From NCBI RefSeq assembly GCF_000473225.1, contig NZ_KI421509.1, positions 2,074,534 to 2,138,533 on the forward strand: a DNA stretch of 64,000 nucleotides, given 5' to 3'. The notes beneath the pieces were generated by a model. The model saw only the letters and a program-made list of their open reading frames with translations, was not told where the DNA came from and did no database searches. The translations under genes and the position numbers were made by a program. Below, piece after piece: positions 1 through 64,000 of the stretch; position 1 is the first letter of the stretch; every line of letters starts with the position of its first letter. This stretch comes from Sedimentitalea nanhaiensis DSM 24252 (GTDB lineage Bacteria; Pseudomonadota; Alphaproteobacteria; Rhodobacterales; Rhodobacteraceae).

Positions 1-214
1 TTTTGCGCTGCTCAGACAGCAACCAAGCTGTCAGCTTCTCAGCATACGGATCCAGCTTGCTCGGCCGGTCCGGTCTCTGGAATTCGGGTTCGACAATCCC
101 GGCCCGCAGATATTTCTTGATCGTGTTGCGAGACACGCCTGTTCGCCGCGCAATCTCGCGAATGGGCATCTTGTCTCGCAGCGCCCATTTCCGAATGACC
201 CTCAAAAATCCCAT
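1..214 (-). CDS. istA: IstA-like IS21 transposase, N-terminal 71 residues (partial)
   Basis: Read on the minus strand from the ATG at 214, the frame is open to the window edge and begins MGFLRVIRKWALRDKMPIRE. It continues with a helix-turn-helix (IARRTGVSRNTIKKYLRAG) and then the basic PEFQRPDRPSKLDP region. This arrangement is typical of the DNA-binding head of IS21-family IstA proteins. Only the N-terminal domain is visible; the DDE catalytic core is off the window. It lies just inside the terminal repeats at 268-320, as expected for this family. Confidence 0.75.
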   Translation of the reverse strand, partial: MGFLRVIRKWALRDKMPIREIARRTGVSRNTIKKYLRAGIVEPEFQRPDRPSKLDPYAEKLTAWLLSEQRK

Positions 215-267
215 GTCTACCACTCCAATAGCCCCCAGCTGAATCAAGCAGGGGCAAGGTTGCACAT

Positions 268-320
268 GGGTCAATTCTCAATGACAATTTCTGCAGTTGC
301 CGGGTCAGTTCTCAGTGACA
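268..320 (-). repeat. Paired 19-bp terminal repeats of the IS21 element
   Basis: GGGTCAATTCTCAATGACA (268-286) and GGGTCAGTTCTCAGTGACA (302-320) match at 17 of 19 positions and are 34 bp apart start to start. Multiple short terminal repeats are a known feature of IS21-family ends and are binding sites for IstA. The outer copy marks the insertion boundary. Confidence 0.7.
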
Positions 321-1112
321 ATCAACACCCAATGCTCTGGTACGCAGAGTTTTTTGGCCTTCAGCGAAAAGCTCCATGACCTCAAGCCCGGCATCCATCA
401 CTTTCTGCACGCCTTCATCGACATCCGTGGCCCAGGTTTCGCCAATTCGTGGAGACAGATCATCACGCACATCGGCGATGATGCGATTTTTCCGATCTTC
501 CGGCAGACCATTCCAGGCTTCCTTGTAGAGCAGAGGCCGAAAGCCCGCACGATAGACGCCAGGGGAAAGGGCCTGAAACACAACACCCTTGAACTGAGAC
601 GCCCAATCGGCGGCACCGCGCATGCGTTTACCTTCAAGCCCAGCAATCGACGAGAACGGCGCATGCCGGGGGATGTGAAAGGCAAGATCGGTTGCGCGAA
701 CCTCGCCCGGAAAGAACACGTCTTTCTCAGCATGCAGTTCTGTCATCCGCTCGCAATACTTGGTTTCACGGATTTCTGCATAGGTCTGTTCCGATGGGTT
801 CATCGTGGTCGATGTGGCCACCTGCCCCGCATCGTAGCTGGGGCCGGTGAATATGATGTCCATTGCACGGCCACCCACGGCCCCTGCCTGCCCAAACGGA
901 GGCATCACCTCAGGACCACCGCGCCAGTTGGACTCGAATTCACCATCGAACCTGGCATTGATGTCATCGACAAACATCGCAAAGCCCCTGGAAATCCCCG
1001 CTTGTTTTGGGATCGGAAAAATGGCGTCTCTCGCGATTTTTCCGGCGCAGGCTGAGGTGGATGCGACCGCCACGATTGCCGCAACAATCGTGGCTTTTAG
1101 AACCTGTTTCAC
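312..1112 (-). pseudogene. TRAP transporter substrate-binding protein (DctP type), deleted and truncated by IS21
   Basis: The frame encodes a signal peptide (MKQVLKATIVAAIVAVAS) and a DctP-like periplasmic binding protein closely related to the intact paralogue at 10879-11853. Shared blocks include GEF..NWRGGPEVMPPF, ERMTE.HAEKD and PGVYRAGF. Compared with the paralogue, about 38 residues are missing in frame after GKRMR. The lost part includes the ERGTIDGFAMGP segment that lines the ligand site in this family. The last codons (Cys-His-stop) come from the IS21 end at 320, which removes about 23 C-terminal residues. The gene lies 22 bp downstream of the monooxygenase at 1135-2265 and was probably co-transcribed with it. 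It is very unlikely to make a working receptor. Confidence 0.85.
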
Positions 1113-1134
1113 GGTTTCTCCCCTGGTGTCCGCT

Positions 1135-2265
1135 TCAACCCAGTCCTACGGTCCAGGCATTGTATCCATAGACCCAGTCAGCATTGCCACCTTCTTTCAG
1201 CCATTCATTGGCGAGCGAGTTTTTCTGAACTTCCGCTGTGCGGCCTTTGCGGGCGTTTTCATAACGCTGCAGTGCCTCTTCAACACCATCGGGTCCGACA
1301 CCCTCCAGCGAGCGAGCCAGCACAACGGCATCCTCGATTGCCATACACGCACCCTGCGCCATAAACGGCACCATTGGATGCGCCGCGTCGCCCAATATCG
1401 TGACCCGGCCTCGTGCCCACTGCGCCATCGGCTCGCGCACATGCAGTGCAGATTTGGTCACTTCGGTGCAATTGGCGAGCAGCGCCTGTGCATTGGGGTG
1501 AAAGTTCGAATACTCTGCTCGCAATTCATCGGCATCTCCGGGCAAGGTCCAACCTTCTTCAGTCCAACCGTCCTGCGGTGTAGTTGCGAAAACAAAAATC
1601 TCTTCGCCCAGAGTCAGCGGAAAGGTCACGATCTGCTTTTCAGAAATCTCTCCCCACCATTTGGTGAACGCATCCAGATCCTCAAGCCCTTCGGCCTGAG
1701 ACTTTGGAAAAACCGCCCGGTAGGATACGATGCCCGTGAACTTCGGATCGTCCTTGCCCCAAAGCGAGGTACGGACCGCAGAATGAATCCCGTCCGCGCC
1801 GATCACCACATCAAAGGTTTGGCTTGATCCGTCTTCGAATTTGATCGTAGCTCCATTGTCGGCCTGCTCAACCACAGCTGCCGCCATTCCCAGATGAATG
1901 CTGCTCTCGGGCAATTGGCTCTGCAGAGACTTCAAGAGATCCGCGCGGTGGATTGTCAATTGCGGCGCGCCATATTTTTTCTCAGCGGCATCGCTCATCG
2001 GAAGACGCGAGGTCTCCTCCCCCGTGACCCCATCTCGACTGATCCGATATGTGGGACGCGCTGCGGTTTTGCGCAGGTATTCTCCGACGCCAAGCTTGTC
2101 CAGAGCGAAAACAGCATTGGGTGTCAGGTTGATATCCGCCCCGATTCGATTAAATTCGGCAGCCCGCTCAAAGACTTGAACGACATGTCCGGCGTTTCGA
2201 AGTGCTATTGCTGCGCTAAAGCCACCAATACCCCCACCACAGATTCCGACATTCAGTTTGTTCAC
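1135..2265 (-). CDS. FAD-dependent aromatic monooxygenase, NicC / salicylate hydroxylase type
   Basis: This 376-residue class A flavoprotein monooxygenase has the FAD motif GGGIGG at residues 10-15, a GADGIHSAVR segment, and the late GDAAHPMVPFMAQGACMAIEDA-type motif. It would use NAD(P)H and O2 to hydroxylate, possibly decarboxylate, an aromatic acid. Stretches such as SRDGVTGE, the ITIHR-like LTIHRADL and the C-terminal DWVYGYN resemble 6-hydroxynicotinate 3-monooxygenase (NicC) more than plain salicylate hydroxylases. The substrate is therefore inferred, not proven. The start is a GTG behind a strong AGGGGGAG ribosome site. The palindromic operator at 2282-2305 ends 16 nt before the start, pointing to repression. 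Confidence 0.85.
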   Translation of the reverse strand: MNKLNVGICGGGIGGFSAAIALRNAGHVVQVFERAAEFNRIGADINLTPNAVFALDKLGVGEYLRKTAARPTYRISRDGVTGEETSRLPMSDAAEKKYGAPQLTIHRADLLKSLQSQLPESSIHLGMAAAVVEQADNGATIKFEDGSSQTFDVVIGADGIHSAVRTSLWGKDDPKFTGIVSYRAVFPKSQAEGLEDLDAFTKWWGEISEKQIVTFPLTLGEEIFVFATTPQDGWTEEGWTLPGDADELRAEYSNFHPNAQALLANCTEVTKSALHVREPMAQWARGRVTILGDAAHPMVPFMAQGACMAIEDAVVLARSLEGVGPDGVEEALQRYENARKGRTAEVQKNSLANEWLKEGGNADWVYGYNAWTVGLG

Positions 2266-2281
2266 GGCACTCCCCCTAAGT

Positions 2282-2305
2282 GTTCAAAATTGAACATATC
2301 GTTCA
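2282..2305 (-). promoter_or_regulatory. Three-half-site operator upstream of the NicC-like monooxygenase
   Basis: On the plus strand the site is GTTCA (2282-2286), N4, TGAAC (2291-2295), N5, GTTCA (2301-2305). The same layout recurs at 10412, 12023 and 12222, always in the same orientation relative to the gene it precedes. It abuts the ribosome site, so binding would block transcription or initiation. PobR and PcaU, which are IclR-family proteins, use operators with two inverted repeats and one additional direct repeat. That makes the adjacent IclR protein the likely binder. Confidence 0.75.
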
Positions 2306-2408
2306 ACGAATGCTAGCAACATTTACCAAACAAGAAAACAGTTTTTTTGACCCTCGGTTGCCGGTAAGAACCAAATGCTGAAATAGGCGACTTTTTTTGC
2401 TTAGGTCT

Positions 2409-2441
2409 GTTCAAACACGCGCAATCTGTTCTATTTTGTAC
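2409..2441 (+). promoter_or_regulatory. Degenerate copy of the operator upstream of the IclR gene (tentative)
   Basis: GTTCA at 2409-2413 and GTTCT at 2428-2432 have the same 19-bp start-to-start distance as the outer half-sites of the strong operators. The middle half-site position is unrecognisable. GTTCT is followed by N4 and TGTAC. This could be a weak autoregulatory site for the regulator starting at 2462. Confidence 0.25.
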
Positions 2442-2461
2442 AAAAATCGCAAGAGGTTGTA

Positions 2462-3268
2462 ATGATCCCCACTCCCGACAAAGTGTCTACTGCCTACTCC
2501 GTCCCACCGGTCGAGCGGGCATTGAACCTGCTTCGTTATATTGGAAACGGCAAAAAGTGCCGAAATCTCAGCACCGCTTCCAAGGAATTGGGGATCAACC
2601 GCACCACACTGATTCGCCTGATCCACACCCTTGCCGACAACCGTATGATTGAAGAAATTGAGGAAGGTGCGGGATACCGGCTGGGACCGGGCCTTATCAG
2701 CCTGGCCGCACAGGCCATTCATGGGCGCGATATTGTTCAAGTCTGTCAACCGATTCTGGCTGAATTGACCAAGGCCACCGGCATGTCGTCACATCTGGGC
2801 ATTCTGGATGGTCCGGAAATCGTTTACCTCAGCCGGGAAACCCCGAACAGCCATCTCGTCAGCAATGTGCGCGCCGGATCACGCCTGCCCGCGCACGCAT
2901 CATCGATCGGGCGTGCAATTTTGGCGGAGTTATCCGTGTCGGAACTGACCGAGCATTTTGCCACTACAGAACTTACCCCGCGCACCGACAAGACCCCAGT
3001 GACCCTGGAGGCCGTTCTGGAACAGGCCAGAGCAGACAAGGCTGCCGGGTTTGCCTGGAGCGAGGGGAACTATGAAAACGGCATCGGCTCGTGCGCGGCG
3101 GTCGTCTTTGATCGCAACGGGCACGTTGCCGGTGCGCTGAATGTTTCTGGTCCCCAGCACTTGTTCGCCGAGGAGACCAAAGCTGGTGATGGGGCGGTCA
3201 GAACTGCCGTCTTGAACGCGGCAAAACAGGCGTCTTTGGGGCTGGGCTATGGCGGCGACCAATATTAA
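2462..3268 (+). CDS. IclR-family transcriptional regulator
   Basis: This 268-residue protein has an N-terminal winged helix-turn-helix (residues about 14-75: VERALNLLRYIG..., TASKELGINRTTLIRLIHTL) and a C-terminal IclR effector-binding domain containing GSRLPAHASSIGRAILA and EGNYENGIGSCAAVVFD. Members often respond to aromatic acids (PobR, PcaU, PcaR). It is divergent from the NicC-like monooxygenase and convergent with the aldehyde dehydrogenase, overlapping its stop by 4 bp. It is the only regulator in the island, so it is the best candidate to bind the four shared operators. The start at 2462 follows an AAGAGG ribosome site. Confidence 0.9.
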   Translation: MIPTPDKVSTAYSVPPVERALNLLRYIGNGKKCRNLSTASKELGINRTTLIRLIHTLADNRMIEEIEEGAGYRLGPGLISLAAQAIHGRDIVQVCQPILAELTKATGMSSHLGILDGPEIVYLSRETPNSHLVSNVRAGSRLPAHASSIGRAILAELSVSELTEHFATTELTPRTDKTPVTLEAVLEQARADKAAGFAWSEGNYENGIGSCAAVVFDRNGHVAGALNVSGPQHLFAEETKAGDGAVRTAVLNAAKQASLGLGYGGDQY

Positions 3269-4749
3269 CGCAAGCGCGCCCAGGGGTGTGGTAAGCCGGA
3301 CAGGTCCTGATAAATCGACTTTTGCCGCTGGTATGCACGCAAACCATCCCGGCCTTTTTCGCGCCCCATGCCGCTTGCACCATCGCCCCCAAACGGCGTC
3401 GTGATCGAAAATTGCTTGTAGGTGTTGATCCAGACCGTGCCGGCCCGTATGGCCCGCCCCAGACGCCAGCATTTCGCATGATCGCGCGACCAGATCCCGC
3501 AGGCCAGCCCATAATCATTGTCATTGGACATGGCAATCACGTCTTCTTCGTCGTCAAACGGCATGACAACAAGAACGGGGCCAAAAATCTCTTCTCGACA
3601 GGTTTGCGCTTGGTTTGTCAATCCGGCGATAATCGTGGGCTTGTAATAGGCCCCCTGATCATAGTCCGCTCCGGTAGGGCGCGAGCCCCCAGTCAGGACC
3701 TCTCCGCCTTCATCGCGGGCGGCCTGCACATACCCTTCGACCGAGGCGCGATGGTCGGCATGCACCATCGACGACACCTGTGTCGCCGCATCAAACGGGT
3801 GTCCGACACGCAGGGCATTAGTGGCCTGAACCAGCCGATCCACAAACCGGTCGTAGATACTGCGTTGCACAAACAGGCGCGAACCGGCAATGCAGCTTTG
3901 GCCACTGGACGAAAAAATCCCAAACAGGATACCGGCGAGGGCCTGAACCTCATTGCAATCCTCAAACACGATGGTCGGCGATTTACCCCCCAGTTCCAAC
4001 GAAACCGGCATCAGTTTTTCGGCGGCGACATGGGCAAGCTGGCGCCCGGTTGACGTACCGCCTGTAAAGGACACTTTGGAAATATCGGGGTGCTCTACCA
4101 AAAGGTTTCCAACCTCACGGCCCGATCCCGGCAAAACCGAGAACAGCCCTTTGGGCAGGCCGGCCTCTTCGACGATGCGGGCCAGTTCAAGGCTGATCAA
4201 AGGCGACCAACTGGCCGGTTTCAAAAGAACCGCATTGCCCGCAGCCAAGGCGGGCGCGGCCTTTTGCGCATCCGATGCGATTGGTGAATTCCACGGCGTG
4301 ATTGCCCCGACAAGCCCCAGCGGTTCATGGACCGAATAGGTCAGATAATCCCCGCGCGGCGAGGTCAAAAGATCATCTGCGGTTTCCAGAACAGCCCCAA
4401 AATACCGGAACGTCGCCGCCGCCGATGTCGCAAGCGCGCGTGTTTCAGTGCGGGTTTTGCTGGTGTCGCGGCTTTGCAACCACGAAATCCGGTCAATATT
4501 GGCGGTGATGCCATCCGCGATCCGGTAAAGATAGGTCGCACGCTCATGCGGTTTCAGGTTCTGCCAAGCCGGGTCGGTCTGGGCCGTTATTGCACGATCG
4601 ATCGCGACCTCGACATCTTCTTTCGAGGCCCCGGCCAAAGTTGTATTTTCAGTGCCATCCGCAGCGAAAACCGAAGTGATATCGGAGCCGCGTCCGGTCT
4701 GCCATTCGCCGCCTACAAACAGGCGCCCGTCGGGAAAGGAATGATCCAT
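3265..4749 (-). CDS. NAD(P)-dependent aldehyde dehydrogenase
   Basis: This 494-residue ALDH-superfamily enzyme has the PWN motif (Asn154), Lys177 in LLKPAS, the general base Glu252 in ELGGKSP, and the nucleophile Cys286 in SSGQSCIAGSR. It oxidises an aldehyde to a carboxylate. It is the last gene of the minus-strand operon led by the cupin. Next to an extradiol dioxygenase it could act like a hydroxymuconic semialdehyde dehydrogenase, or oxidise an aldehyde released by the ThDP enzyme. The sequence does not decide between these. It lies 8 bp after the aspartate-dehydrogenase-like gene. Confidence 0.9.
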   Translation of the reverse strand: MDHSFPDGRLFVGGEWQTGRGSDITSVFAADGTENTTLAGASKEDVEVAIDRAITAQTDPAWQNLKPHERATYLYRIADGITANIDRISWLQSRDTSKTRTETRALATSAAATFRYFGAVLETADDLLTSPRGDYLTYSVHEPLGLVGAITPWNSPIASDAQKAAPALAAGNAVLLKPASWSPLISLELARIVEEAGLPKGLFSVLPGSGREVGNLLVEHPDISKVSFTGGTSTGRQLAHVAAEKLMPVSLELGGKSPTIVFEDCNEVQALAGILFGIFSSSGQSCIAGSRLFVQRSIYDRFVDRLVQATNALRVGHPFDAATQVSSMVHADHRASVEGYVQAARDEGGEVLTGGSRPTGADYDQGAYYKPTIIAGLTNQAQTCREEIFGPVLVVMPFDDEEDVIAMSNDNDYGLACGIWSRDHAKCWRLGRAIRAGTVWINTYKQFSITTPFGGDGASGMGREKGRDGLRAYQRQKSIYQDLSGLPHPWARLR

Positions 4750-4757
4750 GTCCGCTC

Positions 4758-5585
4758 CTAGATTACGATGGCGTCAGACCGGTTCAGGATGGTCCGCGCG
4801 AGGCTGAATGCCGTTGAAAGGGATGTTTTTGGGTTCAGAGGCGAGGCTTTTCCGATCAGGCGGACCGAATAGTCCACCGCTGCCGATCTGACCTCATATT
4901 CGTGGATATTGGCTGTGACTTGCGGGTCCGCAATCAGTCGAACCCGGGTTGCATCCATCCCGACGCCAGCCAAGGCCAGCGTTGCGGCCACATTGGCGTT
5001 TTTCGGAAAGGCTTTGGCGGCTTGCCGGGCGGAGCCTTCAAAAAATACAGCTTCCTGGGTCAGGGCGTCAAGGTCCAGGCGTTGCTCGGCCTCTGTCCCT
5101 TTCCAGGCGCTTGGCGGTTTGCGCCCCGTATAAATGACGCCTTGCAGGCCCGACAGGCGGGCCGCAGCCAAGGCATCGACCCCGCCAATGGCCCCTGCAG
5201 GCAAGATAATCTGGGCACTGGTCTTTTCCGCCGCATCCCTCAGCAATTGGAATAACACATCATCCCCAAGTGCGCCGATCGAGGCGACCACAAGGCTTGT
5301 CCCGGCGTCCAGGACACGAGGACCAAATTCCGCAACAGCCTGATGACCCGCGCATTCAACCACAAGATCCGGCATCGCGACCAGCAAATCCGCAATATCG
5401 GTAGTAATGTCGATTTGGCCGATCTGCCCCGCGCCGATGCCCTCCGCCAGCAAACGCGTTCGATCCGCCGCGCCGGGCCGCACAAGCAGCGAAAGCCGCT
5501 CTGGCGCGCCGCCGGGATAGTCACAGATTGCTTGCAAAAGGGTCTGGCCAATCGCGCCAAACCCGATCAGGGCCAGATGCTGCAT
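4758..5585 (-). CDS. L-aspartate dehydrogenase family protein
   Basis: This 275-residue protein has an N-terminal Rossmann fold (GFGAIG, residues 8-13), the ILPAGAIGGVDAL segment, YTGRKPP, NANVAATLALAG and NIHEYEV. The His in the last motif matches the catalytic His of the aspartate dehydrogenase (NadX) family. Known members interconvert aspartate and iminoaspartate or oxaloacetate with NAD(P). Here it is wedged between a ThDP enzyme (6 bp away) and an aldehyde dehydrogenase in a ring-degradation operon, with no NAD-biosynthesis genes nearby. I infer a catabolic role on an amino, imino or aldehyde intermediate, so nadX may be a misleading name. Confidence 0.75.
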   Translation of the reverse strand: MQHLALIGFGAIGQTLLQAICDYPGGAPERLSLLVRPGAADRTRLLAEGIGAGQIGQIDITTDIADLLVAMPDLVVECAGHQAVAEFGPRVLDAGTSLVVASIGALGDDVLFQLLRDAAEKTSAQIILPAGAIGGVDALAAARLSGLQGVIYTGRKPPSAWKGTEAEQRLDLDALTQEAVFFEGSARQAAKAFPKNANVAATLALAGVGMDATRVRLIADPQVTANIHEYEVRSAAVDYSVRLIGKASPLNPKTSLSTAFSLARTILNRSDAIVI

Positions 5586-5590
5586 GGGAT

Positions 5591-7243
5591 TTATACCTTG
5601 TTGCCTGCGGCACCGGCGGGCGGCCCCGAGAAGGATTCCGCAAACGGGCCGATTTTGACCATGTCCACCTCAAGCAAAACCGGTCCCTTGACGGCCATGG
5701 CCTGATCAAAGGTCTCGGCAAAGGCACCGATATTGTCGACCATCATGTGCGGCATGTCTATGGCGTCGCACAGCTTGGCAAAGTTGGGCACCTTGATCTT
5801 GGAATAGTGGCGACGGCCATCATACTGCGCGTCCTGAATATTCTCGATCACGCCATAAGCGGCATCGTTCATCAACAGGAAGGTCACATTCAGATCTTCA
5901 TCGACTGCGGTGATCAGCTCGGCAATGCCCAGCATCGACCCACCATCGCCCAGCAAAGTAATCACCCGCGCATCTGTCGAGGCCACCGCCGCGCCGATTC
6001 CCATGGCAATCCCCTGGCCAATACCGCCCCCAAGTGCGTGAACACCGAGGTTCGGGGCCGCGATCTGCACGTACCGGTTGCCAAAGGTGGAATTCGAGAT
6101 CGTCACATCGCGCACCCAAGGGTGACACCCGGCCGGGACAACTTCCAGCAGGTGATCGGCCACCACTTGATACGGTCCCAGACGCTCACGCAATGCGCCT
6201 TCGGATTTGGCCCGTGCGACCGCAATTTCATAACTATGGTTCGGATCAACATCCAGCCGATCGGGTAAACGATCCAGCAATCCACGCAGCGTTTGCGCCG
6301 CACCACCATTCAGGAACATATCCACCGGATAGTTCCGCCCGCACTGGCTGGGCTCGGCGTCGATCTGCACCAGGGGCTGCGGAAGTTTCATCTTGTTGTT
6401 CAGGGTTTCATTGCCCCGCAGGCGCGACCCGACCACGATCATCAGGTCCGATGCCTGATAGATCCCCTGTGCTTCGGGGGTCATGTTGAAAGCGCCAAGG
6501 GTGGATGGGTTATCTTCGGGCACAACAGCGCGTCCCTGGGTCGAGGTCACGACGCCAAAGCCCCGTTGGACCAACTCGCACGCCTCGACCGAGGCCTCGC
6601 GTGCGCCACCTCCAAGCCAGATCATCGGGCGTTTGGCCGATTTGACCAGCTCGGCCAAGGCATCCAGTTGGGCGTCGCTGGCCTTGGGGGCGGTGACGGT
6701 CGGGGGAGACAGCTCAAAGCTGGTGACCGCATCCAAACGCTGAACGTCCACCGGAATTTCCAGACTGACGGGTCCAGCAGGAGGAGTGCTGGCGGCTCGA
6801 ATGGCGGCGTCCAGCGTGCCGATTGCGGACTTCTCATCCCAGATCCGGAAATAGGCCTTGGAAACGCCTTTCAGCATCTCAGGCTGCTTGGGTACATCGT
6901 GAATAGCAGCCTGGTTACGGTCCATGAATTCACGATCGACCTGTGTGGTGATGTGCAGCAAACGGCTGCCAGCGGTCAGGGCCTCGGCCTGCCCACCGGC
7001 GGCGTTACCTGCGGCTGTTCCGGTTGAGGTGAGTACAACGCCAACTTCGCCGGACACGCGCGAAAACGCATCCGCCATGTTCATGGCCCCGGCCTCGCCA
7101 CGCGCAGTGACAAACCGGATGCGGCCCTGTTCGGCAATCCCGTCAAGGATTGGCATATTGTGAATTGAGATCACACCAAAGACGGTTGTCACACCGGCAT
7201 CAGCAAGGCTTTGAGCAATTTGATATCCAACGGTCTTGGTCAT
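5591..7243 (-). CDS. Thiamine-diphosphate enzyme, acetolactate synthase / benzoylformate decarboxylase-like
   Basis: This 550-residue protein has the three-domain ThDP architecture. The cofactor-activating Glu50 sits in TARGEAGAMNMADAF. A central nucleotide-like domain follows, and the C-terminal ThDP motif begins at GDGGS (about residue 432) and ends at LLMND. It should decarboxylate or ligate a 2-oxo acid. No regulatory subunit (IlvN type) is adjacent, and the operon context argues against branched-chain amino acid synthesis. A 2-oxo acid decarboxylase feeding the downstream aldehyde dehydrogenase is the simplest reading. It lies 21 bp after the SDR gene. Confidence 0.85.
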   Translation of the reverse strand: MTKTVGYQIAQSLADAGVTTVFGVISIHNMPILDGIAEQGRIRFVTARGEAGAMNMADAFSRVSGEVGVVLTSTGTAAGNAAGGQAEALTAGSRLLHITTQVDREFMDRNQAAIHDVPKQPEMLKGVSKAYFRIWDEKSAIGTLDAAIRAASTPPAGPVSLEIPVDVQRLDAVTSFELSPPTVTAPKASDAQLDALAELVKSAKRPMIWLGGGAREASVEACELVQRGFGVVTSTQGRAVVPEDNPSTLGAFNMTPEAQGIYQASDLMIVVGSRLRGNETLNNKMKLPQPLVQIDAEPSQCGRNYPVDMFLNGGAAQTLRGLLDRLPDRLDVDPNHSYEIAVARAKSEGALRERLGPYQVVADHLLEVVPAGCHPWVRDVTISNSTFGNRYVQIAAPNLGVHALGGGIGQGIAMGIGAAVASTDARVITLLGDGGSMLGIAELITAVDEDLNVTFLLMNDAAYGVIENIQDAQYDGRRHYSKIKVPNFAKLCDAIDMPHMMVDNIGAFAETFDQAMAVKGPVLLEVDMVKIGPFAESFSGPPAGAAGNKV

Positions 7244-7264
7244 GGGGGTCTTTCTCGTCGTAAT

Positions 7265-8056
7265 TCAGATAAAGCGGGAAACGCCGCCGGAGAGTTCCAA
7301 TTTAGCGCCCGTCACATAGCTGGCCGCAGGAGAGGAAAGGAACAAAAGCGCTCGCGCGGCCTCTGCTGCATGTCCCAATCGCTGAAGTGGGATGTTCTTT
7401 TTTATCGCCAGATCGCGGAACCACGCTTCGCGCGACTGGCTCTGATCGGGGCGGGCCTCAAAACGGCGTTGCCATTGCTGGCTGTCAACCAGGCCGATCA
7501 AAATGGAGTTGACCCGAATGTCGGGGGCCAACTCGGTGGCCAGAGATTTCAGCAGGTTTTGCACGCCGGCCCGCGCGGCTGAGGTGCAGACCATATGAGG
7601 TTCGGGTTGATATGCCAGCAGCGAATTGACTGCGGTGACCGACCCGGTCCCGCTGGCGCGCAGCTGATCCTGAAAAGCGCGGATAGGGTGCAGTTGGCTG
7701 AAGATTTTCAGCTCAAGCTCATCGCGCCAGTCGGTATCCGAGGTGTCGGCAAAGGTTGAAACCCTGCCCTGCCCCGCATTTGTGATCAACGCATCGCAAC
7801 CGCCAAACCTTGCGCAGACCTCTTGTGCGAACACGGTGTTCGCCTCGGGTTCAAGCACCGAAAACGCCTTTGCCAGAAGGCGAGCTTCCCCGTAGGCCGC
7901 TGCAAGATCGTCGCGCACGCGGTTCAGCCGATCCGCGCCGCGGGCGCAAAAAGCGACGTTTGCGCCTTCTGCCAGCGCAAGCTTGACCGTGGCCAGACCA
8001 ATGCCGGACGAGCCGCCGGTCACAACCACGGTTTTTCCTGTCAGACCCAGATCCAC
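7265..8056 (-). CDS. SDR-family protein with a non-canonical active site
   Basis: This 263-residue short-chain dehydrogenase/reductase fold has TGGSSGIG at 13-20 for NAD(P) binding and NAG at 93-95. The catalytic Ser is present (Ser145). The expected YxxxK at positions 158-162 reads TSAAR, so Thr158 replaces Tyr and Arg162 replaces Lys. The motif is intact in the other two SDRs of this window. This predicts altered chemistry or a non-redox role. The start is a GTG two bases after the stop of the upstream VOC gene, so the two are translationally coupled. Confidence 0.8.
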   Translation of the reverse strand: MDLGLTGKTVVVTGGSSGIGLATVKLALAEGANVAFCARGADRLNRVRDDLAAAYGEARLLAKAFSVLEPEANTVFAQEVCARFGGCDALITNAGQGRVSTFADTSDTDWRDELELKIFSQLHPIRAFQDQLRASGTGSVTAVNSLLAYQPEPHMVCTSAARAGVQNLLKSLATELAPDIRVNSILIGLVDSQQWQRRFEARPDQSQSREAWFRDLAIKKNIPLQRLGHAAEAARALLFLSSPAASYVTGAKLELSGGVSRFI

Positions 8057-8058
8057 CG

Positions 8059-8973
8059 TCAGTCTTTCTTCAGATGTGGAAAGCCGGGGTCAATCCGACC
8101 GGCCATAACGGTGCGCTGCGCCGGTGTGGGAGGGCCGGCCGTCATCCAGCGATCCATCGAATCCGGGTCGGTGCGCGACCAGACCTGTGCTTGGTGGGTG
8201 GCCTCATCAATCTGCTGCAACTCGGATGTGAATTCGATCACATAGCCCGAGGGCGAAACAAAATAGGCAAACGGGTTGTTGCCCGGCCCATGCCGCCCAG
8301 GCCCCCAGCTTGGCACCTGACCTTGCTGTTTCATCCGGCCAATGGCGCGCATATAACTGTCGAGATCGGGCAGCTCAAAAGCCACATGGTTTATCGCCGG
8401 GTATTTCGCACGGACAAGCGCGATGGAATGATGGTCGCTGCTGCAACGCAAAAACACCATCTGATCTGCGGAATAGTCGCTGACTTTAAAGCCCAGAACC
8501 TCCTGGTACCAGCGCTCCAGCCCTTCCATATCCGGGGTGTTCAGCACCACATGCGAAACTTTGCGCGGATAGGCAAAAACATCTTCAGCATCCTTCATCT
8601 GCAGATCGGTGGTAAATCGCAGACGGCGGTTGTCGGGATCCAGCACCTCGAAACCGTATCCGCCGATAAGGTCATCGAACACCGCCGGAGCCCCAAGCGC
8701 GCTCGCACCATTGGCAACCACCTGCGCATAAAGCGCATCCATATCCGAACGATTTTTCATCCCGAAATGGATATATTCTATACCGTAGGTGTCGCTGTCC
8801 TTCAGACCGTAAATAAAGGGTTCAGATCCGGTTCCACCCAGATAGGTGATACCTTCTTCGGACTGCGCAATGCGCAGCCCCCATAGTTTGGTATAGAAAT
8901 CGGCTGTATCAGTGATATCCGGCGCACGCATGACGATGCCGCGCAAATGGCCAACTCGTATCGGGTTGTTCAT
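8059..8973 (-). CDS. VOC-superfamily type I extradiol ring-cleavage dioxygenase
   Basis: This 304-residue protein has two vicinal-oxygen-chelate modules. The C-terminal module carries the probable Fe(II) ligands His141 (SHVVLN), His196 (INHVAFEL) and Glu247 (YVIEF). His228 in GRHGPG and Tyr237 before SPSG align with second-shell residues of BphC-type enzymes. It probably cleaves a catechol-like or dihydroxypyridine-like ring. The start overlaps the end of the hydrolase gene by 4 bp (ATGA). With the hydrolase and ALDH it forms a meta-cleavage set. The exact substrate is unknown. Confidence 0.8.
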   Translation of the reverse strand: MNNPIRVGHLRGIVMRAPDITDTADFYTKLWGLRIAQSEEGITYLGGTGSEPFIYGLKDSDTYGIEYIHFGMKNRSDMDALYAQVVANGASALGAPAVFDDLIGGYGFEVLDPDNRRLRFTTDLQMKDAEDVFAYPRKVSHVVLNTPDMEGLERWYQEVLGFKVSDYSADQMVFLRCSSDHHSIALVRAKYPAINHVAFELPDLDSYMRAIGRMKQQGQVPSWGPGRHGPGNNPFAYFVSPSGYVIEFTSELQQIDEATHQAQVWSRTDPDSMDRWMTAGPPTPAQRTVMAGRIDPGFPHLKKD

Positions 8974-9833
8974 TTCTTTCCTCCCTTGGCGGTTGTGTCG
9001 TTGTTCGTTCGATCTTGCCGGTCACATTGATGCAAAGCGAGTAAGGCCTGGACAAATTCCGTAGGCTTCTGCTGATAAATCGCATGCCCGGCATGGTTGA
9101 TACGATGAATTTCGGGGCTGCGCCCTGTCGACGCGGACCATGCTTGCGCTGCGCTCAGGGTCTGTTGCTCGGGCGTGACACGATCATTGATGCCGATAAT
9201 AAAACCGACATCAACCCGGGTGTTGCGAAGAGACGCAGGCAGATCCCCCGAGGCCAGCATCCTGACGGCTTGCGCATATCCGGCGCGATCAACCCGTGAC
9301 ATAGCGTTTTGCACCTGTGCAACGACATCTGGATGCAGCAGCGGTTCAAATACCAATCGCGGCGCGCGCCGTGCTGCAAACGTATCCGCACCGAGCAGAT
9401 CCAGCTCTTCGATCCGGCCAGCAACGGCTTTTGGCAAGCTCGCCCCTTGATCAACCCCATACCCACAAGCACAGGATGCCAGGATCAGCCGCTCAACCCG
9501 GTTTGGATATGCCTCGGCAAAAGCACCCGCTATGAGCGTTCCAAGCGAATGGCCGACCAGAGTCGCGCTCCGGATTCCGACAGCATTCAGAAATCCGTAC
9601 AGCGCATCCGCATAATCAGATGCCAAAGGCCAATGCGCGCTCAAATGACGTGAGCCGCCATAGCCGGGTGCATTCCAGGCAATTGCCCTTACATCCCCAG
9701 GCAAATGGCTCAACAAGTGCTGGAACGATGAGGCATTTGATCCGATACCATGCAAAAACACCATGGCGTCACGATGCCCCGGACGCTCTAGGTAAGTGAC
9801 GCCATCTGCTGTTTTTTCGACGATATCGGACAT
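8970..9833 (-). CDS. Alpha/beta-fold hydrolase, meta-cleavage-product hydrolase type
   Basis: This 287-residue alpha/beta hydrolase has an oxyanion motif FLHGIGSN near residue 27 and a nucleophile elbow GHSLGT with Ser96. Asp217 (NDRVTP) and His250 (NHAGH) complete the triad. It resembles MhpC/BphD-type hydrolases that split the ring-fission product, but N-formylmaleamate deformylase (NicD) has the same fold and cannot be excluded. It lies 15 bp downstream of the cupin gene and overlaps the dioxygenase gene by 4 bp, so it is part of one operon. Confidence 0.85.
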   Translation of the reverse strand: MSDIVEKTADGVTYLERPGHRDAMVFLHGIGSNASSFQHLLSHLPGDVRAIAWNAPGYGGSRHLSAHWPLASDYADALYGFLNAVGIRSATLVGHSLGTLIAGAFAEAYPNRVERLILASCACGYGVDQGASLPKAVAGRIEELDLLGADTFAARRAPRLVFEPLLHPDVVAQVQNAMSRVDRAGYAQAVRMLASGDLPASLRNTRVDVGFIIGINDRVTPEQQTLSAAQAWSASTGRSPEIHRINHAGHAIYQQKPTEFVQALLALHQCDRQDRTNNDTTAKGGKK

Positions 9834-9848
9834 CTTTGTCTTCCCGGA

Positions 9849-10391
9849 TCAGCGCTTCAGCTTTGAAACAGGATGGTCTTCTGGATATGTCGGCGTTACC
9901 GGTTTCGGGTTGCCGATCATCACACACATCAGAGCCTCTTCAATGCCCTCGTTGCGCAGACCGCGATATACGCCCGGGGGCACGGAAATGATGTCGCGTT
10001 CAGTCAGGACGGTTTCGACTTCTTCGCCCTGATGTTCGATGAACAAGCGGATCTTATGTCCTTTGAGGACAAAGAACACTTCTTCGGCGTCGCGGTGGAT
10101 GTGCAACGGACCCTCACAGCCTGCCGGCAGAACCATGGTTGAAAACGTGAAATTCTCGGCAGGAATAACATTGTCATCCGAAGCCACACCGGTTGCACCG
10201 GTCCCAATATAGCGCATCTGGGCACGTTTGTATTTCGGGTCATGGTCAGCCTGGAATTTCAGAGCATTCCAGTCCAGCGTCCGCGTTTCATAACGCGCGA
10301 CGCGGCTCTCGACCCACTCACCCAGCGTTTTGCCTTCGGGGATCTCGACGTCATCTGGTTCGATCGACGGAAATTTCTTGGGCGCTGCCAT
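9849..10391 (-). CDS. Cupin-domain protein, first gene of the catabolic operon
   Basis: This 180-residue single-cupin protein carries the metal motif GPLHIHRDAEEVFFVLKG (HxH...E), then SVPPGVYRGLRNEG and an HPVSKL tail. The start at 10391 is chosen for the AAGGAG ribosome site 8 bases upstream; a longer frame would run into the operator. It is too small for gentisate dioxygenase (about 350 residues) and could be an isomerase, a small dioxygenase or an accessory cupin. It heads the operon that runs to 3265 and is preceded by the operator at 10412-10435. Confidence 0.8.
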   Translation of the reverse strand: MAAPKKFPSIEPDDVEIPEGKTLGEWVESRVARYETRTLDWNALKFQADHDPKYKRAQMRYIGTGATGVASDDNVIPAENFTFSTMVLPAGCEGPLHIHRDAEEVFFVLKGHKIRLFIEHQGEEVETVLTERDIISVPPGVYRGLRNEGIEEALMCVMIGNPKPVTPTYPEDHPVSKLKR

Positions 10392-10411
10392 TGATGGTCT
10401 CCTTACTATCT

Positions 10412-10435
10412 GTTCATATGTGAACTTATTGTTCA
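10412..10435 (-). promoter_or_regulatory. Three-half-site operator upstream of the cupin-led operon
   Basis: GTTCA (10412-10416), TATG, TGAAC (10421-10425), TTATT, GTTCA (10431-10435). The inner part, GTTCATATGTGAAC, is a 14-bp inverted repeat. All three half-sites are perfect. The site ends 20 nt before the cupin start codon, just ahead of the ribosome site. The layout is identical to the sites at 2282, 12023 and 12222. Confidence 0.8.
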
Positions 10436-10436
10436 T

Positions 10437-10828
10437 TATTATTATTTACAGATTCCCGTTCATGTGTCAACAACCGCGTTCACAGGTTGGTAATGAAATC
10501 CGCAGCGTATTGTTAATAAGGGCCCACAGCGCGCTATCCGCCCGCTTGGCGGGCTGGGAATTGCGGTTTGACACAGCTTTGAGACCGGCGGCCGATGACC
10601 CAAGATCTGCTGCCACCGCCGCAATACGGCCAAGCAGCGCGGGTCCAGAACCATGCTCTTGGCCTGATCAGTGCTATTGTGAATGGGAGGCACCCTTGGC
10701 CAAGATATCGCCGGATTGGCGTTCATCCAAAAAGCCGCCCACGCGCGGCAGCCGGATCGGGGACTATCGGCAATCCCGCCGCAGCAGTCCAGCGTGGGCG
10801 GCTCAAAACGTAGCAGGCCCGGCACGAA
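10437..10828. other. Gene-free stretch between the cupin operon and the TRAP binding protein
   Basis: Several short open frames cross this stretch on both strands, but none has a recognisable domain, a good ribosome site or neighbour-like codon use. The position is where TRAP membrane subunits (dctQM) would be expected after dctP; no trace of them is visible. Confidence 0.5.
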
Positions 10829-10830
10829 GA

Positions 10831-10860
10831 AACAGAACGGGGCCTTCGCCTCGTTCTGTT
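10831..10860 (-). terminator. Rho-independent terminator of the TRAP binding-protein gene
   Basis: AACAGAACG (10831-10839) pairs exactly with CGTTCTGTT (10852-10860). The stem extends inward by four more pairs (one G-T) around a CTTC loop. Read on the minus strand it lies just after the dctP stop at 10879 and is followed by a short T-rich run. It suggests that this dctP is transcribed alone. Confidence 0.75.
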
Positions 10861-10878
10861 CACGGTATAAATGCCCGG

Positions 10879-11853
10879 TCAGTCGACCAGCATCGAGCGA
10901 AGTTCCGAAGCTTGCTCTTCACCGGCGGCTTCGGCCACGCCTGCCCATGCGGCATCCAGTGCCAGCTCACGGAGTGACACGGCGTCTTCTGACGACAATT
11001 CAAACTTCGAGAAACCCTCGGCAGCCATTCCCTCAGCCGCTTTCACAACCTTTTCCGCCCAGATAGCATCAATCCGAGACGAAAGATTGCCTCTTACGTA
11101 AGCCGTGATGCGGTCGCGCAATTCCTGCGGCATCTCGTTCCATGCGTCCTGATTCACCAGGATTGGGAAACCGGCCCGGTATACGCCCGGATAAACGACA
11201 GTAGACACAACACCTTTGTATTGTTCGCCACGCACAAGCGGGCCCATTGCGAACCCGTCAATAGTACCACGCTCCATTGCGGTATAGATTTCACCTATCG
11301 GCAAAATCAGCGGTTCTGCGCCCAAAGCTTCGACGAGGGGTGCCAGCGTCGGGAAAACGCGGACACGCTTGCCTTTGAGGTCATCAAGCGACGTGATCGG
11401 GGCGTTCAAATAGAGCAGAAAGCTCAGGTCTGTCGCCGGCACTTCACCCAGAAAAACAAGGTCTTTTTCCGCGTGGATTTCTGTCATGCGTTCATAGTAA
11501 CCGGTCTGGTTGATCTCATCGTACCGCTTGAACGACAGATTCATGGACGTCGAACTTGGCACCAAACCGGAATAGTAGCTGGGACTGGTAAAAGCCATGT
11601 CAATCGCACCGTTGCGAACGGCTTCGGCCTGCTTGAATGGCGGCATGACTTCTGGACCACCACGCCATTTGATCTGGAATTCACCTTTGAATTCGTTGTT
11701 GATCTCTTCAATAAACATGGCGAAGCCTGCGGAAATACTGGCTTGGCGCGGAGTCATAGACACCGCGTTCATCGTGAATTCTTCAGCCCAGGTTGCTCCG
11801 GTTGTGATCGCCAGCGATGCGGCCACCAGAGTGCTTTTCAGAAAATGTTTCAT
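10879..11853 (-). CDS. TRAP transporter substrate-binding protein, DctP family
   Basis: This 324-residue periplasmic receptor has a Sec signal peptide (MKHFLKSTLVAASLAITTGATWA). It carries the family features WRGGPEVMPPF, LKGKRVRVFPT, the ERGTIDGFAMGP segment and PGVYRAGFPILVN. It should bind an organic acid and hand it to DctQM-type membrane subunits, which are absent from this window. The start at 11853 is chosen because it begins the signal peptide and follows GTGGAGA. Transcription probably starts near the operator at 12023-12046, leaving a leader of up to about 170 nt. It is the intact paralogue of the broken gene at 312-1112. Confidence 0.88.
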   Translation of the reverse strand: MKHFLKSTLVAASLAITTGATWAEEFTMNAVSMTPRQASISAGFAMFIEEINNEFKGEFQIKWRGGPEVMPPFKQAEAVRNGAIDMAFTSPSYYSGLVPSSTSMNLSFKRYDEINQTGYYERMTEIHAEKDLVFLGEVPATDLSFLLYLNAPITSLDDLKGKRVRVFPTLAPLVEALGAEPLILPIGEIYTAMERGTIDGFAMGPLVRGEQYKGVVSTVVYPGVYRAGFPILVNQDAWNEMPQELRDRITAYVRGNLSSRIDAIWAEKVVKAAEGMAAEGFSKFELSSEDAVSLRELALDAAWAGVAEAAGEEQASELRSMLVD

Positions 11854-11950
11854 GTTGTCTCCACTTTTTTGGTTGTTGGTCATGTCAACGGAGTTCAGGG
11901 GGCGTGGCTGTTTCTGCACGCTTTGGTTCGCACCCTACCCAAAAGCCGCG

Positions 11951-11970
11951 CGCCACCTCCAACGGTGGCG
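11951..11970 (-). other. Hairpin in the dctP leader
   Basis: CGCCACC (11951-11957) and GGTGGCG (11964-11970) form a perfect 7-bp stem with a six-base loop, inside the untranslated region between the operator and dctP. Read on the minus strand it is followed by CGCGGCTTTTGGG. It could be an attenuator-like or stability element; no riboswitch class is recognised. Confidence 0.35.
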
Positions 11971-12022
11971 ATTTACGGCAGGTTTGTTGTAGGCTTAGCC
12001 GTTCGCCGACCCTTCGCTTATC

Positions 12023-12046
12023 GTTCAATAGTGAACTGTTAGTTCA
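12023..12046 (-). promoter_or_regulatory. Three-half-site operator upstream of dctP
   Basis: GTTCA (12023-12027), ATAG, TGAAC (12032-12036), TGTTA, GTTCA (12042-12046). The half-sites are perfect and spaced exactly as at 2282 and 10412. Unlike those, it lies 169 nt from the start codon, so the promoter is probably close to the operator and the transcript has a long leader. Confidence 0.75.
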
Positions 12047-12221
12047 AGTATTGTGGAGATTCATTTTCTGTCAAGAAAATTATGAGAACCGCGCCCTGAA
12101 CTGCTGATGTAAGATCACTCACCCGTCGTGCATACAGTGGTGGCTGGGCCGGCCTTCAAGGCAGCCAAGTATTCTAAGCAGCAAAACAATCTTGACGTAA
12201 GCGATATTCAGCCCGATAATG

Positions 12222-12245
12222 TGAACAATTAGTTCTATATTGAAC
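12222..12245 (+). promoter_or_regulatory. Three-half-site operator upstream of the second monooxygenase
   Basis: TGAAC (12222-12226), AATTA, GTTCT (12232-12236), ATAT, TGAAC (12241-12245). This is the same design in the opposite orientation, matching the opposite direction of the gene, with one mismatch in the middle half-site. It ends 16 nt before the ATG at 12262, the same distance as for the NicC-like gene. Confidence 0.75.
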
Positions 12246-12261
12246 ATCAAGGGTGTGCACT

Positions 12262-13434
12262 ATGGCCAATTCTTCTTTGAATATCCTCATTGTAGGCGGC
12301 GGGATCGCTGGTTGCGCAGCAGGAATCTCTTTTTCCTCTGCGGGGCACAATGTGCGAATCGTCGAAAAGCAGGAGCTGTGGAAATTCCAGAGCTCCGGAA
12401 TTTTCGTTTATAGCAACGGCCTGGAAAGCTTGCGCGATCTCGGCGTGCTCGATGAAATTCTGATAGCAGGCTTTACCATTCCTGATGGGATCAACAGTTA
12501 CTTTGACCACTCTGGTGCTGAAATTGTCGAAACGAAGTACCCGACAGCAGACGACGGGAAAATTCCGGCAATTCTGGGAATCAAACGTGCCGAGTTGCAC
12601 CGTGTTATGGCCAACAAGCTCGCAGCCATGGGCGTTGAAATTATCCTGGGCACGACCGTAACGTCCATTCAGCAATCCGAACACACCGCCAGCGTAACGC
12701 TCACGGATGGGTCTTGCGACAGCTATGATCTGGTAATCGGCGCTGATGGGTTGCGCTCAGAAATTCGCCCGATGATCGGGATTGATGTTAAACCCAAATA
12801 TACCGGATTTGGCATATGGCGGTCAGTACATGAACGCCCGGAAACCCTCGTGAACAAAATCATGATGATGGGGCCGGGAAAACGCTTCGGCATCATGCCG
12901 ATAAGTGATGACCGGCTGTACACCTTCGGCACTGTCGCAGAGCCGGAGGGGTCCTTTTTCCCACCGGAAACATGGGCCGAAACCATGCAAAGCCGATTCG
13001 CGGAGTTCAGCGGCCCGGCCCGGCAGTTTCTGGACGCACTGGGGCCAGAGAGCGAAATTCTCTATACGGCTGTCGAAGAGGTCGTGCTGCCGCTTCCATG
13101 GCATCGCGGTCGCGTTGTCTTGATTGGTGACGCCTGTCACGCTTCGACCCCATTTATGGGGCAAGGTGGCGCGATGGCCATGCAGGATGCGGTTGTTCTA
13201 GCACTATTATTGGCGGGCGATTTGTCCGTCGACGCCGCATTGCAAAAGTTCGGCGAACTTAGACTGCCCGTGTGCCAGTTCGTTCAGAACGTGTCCCGCG
13301 CGGTCGGAGAAGCTGGCGCCAAAGAGAGCAAATCTGCCTCGTCACCGGATTATTCGGGGTTGCGTGATACGGCTCAGACCGCCGTGGATGATTTTTATGG
13401 AACGCTCAGAGCACTCAACGGCACGGCCCCATGA
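12262..13434 (+). CDS. FAD-dependent monooxygenase (UbiH/salicylate hydroxylase superfamily)
   Basis: This 390-residue class A flavin monooxygenase has GGGIAG at 12-17, LVIGADGLRSEIR around residue 155, and GDACHASTPFMGQGGAMAMQDA near the C-terminal third. It should hydroxylate an aromatic ring with NAD(P)H and O2. The start at 12262 has AAGGG eight bases upstream; a GTG nine bases earlier is in frame but lacks a site. It is only distantly similar to the monooxygenase at 1135, so the two probably act on different intermediates. It shares the operator of the island. IS remnants begin right after its stop. Confidence 0.85.
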   Translation: MANSSLNILIVGGGIAGCAAGISFSSAGHNVRIVEKQELWKFQSSGIFVYSNGLESLRDLGVLDEILIAGFTIPDGINSYFDHSGAEIVETKYPTADDGKIPAILGIKRAELHRVMANKLAAMGVEIILGTTVTSIQQSEHTASVTLTDGSCDSYDLVIGADGLRSEIRPMIGIDVKPKYTGFGIWRSVHERPETLVNKIMMMGPGKRFGIMPISDDRLYTFGTVAEPEGSFFPPETWAETMQSRFAEFSGPARQFLDALGPESEILYTAVEEVVLPLPWHRGRVVLIGDACHASTPFMGQGGAMAMQDAVVLALLLAGDLSVDAALQKFGELRLPVCQFVQNVSRAVGEAGAKESKSASSPDYSGLRDTAQTAVDDFYGTLRALNGTAP

Positions 13435-13519
13435 AAACGGGATCGTTTGAAGCTGGAGTTTTCCGCCAGGCTTCCCGGGCCGGGAAAGGCGCTGTATCGC
13501 ATGAAGGCTGGACCTATCG

Positions 13520-13855
13520 CGCTTTGTGCCGTCCCAGGTGCTCGTTCTGGCCGCTTTCCGTTCGAGGGCCGACGGGGCTTTTGCGGCCCAGTTCTGAGTG
13601 CCGCCGTCGCGGATTGTAGAAGCCGTTTATGTATTCGAAGAGCGCCATCGCAGCCTGCCTGCTGACCGCCCGACCGATCGCCCGTCGTGCATACGGATCC
13701 AGGATCACAGCGAGAAACAACCAACATTCACGGGGCCAAACACAGCTGATGTCGCCGGCCCCTTTCTGGTTTGGTTTCTCCGCTGTGAAGCCCCGATCCA
13801 GCAGGTTCGGCGCGCTGGGGAATTTACGGTCACTGCCGATCGCGTCACCCATCAC
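13520..13855 (-). pseudogene. IS3-family OrfB transposase remnant with internal deletion
   Basis: On the minus strand the frame reads SAPNLLDRGFTAEKPNQKGAG, then LFLAVILDPYARRAIGRAVS, and jumps directly to RQAAMALFEYINGFYNPRRRHSELGRKSP. The head and tail match IS3-family OrfB proteins. The middle, which should hold the second Asp and the Glu of the DDE triad (roughly 85-90 residues), is missing. The N-terminal part and OrfA are absent too. It cannot be an active transposase. Confidence 0.75.
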
Positions 13856-13963
13856 TGCGCCATCGTCGAGACCGGCAATGCCTCATACCGCTTCGCGCAG
13901 AGCAAAAGCCGCAGCAAAAATAATCGTCGCGCAAGCAATGCCCCAGCCGGACTCGCTATGTGA
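13829..13963 (+). pseudogene. IS21-type IstB C-terminal remnant
   Basis: The plus-strand frame DRVTHHCAIVETGNASYRF followed by a basic tail resembles the last residues of IstB-like ATPases of IS21 elements. It begins where the IS3 remnant ends, so one element has cut the other. It is followed at 14001-14025 by a sequence like an IS21 end. Confidence 0.55.
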
Positions 13964-14000
13964 AGGCGGCCCGCCCGGGCGCATTGCGCCTCAAAGACTG

Positions 14001-14025
14001 GGTCAGTTTTGAACGCTCACTGACA
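14001..14025 (+). repeat. Probable right terminal repeat of the IS21 remnant
   Basis: The segment begins GGGTCAGTT and ends CTCACTGACA, resembling the repeats at 268-320 with a 7-bp insertion. It lies about 40 bp after the istB remnant, where an IS21 right end should be. It is not identical to the left-edge element, so it comes from a different IS21 relative. Confidence 0.45.
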
Positions 14026-14089
14026 GGCAGTCTATGATGCGATCACCTGCGCACGTTCATTGCCGTCGATCTGGATCCTGCGGCCATAT

Positions 14090-14308
14090 CAAGCGCCACT
14101 TAACCCGCCGCGAGGACCGCCCTATCGACTGGGCGTCCAACAAGGAACGGCATCTCGTCGAGAGTCTCCCAACAATCTCAAACGCTTCCGCAGAATCGTC
14201 CTGCGCTGCGAGAAAACCGTCAGCTCGTTCAACCCCGTCATCGACCTGGCATGCGCTATGGCCTGGATGAACCAAATGCAGACGCCGCCCAACGAAAGTC
14301 AGTATTAG
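14090..14308 (+). pseudogene. IS5-family transposase C-terminal remnant, frameshifted
   Basis: Two plus-strand frames together read as an IS5-type transposase tail. One contains NKERHLVESL; the other contains NNLKRFRRIVLRCEKTVSSF and VIDLACAMAWM. Intact family members have ...RHLIENFF.KLK.FRRIATRYDK.. in one frame, so a frameshift near 14165 is implied. It ends within a few bases of the lepA stop. Confidence 0.55.
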
Positions 14309-16104
14309 CTGTCCATCTTCAGGGCGGAAATAAACGCCTCTTGCGGAATATCGACTTTTCCGAACTGGCGCATCCTCTTCTTGCCCTTCTTCTGCTTTTC
14401 CAGCAGCTTTTTCTTGCGCGTCGCATCGCCGCCATAGCATTTGGCAGTCACGTCCTTGCGCATGGCCGACAGGGTCTCGCGGGCTATGACCTTGCCGCCG
14501 ATCGCGGCCTGAATCGGGATCTTGAACATGTGGCGCGGGATCAGGTCCTTGAGCTTTTCGACCATGGCGCGGCCCCGCGCCTCGGCGCGGTCGCGGTGGA
14601 CCATCATCGACAGGGCATCGACGGGCTCGTCATTGACCAGGATCGACATCTTGACCAGGTTGTCCTGGCGGTAGTCGGTCAGGTGATAATCGAACGACGC
14701 ATAGCCCTTGGTGACCGATTTCAGCCGGTCGTAGAAGTCGAAGACAACCTCGTTCAGGGGCAGATCATAGACCACCATGGCGCGGCTGCCGGCATAGGTC
14801 AGGTCCATCTGGATGCCGCGGCGATCCTGGCACAGTTTCAGCACATCGCCGAGGTATTCGTCGGGCACAAGGATGGTCGCCTTGATGCGCGGCTCTTCCA
14901 GGTGATCCACATGGGTCAGGTCCGGCATGTCGGCGGGGTTGTGCAGCTCGGCCATGGTGCCGTCACGCATATAGATATGATAGACCACGCTGGGCGCGGT
15001 GGTGATCAGCTCGATATCGTACTCACGCTCGATCCGGTCGCGGATGACCTCGAGGTGCAGCAGCCCCAGAAAGCCGCAGCGAAAGCCAAAGCCGAGGGCG
15101 GCGGAGGTTTCCATTTCATAAGAGAAAGAAGCGTCGTTCAGGGCCAGTTTCTCGATCGCGTCGCGCAGGTCTTCGAATTCGGCGGAATCCACCGGGAACA
15201 GGCCGCAGAACACCACCGGCTGGGACGGTTTGAAACCGGGCAGCGCCTTGTCGGTGCCGTTCTTTTCATGGGTGATGGTGTCACCGACGCGGGTATCGCG
15301 GACCTGCTTTATGCTGGCGGTGAGAAAGCCGATCTCGCCCGGACCCAATTCGTCGATCACCTGCATGGCGGGGCGGAAGACCCCGATGCGGTCGACATGG
15401 TGGACGCTGCCGTTCTGCATCATCCGCACCCGGTCGCCCTTTTTCAGCACGCCGTCCATGATGCGCACCAGAACGATCACGCCCAGGTAGGAGTCATACC
15501 AGCTGTCCACCAGCATCGCCTTGAGCGGGGCGTCGCGGGCGCCCTTGGGGGCAGGCAGGTGGTTGACGATGGCTTCCAGGGTTTCGTGGATGCCGACGCC
15601 GGTTTTTGCGCTGACCCGGATCGCGCCGGAGGCATCGATGCCGATGACGTCCTCGATCTGTTCGGCCACACGGTCGCAGTCGGTGGCAGGCAGGTCGATC
15701 TTGTTCAGGACCGGCACGATTTCGTGGTTGGCGTCGATGGCTTGGTACACGTTGGCCAGCGTCTGCGCTTCAACGCCCTGGGTGCTGTCCACGACCAGCA
15801 GCGAGCCCTCGACCGCGCGCATCGAGCGGCTGACCTCGTAGGCAAAGTCGACGTGCCCCGGCGTGTCGATCAGGTTGAGCACATATTGCTCGCCGTCGTC
15901 GGCCAAATAGTCGATGCGCACGGTGTTGGCCTTGATGGTGATGCCCCGCTCGCGTTCGATGTCCATGGCGTCGAGCAGCTGTTCCTTCATGTCACGGCCG
16001 GCAACGGTGCCGGTCTCCTGGATCAGGCGGTCGGCAAGCGTGGATTTCCCGTGGTCGATATGCGCGACGATGGAGAAATTGCGAATATGTGCGAGGTCTG
16101 TCAT
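14305..16104 (-). CDS. lepA: Elongation factor 4 (LepA), ribosome back-translocation GTPase
   Basis: This 599-residue protein has the usual LepA length. G-domain motifs are AHIDHGKST, the switch region [17 protein letters not shown] and NKIDLP. EF-G-like domains follow, then the LepA-specific C-terminal domain with [13 protein letters not shown] and [20 protein letters not shown]. The start at 16104 ([10 protein letters not shown]) is the conserved one; the frame runs 33 codons further upstream without family similarity. The gene is core, and its 3' end touches the IS graveyard, marking the island boundary. Confidence 0.97.
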
Positions 16105-16450
16105 GGATCGGGATATGATTAGGTTTTGTGGGTTGGTCAAGCACACATCAACGGTACTGTATGATCCGTTTTTGGTTTCAGATATTCCGCTCGCAGACGT
16201 CAATTCGAATCGGAACGCTCTGAGGCATGCTCAGATAGCTCCCGAGAAGCGCAGATTTCGTCTAGGCCTACGGTGTGGGCAACACCGTCTTAAGTTGTCA
16301 AAATCAACGGAGGCCCCCGTGTGGGTTGATTTTTCCCGAAAATTTGATATTATGGAACGTCTGATCAACCGGTTCGGCTGCGCCGAGATTTTGGCTTGAT
16401 GGTCTGGCAAGGCGTGAGACAGGTTGTTTGCGGCCGGTCAAGCGGCTTCA
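16105..16450. other. Gene-free region between lepA and the IS5-family element
   Basis: I see no convincing gene here. The stretch should contain the lepA promoter. It includes AT-rich segments around 16330-16360 and ends at the likely left inverted repeat of the insertion element. Confidence 0.4.
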
Positions 16451-17511
16451 GGGCTGCCATTTCGGCGTTTTGGCGTATTCTGGGCGGACTCATCCTCATG
16501 CCATCAGCCTCCGTCGCACCAGAAACAGGTTCCCGAGTGCGAACAGCGTGAAGAGCTGGGCGCGGTTCTTGGCGAGGCCCCGGTAGCGGGTTTTCACGTG
16601 GGCAAACTGGCGCTTCACGATCCGGAACGGATGCTCGACTTTGGCTCTCACCATCGCGATCACCCGGTTGATCCGTTCGTCGAGGGAATGCAGCTTGCCA
16701 CCCTTGGGCGCCTTGCGCATGACGCCCCAGAACTTGCCCGGTCCCGTGAACGCCGCCTCGCGCTCGGCGCTGACATAGCCCTTGTCGGCCCAGACCGAAG
16801 TTTCCTCGCCGTGCAGCAGGTCGTCCCAGACCTGGCTGTCGTGCAGTCTGGCGGTCGAGGTGTCCAGGCTGTGAACAACGCCGCTGTCCGCATCGACGCC
16901 GATGTGGGCTTTCATACCGAAATACCAGTCATTTCCCTTCTTCGTGGACGACATCTCGGGGTCGCGTGCACCCGCCTTGTTCTTCGTCGAGGACGGCGCG
17001 TCGATGATGGTCGCATCGACCAAAGTCCCCGAGCGCAGGGTGATCCCCTTGTCTGCCAGATGCGCGCTCACCTCCGCGAAAATCGCCTCAGTCAGCCCAT
17101 GCCGTTCGAGCAGGTGGCGAAAGTTGAGGATCGTAGTCTCATCCGGAATGCGGTCGTCACCCAGCTCGATCCCGGCAAAGCGGCGCATCGCATCGCTGTC
17201 ATACAGCGTCTCTTCTGCCATCGGGTCGCTCAGGGCATACCAATTCTGGAGGAAATAGACCCGCAGCATCATCTCCAGCGGCATCGGCGGGCGACCGCCC
17301 TTGGAGCCGACTTTCGGGTAGTGCGGAGCGATCAGCGCCAGCATGCGGCCCCAGGGCACCACCTCATCCATCTCCGCCAGAAACTGTTCCCGCCGCGTCA
17401 CCTTCTTCTTCATCACATCGCGAAGACCGGGAAAAACAGGTTGCTTTGGCATCGGAACGGCTCCTTGGCGGGTTGCCTCAAGTCTACCAGATCACGCCAG
17501 AAGCGGCAGGT
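16451..17511 (-). mobile_element. Apparently complete IS5-family insertion sequence
   Basis: The element carries one intact transposase gene. Its ends are probably marked by an imperfect inverted repeat: CTGCCATTTCGGCGT near 16454-16468, and the complement of CTGCCGCTTCTGGCGT near 17495-17510. I could not identify a target duplication with confidence, so the exact ends are approximate. It separates lepA from a low-GC two-gene unit. Confidence 0.65.
16496..17452 (-). CDS. IS5-family transposase, full length
   Basis: This 318-residue DDE transposase has an N-terminal region PWGRMLALIAPHYPK, then the first Asp in GTLVDATIIDAP, the second in SVWADKGY, and the Glu in MVRAKVEHPFRIVKRQF. The YFGMKAHIGVDADSG block is typical of the IS5 group. 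No stop or frameshift is present, so it is probably active. It is unrelated in detail to the IS5-like remnant at 14090-14308. Confidence 0.92.
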   Translation of the reverse strand: MPKQPVFPGLRDVMKKKVTRREQFLAEMDEVVPWGRMLALIAPHYPKVGSKGGRPPMPLEMMLRVYFLQNWYALSDPMAEETLYDSDAMRRFAGIELGDDRIPDETTILNFRHLLERHGLTEAIFAEVSAHLADKGITLRSGTLVDATIIDAPSSTKNKAGARDPEMSSTKKGNDWYFGMKAHIGVDADSGVVHSLDTSTARLHDSQVWDDLLHGEETSVWADKGYVSAEREAAFTGPGKFWGVMRKAPKGGKLHSLDERINRVIAMVRAKVEHPFRIVKRQFAHVKTRYRGLAKNRAQLFTLFALGNLFLVRRRLMA

Positions 17512-17538
17512 TTTTCAGATGTTCCTTATATAGTATTT

Positions 17539-17572
17539 CGAGTTAGCTGTTTTAGCGAGTTAGCTGTTTTAG
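17539..17572 (+). repeat. Exact 17-bp tandem repeat, two copies
   Basis: CGAGTTAGCTGTTTTAG occurs twice head to tail (17539-17555 and 17556-17572). It lies between the IS5 end and the ribosome site of the gene at 17584. It could be a slippage product or a paired binding site in the promoter of that gene. Confidence 0.9.
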
Positions 17573-17583
17573 AGGGTAAGTCT

Positions 17584-18189
17584 ATGATCCACACCGTTCA
17601 AAACAGACTTAAGCTTCCGAAGGGGCTTCGCCGATCAGAAACCTATGATTGGTATCAGTCACAGACAGCCCGAAAGCCCATACCGATCTTATCGCGGCGT
17701 ATTGTGATAGCCTCGATGGCAGCAACCCCGCTAGCGATTGTCGATCCGTTTTCGAACTCCCCTGAAAGGGGATTGGGAACTCCACGGGCCGAGGCAATCT
17801 CTTTTTCGGCACTTATTCTCGCATTAATCTCAGCGTTGGAACTTTTTCAGAAATCCATTCAGCTTTATCGCGATCTGCGGGTTGATGTAGAACTCAGCAA
17901 TCCGGATGAAAATCAAGCCCAACAGGGTAAAGTTGTGTCTGCAGTATTCGACGAGAATGAATATACTGAAAACGTTGTTGATCACGGATTAGCTCTACCT
18001 GCAATGGAGTTTGAGCGCTCCTCAATAGAATCTGACGGGCCCTCGTTCAAATGGGACGCTAATGTACCGGCAGGCGGAAGATACATCCAGCCATTGGCCA
18101 TCCAAGCAGAAAAGCCAGGGGAAAAGATGTTTGAAACCATGGCAGGGCTAAATGTGAAGGGCGACTACTTCAAGGTCATGACATCGTGA
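17584..18189 (+). CDS. Uncharacterised protein with one probable membrane segment
   Basis: This 201-residue protein matches no family I recognise. A hydrophobic stretch around residues 78-95 (ISFSALILALISALELF) would form one transmembrane helix. The C-terminal half is soluble-looking and acidic, with DENEYTENVVDHGL and PAGGRYIQPLAI. The start at 17584 follows GAGGGTAAG; the frame runs upstream into the IS without support. It is AT-richer than its neighbours and overlaps the following lipoprotein gene by 4 bp, so the two form a unit. Acquisition by transfer is likely. Confidence 0.65.
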   Translation: MIHTVQNRLKLPKGLRRSETYDWYQSQTARKPIPILSRRIVIASMAATPLAIVDPFSNSPERGLGTPRAEAISFSALILALISALELFQKSIQLYRDLRVDVELSNPDENQAQQGKVVSAVFDENEYTENVVDHGLALPAMEFERSSIESDGPSFKWDANVPAGGRYIQPLAIQAEKPGEKMFETMAGLNVKGDYFKVMTS

Positions 18190-18752
18190 AACAATATTCT
18201 ATTCTATCAGCTATTGCGGTCATTGCCGGGCTTTCTGGGTGCGATACATTTGAGGAGGCATATGTAGGTACCTTCACACAGCCGCAGCCTCCCCCTTCCA
18301 AAACGCCGACGGACTATCGCTTTGCAAGGCCAGCTGAAATCCTTACATCAAACCCCGAGCTATCAGAGGGGGGCCTCGAAGTCGGAAATTTCGATGTCTC
18401 GATCGAAAAAGCGAATGTATTCACAAATTCGCCCTACCCGGGGATTCCGATAACTTTTGACATGACATTCCGAAACAATGAAAAATTCACCGTTGCGGTG
18501 GCGCTGCAAAGTTTATTGTTTGATGCAAGCGATTTGAGCAATCCGTCAGTAGAATCAACCTACACTCAAAAGTTGGACCTTTCGAAGAACCAGGTGGTGC
18601 GAGACCTTAATGTTGTTGGACCCCGGCCAAAATCAATAGGCCCGAAACTTGTGGTTTTTGATATCCTGGCTAGAGATACGAATGGTGATGTTGTTGTTTT
18701 AGACCGTTTTCAATTGGAGGGTATTGAGATCGTTGCCGATCCTGGTGTCTGA
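18186..18752 (+). CDS. Uncharacterised predicted lipoprotein
   Basis: This 188-residue protein starts at a GTG overlapping the upstream stop (GTGA). It has a short lipoprotein signal ending in the lipobox LSGC with Cys19. The mature part contains a beta-rich segment (EVGNFDVSIEKANVFTN..., PITFDMTFRNNEKFTVAVALQSLLFD...). This resembles an immunoglobulin-like or FxLYD-type fold in which a conserved domain contrasts with other proteins of its own kind, but no family can be named. Both genes are low in GC. A complex of the membrane protein and this lipoprotein at the envelope is a reasonable inference. Confidence 0.65.
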   Translation: MKQYSILSAIAVIAGLSGCDTFEEAYVGTFTQPQPPPSKTPTDYRFARPAEILTSNPELSEGGLEVGNFDVSIEKANVFTNSPYPGIPITFDMTFRNNEKFTVAVALQSLLFDASDLSNPSVESTYTQKLDLSKNQVVRDLNVVGPRPKSIGPKLVVFDILARDTNGDVVVLDRFQLEGIEIVADPGV

Positions 18753-18979
18753 TTTCTCCGGGACCGGACAATATAATGTTGTTTCGGTTGCATCTCCATT
18801 TTCAGTGGATCTGATGAGCGACGTGTGTCCGGTCCAATGAATGACTGCCTTTGGAATGCTGTGTTTTGCTCTGCCGTGCTCATCTCGCGAACTCAATTGA
18901 TCCGTTAACCGGATTGCGCCATACTGAGCATCGAGACTCAGGGGCGGCAAGACCCCAGGTGATGGAATGAGGCAGCAGC

Positions 18980-19291
18980 ATGACACGTTTTCTATTGGCA
19001 ATCGCTTGTGCGGGCATGGTGTCCGTATCGATCCCGGTACAGGTTGACGCCGGAGTCATCGACCGGGCCTGCCGGACCTCGGGGCGCACGGCGGCGACGC
19101 CGCAGATGTGCCGGTGCATACAGGCGGTGGCCAACAGCAGCCTGAGTCGCTCTGAGCGCAAGAAGGCGGCGAAATTCTTTCAGGACCCGCATATGGCCCA
19201 GCAGGTACGCCAGTCGGACCGGCGCAGCGACGAGACGTTCTGGCTGCGCTACAAGGCCTTTGGCGAACGCGCCCGGCAGACCTGCAGCTAA
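18980..19291 (+). CDS. Small secreted cysteine-containing protein
   Basis: This 103-residue protein has a clear signal peptide (MTRFLLAIACAGMVSVSIPVQVDA). The mature chain contains four Cys (RACRTSG, MCRCIQ, QTCS), probably forming disulfides in the periplasm. A RSERKKAAKFFQDP helix and RYKAFGERARQTCS end complete it. Proteins of this form recur in Rhodobacterales, where they are sometimes labelled 'arginine transporter' without support visible here. It stands alone, 75 bp before the LysR gene. Confidence 0.8.
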   Translation: MTRFLLAIACAGMVSVSIPVQVDAGVIDRACRTSGRTAATPQMCRCIQAVANSSLSRSERKKAAKFFQDPHMAQQVRQSDRRSDETFWLRYKAFGERARQTCS

Positions 19292-19365
19292 GCCGCGCCG
19301 GACCTGCGGGGCTTGACCGTTGATCGCCACCGCTTCACAACGGGTGACATGCGGAACATCGGGCA

Positions 19366-20331
19366 ATGTTGATCAAGGGCGTGACCCTGCGGGGGCTTGA
19401 AGTATTCGAGGCCCTGGCCCGGACCGGATCTGTCGCTCAGGCCGCCGAGCTGACCGGATTGAGCCAACCCGCCGTCAGCCAGCAGTTGCGCAATCTGGAA
19501 ACCGCCCTGGGCACCGATCTGATCGACCGCGCCCGCCGCCCGATGCGGCTGACACCGGCGGGGCGGGGGTTTCTGGCGCGCACCCAGACCGTGCTGGCCG
19601 AATTGCGTCAGGCGCAAAGCGAGCTGACGGTGATGGATCTGAGCCATCTCGGCACGCTTTCGATTGGGCTGATTGACGATTTTGACAACGATCTGACGCC
19701 ACGTTTGGTGACAATTCTGGCCGACAGCCTGACCGGATGCCGGTTCAAGCTGATCACTGCACCAAGTCACGAAATCAGCACCGCGATGCAGGCCGGCCGG
19801 TTCCATATCGCGGTGGCGGCCAGCACCAACCGAGTGCAGCAGGGAGTCGTGGAATACCCGCTTGTGCGCGACCCCTTCATGCTGGTGGCACCACGGGGCG
19901 CTATCGGTTCGGCGGACGAGATCCTGCAAGGCGCGCATGGTCTGCCTCTGTTGCGCTATGCCCGTGAACAGCTGATCGGGCAACAGATCGAAGCGCATCT
20001 GACGCGGCAGCAGCTTGAGTTCGAGGAACGGTTCGAGATCGGCAGCCATCTGGCGCTGATGGCGATGGTGGCACGGCGCATCGGCTGGGCGGTAACGACG
20101 CCGCTGGGCTACATGCGAGCGGTGCGGTTCCATGACGAAATTGACGCTTTTGCGCTGCCCTTTGGCAGTTTTGCGCGAACGATCTCACTGTTTGCAGGGG
20201 CCGATTGGGCCGACCGGGTGCCGCGCGACGTGGCCGGTACCATGCGCCATCTGGTGCAGGCACAGATGATCGATACGGCGGTGACGCGCCTGCCATGGCT
20301 AGCGGGGCAGTTACGGGTGATTGACGGGTGA
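19366..20331 (+). CDS. LysR-family transcriptional regulator
   Basis: This 321-residue protein has an N-terminal winged helix-turn-helix (LRGLEVFEALARTGSVAQAAELTGLSQPAVSQQLRNLE, residues about 9-48) and a periplasmic-binding-like effector domain. Its stop overlaps the GTG start of the sirtuin gene by 4 bp (GTGA), so both are made from one transcript. LysR proteins usually sit divergent from their targets. Here the coupling to cobB suggests that it responds to a metabolite tied to acylation or NAD state, but nothing in the sequence identifies the effector. Confidence 0.88.
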   Translation: MLIKGVTLRGLEVFEALARTGSVAQAAELTGLSQPAVSQQLRNLETALGTDLIDRARRPMRLTPAGRGFLARTQTVLAELRQAQSELTVMDLSHLGTLSIGLIDDFDNDLTPRLVTILADSLTGCRFKLITAPSHEISTAMQAGRFHIAVAASTNRVQQGVVEYPLVRDPFMLVAPRGAIGSADEILQGAHGLPLLRYAREQLIGQQIEAHLTRQQLEFEERFEIGSHLALMAMVARRIGWAVTTPLGYMRAVRFHDEIDAFALPFGSFARTISLFAGADWADRVPRDVAGTMRHLVQAQMIDTAVTRLPWLAGQLRVIDG

Positions 20332-21065
20332 ATACCCAAGCGAACGGTGTGGAAAAAATCGTGATATTGACCGGGGCCGGAATTTCGGCGGAAAGCGGGC
20401 TGGGCACGTTCCGGGACGAAGCCGGGCTGTGGTCGCAACACCGGATCCAGGACGTGGCGACGCCCGAAGGGTTTGCAAAGAATCCCGGTCTGGTGCAGGG
20501 GTTCTACAACGCACGGCGCGCACAGGCGGCGCAGGCCGTTCCCAACGCCGCCCATCGCGCACTGGCGCAGCTGCAGAGAGAATGGCCCGGCGAGGTGGTG
20601 ATCGTGACGCAGAATGTCGATGTGCTGCACGAAGCCGGCGGCGCACGTGACGTCCTGCACATGCATGGAACTCTGACGGGCGCGCTCTGTGGCGCATGCG
20701 GTCATCGATGGCCCGCGCCGCCTGTGATGCGGGCCCATCAGCCCTGCCCGAACTGTACCGCGCCGATGGCGCGGCCCGACGTGGTCTGGTTCGGCGAAAT
20801 ACCCTATCGCATGGAACAGATCCTTGGCCATGTCGGCACGGCCGATCTCTTTGCCGCCATCGGCACCTCGGGACAGGTCTACCCCGCTGCGGGTCTCGTG
20901 GACGCGGCCACGGCAGCAGGAGCCCACACCGTCGAGCTGAACCTCGAACCTTCGGAAATCACCGCCCGCTTTTGCGAAACGCGGTTTGGCCCGGCAACAG
21001 TCACGGCACCCGATTGGGTTGCAACGATGCTAAACCGCCGCCGTCCCGCGACGGCCGGACCCTGA
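20328..21065 (+). CDS. cobB: NAD-dependent protein deacylase, class III sirtuin
   Basis: This 245-residue Sir2 protein has GAGISAESG at 16-24, TQNVD at 94-98, catalytic His113 in HMHG, and a zinc site of Cys121, Cys124, Cys140 and Cys143. Tyr60 and Arg63 in FYNARR match the pair that favours succinyl or malonyl lysine in CobB and SIRT5. It therefore removes acyl groups from lysines using NAD. The translational coupling to the upstream LysR gene is unusual. Confidence 0.93.
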   Translation: MNTQANGVEKIVILTGAGISAESGLGTFRDEAGLWSQHRIQDVATPEGFAKNPGLVQGFYNARRAQAAQAVPNAAHRALAQLQREWPGEVVIVTQNVDVLHEAGGARDVLHMHGTLTGALCGACGHRWPAPPVMRAHQPCPNCTAPMARPDVVWFGEIPYRMEQILGHVGTADLFAAIGTSGQVYPAAGLVDAATAAGAHTVELNLEPSEITARFCETRFGPATVTAPDWVATMLNRRRPATAGP

Positions 21066-21126
21066 AAGGCCCGGCCCGCGTTCGGTCGACGGCCGCAGAG
21101 CGGCCCGAGACAGGACGCTTGCGCTC

Positions 21127-21603
21127 CTAGCTGCCCTGCTTGTGCTGCATCCCGCCGTGTTTGGGCTTGCGTGTCAGGTCCACTGGCACGTCGACAGTCA
21201 TCTCTCCGGACTTTTCAAAGATGAGGGTCAGCGGGACTACATCACCGTCGTTCAAAGGCATCTTGAGACCCATGAACATGACATGATCGCCGCCGCGCCG
21301 CAGCGCATGGCTGCCCCCTGCGGGCACCGGAATACCGCCCTCGATCTGGCGCATCTGCATCACACCCTGATCGTTTTCGATATGAGTGTGCAATTCAACC
21401 CGCGCGGCAATATCCGAACTGGCCGCGATCAGGGTATCATCCTGATCGCCATTATTCACGAGGGTCATGAAGGCCGCGCCCGTCACCGAACTACTGGTAG
21501 CGCTGCGCGCATAGGGCTCCATCACCGTGATGTCGCCCGCTTGGGCCACACCGGTCAATGTCAGGGCGGCTGCGGCCGCCATAAGGGTGGTTTTGAGGGA
21601 CAT
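21127..21603 (-). CDS. Periplasmic copper chaperone PCuAC-like protein
   Basis: This 158-residue protein has a signal peptide ending GVAQA and a PCuAC domain. The Cu(I) ligands follow the usual spacing: His in ELHTH, Met in VMQMRQ, then His and Met in GGDHVMFMGL. The C-terminus KHGGMQHKQGS adds more His and Met. PCuAC proteins deliver copper to cytochrome c oxidase. The start at 21603 is set by AAGGAGA upstream. It lies 48 bp after the DUF2946-like gene, and the two probably form a copper operon. Confidence 0.87.
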   Translation of the reverse strand: MSLKTTLMAAAAALTLTGVAQAGDITVMEPYARSATSSSVTGAAFMTLVNNGDQDDTLIAASSDIAARVELHTHIENDQGVMQMRQIEGGIPVPAGGSHALRRGGDHVMFMGLKMPLNDGDVVPLTLIFEKSGEMTVDVPVDLTRKPKHGGMQHKQGS

Positions 21604-21651
21604 CGCGTCTCTCCTTTGCAAAAGTTGTCTGAAAATCGAAAGAAGGGATCG

Positions 21652-22002
21652 TCAGACGGGCAAAGGCGGCGCACGGGCCAGACGGACCGGGCACAGACGG
21701 GCGCTGCGTGGGGCGGAGACAGGCGGGTACGCCAATTGCGGCGCGCGCAGCACTTGTAGCGGTACGGTATCGGGCGCGGCGACATGGGCCAGCAGGGTCA
21801 GCGCGTAATCCGGGCAGATATACGGCGGTCCCACCGGGACACCGTTCTCATCGACATCGACCATGACTGGCCCGGTGCCGGTACACAGCTCGATCCGCCC
21901 CGAAGCCCCAGGAGCACCGCGCGCAACGGCCATGCCCAGACTTGTCAGCAAAAGCAGCAAGACCAGACCAAAGCCGGCAAATGTGCGCAGTGTAAGAGCC
22001 AT
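21652..22002 (-). CDS. DUF2946-like small membrane or secreted protein
   Basis: This 116-residue protein has an N-terminal hydrophobic segment (FAGFGLVLLLLLTSLGMAVA). A GRIELCTGTGPVMVDVDENG block follows, then YICPDYALTLLA. The CTG...CP arrangement resembles DUF2946 proteins, which commonly accompany copper-handling genes. The start at 22002 gives a sensible membrane segment. It lies directly upstream of the PCuAC gene. The family assignment is from memory of the motif, so it is moderately sure. Confidence 0.65.
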   Translation of the reverse strand: MALTLRTFAGFGLVLLLLLTSLGMAVARGAPGASGRIELCTGTGPVMVDVDENGVPVGPPYICPDYALTLLAHVAAPDTVPLQVLRAPQLAYPPVSAPRSARLCPVRLARAPPLPV

Positions 22003-22067
22003 ATCAGCGGTGGTATATGCCCGCCTGACAAATGCGTGCAAGCGCAATCGGACCGCACCAATGCAAA

Positions 22068-22092
22068 CAGCCCCGCAAAAATCGCGAGGCTG
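22068..22092 (-). terminator. Rho-independent terminator after rpmB
   Basis: CAGCCCCGC (22068-22076) and GCGAGGCTG (22084-22092) form a nine-pair stem with one G-T pair. Read on the minus strand it is 36 bp past the rpmB stop and is followed by TTTGC. Confidence 0.6.
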
Positions 22093-22127
22093 CATCAGCC
22101 CTGTCAGCTGACAGGTCGAAAGATCGA

Positions 22128-22415
22128 TCAGGCGGCGGAAGCGGCCTTGGCGATCTCTTTCTTGACCTTCAGCGCGTTGGTCGACAGTTCGTCGTCCTTG
22201 GCTTTGGCCAGGAACGCGTCCAGACCGCCCCGGTGATCGACGCTGCGCAGCGCCGAAGCCGAGATCCGCAGCTTGACGCCACGTCCAAGGATTTCGGACT
22301 GCAGGGTCACATCATTCAGGTTGGGCAGAAACCGGCGGCGGGTTCTGTTTTTCGCATGGCTGACATTGTTGCCAGTCATCGGGCCTTTTCCGGTCAATTC
22401 GCAGCGGCGCGACAT
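22128..22415 (-). CDS. rpmB: 50S ribosomal protein L28
   Basis: This 95-residue protein begins [20 protein letters not shown] and continues with [18 protein letters not shown]. That is the standard L28 pattern in alphaproteobacteria, with the C-terminal extension [21 protein letters not shown]. It binds 23S rRNA in the large subunit. It is a single-gene unit with its own terminator. Confidence 0.97.
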
Positions 22416-22565
22416 GTCACTTACCTCGTCTCATCTGGGGTGCGGATCATCCCGCATCACAATACAAAAAGGCGCCGCACGGGCCGCGCCTGGAATTCTG
22501 TCTGGTGCTGATAGGCGCAAAGGCCGGCCCCGTCAAGCCGCGTCAGGTCGTCCATCCGCGGATTA

Positions 22566-23369
22566 TCACAGGTCTGACGCTTTCAGCACGCCGGCGACAC
22601 GCCGCGCAGTTTCCGCAAGACCCGGGCGCCCGCGTTCGGCGGCATATTTTGCCAGCCGCGACCAATAAACCGCCGAATCACTGCGCAAGTTGCGGTGTTC
22701 CTGCACCACCCAGCGCCGATCCAACCGATCTTGGCGCAGGCGAATCTGGATTCGCCCATACGACCCGCCCAGCCGCAGGATCTGAGTGGCAGGATGCCCT
22801 CCACCGGGCAGCGCGCACAACTGCAGGCCAGGAAACAGCTTTGAAATGGCACGCGCATTGCGACGATCCCGCACTCGGAACGGGTCATAGGCCAGAATTC
22901 CGCGCAAACCCGGCTTGCCCCTGCTGGCCAGATCGCCCAAATCGGGATCGAAGCCGCCGGCACAATCGACATAACGCCCGTCCCATGGCACGACCGACGG
23001 GTGGATCGAGACCTGGGGCGAGATCAGCACCACCCGCCCCAGACGCAGCGCGCGCGCAAAACGCAGTGCGCCATAGCCTCCCATTGAAAATCCCATAGCC
23101 CGGACCGCCGTATAGCGTGACGAAAGCCCGCGCAGGACCCTTTCCAGGTCTACAGTCTCAGAGTTGATGAACCAGTCGTTCTCGCTCGATTGCAGATGCA
23201 GATGGGCATGGCCATGATCGGCAAAAGTCAGCACCGGCGCAGGGTCGGAAAAACCGCCGGACCCGGCCACCCGTTGACGGAAGCTGACGAACAGCCGCGC
23301 ACCATCGGGGTTAAACAGCGTCGCTCGCAGCCGGTCGCCATCAAAGATGCGATGCGGCGTCAGCGTCAT
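22566..23369 (-). CDS. Alpha/beta-hydrolase-like protein coupled to meaB
   Basis: This 267-residue protein has a central nucleophile elbow GFSMGGYG (Ser near residue 94), then VVLISPQVSIHP and a possible catalytic His in LPGGGHPATQ. The N-terminal third (LFVSFRQRVAGSGGF) suggests an esterase-like lid. No specific substrate can be named. Its start overlaps the meaB stop by 4 bp, so it is co-translated with the methylmalonyl-CoA mutase chaperone, although a functional link is not evident. Confidence 0.75.
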   Translation of the reverse strand: MTLTPHRIFDGDRLRATLFNPDGARLFVSFRQRVAGSGGFSDPAPVLTFADHGHAHLHLQSSENDWFINSETVDLERVLRGLSSRYTAVRAMGFSMGGYGALRFARALRLGRVVLISPQVSIHPSVVPWDGRYVDCAGGFDPDLGDLASRGKPGLRGILAYDPFRVRDRRNARAISKLFPGLQLCALPGGGHPATQILRLGGSYGRIQIRLRQDRLDRRWVVQEHRNLRSDSAVYWSRLAKYAAERGRPGLAETARRVAGVLKASDL

Positions 23370-24343
23370 CTATGCAGATGTTGCTCAAGCATTTCGCGCG
23401 CCGCCGCCGAGGGGGTCACGACACCATCGGCGACCAACGTGCCCAGCCGCACCATCTGCTGTCGCACTTCGCCTTTTTGCAGCTGCGCCAGCACACCTTG
23501 ACGCACATCCTCGTGGAACCAGTATTCTGCCTGCGCCGCGCGCCGGGCATCCCAATGGCCGGTCTCCTTGCGCCAATCCACCAGCGCCTGCATCTCGGCC
23601 CATGCCTCGGTCAGTCCGTTTTCCTCGATTGCCGAGACCATCATCGCCTTGGGAAAGCCCTTGGGATCCTGCGGACGCTTGCGCAGCAGGCGCAGCGCCC
23701 CGGCATAATCCGAACAGGTTCGCATCGCCGCGGGCTTCAGGTCGCCATCCGCCTTGTTGACCAGAATAACGTCGGCCATTTCCATGATACCGCGCTTGAC
23801 GCCCTGCAGTTCGTCGCCCCCCGCCGGGGCCAGCAGCAACAGGAACAGATCGCTCATTTCCGCCACCACGGTTTCGGATTGCCCGACACCGACGGTTTCA
23901 ACCAACACCACATCGAATCCGGCGCCTTCACACAGCGCGACGGCTTCGCGGCTGCGCCGGGCGACGCCACCCAGATGCGTCTGGCTGGGCGAAGGGCGGA
24001 TAAAGGCATTGGGGTCGCGTGACAGCCTGTCCATCCGGGTTTTGTCGCCCAGGATAGAACCGCCCGACCGGGTCGAGCTGGGATCGACCGCCAGCACCGC
24101 CACCCGCAGCCCCTGCGCGGTCAACATCATCCCAAAACTTTCGATAAAGGTGGACTTGCCCACGCCCGGCGTCCCTGACAGACCGATGCGCAGCGCCTGA
24201 CGCCCCTTTGACGCGACATGTTCCAGCAGAGCCGTGGCCTGTTGGCGATGATCGCTGCGTTGGCTTTCCACCAGCGTGATCGCCCGCGCCAACGCCCGGC
24301 GCTCGCCTGCCAGTACCCTGTCACCCAGTTCTGTCATGTCCAT
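23366..24343 (-). CDS. meaB: Methylmalonyl-CoA mutase-associated GTPase MeaB (ArgK family)
   Basis: This 325-residue G3E GTPase has Walker A GTPGVGKST at 57-65, AVDPSS with the GGSILGDKTRM segment, ETVGVGQSE, and NKADGD for guanine recognition. It protects and reloads the B12-dependent methylmalonyl-CoA mutase. The start at 24343 (MDMTEL) is placed where family similarity begins. The same frame stays open for about 1 kb upstream only because it is antisense to hrpB. The mutase gene is not in the window. Confidence 0.92.
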   Translation of the reverse strand: MDMTELGDRVLAGERRALARAITLVESQRSDHRQQATALLEHVASKGRQALRIGLSGTPGVGKSTFIESFGMMLTAQGLRVAVLAVDPSSTRSGGSILGDKTRMDRLSRDPNAFIRPSPSQTHLGGVARRSREAVALCEGAGFDVVLVETVGVGQSETVVAEMSDLFLLLLAPAGGDELQGVKRGIMEMADVILVNKADGDLKPAAMRTCSDYAGALRLLRKRPQDPKGFPKAMMVSAIEENGLTEAWAEMQALVDWRKETGHWDARRAAQAEYWFHEDVRQGVLAQLQKGEVRQQMVRLGTLVADGVVTPSAAAREMLEQHLHR

Positions 24344-24451
24344 GCCTGCCCCCGCGATTTGGTGCCCGCTACATGACGCAGTGCGCGCCGGTTTGTCCAG
24401 ACCATCCGCACCCGTCTGGACGCCGCTGCGACCATTGGCGATAAGGCGGGG

Positions 24452-26917
24452 ATGACACTGACCGCTCCCTTGCCGATCGACGATGCTCTGCCCGAGCTGA
24501 TCGCAGCCATGCAGGCGCAGGGACGCGCCGTGTTGCAGGCCCCGCCCGGCGCAGGAAAAACGACGCGGGTGCCGCTGGCGCTGCTGGCCGCCGGGCTGGT
24601 GCCCAAAGGCTTGCGTATGATCATGCTCGAGCCGCGCCGCCTGGCCGCGCGGGCCGCCGCCGAGCGGATGGCCAGCACGCTGGGCGAGCCGGTGGGACAG
24701 ACTGTGGGTTACCGGATGCGGGGTGCGGTCAAAATCTCGTCTGCAACGCGAATAGAGGTGGTGACCGAGGGCATCCTGACGCGGATGCTGCAATCGGACC
24801 CCGACCTGCCCGATGTCGGCATGGTGGTGTTCGATGAATTCCACGAACGCTCGCTGAACGCGGATCTGGGTCTGGCCCTGTGTCTTGAGGTCGCTGGCGC
24901 GCTGCGCGAGGATCTGGGCCTGCTGGTGATGTCCGCAACCCTGGATGCCGAACCCGTCGCGCGGCTGATCAAAGCGCCGATGGTGACATCCGAAGGGCGC
25001 AGCTTTGCGGTGCAAACCCGCTGGCTGGAGCGCCCCCTGGGGCCGAAACCCAGGCTGGTCGATGCGCTGGTGGACCTGGTGGTGCAAGCCGAAGCCGAGA
25101 CACGCGAGATGGGCGGCGGCCTGCTGGTGTTCCTGCCCGGCCAAGGAGAGATCCGCCGCGCAGAGGGCGCTTTGCAGCGTCAGTTGCCCACGTCCTGTAC
25201 TCTGCGCCCGCTCTTCGGGGCGATGCCCTTTGCCGCCCAACAGACCGCCATCGCGCCGGTACCGCAGGGCCGCAAGGTGGTGCTGGCGACCTCGATCGCG
25301 GAAACCTCGTTGACCCTGCCGGACATTCGCGTCGTCGTCGACATGGGGCAAGCCCGCCGGGCCCGGTTCGATCCGGGGTCGGGCATGTCGCGGCTGGTGA
25401 CAGAACGCGTCACGCGCGCCGAGGCGACCCAGCGACAGGGGCGCGCCGGACGGGTAGCCGAAGGCGTGTGTTACCGGTTGTGGACCCAGGGCGAAGAGGG
25501 CGCATTACAAAGCTTCCCACCCGCGGAAATCGAGGCAGCCGATCTGACCGGCCTGGCGCTGGAGCTGGCGTTGTGGGGTGCAACCGAAGACGACCTGGCG
25601 TTTCTGACCCCGCCGCCCGAGGGGGCGCTGGCCGAGGCACGCAGCCTGCTGATGCTGTTGGGGGCCCTGGACGAAACGAGCCGGATCACCGCGCATGGCA
25701 AGACACTGGCCGCCCTGCCCCTGCATCCGCGACTGGCACATATGCTGGCGGTGGCCGGACCTCAGGCCGCTCCGCTGGCCGCGCTGATCGCCGAGCGCGA
25801 TCCGCTGCGGGGCGCACCGTGTGATCTGGCGTTGCGGTTGCGGGCCTTGCGAGATCCGCGCGGGTTCGGGCGGGCGCATCCCTATGAGGTCAACACCGCC
25901 GCGCTGACCCGGATCACAACCGAGGCCAAACGGCTGGGCCGTGCGATACGACAGAACCGCGCCAATGGCTTGAGCCTCGCCGAGATGGCGGCGCTGGCCT
26001 ATCCGGACCGCATCGGACAGCGCCGCCCGGGCGAGGCCCCGCGCTATGTGCTGTCGGGCGGCAAGGGAGCCGTTATGCGCGACGGCGACCCGCTGGCCAC
26101 CGCGCCCTTTATTGTGGCAACCGATACCGATGGCGATCCGCGCGAGGCAAAAATCCGGTTGGCTGCCCAGATCGGCGTGGCCGAAATCCGCAGCCTTTTC
26201 GCGGACCGTATACAGTGGCAGGATCTCTGCGAATGGTCACGCCGCGACCGCCGGGTACTGACGCGCCAACAGGAACGATTCGGCGCGCTGGTGCTACAGG
26301 ATCGGATCTGGAAAGATGCCCCGGACGACGCGGTGGCCCGCGCCATGCTGGACGGAGTGCGCGATCTGGGGCTGACACTCAGCGGCGCGGCGTTGCGATT
26401 GGCGGCGCGGGTTGAACTGGTGCGTGCCACGGGTGCCAATCTGCCGGATTTCTCGACCCAGGGGCTGCTCGACAGTCTGGAGGATTGGCTGCTGCCGCTG
26501 CTGACCGGGGTCCGCAGCGGCGCGGATTGGAAAAAATTCGATCCGCTGCCTGCCTTGCGCGCGGCGTTGACCTGGGAGCAGACCCAGATGCTGGATCGAT
26601 TGGCTCCGTCGCATTTCGCCACCCCGCTGGGGCGGCGCGTGCCGATCGACTATGGCGGCGAGGCTCCGGAAATCGCGGTACGATTGCAAGAGATGTTCGG
26701 AGTCACCCGCCACCCGACCAGCGCCGGCGTGCCCCTGAAGGTCACCCTGCTGTCCCCCGCACAGCGCCCGATCCAGATCACCCGCGACCTGCCCGGGTTC
26801 TGGACCGGCTCTTACGGCGATGTGCGCAAGGACATGCGCGCACAATACCCCAAACACCCCTGGCCCGAGGATCCGACCCAGGCCGACCCGACGGTGCGGG
26901 CAAAGCCGAGGCGGTAG
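24452..26917 (+). CDS. hrpB: ATP-dependent RNA helicase HrpB
   Basis: This 821-residue DEAH/RHA-type helicase has Walker A PPGAGKTT (31-38), motif II DEFH (128-131), SATLDAE (motif III), and QRQGRAGRV (motif VI). The HrpB C-terminal domain follows with LDRLAPSHFATPLGRRVPIDYG and the closing KHPWPEDP. The length is typical. It is transcribed divergently from meaB with about 108 bp between starts. Confidence 0.95.
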   Translation: MTLTAPLPIDDALPELIAAMQAQGRAVLQAPPGAGKTTRVPLALLAAGLVPKGLRMIMLEPRRLAARAAAERMASTLGEPVGQTVGYRMRGAVKISSATRIEVVTEGILTRMLQSDPDLPDVGMVVFDEFHERSLNADLGLALCLEVAGALREDLGLLVMSATLDAEPVARLIKAPMVTSEGRSFAVQTRWLERPLGPKPRLVDALVDLVVQAEAETREMGGGLLVFLPGQGEIRRAEGALQRQLPTSCTLRPLFGAMPFAAQQTAIAPVPQGRKVVLATSIAETSLTLPDIRVVVDMGQARRARFDPGSGMSRLVTERVTRAEATQRQGRAGRVAEGVCYRLWTQGEEGALQSFPPAEIEAADLTGLALELALWGATEDDLAFLTPPPEGALAEARSLLMLLGALDETSRITAHGKTLAALPLHPRLAHMLAVAGPQAAPLAALIAERDPLRGAPCDLALRLRALRDPRGFGRAHPYEVNTAALTRITTEAKRLGRAIRQNRANGLSLAEMAALAYPDRIGQRRPGEAPRYVLSGGKGAVMRDGDPLATAPFIVATDTDGDPREAKIRLAAQIGVAEIRSLFADRIQWQDLCEWSRRDRRVLTRQQERFGALVLQDRIWKDAPDDAVARAMLDGVRDLGLTLSGAALRLAARVELVRATGANLPDFSTQGLLDSLEDWLLPLLTGVRSGADWKKFDPLPALRAALTWEQTQMLDRLAPSHFATPLGRRVPIDYGGEAPEIAVRLQEMFGVTRHPTSAGVPLKVTLLSPAQRPIQITRDLPGFWTGSYGDVRKDMRAQYPKHPWPEDPTQADPTVRAKPRR

Positions 26918-27033
26918 ATATCCCCCGGCCTTATCACGACAAATTTCCTTTGTTTCGTCATGGGGTATAGCCCTAATGTGACGGACTGCTATCAAAACGC
27001 GATTTCATTTCAGAAGATGATTGGACCAATCTC

Positions 27034-28455
27034 ATGGAAAAGCCAGATCCTGAACCGCAGCGACAGGCCAAGATCCGCATCGACATATCCGATATACCTG
27101 AGACTCTTGGCGAGAACGAGCACCGGGTGGAATACCGCAAGGAATTCCTGAAGTGTGTGAGAGCGAAATCAGACGAGCCTTTGTCCTTCATCTGGCTGGA
27201 AGGCGACACTGTCTGCCTTGGGATAGGGCACTCGGAAATCGAAATGTTCCGCCTGGATTTTGCCGGGAAGACGAATGTCACGATCGGTGAAGTGCTGAAG
27301 CTTGCCTATTTGATCAAGCATCATTCCAAACCCACGCAGGAAGATATTGTAGAGCAGTTTGGCGAACCGGAATACAAGCAGCAGCTCAAATACAACGCGG
27401 ACGATGCGAGAGCCGGGTTTGCCGATTTTCCATTCCCCGACGACATTCCCAAACCCGATCTGCCCGAGGAAGGCGACGGGCAGGAAATCTCGGCAACGCT
27501 CGCCAGAGGGCGGGGCAAGGCGAATGGATTGGTGGTGGGAATTACCCACAAGGACAACAAGTCCAGAGAGCCGATGCTGGACATGCTTGACAATTCCCAA
27601 TGCCCCGAGATCGTCTTTATCGAAGAGATCCAGAGCGGTGCGCAGGAGTTGCTGGACTATTTCCTGTCGCCCGACTGTGACGCGGACGAGATGCCCAGAG
27701 AGCTTGAGGACGTTTTGCTGCGATTGGACCAGGAATATGGCAAGGATCAGTATGGCGGCGAGAATCTTGGCGAATTCAGTTTTCTCGCCTTTGTTCTGAA
27801 GGCCAAGGCAAAGGGGATCTCCGTCGTCGGGCTGGATGCGCCCGAATGCAAGACCGACCAGAGCGACGAGGCGGTGTATGGCGCAAAGCGGTGCGCGGCC
27901 ATGCACAATCATTCAATGCAAGTCATACAGGAGCGGCTTGAACGCCACCCGGACGCGACCTTTCTGATCGCCACCGGTGCTGCGCATGTGAACACCCATA
28001 TCGGCGGTGTTCCCGGATTCTGCCAGTTGCTGAACATACCCGGAATTACCATGGAAAATGGCGGGCCGCCCATCGCGGCCGAAGAGATCGAGGAATTCCG
28101 AAAGTTCCGTACGGACCCAGAGATGCGCGCGATTCACGAATTGCACGCAAAGTACCCTTTGTCGAAGGCACACCCATCCTTGAGGGAAGACGACGAACAG
28201 CAGCTGCAACGTCTGCGCCAGATTGAGGCCGATGCCGAATTTGCCGAGAAGGTGGCGGAATGGGAACATGCAGAGTTCGAACAGTCCCTGACCGAGTCCG
28301 GTCTGTCAAAGAAGCAGCAGAAGATTCTGCTGTTCATTCCCGGGGTCGAAAAGCACTACAAGAAAAAAATCCGAAAAAAGAAAAGCGCGGAACGTATGCA
28401 GAGACGGGACAACGACAATAATCAGCCTGCGAAAAAGGACGGTTCCAAGAAATAG
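27034..28455 (+). CDS. Uncharacterised protein with TIKI/ChaN-like histidine motifs
   Basis: This 473-residue protein is not one I recognise. The central part has the rhythm of the TIKI (TraB/PrgY, ChaN, EreA-like) superfamily: GITH at 169-172, FIEE at 195-198, VVGLDAPE at 264-271, and ATGAAHVNTHIGG at 313-325. His172 and His318 could bind a metal. There is no signal peptide. Residues 1-150 are acidic and novel-looking. The last 45 residues are strongly basic (HYKKKIRKKKSAERMQRR). The ribosome site is weak. It stands alone after hrpB and is less GC-rich, suggesting recent acquisition. Confidence 0.65.
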   Translation: MEKPDPEPQRQAKIRIDISDIPETLGENEHRVEYRKEFLKCVRAKSDEPLSFIWLEGDTVCLGIGHSEIEMFRLDFAGKTNVTIGEVLKLAYLIKHHSKPTQEDIVEQFGEPEYKQQLKYNADDARAGFADFPFPDDIPKPDLPEEGDGQEISATLARGRGKANGLVVGITHKDNKSREPMLDMLDNSQCPEIVFIEEIQSGAQELLDYFLSPDCDADEMPRELEDVLLRLDQEYGKDQYGGENLGEFSFLAFVLKAKAKGISVVGLDAPECKTDQSDEAVYGAKRCAAMHNHSMQVIQERLERHPDATFLIATGAAHVNTHIGGVPGFCQLLNIPGITMENGGPPIAAEEIEEFRKFRTDPEMRAIHELHAKYPLSKAHPSLREDDEQQLQRLRQIEADAEFAEKVAEWEHAEFEQSLTESGLSKKQQKILLFIPGVEKHYKKKIRKKKSAERMQRRDNDNNQPAKKDGSKK

Positions 28456-28632
28456 CGCCTTGGCGGGCCGCGATCTTCGCGGACTCCAACCTTGGGCCAT
28501 TGCAACCGTAACGCAGCAGCGGAACCGATCACAACGATGCCTAGATGAGCTCGTCCGGGTGTGACAAGCGGGCGAAGTGCCGGTCAGGCCGAAACGCAGC
28601 CGCGCGCCATGGCGTCCGGTCAGCGACTGCCT

Positions 28633-29382
28633 TTATTTCCGCAGACTGGGCAACCCGATTCCGGTGGCCTGAAATCCCCCATCGGCGGCCAGTATCTGTC
28701 CGGTGATGAAACTGGCATCGTCACCCAGCAGGAAAGCAATAGCGGCGGCGATCTCGTCCTCGGAGCCATAGCGGTTCAGTGGCAGCGCGTCGTGATAGGC
28801 GGCGCGGATGTCGGGCGTGTGCACCGCCAGCGCCAGCTTGGTGTCAACGGGTCCCGGTGCCACCGCGTTCACCCGGATGCCCAACTCGCCCAATTCCACC
28901 GCCTGTTGCAGTGTCAGTTGCGCCAATGCGGCCTTGGAGGTGCCATAGGCCACGCGCAGGGTACTGGCGCGCAGGCCCGAAATCGAAGTCACATTGACCA
29001 CTGCGCCGCCGCCATCCGCCGCCAGCAGATCGGTGAACGCCTGGGTCATCAGGAACGGGCCGTCCAGGTTGGTCGCCAGGACCGTGCGCCAGCGATCATA
29101 GGTCGTGTCGCGGATCGGGCCGAAATCCGCGACGCCTGCGTTGTTCACCAGCCCGTCCAGCACGCCGATCCGCTGACTGATCTGATGCAGCGCACCCTCG
29201 ACCTGTTCGGGAATCGACACATCGGCCAGTACCGCATGCACATCGCTCAGCTCTTGGGCGGCCTTGTTCAGCTCGGGTTCGTCACGGTCCAGGATCGCCA
29301 CGCGCCAGCCCGCCGCCAACAACCGTTTGGCGGTCGCCAGTCCAATCCCACGGGCCGCGCCCGTCACCAATGCTGTCTTCAT
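28633..29382 (-). CDS. SDR-family oxidoreductase
   Basis: This 249-residue protein has TGAARGIG for NAD(P) binding, NNAGV, the catalytic Ser in VTSISG, and the canonical YGTSK (Tyr and Lys intact). It ends in GQILAADGGFQATG, typical of classical SDRs acting on sugars or polyols. The start at 29382 overlaps the stop of the 6-phosphogluconate dehydrogenase gene by 4 bp. That coupling suggests a sugar-acid dehydrogenase role, for example on gluconate-like substrates, but this is inference. Confidence 0.88.
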   Translation of the reverse strand: MKTALVTGAARGIGLATAKRLLAAGWRVAILDRDEPELNKAAQELSDVHAVLADVSIPEQVEGALHQISQRIGVLDGLVNNAGVADFGPIRDTTYDRWRTVLATNLDGPFLMTQAFTDLLAADGGGAVVNVTSISGLRASTLRVAYGTSKAALAQLTLQQAVELGELGIRVNAVAPGPVDTKLALAVHTPDIRAAYHDALPLNRYGSEDEIAAAIAFLLGDDASFITGQILAADGGFQATGIGLPSLRK

Positions 29383-30809
29383 CCCGTGTTGTCCTTTGTC
29401 GATTGCAATTCCCCGACCCAATCGCCGTGATGGGTACCGGGCCGATCCAGCCGATGGAACCCATGGGCGCCAAACATGTCGCGCTGCGCCTGGATCAAAT
29501 TCGCCGTACTGCGCCCGCGCCGCAAGCTGTCATACCAGCCCAGGGCAGCAGACAGGGACGGCACTGCCAGCCCCGACAGGGTGGCCGCGGCCACCACCTG
29601 CCGCAGTGCGGGGATGCTGGCGGTCAGGCGCGCGCGCAAAACCGGCGAAAGAACCAGATGACCAAAGGGAAGGTCGCCCCGCAACGCCAATGCCAGATCA
29701 TCCAGCAAGGCCGAGCGGATAATGCATCCCGCACGCCAGATTTCGGCAATCCGGGCCGGATCAAGCGACCAGTCATACGCCTCGGACGCCGCCTGCATCA
29801 CCCGAAAGCCCTGAGCATGCGCCAGGATACGCCCCGCCAGCAAGGCCTGTTCCAAAACCTCTGGCGGCGGAATTGCACCCGGCTGAACCGCCGGGAGCAG
29901 ATGTTCGGCGGCCACGCGCATGTCCTTTTCTGCCGACCAGGCCCGCGCCGCCACCGCCGCCTCGATCGCGCTTGCGGATTGGCCCAGCTTCAACGCTTCG
30001 ATCACGGTCCAGCGCCCGGTGCCCTTTTGCCCGGCGCGATCCGAAATCAGATCGACCAGGGCATGTCCGGTCTGCGGGTCAACCGTGCGCAGGGCCCGAA
30101 CCGTGGTGTCGATCAGAAAGGACTGCAACGGCCCGTCACGCCAGGCGTCAAACCGCTCTGCGATCTGCGCCAGTGCAAGCCCTGCACCATCGCGCATCAG
30201 CCCGTAGATCTCGGCGATCATTTGCATATCGGCATATTCGATACCGTTGTGCACCGTTTTGACGAAATGCCCCGCTCCGTCGGGACCGACGTGGGCGACA
30301 CAGGGATCTCCCCGGAAGCGCGCGGCGATCGCGTGCAGCATCGGTCGCAGCTGCGCCCAGCTTTGATCGCTGCTGCCGACCATCATCGACGGGCCATGAC
30401 GCGCGCCCTGCTCACCCCCGGACACGCCCATTCCGACATAGTGCAGCCCGCCCGGTTGCAGATCGGCGGCACGGGCGCGGGTGGCGTTGAAATCGGCGTT
30501 GCCGCCGTCGATGATCGTGTCCCCGACATCCAGCAGCAGCCGGATCCGGGCGATCATGTCATCCAGCGGCGCGCCCGAGGGGATCATGAACAGCACCGCA
30601 CGGGGCTGGCGCAGAATGGCGACGAATTCGGACAGGGATCGCGTCGGATGCAGACGAGCGGCAAGCGGGCCGGCCCCGGCCATTGCAGCGTCTATTTCCG
30701 ATGCATCGCGGCTGGCGATGGCCACATCATGGCCACGCTCGGCCAGATTCAAAGCCAGGGCTCGACCCATTGTACCCTGCCCAAAGATACCTATCTCTGC
30801 TTTTGCCAT
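29379..30809 (-). CDS. gnd: 6-phosphogluconate dehydrogenase (decarboxylating)
   Basis: This 476-residue protein has GQGTMG at 10-15 for NADP, GGNADFNAT, VGMGVSGGEQGARHGPSMM, and the catalytic Lys in HFVKTVHNGIEYADMQ. It converts 6-phosphogluconate to ribulose 5-phosphate and CO2 in the oxidative pentose phosphate pathway. The length is that of the long dimeric form. It overlaps the downstream SDR gene by 4 bp, and both read on the minus strand. Confidence 0.94.
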   Translation of the reverse strand: MAKAEIGIFGQGTMGRALALNLAERGHDVAIASRDASEIDAAMAGAGPLAARLHPTRSLSEFVAILRQPRAVLFMIPSGAPLDDMIARIRLLLDVGDTIIDGGNADFNATRARAADLQPGGLHYVGMGVSGGEQGARHGPSMMVGSSDQSWAQLRPMLHAIAARFRGDPCVAHVGPDGAGHFVKTVHNGIEYADMQMIAEIYGLMRDGAGLALAQIAERFDAWRDGPLQSFLIDTTVRALRTVDPQTGHALVDLISDRAGQKGTGRWTVIEALKLGQSASAIEAAVAARAWSAEKDMRVAAEHLLPAVQPGAIPPPEVLEQALLAGRILAHAQGFRVMQAASEAYDWSLDPARIAEIWRAGCIIRSALLDDLALALRGDLPFGHLVLSPVLRARLTASIPALRQVVAAATLSGLAVPSLSAALGWYDSLRRGRSTANLIQAQRDMFGAHGFHRLDRPGTHHGDWVGELQSTKDNTG

Positions 30810-30971
30810 GGTGCCAATTCCCGCCGCCTCATCGCACTCAGCATGGGCGGACGGTCAGTCGGGCGCAAGGGTGCTTGGATCCGCTCCGAGCGGCCCCTGT
30901 TTGGCTTTTCGAAAAATTAGCGGTAAACTGGATGTATAATAAAAAAGTTACGAGTTCGCAGGCATAAATAG

Positions 30972-31433
30972 ATGATGACAAACGCTTTGACCAAAGCATG
31001 GACGGAACTGGTGCGCCCAATGTTGCGGCGCCCCAAGAGGGTGCAGATGGCTGCACTGTGCTATCGCGACAGCGACTGTGGCAAGATGGTGTTGCTGATT
31101 ACCAGCCGTGACACCGGCCGTTGGGTCGTTCCCAAGGGCTGGCCCATAGACGGCATGGACGGACCGCAAGCCGCACTTCAGGAAGCCTGGGAAGAAGCTG
31201 GCGTCAGCAAGGCCGAAGCGGATTTGCATGCGATCGGGCAATATGACTACCTCAAGGGTCTGGACAACGGTGCCGAGGCTCCCGTCGAGACGCAGGTCTA
31301 TCTGGCCCGCGTCATCGATATCGTGGCCGATTTCCCCGAAGCGGATCAACGCCGCCGCAAATGGGTAAGCCCTCAGGACGCAGCCAACATGGTGGACGAA
31401 CCCGGTCTGAAAACTATCCTGCGCAGCCTATGA
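30972..31433 (+). CDS. Nudix hydrolase (diphosphoinositol/diadenosine polyphosphate type)
   Basis: This 153-residue protein has TGRWVVPKGWPIDG followed by the Nudix helix GPQAALQEAWEEAGV. The catalytic EExGV end is intact. The consensus Glu after Gx5 is Met, and the Arg of REx is Gln. Such enzymes hydrolyse nucleoside diphosphates linked to other groups. It stands alone between gnd and the phosphate transporter. Confidence 0.85.
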   Translation: MMTNALTKAWTELVRPMLRRPKRVQMAALCYRDSDCGKMVLLITSRDTGRWVVPKGWPIDGMDGPQAALQEAWEEAGVSKAEADLHAIGQYDYLKGLDNGAEAPVETQVYLARVIDIVADFPEADQRRRKWVSPQDAANMVDEPGLKTILRSL

Positions 31434-31516
31434 CGCCGGGCACGCAGCGCTCGAATGTAGTTGACTCTAACAGACGCGGCAGGCACGAACCCGGCGCGCA
31501 ATAACCGGGCAGACCT

Positions 31517-32995
31517 ATGGCGAATTCACCGATCGGCAACCAGTGGAAAACGCTGGACACGGATCTGAACCGGATCAGCCATATCGAATATGCCACCGCC
31601 TATGTCTCGCGCCCGTTGGTTGCGGGGGGGGTGGCGCTGGCCTTTATCGGTGTTGCGGCCCTCGTGGGGGCGGTGATCCTTGGGCAGGGGCCCGGGCACT
31701 TGGCGGTCATTTTCGCCGCCGCTTTCGGTGCCTATATGGCGATCAATATCGGCGCCAACGATGTGGCCAACAATATGGGCCCCGCCGTTGGAGCAAAGGC
31801 GCTGACCATGGGCGGGGCGATCCTGATCGCCATCGTGTTCGAAAGCGCGGGCGCGTTGCTGGCCGGAGGCGATGTGGTCTCGACGATCTCCAAGGATATC
31901 ATCGACCCCGTCAGCATGCAGGACGCGCACCTGTTTGTCTGGGCCATGATGGCCGCGTTGATCTCATCCGCACTTTGGGTCAACCTGGCCACCTGGATCG
32001 GTGCGCCGGTCTCGACAACACATGCCGTTGTGGGGGGGGTGATGGGCGCGGGTATCGCCGCCGCCGGTTTCGGCGCGGTGAACTGGCCCACGATGAGCGC
32101 GATTGCCGCCAGCTGGGTGGTCTCACCGCTTTTGGGCGGCGCGATTGCGGCCCTGTTTCTGGCGCTGATCAAGACGCGCATTATCTATCAGGATGACAAG
32201 ATCACCGCCGCGCGGCGCTGGGTTCCGGTGCTGATTGGTCTGATGGCCGGAACCTTCACCACCTATCTGGCGCTCAAGGGGCTGCAACGGCTCATTAAAA
32301 TTGAGCTGGGCCAGGCTGCAACATTCGGCCTGATCATCGGGGTGCTGTGTTGGCTGCTGGCCCGACCGCTGATCCGTCGGCAATCCGAGGGCCTGGAGAA
32401 CCGCAACAGGTCGCTCAAGACCCTGTTCGGCCCGCCGCTGGTGATTTCCGCCGCCCTGCTCAGCTTTGCCCATGGTGCCAATGACGTTGCCAACGCGGTC
32501 GGACCACTTGCAGCCATCGTTCATGCTACCCAGTTCGGGAATTTCGCCGCTCAGGTGTCGATTCCGATCTGGGTCATGATTATCGGGGCGTTCGGGATCT
32601 CGTTTGGCCTGTTCCTGTTCGGCCCCAGGCTGATCCGCATGGTCGGTGACCAGATCACCAAGCTGAACCCGATGCGCGCCTTTTGCGTCGCGCTGTCCGC
32701 TGCGATTACGGTCATCCTGGCCAGCGGCCTGGGCTTGCCGGTGAGTTCCACTCATATTGCCGTCGGCGGCGTATTCGGAGTCGGGTTCTATCGCGAATGG
32801 CACATGGAGCGACGCCTGCGCGCCTTGGCGTTAAGCCCGGACGTAAAACGCATCGCACCCGAGGAACGCCGCCGCCGCAAGCTGGTGCGACGGTCGCATT
32901 TTCTGACCATCGTCGCCGCCTGGGTGATTACGGTGCCCGCTGCTGCCGCGATGTCAGCGGTCATCTTCCTGTTGCTGAACGCGATTGTCGACTGA
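31517..32995 (+). CDS. pit: PiT-family inorganic phosphate transporter
   Basis: This 492-residue membrane protein carries the two PHO4 signature repeats, IGANDVANNMGPAVGAKALT near residue 75 and AHGANDVANAVGPLAA near 320. Both have the Asn-Asp pair needed for phosphate transport. A hydrophilic loop between them (ITAARRW, RQSEGLENRNRSLK) and about ten membrane spans are visible. It imports phosphate, usually as a metal complex, with protons or sodium. No PhoU-like partner is adjacent. Confidence 0.93.
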   Translation: MANSPIGNQWKTLDTDLNRISHIEYATAYVSRPLVAGGVALAFIGVAALVGAVILGQGPGHLAVIFAAAFGAYMAINIGANDVANNMGPAVGAKALTMGGAILIAIVFESAGALLAGGDVVSTISKDIIDPVSMQDAHLFVWAMMAALISSALWVNLATWIGAPVSTTHAVVGGVMGAGIAAAGFGAVNWPTMSAIAASWVVSPLLGGAIAALFLALIKTRIIYQDDKITAARRWVPVLIGLMAGTFTTYLALKGLQRLIKIELGQAATFGLIIGVLCWLLARPLIRRQSEGLENRNRSLKTLFGPPLVISAALLSFAHGANDVANAVGPLAAIVHATQFGNFAAQVSIPIWVMIIGAFGISFGLFLFGPRLIRMVGDQITKLNPMRAFCVALSAAITVILASGLGLPVSSTHIAVGGVFGVGFYREWHMERRLRALALSPDVKRIAPEERRRRKLVRRSHFLTIVAAWVITVPAAAAMSAVIFLLLNAIVD

Positions 32996-33012
32996 AACCG
33001 GTGCGAGCATGT

Positions 33013-33153
33013 TCAGTCGATACTGGAAATATCCTTGAGATCCGTCTCGAAGCCCTTGAGGTTTTTCTCGTATTTCTTCCATTCAGCGTCGTTCTTGGCA
33101 GCCTTTTTCAAGGTCTGCGGGTTTCTTCTTGATGGTCTTGATGGGATCGCCAT
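33013..33153 (-). CDS. Possible 46-residue charged protein, or the tail of a decayed gene
   Basis: The frame from the ATG at 33153 ends LKKAAKNDAEWKKYEKNLKG and then DLKDISSID. It is lysine-rich and probably helical. The alternative frame just upstream reads PIKTIKKKPADLEK, which would join naturally to this tail if one frameshift is assumed. It may therefore belong to the same decay as 33235-33686. Confidence 0.3.
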   Translation of the reverse strand: MAIPSRPSRRNPQTLKKAAKNDAEWKKYEKNLKGFETDLKDISSID

Positions 33154-33234
33154 GGCGGTTTTCCGGCAAGGGGAACGGACGGGGTGCATTTTGGGGCGCG
33201 GGCATTCCGGGCGGGAGCGTTTGGGAATCGCTCC

Positions 33235-33686
33235 CTAATTATGCCGGAGCGCCGTGTTTTTGTGATAGGCGACGATCTTATTCCCGATCTTGATGTATTT
33301 CGGATTCGTCGGGCCGAAATCGTTGGCCGTCGCCTTATCCGACATCAGTGCGCCGATCTCGCGAATATGACGTGCCACCTCACCATGAGCGGCTTCCTGC
33401 CGCCGTTTCGCGGCGGCGACGCGGGTTTCGTATTCGGCTTTTATCGCTCCGATCGCGGTCAGCGTCTTGCCCAGCCTCGCGCTTTCCGTCTTGATTTCGG
33501 CGGCGCTGTGATTTTACCCGACAAACGCCTCGAACCCGCGCCCCAGGTCCCTCATCTGGCGTTCGACTTCGGAAATCGACCGGTCCAGACAGGCCAGCGC
33601 AACCGACACCTCGTCGCGAGCCTCGGTAAAGGCCTTAGTAGAGGCCTTGGACTCATTGTATTTCCGGGTCCGTCGGCCCCTTTCAT
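33235..33686 (-). pseudogene. Decayed gene of unknown function (frameshift and internal stop)
   Basis: An ATG at 33686 with an AGGAGAG ribosome site opens a frame that soon diverges. A second frame carries YNESKASTKAFTEARDEVSV and SEVERQMRDLGRGFEAFVG, then a TAA at 33514-33516. It continues as SAAEIKTESARLGKTLTAIG, ATANDFGPTNPKYIKIGNK and a stop at 33235. The distance from start to stop is not a multiple of three, which confirms a frameshift. The product would have been a coiled-coil-like soluble protein. I cannot assign a family. Confidence 0.5.
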
Positions 33687-33822
33687 CTCTCCTGCATGAC
33701 GGCGGAAATGCCGGTTGGGCCGGGCCGGCGCATGGGGTTGCAGCGGACCCGGTGGCACCGACACTAGCGCCGGACCGGTGCCGGTTCTATGAACTGGCTC
33801 ACGCAGCCGAAGCGAGCGTGAA

Positions 33823-34749
33823 TCAGACCCCCAGGCACCAGCGCATGATCGCCTTTTGCGCATGCAGGCGGTTCTCGGCCTCGTCCCAGATCACCGAATG
33901 GGGCCCGTCCATCACCTGCGAAGTGACTTCTTCTTCGCGGTGCGCGGGCAGGCAGTGCATGAACAGCGCGTCGGGTTTGGCCTGCGCCATCAGCGCCGCG
34001 TTGACCTGATAGGGGCGCAGCATATTGTGACGCCGCTCGCGTGCGGATTGGGCATCATGCATCGAAACCCAGGTGTCGGCCACCACCAGATCGGCATCCC
34101 GCACTGCCTTGTGGGCATCGCGCTCGATGGTAATGCTCGATCCCTTGCTGCGGGCAAAGCCGACAAAATCGGCCTCGGGATCGAGCTGCGCCGGGCCGGT
34201 AAAGGTCAGGTCGAACCCAAATTGCCCGGCGGCATGCAAGAACGAGGCACAGACGTTGTTTCCATCCCCGGTCCAGACCACTTTTTTGCCAGAAATCGGG
34301 CCACGGTGTTCCTCATAGGTCATCACATCGGCCATGATCTGGCAGGGGTGGGTACGGTCGGTCAGCCCGTTGATCACCGGCACATCAGCATATTCCGCCA
34401 TCTCGGTCAGCACGGCTTCGTCAAAGGTGCGGATCATGATCAGATCGACATAGCGCGACAGCACGCGGGCGGTGTCGGCGATGGTTTCGCCATGGCCCAG
34501 TTGCATGTCACTGCCCGACAATACCATGGTTTCGCCCCCCATCTGGCGCACGCCGACATCAAAGGACACCCGCGTCCTGGTCGAGGGTTTTTCGAAAATC
34601 AGCGCCACCATGCGCCCGGCCAGCGGTTGCGTGTCGTCGGCGGCACCTTTCGGGCGGTCCAGCCGCGCCTGTTTCATCCGCCCGGCCTGATCGATCATGG
34701 CGCGCAGGTCGGCAGGGTCGGTTTTGTGAATGTCGAGAAAATGTTTCAT
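33823..34749 (-). CDS. argF: Ornithine carbamoyltransferase
   Basis: This 308-residue enzyme has the carbamoyl phosphate motif STRTR (in [15 protein letters not shown]), [19 protein letters not shown], the DxxxSM-type segment [10 protein letters not shown] for ornithine, and HCLPAHR. It makes citrulline from ornithine and carbamoyl phosphate. The start at 34749 (MKHFLDIHK) fits the family; the frame upstream crosses a repeat element. It follows argD in an operon with 76 bp between them. Confidence 0.96.
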
Positions 34750-34776
34750 CGTCTTATCGCTTTGTTGTTGCGGTTG

Positions 34777-34820
34777 CCGGGGGCGCTGCCCCCGGACCCC
34801 CGGAGTATTTTTGGCAAGAG
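34777..34820 (+). repeat. Intergenic palindromic element between argD and argF
   Basis: CCGGGGGC (34777-34784), a three-base loop and GCCCCCGG (34788-34795) form a perfect 8-bp stem. It is followed by ACCCCCGGAGTATTTTTGG and CAAGAG. The tail resembles the two motifs at 44751 and 44893. Elements of this kind recur between Rhodobacterales genes. Read on the plus strand it also looks like a terminator. Confidence 0.6.
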
Positions 34821-34825
34821 AAAGA

Positions 34826-36001
34826 TCAGGCTGCTTTGATTGCAGACGCCGCACGATCAAGGCGGCTCAACGCCTCGGTGATTTCCTCTTCGGAGATGGT
34901 CAGGGGCGGCAGCAGTCGGATTACATTGTCGGCGGCGGGAACGACGATCAGATCCACGTCATAGGCGGCCTGCAGCACGTCGGTGTTGGCCGCCTTGCAT
35001 TTCAGACCCAGCATCAGGCCCGACCCGCGCACCGCTTCGAACACCTTTGGATGCGCTGCGACCAGCCCTTCGAGGCTTTGGCGCAGCTGGCCTGCCTTGC
35101 GGCCGACCCGATCCAGAAACCCGGCATCGGCGACGATATCCATGACGGCACAGCCCACCGCACAGGCCAGCGGGTTGCCGCCATAAGTGGACCCATGCGT
35201 CCCCGCGACCATACCCGAGGCAGCGGTTTCCGTGGCCAGCACTGCACCCAGCGGAAAGCCGCCACCAATACCCTTGGCCACCATCATGATATCCGGCGTA
35301 ATCCCGGACCATTCATGGGCGAACAGCTTGCCGGTGCGGCCCATACCGCATTGCACCTCGTCCAGAATCAGCAGAATGCCATGCTCATCGCAGAGATCGC
35401 GCAGCCCCTTGAGGCATTGATCCGGCAAAGGTCGGATCCCGCCTTCGCCCTGGACCGGCTCGATCAGGATCGCGCCAACGGTATCGGTGATCGCCGCCTG
35501 CAACGCCTCGTGATCGCCCCAGGGCAGATGCACAAAGCCGGGCAGCAGGGGGCCAAACCCGCCGGTCATCTTTTCCGATCCCGCTGCGGCAATCCCCGCA
35601 GACGAGCGGCCATGAAACGCGCCTTCGAACGTCACGATGTCGGTGCGCTGCGGCTGGCCTTTGTCGTGCCAATATTTGCGCGCCATCTTGACCGCCAGTT
35701 CGCAGGCTTCGGTGCCGGAATTGGTAAAGAACACCGTGTCCGCGAAGGTGGCGGCGACCAGCCGGTCGGCCAGCGCCTGCTGTTGCGGGATCTGATAGAG
35801 GTTGGAGACATGCCACAGCGTCTGCGCCTGTTCGGTCAGCGCCGCCACCAGAGCCGGATGGGCGTGCCCCAGGGCATTGACCGCGATTCCCGCGCCAAGG
35901 TCCAGAAAACGTCGCCCGTCGGCCTCGATCAGCCAAGAGCCTTCGCCCTTGACGAATGTCAGGGGCGCGCGGTTATAGGTCGGCAGAACGGACGGGATCA
36001 T
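34826..36001 (-). CDS. argD: Acetylornithine aminotransferase
   Basis: This 391-residue class III PLP aminotransferase has [44 protein letters not shown], and the PLP Lys in [15 protein letters not shown]. It makes N-acetylornithine from the semialdehyde and may also act as succinyldiaminopimelate aminotransferase. The start at 36001 ([11 protein letters not shown]) follows an AAGGA site. It is the first gene of the argD-argF operon. Confidence 0.95.
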
Positions 36002-36316
36002 CGGATCATCCTTTTCAGGCAAGAAACCCTGTGAGTGCCTCACAACGGGTCATTGGGTCAACGTTTTTTGAAAGGGGGCGCGCCTGCAAAGGCGCAATGA
36101 ACACGGCAGCCGTTATGCGGTTTGGCGTCGGCGTCGGGCAAAAAGGATATGCTTGGCGGTGTTCATGCGCCGGTCTTAGGCCAGAGTTTCCGGCAAGGAA
36201 AGCGTTTTTTGCGGCGGGGTTTGAAACGGATCGAGGCATGTGACGCGACGGATCGCTTTGCGCTACATAAAATCGCGGCCATGATCCGACCACAAACACC
36301 AGCGAGGAGTGAGGCG
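36002..36316. other. Divergent intergenic region, argD / Baeyer-Villiger-type monooxygenase
   Basis: This stretch must hold both promoters. On the minus strand TTGACC near 36057 could be a -35 element for argD, but no clear -10 follows. An open frame runs through it in phase with the monooxygenase, but it lacks similarity and a ribosome site. I see no other gene. Confidence 0.35.
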
Positions 36317-37783
36317 ATGACCGACAGCCAGGACCATTTCGACGTGTTGATCGTGGGGGCCGGAATGTCGGGGATCGACGCCGCCTATCATCTGTCGCGC
36401 ACCCTGCCTGACATGCGGTTCGCGATGCTGGACAGCAAGGACAGTTTCGGCGGCACATGGCACACGCACAGATTTCCGGGCATCCGCTCGGACAGCGATC
36501 TGTATACATTTGGGTTCGAGTGGAAACCCTGGACCGGGGTGCCCATCGCCACGGCCGACGAGATCCTGCGCTATCTGGACGAAGCGCTGGACGAAAACGA
36601 TCTGCGCCGCCACATCCGGTTCGGCCAGACGGTCAGGGCCGCCAGATGGAACAGCGGGACCAACCTGTGGACCGTGACCGTGGAGCGCGGCGTTGAAACC
36701 GTCACCCTGACCTGCCGGTTCCTGTGGATGTGTTCAGGCTATTACCGCCACACGCAAGGCTATCAACCCGACTGGCCGGGGATGGGCGATTTTACAGGAC
36801 AGATCGTGCATCCGCAGCACTGGCCACAGGATCTGGACCACACAGGCAAGCGCGTTGTGGTCATCGGCTCGGGGGCGACGGCGGCAACGCTGATCCCGGC
36901 GATGGCCGAGACGGCGGCGCATGTGACCATGCTGCAACGCTCGCCGACCTATTATTATCCGCGCCCCAAACGGGACGAGCTTGCGACCACGCTACAGGCG
37001 CTGGACATACCACAGGACTGGGTGCACGAGATAATGCGCCGCAAGTTCCTGCAGGACGGCAAGACCATGGTCCGCCGGTCCCGCGAAGAACCACAGGCGG
37101 TGGCCGCCGAACTGATCGGCGCCGCGCAGGCTTATCTGGGTCCGGATTACGACGTCGCCACCCATTTCACGCCCAGCTACCGCCCCTGGCGGCAACGCGT
37201 CGCCATGGTGCCCGATGGCGATCTGTTCGTGGCCATCCGCTCCGGGCAGGCCTCGGTTGTCACCGACACGATCAAACGGATCACCGCAACCGGCATCGAA
37301 CTGGATTCAGGCCAGGTTTTGGAGGCCGATATTATCGTCACCGCCACCGGGCTGACGCTGAGCGCATTGGGCGATGTGGCGTTTCAGGTCGATGGCGCAC
37401 CAGTGGATTTGACCCAAAGCTGGACCCATCGCGGCGTGATGCTGACCGGCCTGCCGAATCTGGCGATGGTGTTCGGCTATCTGCGCACCAGCTGGACGAT
37501 GCGCGCCGATCTGGTATCGGATTACGTCTGCCGCCTGCTGGCCCACATGCAGGACAGGGGGGCTGCGTCGGTCACCCCGGCCCTGCGCGACACCGACCGT
37601 GACATGCCGGTCCGGCCCTGGATCGACCCGGAAAACTTCAACGCGGGCTATATCCTGCGTGCGCTGGACGTGATGCCAAGGCAGGGCGACCGCCAGCCGT
37701 GGCTGATGACGCAGGACTATTTCGACGACCGCATCACCCTGCCCGCGGCCAATCTCGAGGATGGCACGCTGGTCTATCGATAA
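36317..37783 (+). CDS. Type I Baeyer-Villiger-like flavin monooxygenase
   Basis: This 488-residue protein has GAGMSG for FAD near residue 14. The fingerprint FTGQIVHPQHWP matches FxGxxxHxxxWP of type I Baeyer-Villiger monooxygenases. GSGATAATL follows for NADPH, and an ATG motif (VTATGL) lies near residue 340. It would insert oxygen into a ketone, or oxidise N or S atoms, using NADPH. The start at 36317 follows GGAGTGAGGCG. It stands alone, so the substrate is unknown. Confidence 0.88.
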   Translation: MTDSQDHFDVLIVGAGMSGIDAAYHLSRTLPDMRFAMLDSKDSFGGTWHTHRFPGIRSDSDLYTFGFEWKPWTGVPIATADEILRYLDEALDENDLRRHIRFGQTVRAARWNSGTNLWTVTVERGVETVTLTCRFLWMCSGYYRHTQGYQPDWPGMGDFTGQIVHPQHWPQDLDHTGKRVVVIGSGATAATLIPAMAETAAHVTMLQRSPTYYYPRPKRDELATTLQALDIPQDWVHEIMRRKFLQDGKTMVRRSREEPQAVAAELIGAAQAYLGPDYDVATHFTPSYRPWRQRVAMVPDGDLFVAIRSGQASVVTDTIKRITATGIELDSGQVLEADIIVTATGLTLSALGDVAFQVDGAPVDLTQSWTHRGVMLTGLPNLAMVFGYLRTSWTMRADLVSDYVCRLLAHMQDRGAASVTPALRDTDRDMPVRPWIDPENFNAGYILRALDVMPRQGDRQPWLMTQDYFDDRITLPAANLEDGTLVYR

Positions 37784-37822
37784 ACCGGACACAGCTTTCG
37801 GCTGTGCGAGAAACCGGCGCGA

Positions 37823-38284
37823 TCACGGCCCGAACAACGCCGCCCACCGCGCCAGACGATCCTGCGGCCAGACCTGTGCAATATCGTAAAACCCCTCAAA
37901 GGCCGGAATATCCCCGGCCAGCATCACCCAAGGCTGTTTGCTGGCGGTAAAGATGTGAACATCCGGCGGGCATGCAGAGGGCTGGTCCAGGGTTCCGACC
38001 CGCACGTTGCGCAGCTTGCCTTCGCGGATCAGATAAGCGCTGAACAGCGCGACTCCGCAGACCGCACAACGGGTCACCACCTGCCCCTTGCCGCTGCCGG
38101 AAGGAAAGGTCGCTTCGGCCACGGGCCCGTGGAAATTGACCCGTTCGGCTTCGATCAGGGCGTTCAGCACAAAGGCAGAACCGGTCTGCCGCTGACAATC
38201 CCGGCAATGGCAGCAATGAACGGACATTGGCTCTGACATCAGGCGATAGGTCACCGCCCCGCATCCACATTGTCCTGTCAGCAT
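37823..38284 (-). CDS. GFA/CENP-V-family zinc protein
   Basis: This 153-residue protein has the Cys pattern of glutathione-dependent formaldehyde-activating enzyme-like (GFA) proteins: CGCGAVTYRL, HCCHCRDCQR and TRCAVCG. These bind structural and catalytic zinc. Members are often annotated as glutathione-adduct enzymes, but most are uncharacterised. The start at 38284 (MLTGQCGCG) is the conserved one. It is 29 bp downstream of the small monooxygenase-fold gene. Confidence 0.85.
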   Translation of the reverse strand: MLTGQCGCGAVTYRLMSEPMSVHCCHCRDCQRQTGSAFVLNALIEAERVNFHGPVAEATFPSGSGKGQVVTRCAVCGVALFSAYLIREGKLRNVRVGTLDQPSACPPDVHIFTASKQPWVMLAGDIPAFEGFYDIAQVWPQDRLARWAALFGP

Positions 38285-38313
38285 CTGGATCTCTCCTGTT
38301 GCGGGGGCGCGGT

Positions 38314-38610
38314 TCAGCCCTGGACCAGATCGTAATGCCTGATCGTCCGGCTCTCGACCAACTCGGCCTCGGCCGGGTCGATATGGGGGGTCTGGTAATC
38401 CTCGCCCACAAAGGCCTGAAGCGACGCCAGATCGCGCCACACCATGACAAAACTGAATTCACGTGGGCTGTCGGCGCGGGCGCGTCCGGGCAAGATGGTC
38501 TCCAGCCCCTCGGTGCGCCGCATCAGCGGGATCGCCGTGTCGTGAAAGAACCGGCTGAACGCCTGTTCTTTGCCAGGTCGGGTCGTGACCTGAAAGATGC
38601 GCATGATCAT
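38314..38610 (-). CDS. Antibiotic-biosynthesis-monooxygenase (ABM) domain protein
   Basis: This 98-residue dimeric alpha/beta-barrel-type protein contains MRIFQVTTRPGKEQAFSRFF and EFSFVMVWRDLASLQAFVG, matching the ABM/YgiN ferredoxin-like fold. The start at 38610 has an AGGAGGG site at ideal distance. Function in such small proteins ranges from quinol oxidation to haem degradation and cannot be told here. Confidence 0.75.
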   Translation of the reverse strand: MIMRIFQVTTRPGKEQAFSRFFHDTAIPLMRRTEGLETILPGRARADSPREFSFVMVWRDLASLQAFVGEDYQTPHIDPAEAELVESRTIRHYDLVQG

Positions 38611-38870
38611 TGACTGCCCTCCTTTCTGCAGGGGCAAATATTTTGCAGATAACGCGCGGAGACATCCTACCCTAACATTTTCTCGCCGGATCGTACAGAA
38701 CGGTCAGGCAAAACGGTCCGCCTGGCCATGGTCTCGGACCTGGCCCGCCCGCAAAACGCTCGCCGCTCCAGCGGGCAAAAGCGACCCCTGAAAACGTCGT
38801 GTTTGCGGGCGACCCGCGCTGTCTACTTTGACAGTCTTGACACAAAGCAAGCAACCCAGAGAGACGCACG

Positions 38871-40097
38871 ATGCACGAGAAACGCATACCGGAATGGGTC
38901 CGCCATGCCCCAGCGCCGGGGATTCGCGGCTTTGCCACTTTGGCGGGGCTCGAGGCTGTCGTGCGCGGTATCCTGATCTCGGTATTTCCGCTCATCCTGT
39001 ACCAGGCGCTGCAGGATGCACAGGTGGTGTCGGCGCTGTATTTTGCGGTTGGTATCGCGTCTCTGGTTGCCGGGCTGATGGTGCCCTGGCTGATCCGGTT
39101 CGTACCCCGCCGCCGGGTCTACAGCACCGGCGCGCTGCTGTATGTGGCCGCCGCCGCGCTGGCCATCGAGGGCAGCGCCAACAGCATTGTTCTGGCGCTG
39201 GCCCTGAACACAGTCGCCACCGTGATGACCTTTGTCTGTTTCAACGCCTATGTGCTGGACTATGTGGCCCGGGTTGAACTGGGCCGTTGCGAGACGTCGC
39301 GTATGTTCTACAGCGCCCTGGGTTGGACCGTGGGTCCAGTCGCTGGGGTCAGCCTGCTGCACGTGTGGTATCCGGCACCGTTCCTGATTTCGGGTGCTGC
39401 GGCGCTGGTCATGCTGGCGACCTTCTGGTTCATGCGGCTGGGCAATGGCAAGCTCATCACCAAGGCGCACCGGGTGCCACCCAATCCGCTGGCGTTCCTG
39501 CCCCGGTTCTTTGCCCAGCCGCGGCTGGTGGCAGGCTGGCTGTTCGCCGTGATCCGGTCCTGTGGATGGTGGATCTATGTGGTATACCTGCCGATCTTCG
39601 CGGTTCAAAGCGGACTGAGCAACCAGTTGGGCGGTCTTGCACTGTCGATCACCAACGCCAGCCTGTTCGCCGCGCCGCTGATCCTGCGATGGATGCAGCG
39701 CCAGCCCTTGCGCCGCGCGGTGCGCACCGGTTTTGCCGCCTGCGGCGCGCTGTTCTGCCTGGCCACCCTGGTGTCGGGTCTGCCGGTGGCGGCGGTTGCG
39801 GTGCTGATGGCGGCGTCGTTCTTTCTGATCGTGTTGGATGTCTGCGCCGGTCTGCCATTCCTGATGGCGGTGAAACCGTCCGAGCGCACCGAGATGTCGG
39901 CGATCTATTCCAGCTATCGCGACGTGTCCGGCATCGCCACCCCGGGTCTGGCCTGGCTGGTGTTGCTGGTAACGCCGTTGGCCGGTGTCTTTGCCGCCGG
40001 AGGGGCGGCGATGTTTGTCGCCTATGGCATCGCCCGGCATCTGCATCCGCGTCTGGGTCAGGCGCGGCTGGCGATGGAGCCTGCGGTCAGGACTTGA
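38871..40097 (+). CDS. Major facilitator superfamily transporter
   Basis: This 408-residue protein has about twelve hydrophobic segments in two six-helix halves split by a loop around residue 200 (GKLITKAHRVPPNP). The A-loop-like motif after helix 2 is VPWLIRFVPRRRVYS. It has no recognisable substrate signature. Its 3' end overlaps the convergent ABC-2 permease gene by 11 bp. Confidence 0.85.
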   Translation: MHEKRIPEWVRHAPAPGIRGFATLAGLEAVVRGILISVFPLILYQALQDAQVVSALYFAVGIASLVAGLMVPWLIRFVPRRRVYSTGALLYVAAAALAIEGSANSIVLALALNTVATVMTFVCFNAYVLDYVARVELGRCETSRMFYSALGWTVGPVAGVSLLHVWYPAPFLISGAAALVMLATFWFMRLGNGKLITKAHRVPPNPLAFLPRFFAQPRLVAGWLFAVIRSCGWWIYVVYLPIFAVQSGLSNQLGGLALSITNASLFAAPLILRWMQRQPLRRAVRTGFAACGALFCLATLVSGLPVAAVAVLMAASFFLIVLDVCAGLPFLMAVKPSERTEMSAIYSSYRDVSGIATPGLAWLVLLVTPLAGVFAAGGAAMFVAYGIARHLHPRLGQARLAMEPAVRT

Positions 40098-40899
40098 GCC
40101 GATAGCCGGTTTTCAGCATCCACCAGGCCAGCATGGTCACCGCCAGCACGCTGGCGCAGACCACCCCCAGCCCCAGCATTGGCGGGCTGTCCGACACGCC
40201 GATCACGGCAAACCGCACCCCGTCGATCAGATAGAAGATCGGGTTCAGATGGGTCACCTGCATCAGCCCCGGAGGCAGCGACTGCACCGAATAGAACGTG
40301 CCCGACAAAAAGGCCAGCGGGGTCACGATAAAATTGGTGATCGCCGCCATCTGATCGAACTTCTCGGCATAAATCCCCGCAACGATGCCCAACGCTCCCA
40401 TCAGGGCCGCCCCCAGTACCACAAACAGCAACGTCAGCAGCGGGTACTGCGGCACGATCCCCAAACCCAGCGCCAGCCCGACGCCAATGGTCAGCGCCAC
40501 CACCGTGCCGCGCGCGATACCACCGGCCAGATAGCCCAGCACCAGTTCGCTCGCCGACAACGGCGGCATCAGCGTATCGACAATATTACCCTGCACTTTG
40601 GAAATCACGATCGAGGACGAGGTATTTGCAAAAGCGTTCTGAATCACCGTCATCATCAGGATACCCGGCGCGATAAAATGCAGGAACGGCACCCCCATCA
40701 CATCGCCCCGCCGCGGCCCGATGGCGATATTGAAGATCATCAGAAACAGCGCGGCGGTGACCAGCGGCGCCAACAGCGTCTGGGTCCACACAGCCGCAAA
40801 ACGCTTTACCTCGCGCGACGCCAGCGTGTGCAGCCCCAGCCAATTTACCCAGCCAAAGCGGCGCATACCCGGCTGGCCCGACTCTCCCTGTTGCTGCAT
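40087..40899 (-). CDS. ABC-2 type transporter permease
   Basis: This 270-residue protein has six hydrophobic helices and an ABC-2 membrane signature: GVPFLHFIAPGILMM, ISKVQGNIVDTLMPPLSASE, and FLSGTFYSVQSLP. These are the features of NodJ/DrrB/CcmB-like exporters. Such permeases need an ATPase partner, usually the adjacent upstream gene, but upstream on this strand is gcrA on the other strand, so the partner lies elsewhere. Confidence 0.85.
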   Translation of the reverse strand: MQQQGESGQPGMRRFGWVNWLGLHTLASREVKRFAAVWTQTLLAPLVTAALFLMIFNIAIGPRRGDVMGVPFLHFIAPGILMMTVIQNAFANTSSSIVISKVQGNIVDTLMPPLSASELVLGYLAGGIARGTVVALTIGVGLALGLGIVPQYPLLTLLFVVLGAALMGALGIVAGIYAEKFDQMAAITNFIVTPLAFLSGTFYSVQSLPPGLMQVTHLNPIFYLIDGVRFAVIGVSDSPPMLGLGVVCASVLAVTMLAWWMLKTGYRLKS

Positions 40900-41050
40900 C
40901 CGTCTGCCTCCTGCTCTGTTCGTAGGGTCTCGGCGACAGCGGCCGCCAAGGTGCCTTGTAACTCGGCCCGCAGTGATTAAAATAGGGGGCTCAGACAGAT
41001 TTCGGAAGCGGTCGCATTCGGTGGCCGCTTTTTAGCTGGAAAGGTAGCCC

Positions 41051-41632
41051 ATGTCCTGGACCGACGAGCGCGTCGAGACGCTCAAGAAAATGTGGGGCGA
41101 AGGCCAATCGGCCAGCCAGATCGCCAAGGAACTCGGCGGGGTAACCCGCAATGCCGTAATCGGCAAAGTGCATCGGCTGGGATTGTCCAACCGCAGCGCG
41201 GGTGCCCCTGCGGCCAAACCCGAAGCCAAGGCAAAACCGGCGACCCCGGCAGCGCCGCCCAAGCCCGAGGCCAAGCCGCGCCCCAGCCCCAAGACCGAGG
41301 CCGCGCGCCCGGTCTCGACCGAACCCGAAACCCGACCCGCAGTGCCGCTGCGCAAGCAGATCATTCCCGCCGGACAACCGCTGCCGCCGCAGCCTTCGGC
41401 CAACGAGATCAGCCCCGAGGCCCTGGCCAAGGTCAACGAGGTCGAAAAGAAGTCCAAGAAAATCAGCTTGATGGAGCTGACCGAACGGACCTGCAAATGG
41501 CCGGTGGGCGATCCCGCGACCGAGGATTTCTGGTTCTGCGGCCTGCCGGTTCAGGCCGGGAAACCCTATTGCGAGGCCCATGTGGGCGTTGCGTTCCAGC
41601 CGATGAGCTCGCGCCGCGACCGCAAGCGTTAA
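41051..41632 (+). CDS. gcrA: Cell-cycle regulator GcrA
   Basis: This 193-residue protein begins with the conserved GcrA DNA-binding head (MSWTDERVETLKKMWGEG, SASQIAKELGGVTRNAVIGK, VHRLGLSNR). A long Pro/Ala/Lys linker follows (residues about 50-120), then the sigma-70-binding tail with RTCKWPVGDP and FWFCGLPV and KPYCEAHVGVAFQP. It works with CcrM methylation (GANTC) to control cell-cycle promoters in alphaproteobacteria. It is a single-gene unit followed by a strong terminator. Confidence 0.95.
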   Translation: MSWTDERVETLKKMWGEGQSASQIAKELGGVTRNAVIGKVHRLGLSNRSAGAPAAKPEAKAKPATPAAPPKPEAKPRPSPKTEAARPVSTEPETRPAVPLRKQIIPAGQPLPPQPSANEISPEALAKVNEVEKKSKKISLMELTERTCKWPVGDPATEDFWFCGLPVQAGKPYCEAHVGVAFQPMSSRRDRKR

Positions 41633-41658
41633 AACATAACGCCGGGTACAGTCCAAAA

Positions 41659-41685
41659 CAGGGCCACTGTCTGACGGTGGCCCTG
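41659..41685 (+). terminator. Rho-independent terminator after gcrA
   Basis: CAGGGCCAC (41659-41667) pairs perfectly with GTGGCCCTG (41677-41685) around a nine-base loop, 27 bp after the gcrA stop. Only a short T-containing stretch (TCGGTTTGG) follows. Confidence 0.7.
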
Positions 41686-41898
41686 TCGGTTTGGCCATGT
41701 CGCACTCCGATTTTTTCCGGCGGTCCGCAAAGCCCCCCTGGGGCACAGGCACGCAAAAGTTCAGGGCGGCGCATCGGCGTGAACGACCCTGCGTCCGTCA
41801 CCCGTCAGCGGATTGGTGCGGGAATGTCATAGGCCCGACACGTCCGGCACGGGCTGACACTTGGCCGAGGCTGACGTGCCGGGCCGCATCTTGAAGGA

Positions 41899-42690
41899 TC
41901 AGCGCCCCTTCCAGACCGGATCGCGTTTCTCGGCAAAGGCGCGCGCGCCTTCAAGCTGATCCTCGGATGAATACAACCTGTCGACCGTTTCCAACTGCCT
42001 TTGGGTGATTCTGCTCATCGCATCCTGAAACCTGGAATCCTCGGCATCGCGCACGATCTCCTTGATCGCCGCGTAGACCAGCGGCGGGCCGCTGGCCATC
42101 AGCCGCGCCAGCTCCCACGCGCGGTCCATCAGTTGATCCGCGGGCAGAACCTCGTTCACCAGCCCCCAACGATGTGCCTCGGGGGCATCGAACCATCGAC
42201 CTGTCAGCAACAGCTCCATCGCGATATGATACGGAATGCGCTTGGGCAGCTTGACGCTCGCCGCATCCGCAACCGTCCCCGACCGGATTTCGGGCAGCGC
42301 AAATGTGGCGTGATCGGCGGCCAGAATCATGTCAGCACTCAGCGCCAGTTCCAGCCCGCCACCGCAGGCAATGCCGTTCACGGCGGCAATCACCGGCTTG
42401 TTCATGCCGCGCAGTTCCTGCAAGCCACCAAACCCGCCAACGCCGTAATCGCCATCCACCGCATCGCCACCTGCGGCCGCCTTAAGATCCCAGCCGGGGC
42501 AAAAGAACCGCTCTCCACCGCCGGTCAGGATCGCCACCCGCAGGTCCGGGTCGTCGCGAAAGTCGCGAAACACCTCGCCCATGATACGACTGGTTGCCAG
42601 GTCGATCGCATTGGCCTTGGGTCGATCCAGCGTAACCAAGAGGATCGGACCATCGCGCTCGGTCTTGATCGGGGATGTATCGGTACTCAT
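41899..42690 (-). CDS. Enoyl-CoA hydratase family, carnitinyl-CoA dehydratase-like
   Basis: This 263-residue crotonase has the oxyanion-hole segments FFCPGWDLKAAAGG and ACGGGLELALSADMI. Its C-terminus EGARAFAEKRDPVWKGR is nearly identical to the end of E. coli CaiD. LPEIRSGTVADAASVKLPKRIP also follows CaiD. It may hydrate crotonobetainyl-CoA or a related enoyl-CoA. The start overlaps the CoA ligase gene by 4 bp. CaiB-type CoA transferase is absent; the ADP-forming ligase probably activates the acid instead. Confidence 0.85.
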   Translation of the reverse strand: MSTDTSPIKTERDGPILLVTLDRPKANAIDLATSRIMGEVFRDFRDDPDLRVAILTGGGERFFCPGWDLKAAAGGDAVDGDYGVGGFGGLQELRGMNKPVIAAVNGIACGGGLELALSADMILAADHATFALPEIRSGTVADAASVKLPKRIPYHIAMELLLTGRWFDAPEAHRWGLVNEVLPADQLMDRAWELARLMASGPPLVYAAIKEIVRDAEDSRFQDAMSRITQRQLETVDRLYSSEDQLEGARAFAEKRDPVWKGR

Positions 42691-44705
42691 TTTCGGGCCT
42701 TTCGAATCAGTGCATCCACTGCAATCGCCCGGTCAGGCGTGCAGATCAGCGGGTTTATTTCAACTTCGGTGACAGTATCGGCATTGGCAATCACATAGGA
42801 CTGCACCGCCATCACCGCGCGCAGGATCGCCGCCATCTGTGCAGCGGGCTTGCCGCGATAGCCAGCCAGCAAAGGGGCACAGCCAAGCTGGCGCAATGCC
42901 TGTTCAACCTGCTCGGGCGGGCTGGGGACCAACAGCGAAACGGTATCGCGCAATAGTTCGGTCAGTACCCCCCCCGCCCCAAGGGTCAGCACAAAGCCAT
43001 GCGCCGCATCGCGGGTGACGCCGACCAACAATTCGGCCACGCCGCCGGTTTCCATCTCTTCGATCAACACCTCGTCAGTGCCGATCTCTTGGGCCGCCCG
43101 CGCCAGATCATCCGCCTGCAAACCCAATCGTACGGCGCCATGTTCGGATTTATGTGTCAGGCCGAGGCCCTTGACAACAAAAGGCGGTCTCAGATGTTCT
43201 GCCGCTTTCGCCATTTCCGCGCCTGCCAGAACCAGACCCCATGCCGGAACGTGCAGGCCATGTGCCGCCAGCGCCGCCTTGGCCTCGGCTTCGTTCAAGA
43301 TCAGATCGGGAACTCCCGAACCCGGCAACAGAACCGGCTCAGGGCACGGCGCGCGCCCAACGGCGGCGGCCTCGGCAGCGGCCAGCGCCTCGTTCAGCCC
43401 CGCCAGCGGTACCACGCCATGCGCCATCAGGTCCCGCGCCACCGGCTCGGGCATCAATTCGGGCAGGGTCGCGACAACAGCAAAGGGGCGGCCAGTGTCC
43501 CGGCGCACCTGGATTGCGGCCTGCGTGGCACAGTCCCAATCCGTCGCGTCCGTGTGCGGATAGTCGACAATACTGAGGGTCAGGTCGATATCTCCGCCCG
43601 TCATCCCGGCCCAAGCCTGCGCCATGGCGTCCGCATCCCGCCAAACGTACGTGTGGTAATCCAACGGGTTGGCCAAGGCCACCATCGGCCCGAGGGTGTG
43701 CCGCAGAGTCTCCTTTTGCCCCGCATCCAGTGGCGGCAAGGACAGCGCTCTTGTGGTTGCCATGTCCGCCACAAGACTCGCTTCGCCCCCTGAACAGCTG
43801 ATCGATGCAATTCGGTTGCCGCCCAGCCGCCCGGTACAATGCAACAGTTTCAGCGTTTCCAGAAACTCGGGTAACCCGTGCAACCGGGCAATGCCCAACC
43901 GATCCAGAAACGCCTGCGCCCCGGCATCGCTTCCCGCCAAAGACGCCGTATGCGACACGGTCGCCTGGCGGGCCTGTTCGCTGCGCCCAACCTTGAGCGC
44001 CACCAGTGGAACTCCGCGCGTATTTGCTTTCTGCGCCAATGCCTCCCAGGCCCGCAGGTCGCCGAACCCTTCGACATGCAGCCCGATGGCGGTCACGCGG
44101 GTGTCATCCAGTAGTGCCGCCGCCAGTTCAGCCTGTCCGACCTGCGCCATGTTCCCGCAGGTCACCATATAGGCAATCGGCAGGCCGCGTTTCTGCATCG
44201 TCAGGTTGATGGCAATGTTCGAAGACTGGGACAGAATCGCTACCCCGCGATCCACCGGCTGCATGCCATGCTGATCCGGCCAGATCGCGACCCGGTCCAG
44301 CGCGTTGATGAAGCCATAGCAATTGGGTCCCAGAATCGGCATCCGGCCTGCTGCCCACACCAGCTGGGCTTGCAGATCCGCTCCACCGGCATCTTCTGCC
44401 GTCGCCTCGGTGAACCCCGAGGCAAAGCACACCGCACCGCCCGCATTCAACCCGGACAGGGTCTCAATCGCCGCGATAGTCCCATGCCGGTTGATACCGA
44501 CAAACGCCGCATCAATCGGTTCCGGCCAATCTTCAAGCCGTCGCAGGGCCTTCCTGCCTGAAATGTTTTTGCCTTCGGGATGTACCGGAAAAATCTCGCC
44601 AGAAAACCCGATGCGGTCCGCAGCCTGCATGATCGACGCGCACCAGGCACCTCCACCGATCACGGCAATGCTGTGTGGATTAAGTAAACGGGCCAGATCA
44701 CGCAT
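42687..44705 (-). CDS. ADP-forming acyl-CoA synthetase (acetyl-CoA synthetase ADP-forming family)
   Basis: This 672-residue fused protein has an N-terminal CoA-binding Rossmann domain (MRDLARLLNPHSIAVIGGG, SGRKALRRLEDWPEPIDAAFVG), a flavodoxin-like ligase domain with ASISCSGGEASLVADM, and a C-terminal ATP-grasp domain from about residue 460 (LNEAEAKAALAAHGLHVP, PPFVVKGLGLTHKSEHGAV). It couples acyl-CoA formation to ATP to ADP. It lies between the CaiA-like dehydrogenase and the CaiD-like hydratase, so it probably makes the CoA thioester for that route. The start at 44705 is chosen because similarity begins there. Confidence 0.88.
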   Translation of the reverse strand: MRDLARLLNPHSIAVIGGGAWCASIMQAADRIGFSGEIFPVHPEGKNISGRKALRRLEDWPEPIDAAFVGINRHGTIAAIETLSGLNAGGAVCFASGFTEATAEDAGGADLQAQLVWAAGRMPILGPNCYGFINALDRVAIWPDQHGMQPVDRGVAILSQSSNIAINLTMQKRGLPIAYMVTCGNMAQVGQAELAAALLDDTRVTAIGLHVEGFGDLRAWEALAQKANTRGVPLVALKVGRSEQARQATVSHTASLAGSDAGAQAFLDRLGIARLHGLPEFLETLKLLHCTGRLGGNRIASISCSGGEASLVADMATTRALSLPPLDAGQKETLRHTLGPMVALANPLDYHTYVWRDADAMAQAWAGMTGGDIDLTLSIVDYPHTDATDWDCATQAAIQVRRDTGRPFAVVATLPELMPEPVARDLMAHGVVPLAGLNEALAAAEAAAVGRAPCPEPVLLPGSGVPDLILNEAEAKAALAAHGLHVPAWGLVLAGAEMAKAAEHLRPPFVVKGLGLTHKSEHGAVRLGLQADDLARAAQEIGTDEVLIEEMETGGVAELLVGVTRDAAHGFVLTLGAGGVLTELLRDTVSLLVPSPPEQVEQALRQLGCAPLLAGYRGKPAAQMAAILRAVMAVQSYVIANADTVTEVEINPLICTPDRAIAVDALIRKARK

Positions 44706-44734
44706 TACGCAATCCCTCGCGAAGGACGTAGATG

Positions 44735-44772
44735 TCGGGAGCCTCCGGCGGGGATATTTAAAGCAAGAGGAA
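44735..44772 (+). repeat. Intergenic element copy A
   Basis: GGGAGCCTCCGGCGGGGATA followed by TTTAAAGCAAGAGGAAG. The tail GGGATATTT-n-GCAAGAGGAA recurs in inverted orientation at 44893-44922, and in looser form at 34800-34820. Confidence 0.55.
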
Positions 44773-44892
44773 GACACGATTTCTTAATCTTGGAACGCAA
44801 CAAAAGCACTACGGTACAGGCGGGGACGCCGATGACCGTGCAAGGGGAAGAGATTTTTTCTTTTCCGCTGGGGGCGGGTGACATCCTGCCCC

Positions 44893-44922
44893 CTTTTCCT
44901 CTTGCCCCAAATATCCCGGGGA
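44893..44922 (-). repeat. Intergenic element copy B, inverted relative to copy A
   Basis: Read on the minus strand this gives GGGATATTTGGGGCAAGAGG followed by AAAA, matching copy A at 44751-44772 except for the central bases. The two copies flank about 120 bp without a gene. Confidence 0.55.
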
Positions 44923-44924
44923 GC

Positions 44925-44944
44925 GCGAGGGGCTGGCCCCTCGC
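44925..44944 (-). terminator. Strong hairpin downstream of the acyl-CoA dehydrogenase gene
   Basis: GCGAGGGGC, TG and GCCCCTCGC form a perfect 20-nt hairpin 35 bp past the stop at 44980. No T-tract follows directly, so it may be part of the repeat element and act as a processing or partial termination signal inside the operon. Confidence 0.45.
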
Positions 44945-44979
44945 CTCGGTCGGATGGGCGCAGCCCATTCGAAACCGGA

Positions 44980-46140
44980 TCACGCGCCCCGGCCCCGCAA
45001 AAGGTCACGGCTGATAATGTGGCGCTGGATTTCGCTGGTTCCGTCCCATATCCGCTCCACCCTTGCGTCGCGCCAGAATCGCTCTAACGGATAGTCATCC
45101 ATCAACCCCATGCCGCCATGAACCTGAATCGCCGCATCGGTCACCCGTGCCAGCATCTCGCTGGCATAGAGCTTGGCACTGGCGATTTCGCGATTGGCGG
45201 GCAACCCCTTGTCCAACCGGTCGGCTGCGGCTAGCGTCAACAGATCGGCGGCATCGATTTCAGTGATCATATCGGCAATCTGAAAGCTGACTCCCTGAAA
45301 TTTACCGATCTTCTGCCCAAACTGTTCACGGGTCGCCGCATAGTCCAGCGCATAATCGAAAGCCCGCCGCGCCCGGCCCACCGACATGGCGGCCACGGTG
45401 ATCCGGGTGGCATAAAGCCAGGTATTCATCACCGCAAACCCGCCATCGACTTCGCCCAGCACCTGCGCATCGGACAGGCGGCAATCGTCGAATTCCAGGA
45501 TCGTGTTCTTGTAACCGCGATGGCTGACCGATTTATAGCCGTCCCGGACGGTAAACCCCGGCGTGCCGCGATCCACCAGAAAAGCAGTGATACGCTTTTT
45601 CGGCCCCTTTGGGGTTTGATCTTCACCCGTGGCGATGAAAACGATGATGAAATCCGCGTGCTCGGCTCCGGAAATGAAATGCTTGGTGCCATTGACGACC
45701 CAGTCGCCACCCTCACGCCGTGCGGCGCATTTCATTCCGCGTACGTCCGATCCCGCCCCCGGTTCGGTCATCGCCAGCGCATCCATCCGCTCGCCCCGCA
45801 CCGCCGGCATCAGATATCGATCGACCTGTTCGCCCTGGCACGCCATCAGGATGTTTTGCGGACGGCCAAAGAAATGGTTCAACGCCATCGATCCGCGCCC
45901 CAATTCGCGCTCGACCAGGGCGAATTCCATATGGTTCAACCCGGCGCAGCCCACGCTTTCAGGGAAATTGCAGGCATAGAACCCCAACGCGATCGTCTTG
46001 CGCTTGATCTCATCCGCGATTTCGGCAGGCACCTCTCCGGTGCGTTCGACCAGATCCTCGTGCGGATAGATTTCCTTTTCCACAAAGCTGCGGACGGTGG
46101 AGACGATCATCTCCTGTTCTTCGGTCAGGCCGTATTGCAT
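44980..46140 (-). CDS. Acyl-CoA dehydrogenase family, possibly CaiA-like
   Basis: This 386-residue flavoprotein has ALAMTEPGAGSDVRGMK, WVVNGTKHFISGAEHADF, the AAMSVGRARRAFDYALDYAATREQFG block, and VHGGMGLMDDYPLERFWRDARVERIWDGTSEIQ. The Glu that usually acts as base in YEGTSxIQ is Asp here (WDGTSEIQ). This suggests altered activity, as in the reductase CaiA, which also lacks that Glu. The start at 46140 (MQYGLTEEQ) begins the family match. It lies 48 bp after the class II aldolase gene and upstream of the CoA ligase. Confidence 0.85.
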   Translation of the reverse strand: MQYGLTEEQEMIVSTVRSFVEKEIYPHEDLVERTGEVPAEIADEIKRKTIALGFYACNFPESVGCAGLNHMEFALVERELGRGSMALNHFFGRPQNILMACQGEQVDRYLMPAVRGERMDALAMTEPGAGSDVRGMKCAARREGGDWVVNGTKHFISGAEHADFIIVFIATGEDQTPKGPKKRITAFLVDRGTPGFTVRDGYKSVSHRGYKNTILEFDDCRLSDAQVLGEVDGGFAVMNTWLYATRITVAAMSVGRARRAFDYALDYAATREQFGQKIGKFQGVSFQIADMITEIDAADLLTLAAADRLDKGLPANREIASAKLYASEMLARVTDAAIQVHGGMGLMDDYPLERFWRDARVERIWDGTSEIQRHIISRDLLRGRGA

Positions 46141-46188
46141 AGCGACGGGTCTTTCTGTCAAAGGGTAAGGTAAGTGCGCAGACTTGGC

Positions 46189-46944
46189 TTACTGGGCGTA
46201 ACTGTTGCCTTCGTCATCCAGAATTGCCTTGAGTTCTGCCAGGTGCCGCTCTGCCTGTTCGGGGTAATCTTCCAGTTCACGCGCGGTCGTTTCGGCAACG
46301 TCATCGGGTAGCATGCGCAACGGCTGACCGGTTTGCAGCGCGCGGATATAGGTCTCGGCGGCACGCTCAAAAAAGTACATCCGATTGAACGTGTCCGCGA
46401 CATTTTCGCCGATCACCAGGATGCCATGATTACCCATGATCATCACCTTATGGCGTGGATCCGCGAACAGTCCGGCACAGCGTTCGCCCTCTTGCTCGAA
46501 CGCCAACCCACCATAGTTATCGTCAATGACGTAGCGGTCAAAAAAGGTGGCACAGTTCTGATCGATTGGTGGCAGGCGGCTGTCGGCCAGGCTGGCCAAC
46601 ACCGTGGCATGGATCGAATGCACATGCATCGCACAGCGCGCATGCGGGCAATGGCGATGAATGGCGCTGTGCAGCCCCCAGGCAGTGGCATCCGGCACGT
46701 CCGGTCCGCTCAGCGGGGCGGGATCGGTAGCATCCAGTTCCAACAGTTCGCTGGCTTTGATGCGGCTGAAATGCACCTGATTGCGGTTCATCAGAAACCG
46801 CGTGCCTTCGTCATTGACCACCAGCGAAAAATGGTTCGATACGCCTTCGTGCATGTTCAGCCGTGCGGTCCAGCGAAACGCCGCCGCCAGATCCACGCGG
46901 TCCTGCCAGTGATCCATGTTGCGGCGCAATTCCGTGCCAGCCAT
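46189..46944 (-). CDS. Class II aldolase/adducin family protein
   Basis: This 251-residue protein has the fold's zinc site: His residues in CAMHVHSIHATVLAS, and a third His in MIMGNHGILVIGE. NHFSLVV matches the phosphate- or substrate-loop N-terminus. Members are aldolases, epimerases or dehydratases acting on small hydroxy acids. It is the first gene of the operon reading to 41899 and divergent from a LysR gene. Confidence 0.85.
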   Translation of the reverse strand: MAGTELRRNMDHWQDRVDLAAAFRWTARLNMHEGVSNHFSLVVNDEGTRFLMNRNQVHFSRIKASELLELDATDPAPLSGPDVPDATAWGLHSAIHRHCPHARCAMHVHSIHATVLASLADSRLPPIDQNCATFFDRYVIDDNYGGLAFEQEGERCAGLFADPRHKVMIMGNHGILVIGENVADTFNRMYFFERAAETYIRALQTGQPLRMLPDDVAETTARELEDYPEQAERHLAELKAILDDEGNSYAQ

Positions 46945-46986
46945 TTCAGCCTCCTGATTTTGTAGCGAACTGTGCCTGTGCAGGCG

Positions 46987-46999
46987 GTTCTTTGCGAAC
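46987..46999. promoter_or_regulatory. Possible LysR operator in the divergent promoter region
   Basis: GTTC-TTTGC-GAAC is a small dyad between the divergent aldolase and LysR genes, where a LysR protein normally binds. It has no second copy that I can see, so it is a weak call. Confidence 0.25.
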
Positions 47000-47048
47000 G
47001 AATAATTCCGACCTTTCCCATTAGCCTGACTTATGGCAGATTTATGGC

Positions 47049-47942
47049 ATGCAAGCCCCCCTCCCCCCGCTGGGCTGGTTGCGCACGTTTGAAGCCGCAG
47101 CCCGCCACCTGTCGTTCACCGGTGCCGCACGCGATCTGAACATGACGCAAAGCGCGGTCAGCCAGCAGATCAAATCGCTGGAAAGCTATCTGGGCCGCCC
47201 GCTGTTTCATCGCCGCCCCCGCGCACTGGAACTGACCGAGGCCGGGATGACCTATCTGCCCGTGGTGCGCGACGCCTTTCGCACCCTGGTGCGCGGCACC
47301 CGCGCGGTCACCGGAACCGACCAGGACGTGGTACAGGTGCAATCCAACCTGACCTTTGCGGTACATTGGCTGGCACCGCGTCTGGCCCGGTTCCGCACCG
47401 TTCACCCCGAAGTTCAACTGAACATCTCGACCGACCTGTGGGAGCCGCGCGGCATGGCGGACGGTGTCGATGTGGAAATCCGGTTTTCTCTGCGCCCCGC
47501 CGATACGGTGCGCGCCGAACTGCTGCGTAGCGACCATTACTACCCGGTCTGTGCCCCTGGCTATCCGGTCACTCTGAACGATCTGGCAATGCAGCCGCTG
47601 TACGATTGCTCGAATCTGTTGTGCAACTGGGCTGCCTGGGCCGAGGATCAGTCGCTGACATGGCCCGATCCGCCTGTGACCTATGCCACCACATTCAGCC
47701 TGTCCCTGTCCGTCGCCCTGTCCGGCGGCGGGCTGGCGCTGGCGCATGACGCAATTGCCGGGGGCCTGATCGATGCCGGGCAATTGGTGGCTCCGTTCGA
47801 CCACCGCGCCCCGATGCAGGAAGCCTATTACCTGATCCTGTCTCCGCAGGCCGAACATTCACCCGGCACCGTGGCCTTTGCCTCGTGGCTGCGCGCTGAA
47901 ATGGCGGCACATCACAAGGGTCGGCTTGGCACCCAGGCATAG
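47049..47942 (+). CDS. LysR-family regulator, GcvA-like
   Basis: This 297-residue protein has an HTH head (LRTFEAAARHLSFTGAARDLNMTQSAVSQQIKSLE) and an effector domain with TFAVHWLAPRLARFRTVHPEV and LYDCSNLLCNW, of the GcvA subgroup. It is divergent from the class II aldolase operon, which it probably controls. Its end overlaps the convergent VOC gene by 31 bp. Confidence 0.9.
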   Translation: MQAPLPPLGWLRTFEAAARHLSFTGAARDLNMTQSAVSQQIKSLESYLGRPLFHRRPRALELTEAGMTYLPVVRDAFRTLVRGTRAVTGTDQDVVQVQSNLTFAVHWLAPRLARFRTVHPEVQLNISTDLWEPRGMADGVDVEIRFSLRPADTVRAELLRSDHYYPVCAPGYPVTLNDLAMQPLYDCSNLLCNWAAWAEDQSLTWPDPPVTYATTFSLSLSVALSGGGLALAHDAIAGGLIDAGQLVAPFDHRAPMQEAYYLILSPQAEHSPGTVAFASWLRAEMAAHHKGRLGTQA

Positions 47943-48331
47943 CCGTTTTCACACAGGATATAGGTTTCGCGCAGGCCATGCGGTTTGTCGGTCGGTGCCT
48001 GCAGTATCGTTCCACCCGCCTTGTCCGCCAGCCCGGCGGCCTTGTCGGGGTCCGTCTCATACAGTCGTATCTCGACGCCCCCGCCACGCGGCGGGCTTTC
48101 CGGCACCAGACCCAACAGCGGATTGGAATGATACGTGCCATCGCTGTGCAGCTGAAACACCTGCGTGCCATAGGTGACAATGGCAAAATCCGCTGTGACC
48201 CGATGCGATGTCATGCCGAATACGGCATGCAGAAATGCGCATTGCGCAGGCACATCGCGCACCAGCAGGTTCAGCCCGATCCCTGACAGGCTTCGGCCAA
48301 AAGCGTCGGCTTTGATCGTTTCATAGTCCAT
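47912..48331 (-). CDS. VOC/glyoxalase-fold protein
   Basis: This 139-residue single VOC-fold protein starts MDYETIKADAFGRSLSGIGL. It continues with LLVRDVPAQCAFLHAVFGM and GGGVEIRLYETDPDKAAGLADKAG, then GLRETYILCENGYAWVPS. The His and Glu expected as metal ligands are not clear at every position, so the enzyme class is unsure. It lies 83 bp from the divergent adenine deaminase gene. Confidence 0.75.
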   Translation of the reverse strand: MDYETIKADAFGRSLSGIGLNLLVRDVPAQCAFLHAVFGMTSHRVTADFAIVTYGTQVFQLHSDGTYHSNPLLGLVPESPPRGGGVEIRLYETDPDKAAGLADKAGGTILQAPTDKPHGLRETYILCENGYAWVPSRPL

Positions 48332-48414
48332 GCGTCGCAGCCTTTCGCAATTCCCTGCCTCTGGCAAGCGGTTCAGGGGGTTGCACCCGCCTTTGCATTC
48401 AGGACAATTGCTCC

Positions 48415-50217
48415 ATGACACAAACACCCCTTGCCAGCTGGCCCGACGCTGCCGCCCATTTGATCGCCGTTGCCGCCGGTCGCGCCCCCGCCGACATGGT
48501 CGTTCGCGGTGGCATCTGGGTCAATGTCCATTCTCGCGAAACCCTGCCCGGGTATGACATCGCCATTACCAGGGGCCGCATTGCCTGTGTGGTGCCAGAT
48601 GCACGCGCACAGATCGGCCCCGACACCCAGGTGATCGAGGCACAGGGGCGGTACATGCTACCTGGCCTGTGCGACGCCCATATGCATATCGAAAGCGGCA
48701 TGCTGACCCCGGCGGAATTCGCCCGCGCGGTGATCCCCCATGGCACCACGTCCATGTTCACCGACCCGCACGAAATCGCCAATGTGCTGGGTCTCGCAGG
48801 GGTGCGGATGATGCATGACGAGGCGCTGATTCAGCCGGTCAACATCTTCACCCAAATGCCCTCTTGCGCGCCCAGTGCGCCGGGGCTGGAAACCACCGGT
48901 TTTGAAATTTCGCCCGAGGACGTGGCCGAGGCGATGGGGTGGCCCGGCATCATCGGTCTGGGCGAGATGATGAATTTTCCCGGTGTCGCCAATGCGGACC
49001 CCAAAATGCTGGCCGAAATCGCCGCCACCCAACGCGCAAACAAGACCGTGGGCGGCCATTATGCCAGCCCCGATCTGGGTCCGGATTTTGCCGCCTATGT
49101 CGCCGGTGGACCTGCGGATGACCACGAAGGCACCAGCGTGTCCGACGCGATTGCCCGCGTCCGTCAGGGCATGCGTTCGATGATGCGACTGGGCAGTGCC
49201 TGGTATGACGTGGAAAAGCAGATTACCGCCGTGACCGAACAAGGGCTGGACCCGCGCAATTTCATCCTGTGCACCGACGATTGCCACTCCGGCACGCTGG
49301 TCAACGAAGGCCATATGAACCGGGTGGTGCGTCACGCCATCGCCTGTGGGTGCGATCCGCTGATCGCGCTGCAAATGGCAACGATCAACACCGCCACCCA
49401 TTTCGGGCTGGAGCGCGAAATCGGATCGCTCACCCCGGGGCGGCGCGCGGATGTGATCCTGTCCTCGGACCTGCATGACCTGCCGATCGAAACCGTGATC
49501 GGACGCGGGCAGATTGTGGCGCAAAACGGTGAATGCCTGATCGAGTGTCCGCACTACGACTGGCCCGACACCGCGCGCAACACCGTGCATCTGGGCCATG
49601 CACTCGATGCGACAGACTTCGAGATTGCCGCGCCCGCGGGCGCCAACAGCGTCACCGCCAACGTCATCGGCGTGGTCGAGAACCAGGCCCCGACCAAGGC
49701 GCTCAGGGCCGACTTGCCGGTGCGCGACGGGCTGGTGCAAGGCGACGGCGACACCTGCCAGATCGCACTTGTGGAACGCCACCGCGCCACCGGCGGGGTC
49801 ACCAACGCCTTTGTCTCGGGCTTTGGCTATGACGGCGCGATGGCCATGGCTTCGACCGTGGCCCATGACAGCCACCACATGATCGTGGTCGGCACCGACC
49901 GCGATCAGATGGCGCTGGCCGCAAACCGGCTGGCCGAGGTCGGCGGCGGCATCACCCTGTTTCGCGACGGCACCGAACTGGCGCTGGTCGAGTTACCCAT
50001 CGCCGGGCTGATGTCGGACCGCCCGGCCGCCGAGGTCGCCGCCAGCGCAGAGCGCATGATGCAAGCCATGCGCGATTGCGGCTGCACCCTGAACAACGCA
50101 TACATGCAACATTCTTTGCTGGCGCTGGTCGTGATCCCAGAGCTGCGGATCTCGGACCTGGGTCTTGTGGACGTACGAACCTTTGAAAGAATTCCGGTAC
50201 TGGACCCCCAGACATGA
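48415..50217 (+). CDS. ade: Adenine deaminase
   Basis: This 600-residue amidohydrolase has DAHMHIES at 87-94 for metal binding, GTTSMFTDPHEIANV, GHYASPDL, and ILCTDDCHSGTL. The Ade-specific C-terminal domain follows, with ANVIGVVENQAPTKALRADLPV and SGFGYDGAMAMASTVAHDSHHMIVVG. It converts adenine to hypoxanthine and ammonia. The stop overlaps the AMP nucleosidase start by 4 bp, so the two enzymes act in sequence. Confidence 0.95.
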   Translation: MTQTPLASWPDAAAHLIAVAAGRAPADMVVRGGIWVNVHSRETLPGYDIAITRGRIACVVPDARAQIGPDTQVIEAQGRYMLPGLCDAHMHIESGMLTPAEFARAVIPHGTTSMFTDPHEIANVLGLAGVRMMHDEALIQPVNIFTQMPSCAPSAPGLETTGFEISPEDVAEAMGWPGIIGLGEMMNFPGVANADPKMLAEIAATQRANKTVGGHYASPDLGPDFAAYVAGGPADDHEGTSVSDAIARVRQGMRSMMRLGSAWYDVEKQITAVTEQGLDPRNFILCTDDCHSGTLVNEGHMNRVVRHAIACGCDPLIALQMATINTATHFGLEREIGSLTPGRRADVILSSDLHDLPIETVIGRGQIVAQNGECLIECPHYDWPDTARNTVHLGHALDATDFEIAAPAGANSVTANVIGVVENQAPTKALRADLPVRDGLVQGDGDTCQIALVERHRATGGVTNAFVSGFGYDGAMAMASTVAHDSHHMIVVGTDRDQMALAANRLAEVGGGITLFRDGTELALVELPIAGLMSDRPAAEVAASAERMMQAMRDCGCTLNNAYMQHSLLALVVIPELRISDLGLVDVRTFERIPVLDPQT

Positions 50218-51677
50218 AAGACACCCTGACCCCCGACGTGACCGCCCCGGAACAGTTCACCGATCCGGTTCTGGCGGTGGCCCGCTTGCAGGATCTGTAC
50301 AGCCAGGCGGTTGGCTACCTGTGCGACCGGTTCATCGAGGTCATGCAATCCGGTGCGCCGGACCGGCGGATCCGGGCCTTCTATCCGGAAATCCGCATGA
50401 CCACCTCCAGCTACGCCCATGTGGACACCCGGCTCAGCTTTGGCCATATCGCCGCCCCCGGCACCTATGCCACCACCGTCACCCGGCCCGATCTGTTCAG
50501 TTCTTACCTGACGCAACAGATCGGCTTGCTGATCAAAAATCACGGGTTGCCGGTGACAATCGGGGCATCGGACACCCCGATCCCGGTGCATTTCGCCGTG
50601 GCCCAGAACCCCAGCCTGACCGTGCCGCAAGAGGGCGCGACCGATTTCACCCTGCGTGACATCTTTGACGTGCCGGACCTGGCCACCACCAATGACGACA
50701 TCGTCAACGGCACCTATGTGGCCCCCAACGGCACCGGCCCGCTGTCGCTGTTTACCGCGCAGCGGGTGGATTACTCGCTGGCGCGGCTGGCGCATTACAC
50801 CGCCACCGATGCCGAGCATTTCCAAAACCACGTGCTGTTCACCAACTACCAGATCTATGTCTCGGAATTCGAAACCTATGCCCGCTCGGTGCTGGCGGAC
50901 AAGGACAGCGGCTATACCAGCTTTGTCAGCACCGGAAATGTCGAGATCACCGATCCCGACACCTCCATCCGGCAACCGCTTAAGCTGCCGCAGATGCCGA
51001 CCTATCATCTCAAACGTGCCGACGGATCGGGCATTACCCTGGTCAATATCGGCGTCGGCCCCAGCAATGCCAAGACGGCAACCGATCATATCGCCGTGCT
51101 GCGGCCCCATGCCTGGCTGATGGTCGGGCACTGCGCCGGGCTGCGCAATTCACAGGCTCTGGGCGATTTCGTGCTGGCCCATGCCTATCTGCGCGAAGAC
51201 CACGTCCTGGATGACGACCTGCCGATCTGGACCCCGATCCCGGCACTGGCAGAAATCCAGATTGCGCTGGAACAGGCGGTGGCCGAGGTGTCGCGACTCG
51301 AAGGCTATGACCTCAAACGCATCATGCGCACCGGCACCGTCGCCACCATCGACAACCGCAACTGGGAATTGCGCGACCAGTCCGGCCCGGTGCAGCGCCT
51401 GTCGCAATCGCGGGCCATCGCGTTGGACATGGAAAGCGCCACCATTGCCGCCAATGGCTATCGGTTCCGCGTGCCCTACGGCACCCTGCTCTGCGTCTCC
51501 GACAAGCCCCTGCATGGCGAATTGAAGCTGCCCGGCATGGCGTCCGAGTTCTATAATACCCAGGTTTCGCGCCATCTGAACATCGGAATCCGCGCCATGG
51601 AAACCCTGCGCACCATGCCTCTGGAACGGCTGCACAGCCGAAAATTGCGGTCATTTGACGAAACCGCCTTTCTCTGA
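50214..51677 (+). CDS. amn: AMP nucleosidase
   Basis: This 487-residue protein, close to the E. coli Amn length, has an N-terminal regulatory domain (LSFGHIAAPGTYATTVTRPDLF, YLTQQIGLLIKNHG). The C-terminal nucleoside-phosphorylase-like domain has NIGVGPSNAKTATDHIAVLRP, WLMVGHCAGLRNSQALGDFVLAHAY, and ALDMESATIAANGYRFRVPYGTLLCVSDKPLHGE. It hydrolyses AMP to adenine and ribose 5-phosphate. With ade it makes a two-step AMP to hypoxanthine route. Confidence 0.95.
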   Translation: MKDTLTPDVTAPEQFTDPVLAVARLQDLYSQAVGYLCDRFIEVMQSGAPDRRIRAFYPEIRMTTSSYAHVDTRLSFGHIAAPGTYATTVTRPDLFSSYLTQQIGLLIKNHGLPVTIGASDTPIPVHFAVAQNPSLTVPQEGATDFTLRDIFDVPDLATTNDDIVNGTYVAPNGTGPLSLFTAQRVDYSLARLAHYTATDAEHFQNHVLFTNYQIYVSEFETYARSVLADKDSGYTSFVSTGNVEITDPDTSIRQPLKLPQMPTYHLKRADGSGITLVNIGVGPSNAKTATDHIAVLRPHAWLMVGHCAGLRNSQALGDFVLAHAYLREDHVLDDDLPIWTPIPALAEIQIALEQAVAEVSRLEGYDLKRIMRTGTVATIDNRNWELRDQSGPVQRLSQSRAIALDMESATIAANGYRFRVPYGTLLCVSDKPLHGELKLPGMASEFYNTQVSRHLNIGIRAMETLRTMPLERLHSRKLRSFDETAFL

Positions 51678-51820
51678 TTCGCCACAATCGACCGAAAACC
51701 GCGAAAAAGCACATATTTGGGCTTGTCAGTTACCACTATTCGTTGTGTTCATACACCATATACCGTTAAATATGCGGCATGAGGCCCTAGAAATCGGGCA
51801 GACGAAGGAGACTAAAAACA

Positions 51821-52108
51821 ATGTCAAAACCAATGACCAAAACCCAACTCGTCGCCGCACTGGCCGAGGACATGGGCACCGACAAGAAAGCAGCCGGCGC
51901 GGCGCTGGATGCGATCACCGGGCTGATCACCCGTGAAGTCGCCGGCGGCGGTGCCGTTACCCTGCCGGGCGTCGGCAAGATCTATTGCCGCGAGCGCCCC
52001 GAGCGCATGGTCCGCAACCCGGCCACTGGCGAGCAGTTCAAGAAGGAAGCCGACAAGGTGGTCAAAATGACCATTGCCAAGGCCCTCAAGGACAGCGTCA
52101 ACGGCTGA
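51821..52108 (+). CDS. hup: HU-family DNA-binding protein
   Basis: This 95-residue histone-like protein has the HU fold: MTKTQLVAALAEDMGTDKKA and ALDAITGLITREVAGGGAVTLPGVGKIYCRERPERMVRNPATGE. The DNA-bending arm is RPERMVRNPATGEQ. The first residues MSKP may be an extension; an alternative start is the Met at codon 5. A clear terminator follows. Confidence 0.93.
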   Translation: MSKPMTKTQLVAALAEDMGTDKKAAGAALDAITGLITREVAGGGAVTLPGVGKIYCRERPERMVRNPATGEQFKKEADKVVKMTIAKALKDSVNG

Positions 52109-52132
52109 TTGAGACACGAAATAGAATAAGTC

Positions 52133-52157
52133 AAAGGGTCGCCTCGCGCGGCCCTTT
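52133..52157 (+). terminator. Rho-independent terminator after the HU gene
   Basis: AAAGGG (52133-52138) pairs with CCCTTT (52152-52157), with inner CGC/GCG pairing, and TTTTTC follows directly. It is 24 bp past the HU stop. Confidence 0.8.
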
Positions 52158-52159
52158 TT

Positions 52160-52495
52160 CGTGGCGGAGAAATTTCCTGCACGCCATCAGTTTTTGCGAC
52201 GACCTTCCATCCTGGGGTTGGACAGGGCGCATATCAGCGGTTGATTACAGCTCCGCAGCGGATGCGCCATCGTGATCGGATTTGGGCTTTGCTGTACCGA
52301 TAATAGATCCCGCCCGTGAGCGGTTCATCCCCGGACTTTGTCGCGCGCGCCGGTATCGACTGTCATCGCCGGCCCGATAGGCGCCGCACCGACCTTCTTT
52401 ATCGCAACCGTCGCGAGGACCTCTGTGCGGACTGCGGACACCGCGCTACGGAACCGCCCTTTGCCTGCTGCATGTCATTGCAGATATCGCCCCGT
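52160..52495. other. Gene-free stretch between HU and the aromatic operon
   Basis: Only short overlapping frames without family similarity or good ribosome sites are present. It separates the HU terminator from the 3' end of the minus-strand operon. I see no repeat or RNA gene in it. Confidence 0.4.
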
Positions 52496-52906
52496 TCACG
52501 AACCGGCTGCGCCCAGAACGGCGGTCGCTTCGATTTCAATCAGGGCTTCATCCTCGATCAGCGCACTGACGACAACCATTGTCATGGCCGGGAAGTGCCG
52601 CCCGAGAATCCGGCGGTAAACTTCACCGACTTCACGTTGGCGCGCGAGGTATTCCTTCTTGTCGGTCACGTACCAGGTCAGCCGCACAATGTCAGCGGCT
52701 TCGCCACCGGCGCTTTTGACGACAGCCAGGATATTGGTAAGGGCCTGTTCCATCTGGCCGATAAAATCGCTGGACTGAAACGTCTGGGTTTCATCCCAGC
52801 CGATCTGGCCTCCGACATAAAGCGTGCCATCTTTGGCCAGAACGCCATTCGCGTAGCCCTTGGCGTCGGTCCATCCTTCAGGCTGAATAATGCTGTTTGC
52901 CATCAT
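52496..52906 (-). CDS. RidA/YjgF-family protein, divergent active site
   Basis: This 136-residue protein has the RidA core GVLAKDGTLYVGGQIGWD, QMEQALTNILAVVKSAGGEAADIVRLTWYVTD and ALIEIEATAV. Canonical imine deaminases have an Arg in PARxxVEV. Here the matching stretch is PAMTMVVVSAL, so the Arg is absent and it belongs to a non-archetypal Rid group. It is the last gene of the aromatic operon, 4 bp overlapped with the thioesterase. Imine or enamine chemistry on an amino-substituted ring product would fit. Confidence 0.82.
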   Translation of the reverse strand: MMANSIIQPEGWTDAKGYANGVLAKDGTLYVGGQIGWDETQTFQSSDFIGQMEQALTNILAVVKSAGGEAADIVRLTWYVTDKKEYLARQREVGEVYRRILGRHFPAMTMVVVSALIEDEALIEIEATAVLGAAGS

Positions 52907-53310
52907 TCGGCTCCTTTCATTTGTTGTATCAGTTTTGCCTTTACGGTGTCAGGCCAGTGTGTTGGCCTGCCTTCGTCATTCACCAACACCAGTGTCGAGT
53001 GAGATATGAACCTCACCTCGTCCCCCTGGGATGCAACGATGGACAGATCCAGACTGCTGCGTCCGACCTTCAGGCAATCAAGGACCAATACGATCCGGTC
53101 GCCATGACGGCTTGGTGCCTTGAACGTCGTTCGTATTTCGGCGGTCGGAACACCGCCATACCCGTGCAACTGCTCGAAAGGCAGGCCAACGACATCGTCG
53201 AAAAACGCCTCGACGCAGTCATTGATAATTTCGAAATATCGCGGGTAAAACACGATACCGGCCGGGTCGCAATGTTTGAAAAGGATTTTCTGCGGAAAGA
53301 CATAGCTCAT
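52903..53310 (-). CDS. 4-hydroxybenzoyl-CoA thioesterase family protein
   Basis: This 135-residue hot-dog-fold protein carries HCDPAGIVFYPRYFEI, the catalytic Asp motif of 4-hydroxybenzoyl-CoA thioesterases, and a HGYGGVPTAEIRTTFKAPSRHGD core. It probably hydrolyses an aryl- or alicyclic-CoA to limit CoA trapping. It overlaps the RidA gene by 4 bp and starts 4 bases after the LivF stop, so it is in the operon. Confidence 0.88.
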   Translation of the reverse strand: MSYVFPQKILFKHCDPAGIVFYPRYFEIINDCVEAFFDDVVGLPFEQLHGYGGVPTAEIRTTFKAPSRHGDRIVLVLDCLKVGRSSLDLSIVASQGDEVRFISHSTLVLVNDEGRPTHWPDTVKAKLIQQMKGAE

Positions 53311-53314
53311 TTGG

Positions 53315-54004
53315 TCAGACGCCCAGATACCGGTCGGTGATGTCGGGCGTAAGCTCGGTGAATGCGCCGTGCCAGACAGAGCGGCCCTTTTCCAGGATCA
53401 CGGCGGTGTCTGCGACCCGTGCGAGCTCTTTGATGGATTTGTCGATCACCAGGATGGCCATGCCCGTCTGCGTCTTTAGGCGCGCGATCGCGTCCCAGAT
53501 TTCGTTGCGGACCACAGGGGCAAGCCCTTCGGTGGCCTCGTCCAGGATCAGCAGGCGCGGGTTGGTCATCAACGCGCGGCCAATGGCAAGCATTTGCTGT
53601 TCACCGCCGGACAACGAGTGGGACAGTTGATCCTTGCGTTCCTCAAGCCTTGGAAACAACGTTGCAATTGCACTGAAATCCCATTCTCCGGGCTGCGCCG
53701 CGACGATCAGATTTTCATGCACGGTCAGATTGGTGAAACAGCGCCGCCCTTCCGGAACCAGGCCGATCCCCAACCGGGCGACCTTGTGAGCTGGCAAGCG
53801 CTTGATGTCCCGCCCCCCAAACATAGTCGTGCCGCCGCGATGCTTCAGCAATCGGCAGATCACCTTTATCGTGGTCGATTTCCCCATTCCGTTGCGTCCC
53901 ATCATGGCAAGAACCTGACCGTCCTCAAGGCTGAGATGGACATCGAACAGGGCCTGGCTGGCGCCGTAAAAGGCCGAAATATTGGAGAGTTTCAACAGGC
54001 TCAT
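53315..54004 (-). CDS. livF: ABC transporter ATPase, LivF type
   Basis: This 229-residue ATPase has Walker A MMGRNGMGKST, signature SLSGGEQQML and Walker B LLILDEATEGLAP, the last being typical of LivF. It energises a branched-chain amino acid/aromatic acid-type importer. It overlaps the LivG gene by 4 bp. The neighbours suggest the transported substrate is an aromatic acid such as 2-aminobenzoate rather than leucine. Confidence 0.92.
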   Translation of the reverse strand: MSLLKLSNISAFYGASQALFDVHLSLEDGQVLAMMGRNGMGKSTTIKVICRLLKHRGGTTMFGGRDIKRLPAHKVARLGIGLVPEGRRCFTNLTVHENLIVAAQPGEWDFSAIATLFPRLEERKDQLSHSLSGGEQQMLAIGRALMTNPRLLILDEATEGLAPVVRNEIWDAIARLKTQTGMAILVIDKSIKELARVADTAVILEKGRSVWHGAFTELTPDITDRYLGV

Positions 54005-54756
54005 GCCGCTGTCTCCTCGCCCAGATAGGCGCTTTGGACAATCGGGTTGCCTCTGATGTCCTCCACCGGTCCCGTGGCGATAATTCCGCCATAGACCAGC
54101 ACACTGATCCGGTCGGCCAGTGTAAAAACGGCATCCATATCGTGTTCCACCAGCAGGATCGGCGCCTTGTGTCTGAGTTGATCAAGGAAACCCATCAACC
54201 GGTGCGATCCCTCGGCGCCAAGCCCGGCCATCGGTTCGTCCATCAGGAAAACCTTTGGCGACAAGGTCAGGGCCACCGCAACCTCGAGTTGACGGCGTTG
54301 ACCATGCGACAGTTCAGACACGCGCGCATCGTGAAACTCCTCAAGGCCAACCTGCTCAAGAGACGCCCTTGCCGTCGCCAAAAGACCGGCGTCTTTCATG
54401 ACCGGGCGGAAAAAGCGAAAGACATCCCCCCGATGGCCAAGCGCCCCAAGCACAGCATTCTGAAGCACGGTGTATTCCATCGCCAGCGACGAAATCTGAA
54501 AGGTCCGCCCCATCCCCAGCCGCGCACGCGCCGCCGTGGAAAGTGCCGTGATATCCTGGCCGTCAAAATGAACGCTGCCGGTATCGGGCCGCAATCCACC
54601 GGCGATCTGTTTGATCAGAGTCGATTTTCCCGCGCCGTTCGGCCCGATGAGAGCATGGATCTCGCCAGCGCGAAGATCGATGTTGATATTGTTGCTCGCC
54701 CGCAAGGCCCCAAAGCTTTTGCTGATGCCGCGAATATCAAGAATTGGCTCAGTCAT
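54001..54756 (-). CDS. livG: ABC transporter ATPase, LivG type
   Basis: This 251-residue ATPase has Walker A IGPNGAGKST, signature ELSHGQRRQLEVA, Walker B VFLMDEPMAGLG, and the switch His in LLVEHDMDAVFTLADRI. The LivG C-terminal tail EDIRGNPIVQSAYLGEE is present. The start at 54756 (MTEPILDIRG) is set by similarity. It overlaps the LivM gene by 8 bp. Confidence 0.92.
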   Translation of the reverse strand: MTEPILDIRGISKSFGALRASNNINIDLRAGEIHALIGPNGAGKSTLIKQIAGGLRPDTGSVHFDGQDITALSTAARARLGMGRTFQISSLAMEYTVLQNAVLGALGHRGDVFRFFRPVMKDAGLLATARASLEQVGLEEFHDARVSELSHGQRRQLEVAVALTLSPKVFLMDEPMAGLGAEGSHRLMGFLDQLRHKAPILLVEHDMDAVFTLADRISVLVYGGIIATGPVEDIRGNPIVQSAYLGEETAA

Positions 54757-55732
54757 GGGCAACCTCGCGCCCTGCGACCATCCCGTACAGCCCACCTCGT
54801 GCGAACAGCACGACCCCCAGCAGAATCGCCCCCAGATAGATGTGCCAGAACTCGCTCAGGCCTCCCAGCGTGTGCTCGAGCAGAATAAACAGCACCGCGC
54901 CGGCAACGGGCCCGAACACGCGCCCGACACCGCCAAGAATGACGAAAATCATGATTTCTCCCGAGGTTTGCCACGAGAACATCGTTGGGCTGATGAACCG
55001 GTTGAGATCGGCAAACAGCGCACCCGCAAGCCCGGTGATGGCCCCGGAAATCGCGAATGCGGTCAGGTACAGGCGAAACGGGACCTGGCCAACCGCCTGA
55101 ATCCGCTCCTCGTTCTGGCGCGAGGCCCCCAGCGCCAGCCCGAACGGCGAACGCGAAGCGGCAAAGACAAAGGCGAGAACGATCAACAATATGGCGTAGC
55201 AGATCGCGAAGAACTGGATCGGGTCCATGGTGTTGAGCCCCGGAAACCCGTTGCGCACATAGATCGACAGGCCGTCCTCGCCGCCATAGGTGGGCCAGGA
55301 AATCGTAAAGTAGTAAAGCATCTGCGCAAATGCCAGTGTGATCATGATGAAATAGACACCGGATGTGCGCAGCGACAATGCTCCGATCCCGACAGCCAGA
55401 AGAGCCGAGAGGGCGATCGCGATCAGCCAGATGGTCGGCATCGACTTGGTTCCATTGATCACCAAGGGCCAACCCATCACCGGTGTATAGGTCTGCGCAT
55501 GGAAGGCCAGAACACCCATCACATAACCTCCGAGACCAAAAAATGCCGCGTGTCCCAAGCTGACCAGCCCACCAAACCCCAGGGCAAAATTCAACCCGAT
55601 GCCCGCGATTGCAAAGACGATAGCCCGCGTTGCCAGCGTGATCAGATATGGCTCATCCACGGACCAGGCCCACAGCGGGAAAGCCAGCAGCACCCCAAGA
55701 AGCGCTGCGTTCAAAAAGAATTCCTTGCGCAT
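54749..55732 (-). CDS. livM: ABC transporter permease, LivM type
   Basis: This 327-residue membrane protein has about ten hydrophobic segments, the core GIGLNFALGFGGLVSLGHAAFFGLGGY and the permease-ATPase coupling loop SPFGLALGASRQNEERIQAVG. The start at 55732 (MRKEFFLNAALL) is one base after the LivH stop. It forms the membrane channel with LivH. Confidence 0.92.
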   Translation of the reverse strand: MRKEFFLNAALLGVLLAFPLWAWSVDEPYLITLATRAIVFAIAGIGLNFALGFGGLVSLGHAAFFGLGGYVMGVLAFHAQTYTPVMGWPLVINGTKSMPTIWLIAIALSALLAVGIGALSLRTSGVYFIMITLAFAQMLYYFTISWPTYGGEDGLSIYVRNGFPGLNTMDPIQFFAICYAILLIVLAFVFAASRSPFGLALGASRQNEERIQAVGQVPFRLYLTAFAISGAITGLAGALFADLNRFISPTMFSWQTSGEIMIFVILGGVGRVFGPVAGAVLFILLEHTLGGLSEFWHIYLGAILLGVVLFARGGLYGMVAGREVAHD

Positions 55733-55733
55733 T

Positions 55734-56651
55734 TCAGATGCCTCCAAACAGGCCCTTGGGCCGGAACAACAGGACGCCAATCATCAGCAGATATATCGAC
55801 ATCGAGGAAAGGGAGGCGCCAATTGACATCGCCGATGACGGCTCAAGAAACAGTCCGAAGAATGACGGCAAAAAACTGCGTCCCAGCGTATCGGTCAACC
55901 CGACCAGAATCGCACCGACAAGAGCGCCCTTGATCGACCCGATGCCACCAATGACAATAACGACAAACGCCAGGATCAGAACCGGCTCTCCCATGCCGAC
56001 CTGCACCGACTGGATCGCCCCGATCAACGCCCCCGCGAGCCCGGCGAGTGCCGCGCCAAGCGCGAACACAAACGTGTACAGCAATGAAATATTCACACCT
56101 AGCGCCGCAATCATTTCACGGTCGTTTTCACCGGCACGGATACGGATACCGATCCGGGTCCGCCCAATCATCCAGAACAAACCCGCAGCCACCAAAAGCC
56201 CGACAAGAATGATCCAAAGGCGATACAGCGAATACTCGATGCCAAATGGCAGCATCACCGTTCCCGACAGCCAGTCTGGTTTGTCCAGAAACAACGGGAA
56301 CGACCCGAAAATCCAGCGGGTGCCTTCGGAGAAAATCAGGATCAAGGCGAATGTCGCCAGCACCTGATCGAGGTGGTCGCGGTCATACAGTCTTCGAATA
56401 ACGAAAAACTCGACCAGAACACCCGCAAAGGCAGCACAAACAAGACTGGCAACAAGGGCCAGCAGGAATGATCCCGTTGCCCCCGCCACAGCAGCGGCGG
56501 CAAAGGCACCGATCATGTAAAGCGATCCGTGGGCAAGATTGATCAGCCCCATGACGCCAAAAACAAGCGTCAGCCCCGCGGCCATCAGAAACAGCATGAC
56601 GCCGTACTGAAGGCCATTAAGGGCTTGTTCGATGAAAAGAATTAGCGACAT
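55734..56651 (-). CDS. livH: ABC transporter permease, LivH type
   Basis: This 305-residue membrane protein has LNGLQYGVMLFLMAAGLTLVFGVMGLINLAHGSLYMIGAF, the typical LivH start, a coupling segment TRIGIRIRAGENDREMIAALGVN, and VIVIGGIGSIKGALVGA near the end. About eight helices are visible. It follows the binding-protein gene after 55 bp. Confidence 0.92.
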   Translation of the reverse strand: MSLILFIEQALNGLQYGVMLFLMAAGLTLVFGVMGLINLAHGSLYMIGAFAAAAVAGATGSFLLALVASLVCAAFAGVLVEFFVIRRLYDRDHLDQVLATFALILIFSEGTRWIFGSFPLFLDKPDWLSGTVMLPFGIEYSLYRLWIILVGLLVAAGLFWMIGRTRIGIRIRAGENDREMIAALGVNISLLYTFVFALGAALAGLAGALIGAIQSVQVGMGEPVLILAFVVIVIGGIGSIKGALVGAILVGLTDTLGRSFLPSFFGLFLEPSSAMSIGASLSSMSIYLLMIGVLLFRPKGLFGGI

Positions 56652-56706
56652 GGGGCGTTCCGGTCCGGTTATCCGGCCCCCGCAAAGAGAGCCAGAGGTG
56701 CTCAGC

Positions 56707-57843
56707 TTACATCGCGCATTCGCTCACATAGGCATCCGCGTGGTCGGTAAGTGCAGTGCCGACAATCTTGTTGGTGAACACGTCACCTTCCTGGATCACT
56801 TCGCGCACATAGTAATCCTGGACCGGGTGGTGGTTTGTCGAAAAAGCAAAATCGCCGCGCGTGCTGGCAAAATCAGCAGCCTCGAGTGCGGCACGGAACG
56901 CATCCTTGTCGTTCACATCGGCCGCTTCGACAGCACTGATCATCAGGTTTGCCGTGTCAAAGCCCTGGCTGGCGTAAAGCGACGGTAGCCGCCCATACTC
57001 TGCCTGAAAGCTCTCGACAAAAGCGACATTTGCCTCGTTATCGAGGTCTTTGCTCCACTGGGACGTGTTCTTTACGCCCAGAGCAGCCGCGCCGACGGCC
57101 TGAAGAATACCCTGATCAAAGCTGAACGCCGGACCGATAATGGGCAGGTCCACACCTGAATCGGCATATTGCTTGAGAAAGGAAATCCCCATGCCGCCGG
57201 GCAGGAAAAAGAACACGCTGTCTGCACCGCTGGCGCGGATCTGGGCGATTTCCGCAGCATAGTCCGTCTGGCCGAGCTTGGTATAGGTCTCGCCGGAAAG
57301 CTCACCTTCATACATCCTCTTGAACCCGTTCAGCGCGTCCGTCCCCGCAGGGTAGTTCGGTGCCAGAATGAAGATGTTCGAATAGCCCGCGGTGTTGGCA
57401 TAGGCACCTGCGGCTTCGTGCAGGTTGTCATTCTGCCAGGCCACATTGAAATAGTTTTCATGGCACCCGGCACCGGCCAAAGGCGAAGGGCCCGCATTGG
57501 GCGAAAGATAGAATACGCCCTGAGCAACCGCGCCGGGCACAACGGCCATCGCTAGGTTCGACCAGATGATTCCGGTCAGGACATCCACCTTTTCCGACTG
57601 GATCATTTTATCTGCCAGTTGCACCGCGACATCGGGCTTGCGCTGATCGTCTTCGATGACAACTTCGATATCGTCACGCCCTGATTGGGCAACCGCCAGC
57701 ATAAAGCCGTCGCGAACGTCGACGCCAAGACCGGCCCCACCGCCCGAAAGTGTGGTGATCATACCAACCTTCACGCCTTCTGCCTGGGCACCGGTGGCCA
57801 TTGCCGCAAGTGAAGCGGCCGCAAGAATTGATCTGAGCTTCAT
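56707..57843 (-). CDS. livK: ABC transporter substrate-binding protein, LivK type
   Basis: This 378-residue periplasmic binding protein has a signal peptide (MKLRSILAAASLAAMATGAQA) and a type I fold with VGMITTLSGGGAGLGVDVRDGF, DDQRKPDVAVQLADKMI and SPNAGPSPLAGAGCHENYF. The start at 57843 is supported by GGAGG seven bases upstream; the frame upstream is spurious. In this context it would bind an aromatic acid. It is separated from the CoA ligase gene by 222 bp, which may hold an internal promoter. Confidence 0.9.
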   Translation of the reverse strand: MKLRSILAAASLAAMATGAQAEGVKVGMITTLSGGGAGLGVDVRDGFMLAVAQSGRDDIEVVIEDDQRKPDVAVQLADKMIQSEKVDVLTGIIWSNLAMAVVPGAVAQGVFYLSPNAGPSPLAGAGCHENYFNVAWQNDNLHEAAGAYANTAGYSNIFILAPNYPAGTDALNGFKRMYEGELSGETYTKLGQTDYAAEIAQIRASGADSVFFFLPGGMGISFLKQYADSGVDLPIIGPAFSFDQGILQAVGAAALGVKNTSQWSKDLDNEANVAFVESFQAEYGRLPSLYASQGFDTANLMISAVEAADVNDKDAFRAALEAADFASTRGDFAFSTNHHPVQDYYVREVIQEGDVFTNKIVGTALTDHADAYVSECAM

Positions 57844-58065
57844 ATTTTCCTCCGTTGGTTCTGGTTTATTCAGACGTCCCCTAACGTCAGCGGTGTCTGA
57901 GTTTTTTTGCCGTCCCTCAGTATCGAGCAAACTGTCGTTCACATAGTTACCGTCATTATCCCGAACAGGAACGGATCGTTTCAAGAAAAGGTCGAAAGAA
58001 CCACGTGTCAAAAAGAATTCCGAACGGATCTCTGGGCGACGCTTCACGGTCTGCGTTCGCGATCG

Positions 58066-59688
58066 TCACTTGTTCAACTCGCGCAGAACGAACCGCTGGA
58101 TCTTGCCGGTGGCGGTTTTGGGCAATGCGCTGTGAAACCGAACCGACCGGGGGTATTTGTAGGGTGCGATCATCGCCTTGACGTGGTCCTGCAACATCTT
58201 GCGCACATTTTCAGAGGCTGCAAATCCCGTTGCCAGCACCACATGGGCCTCGACGATATTGCCCCGCTGCTCATCGGGTGCGCCCACCACGGCGCACTCG
58301 TCAACTGCCGCATGGGACAGCAGCGCCGCCTCGACTTCGGGAGCGGCAATGTTGTAGCCGGAAGAAACGATCATATCGTCGTTGCGGGCCGCAAAATGAA
58401 AATAGCCCTCCTCGTCGCGCACAAAGCTGTCGCCGGTGATGTTCCAGCCATCGCGCACATATTTCTTCTGCCGATTGTCGTTAAGATACCGGCAACCGGT
58501 GGGACCGCGTACCGCCAGCCTGCCGATATCGCCGGCAGGCACATCTTGCATGTTGTCATCGACGGTCCGGGCCTCGTAGCCGGTGACCGGCCGCCCGGTG
58601 CAGTTGGGGCGCGCATCTTCAAACCGGTTGGTGACAAAGATATGCAGCATTTCCGTCGCCCCGATACCGTCGAGCATCGGCTTGCCGGTTTTCGCCTGCC
58701 ATTCGTCATAGATCGGGGCGGGCAAGGTCTCGCCCGCAGAAACAGCCGCCCGCAAACTGGACAGATCGGCACCGTCCTCCATCGCATTCAGCATGACCCG
58801 ATAGGCGGTGGGGGCGGTGAAACAGACCGTCGCCTTATAGGTTTCGATCAGTTCGATCATATTGGGGGGCGACGCGTTTTCCAGCAAAGTCGCCGTCGCC
58901 CCAAATCGCAGCGGGAACACGGCGAGCCCGCCCAGTCCAAAGGTGAATGCCAGCGGCGGCGAGCCGACAAACACGTCTTCGGGCGTGACCTTCAGCACCT
59001 CGCGGCCATAGCCATCCGCGATGATCATCAGGTCACGGTGAAAATGCATCGTCGCCTTTGGGTCCCCGGTCGTTCCCGATGTAAAACCCAACAGCGCGAC
59101 GTCGTCCCGCCCGGTTTTCACGGCCTCGAACCCGACCGGCTTTTGCAGGGCCAAACGGTCCAGCTCGGCATCGTGGTTTGACGTGCCGTCGAAGCCCACA
59201 ACGGTCTTGAGATATTTGCTTTTCTTCGCGCAGGACGCCATTTCGTCCATCAGCCGCGTGTCGCACAGGGCATGGGTAATTTCTGCCTTATCGACGATCT
59301 GTGCCAGTTCCCCGGATCGCAGCATCGGCATTGTATTGACAACAACCGCACCGGCCTTGGTGGCGGCCAGCCAGCAGGCAACCATCGCCGGGTTGTTGGC
59401 CGAGCGAATAAGGACACGGTTTCCGGGCATCACGCCCAGGTCCTGAACCAGTGCGTGGGCCAGCCTGTTGGTCCAGTCCGTCAGTTCCTTATAGGTGCGT
59501 TGTCGACCATTGCCGATCAGGGCCGTGTGGTCGCCAAATCCCTTTGTTACCATCACATCGGTCAGTTCGACCCCGGCATTGAGGTATTCGGGATAGTCGA
59601 ACCCGTCCAGCAGGAAGTCGGGCCATTGGTCCTGCGGCGGCAGTCCATCACGCGAAAACGTGTCGATATGTGCGCTTGGTCCCAACAT
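58066..59688 (-). CDS. Aryl-CoA ligase, 2-aminobenzoate-CoA ligase type
   Basis: This 540-residue AMP-forming ligase has the P-loop GFTSGTTGDPKATMHFH, DGIGATEM, the YLNDNRQKKYVRDGWNITGD adenylate motif and the catalytic Lys in LPKTATGKIQRFVLREL. It belongs with benzoate- and 2-aminobenzoate-CoA ligases. It activates an aromatic acid in the cytoplasm at the entry of the pathway. It starts 1 bp before the stop-to-start junction with the acyl-CoA dehydrogenase gene. Confidence 0.88.
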   Translation of the reverse strand: MLGPSAHIDTFSRDGLPPQDQWPDFLLDGFDYPEYLNAGVELTDVMVTKGFGDHTALIGNGRQRTYKELTDWTNRLAHALVQDLGVMPGNRVLIRSANNPAMVACWLAATKAGAVVVNTMPMLRSGELAQIVDKAEITHALCDTRLMDEMASCAKKSKYLKTVVGFDGTSNHDAELDRLALQKPVGFEAVKTGRDDVALLGFTSGTTGDPKATMHFHRDLMIIADGYGREVLKVTPEDVFVGSPPLAFTFGLGGLAVFPLRFGATATLLENASPPNMIELIETYKATVCFTAPTAYRVMLNAMEDGADLSSLRAAVSAGETLPAPIYDEWQAKTGKPMLDGIGATEMLHIFVTNRFEDARPNCTGRPVTGYEARTVDDNMQDVPAGDIGRLAVRGPTGCRYLNDNRQKKYVRDGWNITGDSFVRDEEGYFHFAARNDDMIVSSGYNIAAPEVEAALLSHAAVDECAVVGAPDEQRGNIVEAHVVLATGFAASENVRKMLQDHVKAMIAPYKYPRSVRFHSALPKTATGKIQRFVLRELNK

Positions 59689-60849
59689 CTATCTGCTTCC
59701 CTGAAAATCGGCCATCGCTTGTCGGGCAATAATCACCCGCTGCACATCCGAGGCCCCTTCGTAAATGCGCAAGGCCCGGATTTCACGGTACAGTTTCTCG
59801 ACGGTTTCGCCGGACCTCACACCGTCGCCACCGTGCAATTGAACCGCCTTGTCGATGATCTGTTGCGCCCGATCCGTGGCAAACAGCTTTGCCATGGCGG
59901 CCTCGCGGGTGATCCTCGGCGCCCCGCTGTCCTTGGTCCAGGCCGCCCGGTAGACAAGCAATGCACTTGCATCCACATCAAGCGCCATGTCTGCGATATG
60001 ACCTTGAACCAGCTGCAAATCGAACAGCGGTGCCCCTTGCACCTGCCGCGCGCCCGTTCGCGCAAGCGCCTCGTCCAGCGCGCGCCGGGCAAAGCCAAGA
60101 GCGGCGGCCGCAACGGTGGAGCGGAACACATCCAGCACCGACATCGCGATCTTAAAGCCATCGCCGGGATGGCCCAACAGCGCGGTTGCCGGAATACGGC
60201 AGTCGGCGAAGCGCAACGTTGCCAACGGATGCGGCGCGATGGTTTCCAGCCGTTCAGCCACTTCAAATCCGGGCAAGCCCGCCGGGAGGATGAAGGCCGA
60301 AAGCCCCCGCGCCCCCGGTGCTTCGCCCGTGCGGGCAAACAGCGTGTAGACATCGGCAATGCCACCGTTGGAAATCCAGGTCTTTTCACCGTTCAGAACA
60401 TAGTCATCGCCATCGCGCGTCGCCGTCATGGTCGAGTTCGCAACATCCGACCCCGATTGCGGTTCAGTCAGGGCAAAGGCGGAAATCGCTTGCCCCGACC
60501 GGGTCAGGGGCAACCATTCGGCCTTTTGCGTCGGGGTGCCAAAAAGCGAAATCGCCCCGGTTCCCAGCCCCTGCATTGCAAAGGCGAAATCCGCCAGCCC
60601 GTCGTGCCGCGCCAGCGTTTCACGAGTCAGACACAGGCTGCGAACGTCCAGGGTTTCACCCTCCCCCGCGCCGGTATGGTTCAGCCAGCCGGCATCCCCC
60701 ATTGCGCGGACCAGAGACCGGCACGCAGCATCGGCGTTGCCATGATCGATCCCCGCAAGATGTTCGCTGGCCCAACTGTCCAGGGCTTCGCCCAGTTGCT
60801 TGTGACGCGGTTCCAGAAACGGCCAGTCGAGAAAGCTCTTGTCGGCCAT
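59689..60849 (-). CDS. Acyl-CoA dehydrogenase
   Basis: This 386-residue flavoprotein has [48 protein letters not shown], the [25 protein letters not shown] block, and [17 protein letters not shown] with the catalytic Glu intact. It would oxidise the alicyclic CoA ester formed after ring reduction. Its start overlaps the stop of the hydratase gene by one base (TGATG). Confidence 0.9.
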
Positions 60850-61661
60850 CAGTTGCCCTCGAACACAGGCTTGTCTTTGCCGACAAAGGCGCGATAGGCG
60901 CGCTCGAAATCGCCGGTTTGCATGCAGATGGCCTGCGCCTGCGCTTCGGCCTCGATGGCCTGTTCAAGCCCCATGTTCCATTCCTGGTTCAACTGGGTCT
61001 TGGTGATCCCGTGGGCAAATGTCGGCCCCGCCGCAAGGCGTCCGGCAAGTTTACGTGCCTCCGCATTCAGCTGATCGCCGCCGTGAAGCGCATTCCAGAA
61101 CCCCCAGCGTTCGCCCTCATCCGCAGTCATTGCGCGCCCGGTGTACAACAGCTCTGCCGCGCGCCCCTGACCGATGATCCGGGGCAGCATCGCACATGCG
61201 CCCATGTCACAGCCCGCCAATCCGACGCGGGTAAACAGAAAGGCACATTTGGCATCCGGGGTTGCCAGCCGCAGGTCCGACGCCATGGCGATAATCGCAC
61301 CGGCACCGACACAGACGCCCTCGACAGCCGCGATAATGGGTTTGCCGCAGCCGATCATCGCCTTGACCAGATCGCCGGTCATTCGGGTAAAGTTCAAAAG
61401 CTGCTTCATATCCATCGCGACAAGCGGTCCGATGATATCGTGGACATCGCCGCCCGAGCAGAAATTGCCACCGTTCGAGGCAAAGATCACCACGTCCACG
61501 TCATCGGCATAGACCAGGGCGCGAAACGTGTCGCGAAGCTCGGCATAGCTGTCAAATGTGAGCGGGTTCTTGCGGTCAGGCCGGTTCAGACGGATCGTGG
61601 CAATCCGATCTGCACAGCTCCACTCAAAATGAACGGGATCTAGATCAGACATGTTTGTCAT
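60849..61661 (-). CDS. Enoyl-CoA hydratase/isomerase family protein
   Basis: This 270-residue crotonase has [16 protein letters not shown] and [21 protein letters not shown] for the oxyanion hole, and [31 protein letters not shown]. It hydrates or opens a cyclic enoyl-CoA in the pathway. The start at 61661 is chosen for AGGAGA six bases upstream, so it overlaps the MarR gene end by 17 bp. Confidence 0.9.
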
Positions 61662-62103
61662 CGGCTTCTCCTTTAAGACGTCGCATCAGGTCCCGGATCG
61701 TGCTCAGATCGTCATGGCCCAGATCCGCAAACAGCATATTGACTTCCGCCTCGTGGGCGTCGGCAAGCTCTTTGAACCACGCACGTCCGGTTTGGGTCAG
61801 GCTGACATGGACAACACGTTTATCCTCCGCGCTCGGTTCGCGCATAACCAACCCGTCCTTTTCCAGACGGTCCACCACGGTTGTGGCATTGCCATTGGAA
61901 ACCAAAAGCATCTGGCTGAGCTTGCTCATCTTCACGGGTTTGCCAACACGGTACAATGCGGCGGCAACGTCGAACCGCGGCAGCGTCGTATCATAGTTCA
62001 CCCGCAGAAATTCGCGCAGATGGTTTTCCGTGCGCCGGGCGATCCGGAGAAGCCGGAGCCATGTTCTCAGACGTCGGCGCGACAAACCGTCGGATGCGCT
62101 CAT
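61645..62103 (-). CDS. MarR-family transcriptional regulator
   Basis: This 152-residue winged helix protein has [43 protein letters not shown], the MarR recognition helix, and the wing [16 protein letters not shown]. The start at 62103 overlaps the SDR stop by 4 bp. It sits inside the operon and is a likely aryl-CoA-responsive repressor, as is known for MarR proteins in CoA-dependent aromatic pathways. Confidence 0.92.
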
Positions 62104-62840
62104 ATTTCGCCCCCCGCGATGGCAATCGCCTGGCCGTTGATCCCATCGGATCCGGGGCCGCACAACCAGCGCGCAGCGGCGGTCACCTCGGCCGGTTGAA
62201 CAAGCCGTTTCTGCGGGTTGTGCGCCGCCAGGGACGCCCTGGCCGCCTCGGGCTTCATGCCGGTTTTTGCAACGATATTGGCAACCGATCGTTCGGTCAT
62301 CTCGGTGTCGAGAAAGCCGGGGCAAAGGGCGTTCACGGTGATATCCTTGCGCGCCACCTCCAGGGCAAGCGCGCGTGTCAGCCCGACAACGCCATGTTTG
62401 GCCGCAACATAAGGCGCGACATAGGGGTAGCCTTTCAGACCCGCCGTCGAGGCAATGCTGATCAACCGTCCCCACCCGGTCATCTGGTTCAATCCCGCAC
62501 GCAGCGTCAGAAAAACACCGGTCAGGTTGACGGCCAGCATGGCATTCCAGTCGGCCAGCGATGTCCGGCCAAACGGTGCGCTGCTCGAGGCGCCGGCATT
62601 TGCAATCACGATGTCCACCGGACCGGCAGCGGCGTACAAATCCGCAACCGCGTCTTCACAGGTCACATCCGCCGGAATGGCCCGGATCCCGTCTGCCTGA
62701 GACGCGATCCCGTTCAGCGGCTCGGGGCGGCGGCCCGAAACAATCACCTCGGCCCCCAGTCCGGCAAAGCCTTTTGCCAGATCCGCACCCACACCAGAGC
62801 CACCGCCGGTGATCAATATGCGCCGCCCCGACAGTGTCAT
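62100..62840 (-). CDS. SDR-family dehydrogenase
   Basis: This 246-residue protein has [12 protein letters not shown] for NAD(P), ANAGAS, catalytic Ser in SIASTAG, and canonical YVAAK. It probably acts as a 3-hydroxyacyl-CoA-type dehydrogenase on a ring or ring-opened intermediate. The start at 62840 overlaps the stop of the flavoprotein gene by 4 bp. Confidence 0.9.
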
Positions 62841-64000
62841 ACGCGGATGGCCTCCTGCGCCTTTTCCCGCAGCCGGAAGGCCTGATCGCGGCCGCTGAGA
62901 TAGGGGTCGGGCCAGCGTGTGGCCGTGTCGCCCAGGGCCGTCGCCGCATGCAGCGTCCAATACGGGTCCGCAAGATGCGGACGCGCCAGACACACCAGAT
63001 CGGCCCGCCCCGCGATCAGGATCGAATTCGCGTGGTCGGTTTCATATATATTGCCCACCGCCATCGTCGGCATGTGCAGCGCGTTGCGGATCCGGTTTGC
63101 GAACGGCGTCTGGTACATGCGGCCATATTCCGGACGGGCGTCGGTGCTGGTCTGACCGGTGGAAACATCGATAATATCCGCCCCCGCATCGCGGAACATG
63201 CGTGCGATCTCGACCGCCTCCTCTGGGGTCACACCGGTCTCTCCGACCCAGTCATTGGCGGAAATCCGCACCGACATCGGCTTGCTCGCAGGCCAGGCAG
63301 CGCGCATTGCGGCACAGACTTCCACAGGGTAACGCATCCGGTTTTCCAGACTGCCTCCATAGTCGTCGGTGCGCACATTTGACAGCGGAGAGATGAAAGA
63401 GGAAATCAGATAGCCGTGGGCGGCATGCAATTCGACCATGTCAAAGCCCGCCCGCGCCGCCATCTCGGTCGAAGCCACGAACTGGTCACAGACCTCGTCC
63501 ATTTCCGCGCGGGTGATTTCCCGTGGCGTGGCGTTTCTGGCCGACCACGCAATGGCAGAGGCCGAAATCAGCTCCCAGTTGTCCGCCTTGAGAGGCGCGT
63601 CCATTTCTTCCCAGCCCAGCTGGGTCGATCCCTTGCGGCCCGAATGCCCGATCTGCGAGCAGATCTTTGCATCGGTCTCGGCGTGCACGAAATCGACCAG
63701 CCGCGCCCATGCCGCCTCATGCTCGGGCGCGTAAAGTCCGGGGCAGCCCGGCGTGATCCGTCCGGTTTCGCTGACACAGGTCATTTCCGTATAGACCAGC
63801 CCCGCTCCGCCCTTGGCGCGTTCGGCATAATGCACAAAGTGCCAGTCGGTCGGACAGCCATCCGTGGCTTTGTATTGCGCCATTGGCGACACTACGATGC
63901 GGTTCTTCAGTGTCATGTCCCGCAGCGCATACGGCGCGAACATCGGTGCCCGTACCGGCGCATCTTCGGGCACACCGGCCTGCGTCTGGAACCAGCGTTC
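62837..64000 (-). CDS. OYE-domain part of a 2-aminobenzoyl-CoA monooxygenase/reductase-type protein (5' end outside window)
   Basis: The frame is open to the window edge, beginning [16 protein letters not shown], so the labelled start Met is a linker codon. The visible 387 residues are an old-yellow-enzyme FMN domain with [71 protein letters not shown], and [18 protein letters not shown]. In aerobic 2-aminobenzoate degradation this domain is fused behind a flavin hydroxylase, and such proteins are often labelled bifunctional salicylyl-CoA 5-hydroxylase/oxidoreductase. It hydroxylates and reduces 2-aminobenzoyl-CoA. Confidence 0.82.

Follow-up and report, generated by a model that had tools for sequence, protein, structure and literature searches.

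A three-box operator predicted to place a catabolic island of Sedimentitalea nanhaiensis under an IclR-family repressor

The window considered here, a 64,000-nucleotide stretch of the genome of Sedimentitalea nanhaiensis DSM 24252, contains a catabolic island in which a site made of three half-sites, GTTCA-N4-TGAAC-N5-GTTCA, occurs four times, each time before a different gene or operon. Comparison with related islands makes it probable, in our judgement, that these four sites are operators by which the island's own IclR-family protein (2462–3268, plus strand) represses the NicC-like monooxygenase MO1, a cupin-led operon, dctP and a second monooxygenase, MO2. In the mechanism we propose, the protein would bind three half-sites of alternating direction, which would start at the −10 box or immediately after it and extend over the point where transcription begins; once bound, it would stop RNA polymerase from starting, or from leaving, at MO1, the cupin-led operon, dctP and MO2, until a substrate or intermediate of the pathway released it. 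As far as comparison of sequences can tell, this is a real and well-conserved regulon, and it yields a precise prediction of how a conserved catabolic island is controlled, naming the operator, the regulator, the promoter frame and the targets.

Results

Four copies of the site in the window

The first copy lies on the plus strand at 2282–2305, before MO1 (1135–2265, minus strand), an FAD monooxygenase, and the second, on the same strand at 10412–10435, heads a catabolic operon (3265–10391, minus strand) whose genes, by sequence match, encode a cupin, an alpha/beta hydrolase, a VOC dioxygenase, an SDR protein, a ThDP enzyme, an aspartate dehydrogenase-like protein and an aldehyde dehydrogenase. 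The third, again on the plus strand (12023–12046), precedes dctP, encoding a TRAP solute-binding protein (10879–11853, minus strand, when the ATG before the signal peptide is taken as the start; the Pfam DctP match was made on the longer frame 10879–11919). The fourth, on the minus strand at 12222–12245, precedes MO2 (12253–13434, plus strand), an FAD monooxygenase by sequence match. Transposase remnants flank the island on both sides.

The positions and strands of all four sites are as given in the first-pass annotation, with no mismatch in the first three and one, in the middle box, in the fourth; the exact spacing and the common orientation that it claimed were likewise borne out in every copy, the palindromic pair facing the gene and the third box lying distal. 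Its placing of three sites 16 or 20 nt from the start codon, next to the ribosome site, is right for those at 2282, 10412 and 12222 (16, 20 and 16 nt, the last counted to an ATG at 12262). The dctP operator is not close to the ribosome site: 103 nt separate it from the earliest GTG of the open frame, and 169 nt from the ATG preceding the signal peptide, which is the likelier start. The letters of the N4 and N5 spacers differ among the four copies, the boxes being common to all. In close relatives the MO1 operator reads GTTCT-N4-TGAAC-N5-GTTCA.

At up to three mismatches the window holds 10 matches, two of which (at 10402 and 12013) are offset and overlap true sites, against a mean of 1.28 and a maximum of 5 in 100 shuffles. 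The genome-wide scan that had been suggested as a check found the four island copies to be the only places with one mismatch or none in 4.95 Mb, along with 11 places at two mismatches, so that the motif is not equally common elsewhere in the genome, the outcome that had been named as counting against it. Markov models, of the 14 kb island and of its promoters, produced no match at one mismatch or fewer in 150 draws and in 600 kb of sequence.

Spacing and conservation across islands

When both spacers were left free between 0 and 11 in 25 loci (488 kb), the N4/N5 arrangement accounted for 29 of the 44 triples with at most one mismatch; the remaining 15 were scattered, no other spacing occurring more than twice. 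In the same scan reversed words gave 3 triples, permuted words 1, three direct boxes 2, and boxes ordered GTTCA-TGAAC-TGAAC 9, no single spacing having more than 3 of these. Motif matches near such islands yielded a collection of 39 sites, from which two-mismatch candidates were excluded (in L031, L033, L063, L064, the longer stretch that superseded L040, and L065); some of those candidates are offset matches of true sites. Eleven of the 15 box columns are invariant among 35 aligned sites, and the N4 spacer is 96% A/T in the 39 sites compared with 53% in ten chance matches.

Could the four copies reflect chance, or copying of a mobile repeat? The transposase remnants on either side of the island might be taken to favour the latter, and yet the copies share their boxes and, in three of four, a TTGAC/−10 frame, while differing in their N4 and N5 letters; the Markov draws yield none, and the layout is found again and again, in 25 genomes or records altogether. 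Together with the uniqueness in the genome, the spacing scan and the co-occurrence across the phylum described below, all of which contradict it, this leaves the idea with a probability close to negligible.

We also considered a role in RNA, in which the boxes would form one or the other of two leader hairpins, an attenuator or switch, since box 2 is able to pair with box 1 or with box 3 and the transcript is predicted to start close to the sites. Among 34 distinct sequences, however, two-sided changes were seen at none of the five pairs in either hairpin, and one pair is broken in 13 sequences for the gene-proximal hairpin and in 8 for the other; such a pattern, single pairs broken and no paired changes, speaks for conservation of letters and not of pairing. 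Box 1, moreover, begins at about the predicted transcription start and may therefore be only partly transcribed. We regard an RNA switch as extremely improbable.

The promoter frame around the operator

Three of the four window sites keep a promoter-like frame, here predicted by consensus match. For the cupin-led operon it consists of a −35 TTGACA at 10465–10470 and a −10 AATAAT at 10441–10446, and for dctP of a −35 TTGACA at 12069–12074 and a −10 AATACT at 12047–12052 that touches the operator, all on the minus strand; for MO2, on the plus strand, a −35 TTGACG (12192–12197) is followed by a −10 GATAAT (12215–12220). The MO1 operator of the window is without a TTGAC −35 box; the MO1 sites of close relatives have one. 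Throughout the collection, TTGAC begins 28–39 nt upstream of the operator in 34 of the 39 sites (37 of 39 if TTGAT is admitted) and in none of them in the matching downstream window. An upstream TTGAC was observed 25 times in a set of 30 sites, against a mean of 0.43 and a maximum of 4 after letter shuffling, and either TTGAC or TTGAT stood at that distance in two of ten chance matches of the pattern. The best −10-like hexamer, scored in 30 sites, touches the operator or ends within about 10 nt of it, several of the predicted −10 boxes being poor matches.

Transcription is thus predicted to start at or inside the operator. The dctP site keeps its promoter frame despite a start codon 169 nt away, which argues that the operator goes with the promoter and not with the ribosome site; on the sequences compared, the operator keeps a steadier relation to the predicted promoter than to the start codon.

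An operator lying over the transcription start is the usual arrangement for a repressor, and in most sites the predicted promoters agree with the overlap of operator and −10 box or transcription start expected of an IclR-type repressor, the window's MO1 site lacking the −35. Given the recurring distance of the upstream TTGAC, the transcription start would fall within the operator, which makes repression likelier than activation in the manner of PobR and PcaU. Those two proteins of Acinetobacter are activators, and it might be supposed that the island's IclR protein binds the sites and activates as they do. Its best NCBIfam match is indeed the PcaR/PcaU/PobR model (TIGR02431), at 138.4 bits against a curated cut-off of 284.75, a score that leaves it outside that subfamily, and the window's MO1 promoter, with no good −35 box, would fit an activator. 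In most sites, on the other hand, no more than about 10 nt separate the predicted −10 box from the operator that follows it, and we know of no activator of the IclR family that acts from over the transcription start; we consider activation unlikely. PcaU and PobR, the models named in the first-pass annotation, do share the three-box layout, according to the available part of a published survey (Suvorova and Gelfand, 2021, PMC8222616); for the mode of action, repression appears the better reading.

The IclR protein and its clade

Membership of the candidate regulator in the IclR family is clear from Pfam, with HTH_IclR at 29.4 bits (cut-off 22) and IclR_C at 119.7 bits (cut-off 24). A first tree separated 23 island IclR proteins from 12 further members of the family at the searched loci by a branch supported at 100/100; rebuilt with five more proteins, it separated 26, now including those of Cupriavidus, G539 and G609, from 14 others, again at 100/100, the three distant proteins forming a branch of their own beside the 23. 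The helix expected to touch DNA reads INRTTLIRL, or near variants of it, in the 23 and VNRVTVMRL in the three.

Might a different regulator bind, the IclR gene being merely linked to the sites? Many relatives encode, near the site, a second type of IclR (6 kb away in L088, 3 kb in L090) or a small 'recombinase-like HTH' protein. Yet the small HTH protein has no match above noise in the window (best E 0.35), no second IclR was found in the window's first 14 kb, and in the tree the second IclR of both L088 and L090 falls with the L046 type (99/98), a type that L046 and L072 possess without any site. We find this reading very unlikely. The alphaproteobacterial LexA box, GTTC-N7-GTTC, was considered as an explanation of the motif and is absent at all four sites.

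Before iclR itself an imperfect two-box palindrome, GTTC-N6-GTAC (2428–2441, plus strand), might be a weak autoregulatory site. Five of the 23 clade members, the window's included, have a palindrome of this sort within 80 nt of iclR at one mismatch or fewer; there being no consistent operator at that place, autoregulation through a site close to iclR was set aside.

Co-occurrence of the site with the regulator

In the genome samples a site was scored as exact with A or T allowed as fifth base. IclR orthologues (E ≤1e-40) were found in 15 of 295 genomes of the family, a count that, like that of the phylum sample below, may miss some, as the protein search scores only the best first-look candidates. 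Seven of these 15 carry the exact site, against 3 of the 280 without an orthologue (Fisher p 2e-8), and the eight others all show, in the DNA retrieved, a site with one or two mismatches. A second sample, of 398 genomes from the phylum, is not independent of the first since the two share some genomes; in it the exact site was present in all five genomes with the IclR at E ≤1e-60 and in 9 of the 393 without (p 2.5e-8). Two of those nine, G539 and G609, carry it directly before an MO1 homologue (59% and 56% identity), behind which lies an IclR that belongs to the clade but is more distant. The other seven, and the three family sites found outside genomes with an orthologue, had no match to the pathway or IclR proteins used as queries within about 1.5 kb on each side (less in one short contig).

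Among genomes or records in which an IclR of the clade was found without recourse to the motif, 23 of 24 show one or more sites at one mismatch or fewer in the stretches retrieved; adding the motif-found G539 and G609 makes 25 of 26. The lone exception, G233 (L033, a 12.9 kb contig), has two-mismatch sites only. In G162 the site and the IclR gene are on different contigs, and the site heads the same pathway (L060). Conversely, L046, L047, L072 and L074, in which related pathway genes were found with only other types of IclR, show no site at one mismatch or fewer. The Variovorax control L075 was not counted, because, besides lacking a site, it contains little of the pathway. The first-pass annotation had proposed the IclR protein as the natural binder and a comparison of promoters across orthologous islands as a check; that comparison has the site following this IclR clade and this island through two alphaproteobacterial orders, Vibrio and Cupriavidus, and it supports the proposal.

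Some matches elsewhere count against the proposal. When the pattern is loosened to allow A or T as the last letter of boxes 1 and 3, 17 IclR-bearing genomes contain 39 places at one mismatch or fewer, 12 of them outside island or pathway contigs. No pathway gene accounts for the five that were inspected. Two of these, in G272 (L092), lie about 160 bp apart and face outward. Each of the two is preceded at the customary distance by TTGAC or TTGAT, and the pair may be a further target; the other three have neither word there.

Spread to distant bacteria

Cupriavidus sp. EM10, a betaproteobacterial record, provided a forward test. Its IclR protein, 44% identical to that of L039 and 36% to that of the window, lies near the end of stretch L073, which showed no site; a clade relative without a site in view was the reason for extending the stretch, and the extension (L088) revealed the exact site directly before MO1, with TTGACC upstream of it. 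Site and island are also found in the gammaproteobacterium Vibrio nigripulchritudo (L045) and in Nitratireductor (L043), of a second alphaproteobacterial order.

The core common to the distant islands is the operator, MO1 and the IclR. Where the fetched DNA of alphaproteobacterial and Vibrio islands included the ring-cleavage operon, the operator stands at its head, and in several islands of the Rieske type the site was found before the operon head and not before MO1. The window has MO2 and a separate dctP as extra targets. Relatives of MO2 in L026–L028 showed no site with up to four mismatches in the roughly 300 nt scanned upstream (L026 including only the start of the gene), from which MO2 may have been recruited to the operator recently, to judge from a sample of three.

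Discussion

The general kind of site described here is already known. Three-box IclR sites of alternating direction have been reported in 32 orthologous groups, a third box has been described for PcaU, PobR and HmgR, and PcaU needs its external direct half-site for binding, according to the accessible text of Suvorova and Gelfand (2021, PMC8222616), who also propose that IclR proteins can dimerise on DNA in two ways. The window sites, three half-sites of alternating direction near gene starts, resemble this class, and the present orthologous group may be among the 32. Aligned by eye, the TGAAC-N5-GTTCA part conforms to the geometry of group 2 in that survey, TGRAACA-N1-2-TGTTYCA. GTTCA-N4-TGAAC, on the other hand, has 10 nt between its outer triplets, again by eye, against 11 or 12 in the four main subgroups given there, its inside being one bp shorter than the 11-type of group 1 and two shorter than the 12-type.

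Individual systems are similarly close in kind and different in detail. PcaU and PobR of Acinetobacter baylyi share with the window system the family of the regulator and a palindrome with an external direct half-site, and differ from it in the letters of the boxes and in the spacing inside the palindrome; IphR of Comamonas sp. E6 shares a palindrome with an extra half-site and a role in aromatic catabolism, its operator again differing in box sequence and spacing (both comparisons resting on the available portion of PMC8222616). PheR of Sphingobium offers a parallel to the regulator proposed here, as an IclR-family protein that represses an aromatic catabolic operon until exposure to the substrate releases it; its operator differs from the window site, and the part of the report at hand (PMC13273656) does not state a three-box layout. 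A literature search on IclR footprints with three half-sites found none. The present analysis adds this regulator, its targets, its spread over several bacterial groups and the distance from TTGAC to the operator, together with an inner spacer one bp shorter than in the subgroups compared from the available part of the survey.

Why three boxes should be kept so evenly invites speculation. Perhaps all three are needed at once, and the regulator shifts between dimer placements on boxes 1–2 and 2–3 of one operator over the transcription start. We consider this unlikely; if true, the two placements would turn one 24 bp site into a two-state switch, lying at a near-constant distance from the promoter across several proteobacterial groups. 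The evenly kept layout in any case offers a test bed for the two-way dimerisation proposal, as set out in the accessible text of PMC8222616.

As to the pathway, our search of the literature on homarine, aspartate dehydrogenase pathways, IclR/TRAP and the 6-hydroxynicotinate enzyme brought up, among the papers listed, none recognised as describing the island's pathway. Riboflavin breakdown was tried and rejected, the available part of a commentary on it (PMC12752717) describing another pathway. The persistence of MO1, operator and IclR in distant groups makes the compound handled by MO1, or its product, the likely inducer, a link that would give a route to the substrate and a part for a biosensor. 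The nearest solved relative of MO1 by sequence, 6-hydroxynicotinate 3-monooxygenase (5eow; E 2.3e-79), suggests a hydroxylated ring acid as its substrate.

The three-box operator GTTCA-N4-TGAAC-N5-GTTCA of the window's island is also borne by a second version of the pathway, which has a Rieske oxygenase and is found in L043 (Nitratireductor), L044, L060, L061, L063 and L065-L068, its operon being headed by a small 'recombinase-like HTH' protein. Each of these loci except L061 has an ABC transporter match, those of L043 and L044 being taken from annotation.

Behind MO1, the NicC-like FAD monooxygenase gene (1135-2265, minus strand), lies a shortened dctP-like frame (312-1112, minus strand; also L059 10460-12808), adjoined by transposase-like frames. 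Three relatives (L024, L026 and L064) have dctP, dctQ and dctM at the equivalent place, their dctM being 68-69% identical to that of Vibrio nigripulchritudo. Because these relatives have all three genes and the best dctM-like protein of the window's genome shares only 32-33% identity with that of L024, the TRAP membrane subunits seem to have been lost from this genome. To the right of the island lie an integrase-core fragment (13514-13855, minus strand; Pfam match just below cut-off) and a DDE transposase (16496-17452, minus strand).

Away from the G272 island, L092 of that genome carries two outward-facing one-mismatch sites (8257-8280 and 8419-8442) separated by about 160 bp, and both have a TTGAC or TTGAT at its typical spacing from the site. 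No pathway matches were found around this pair, which may represent a further target of the same regulator. G233, the only genome with a clade IclR protein to lack a site better than two mismatches, has two sites with two mismatches on a short contig (L033 1611-1634 and 4207-4230). In the window, an imperfect palindrome, GTTC-N6-GTAC (2428-2441, plus strand), stands 20 nt before iclR and resembles the relatives' MO1 operator in sequence.
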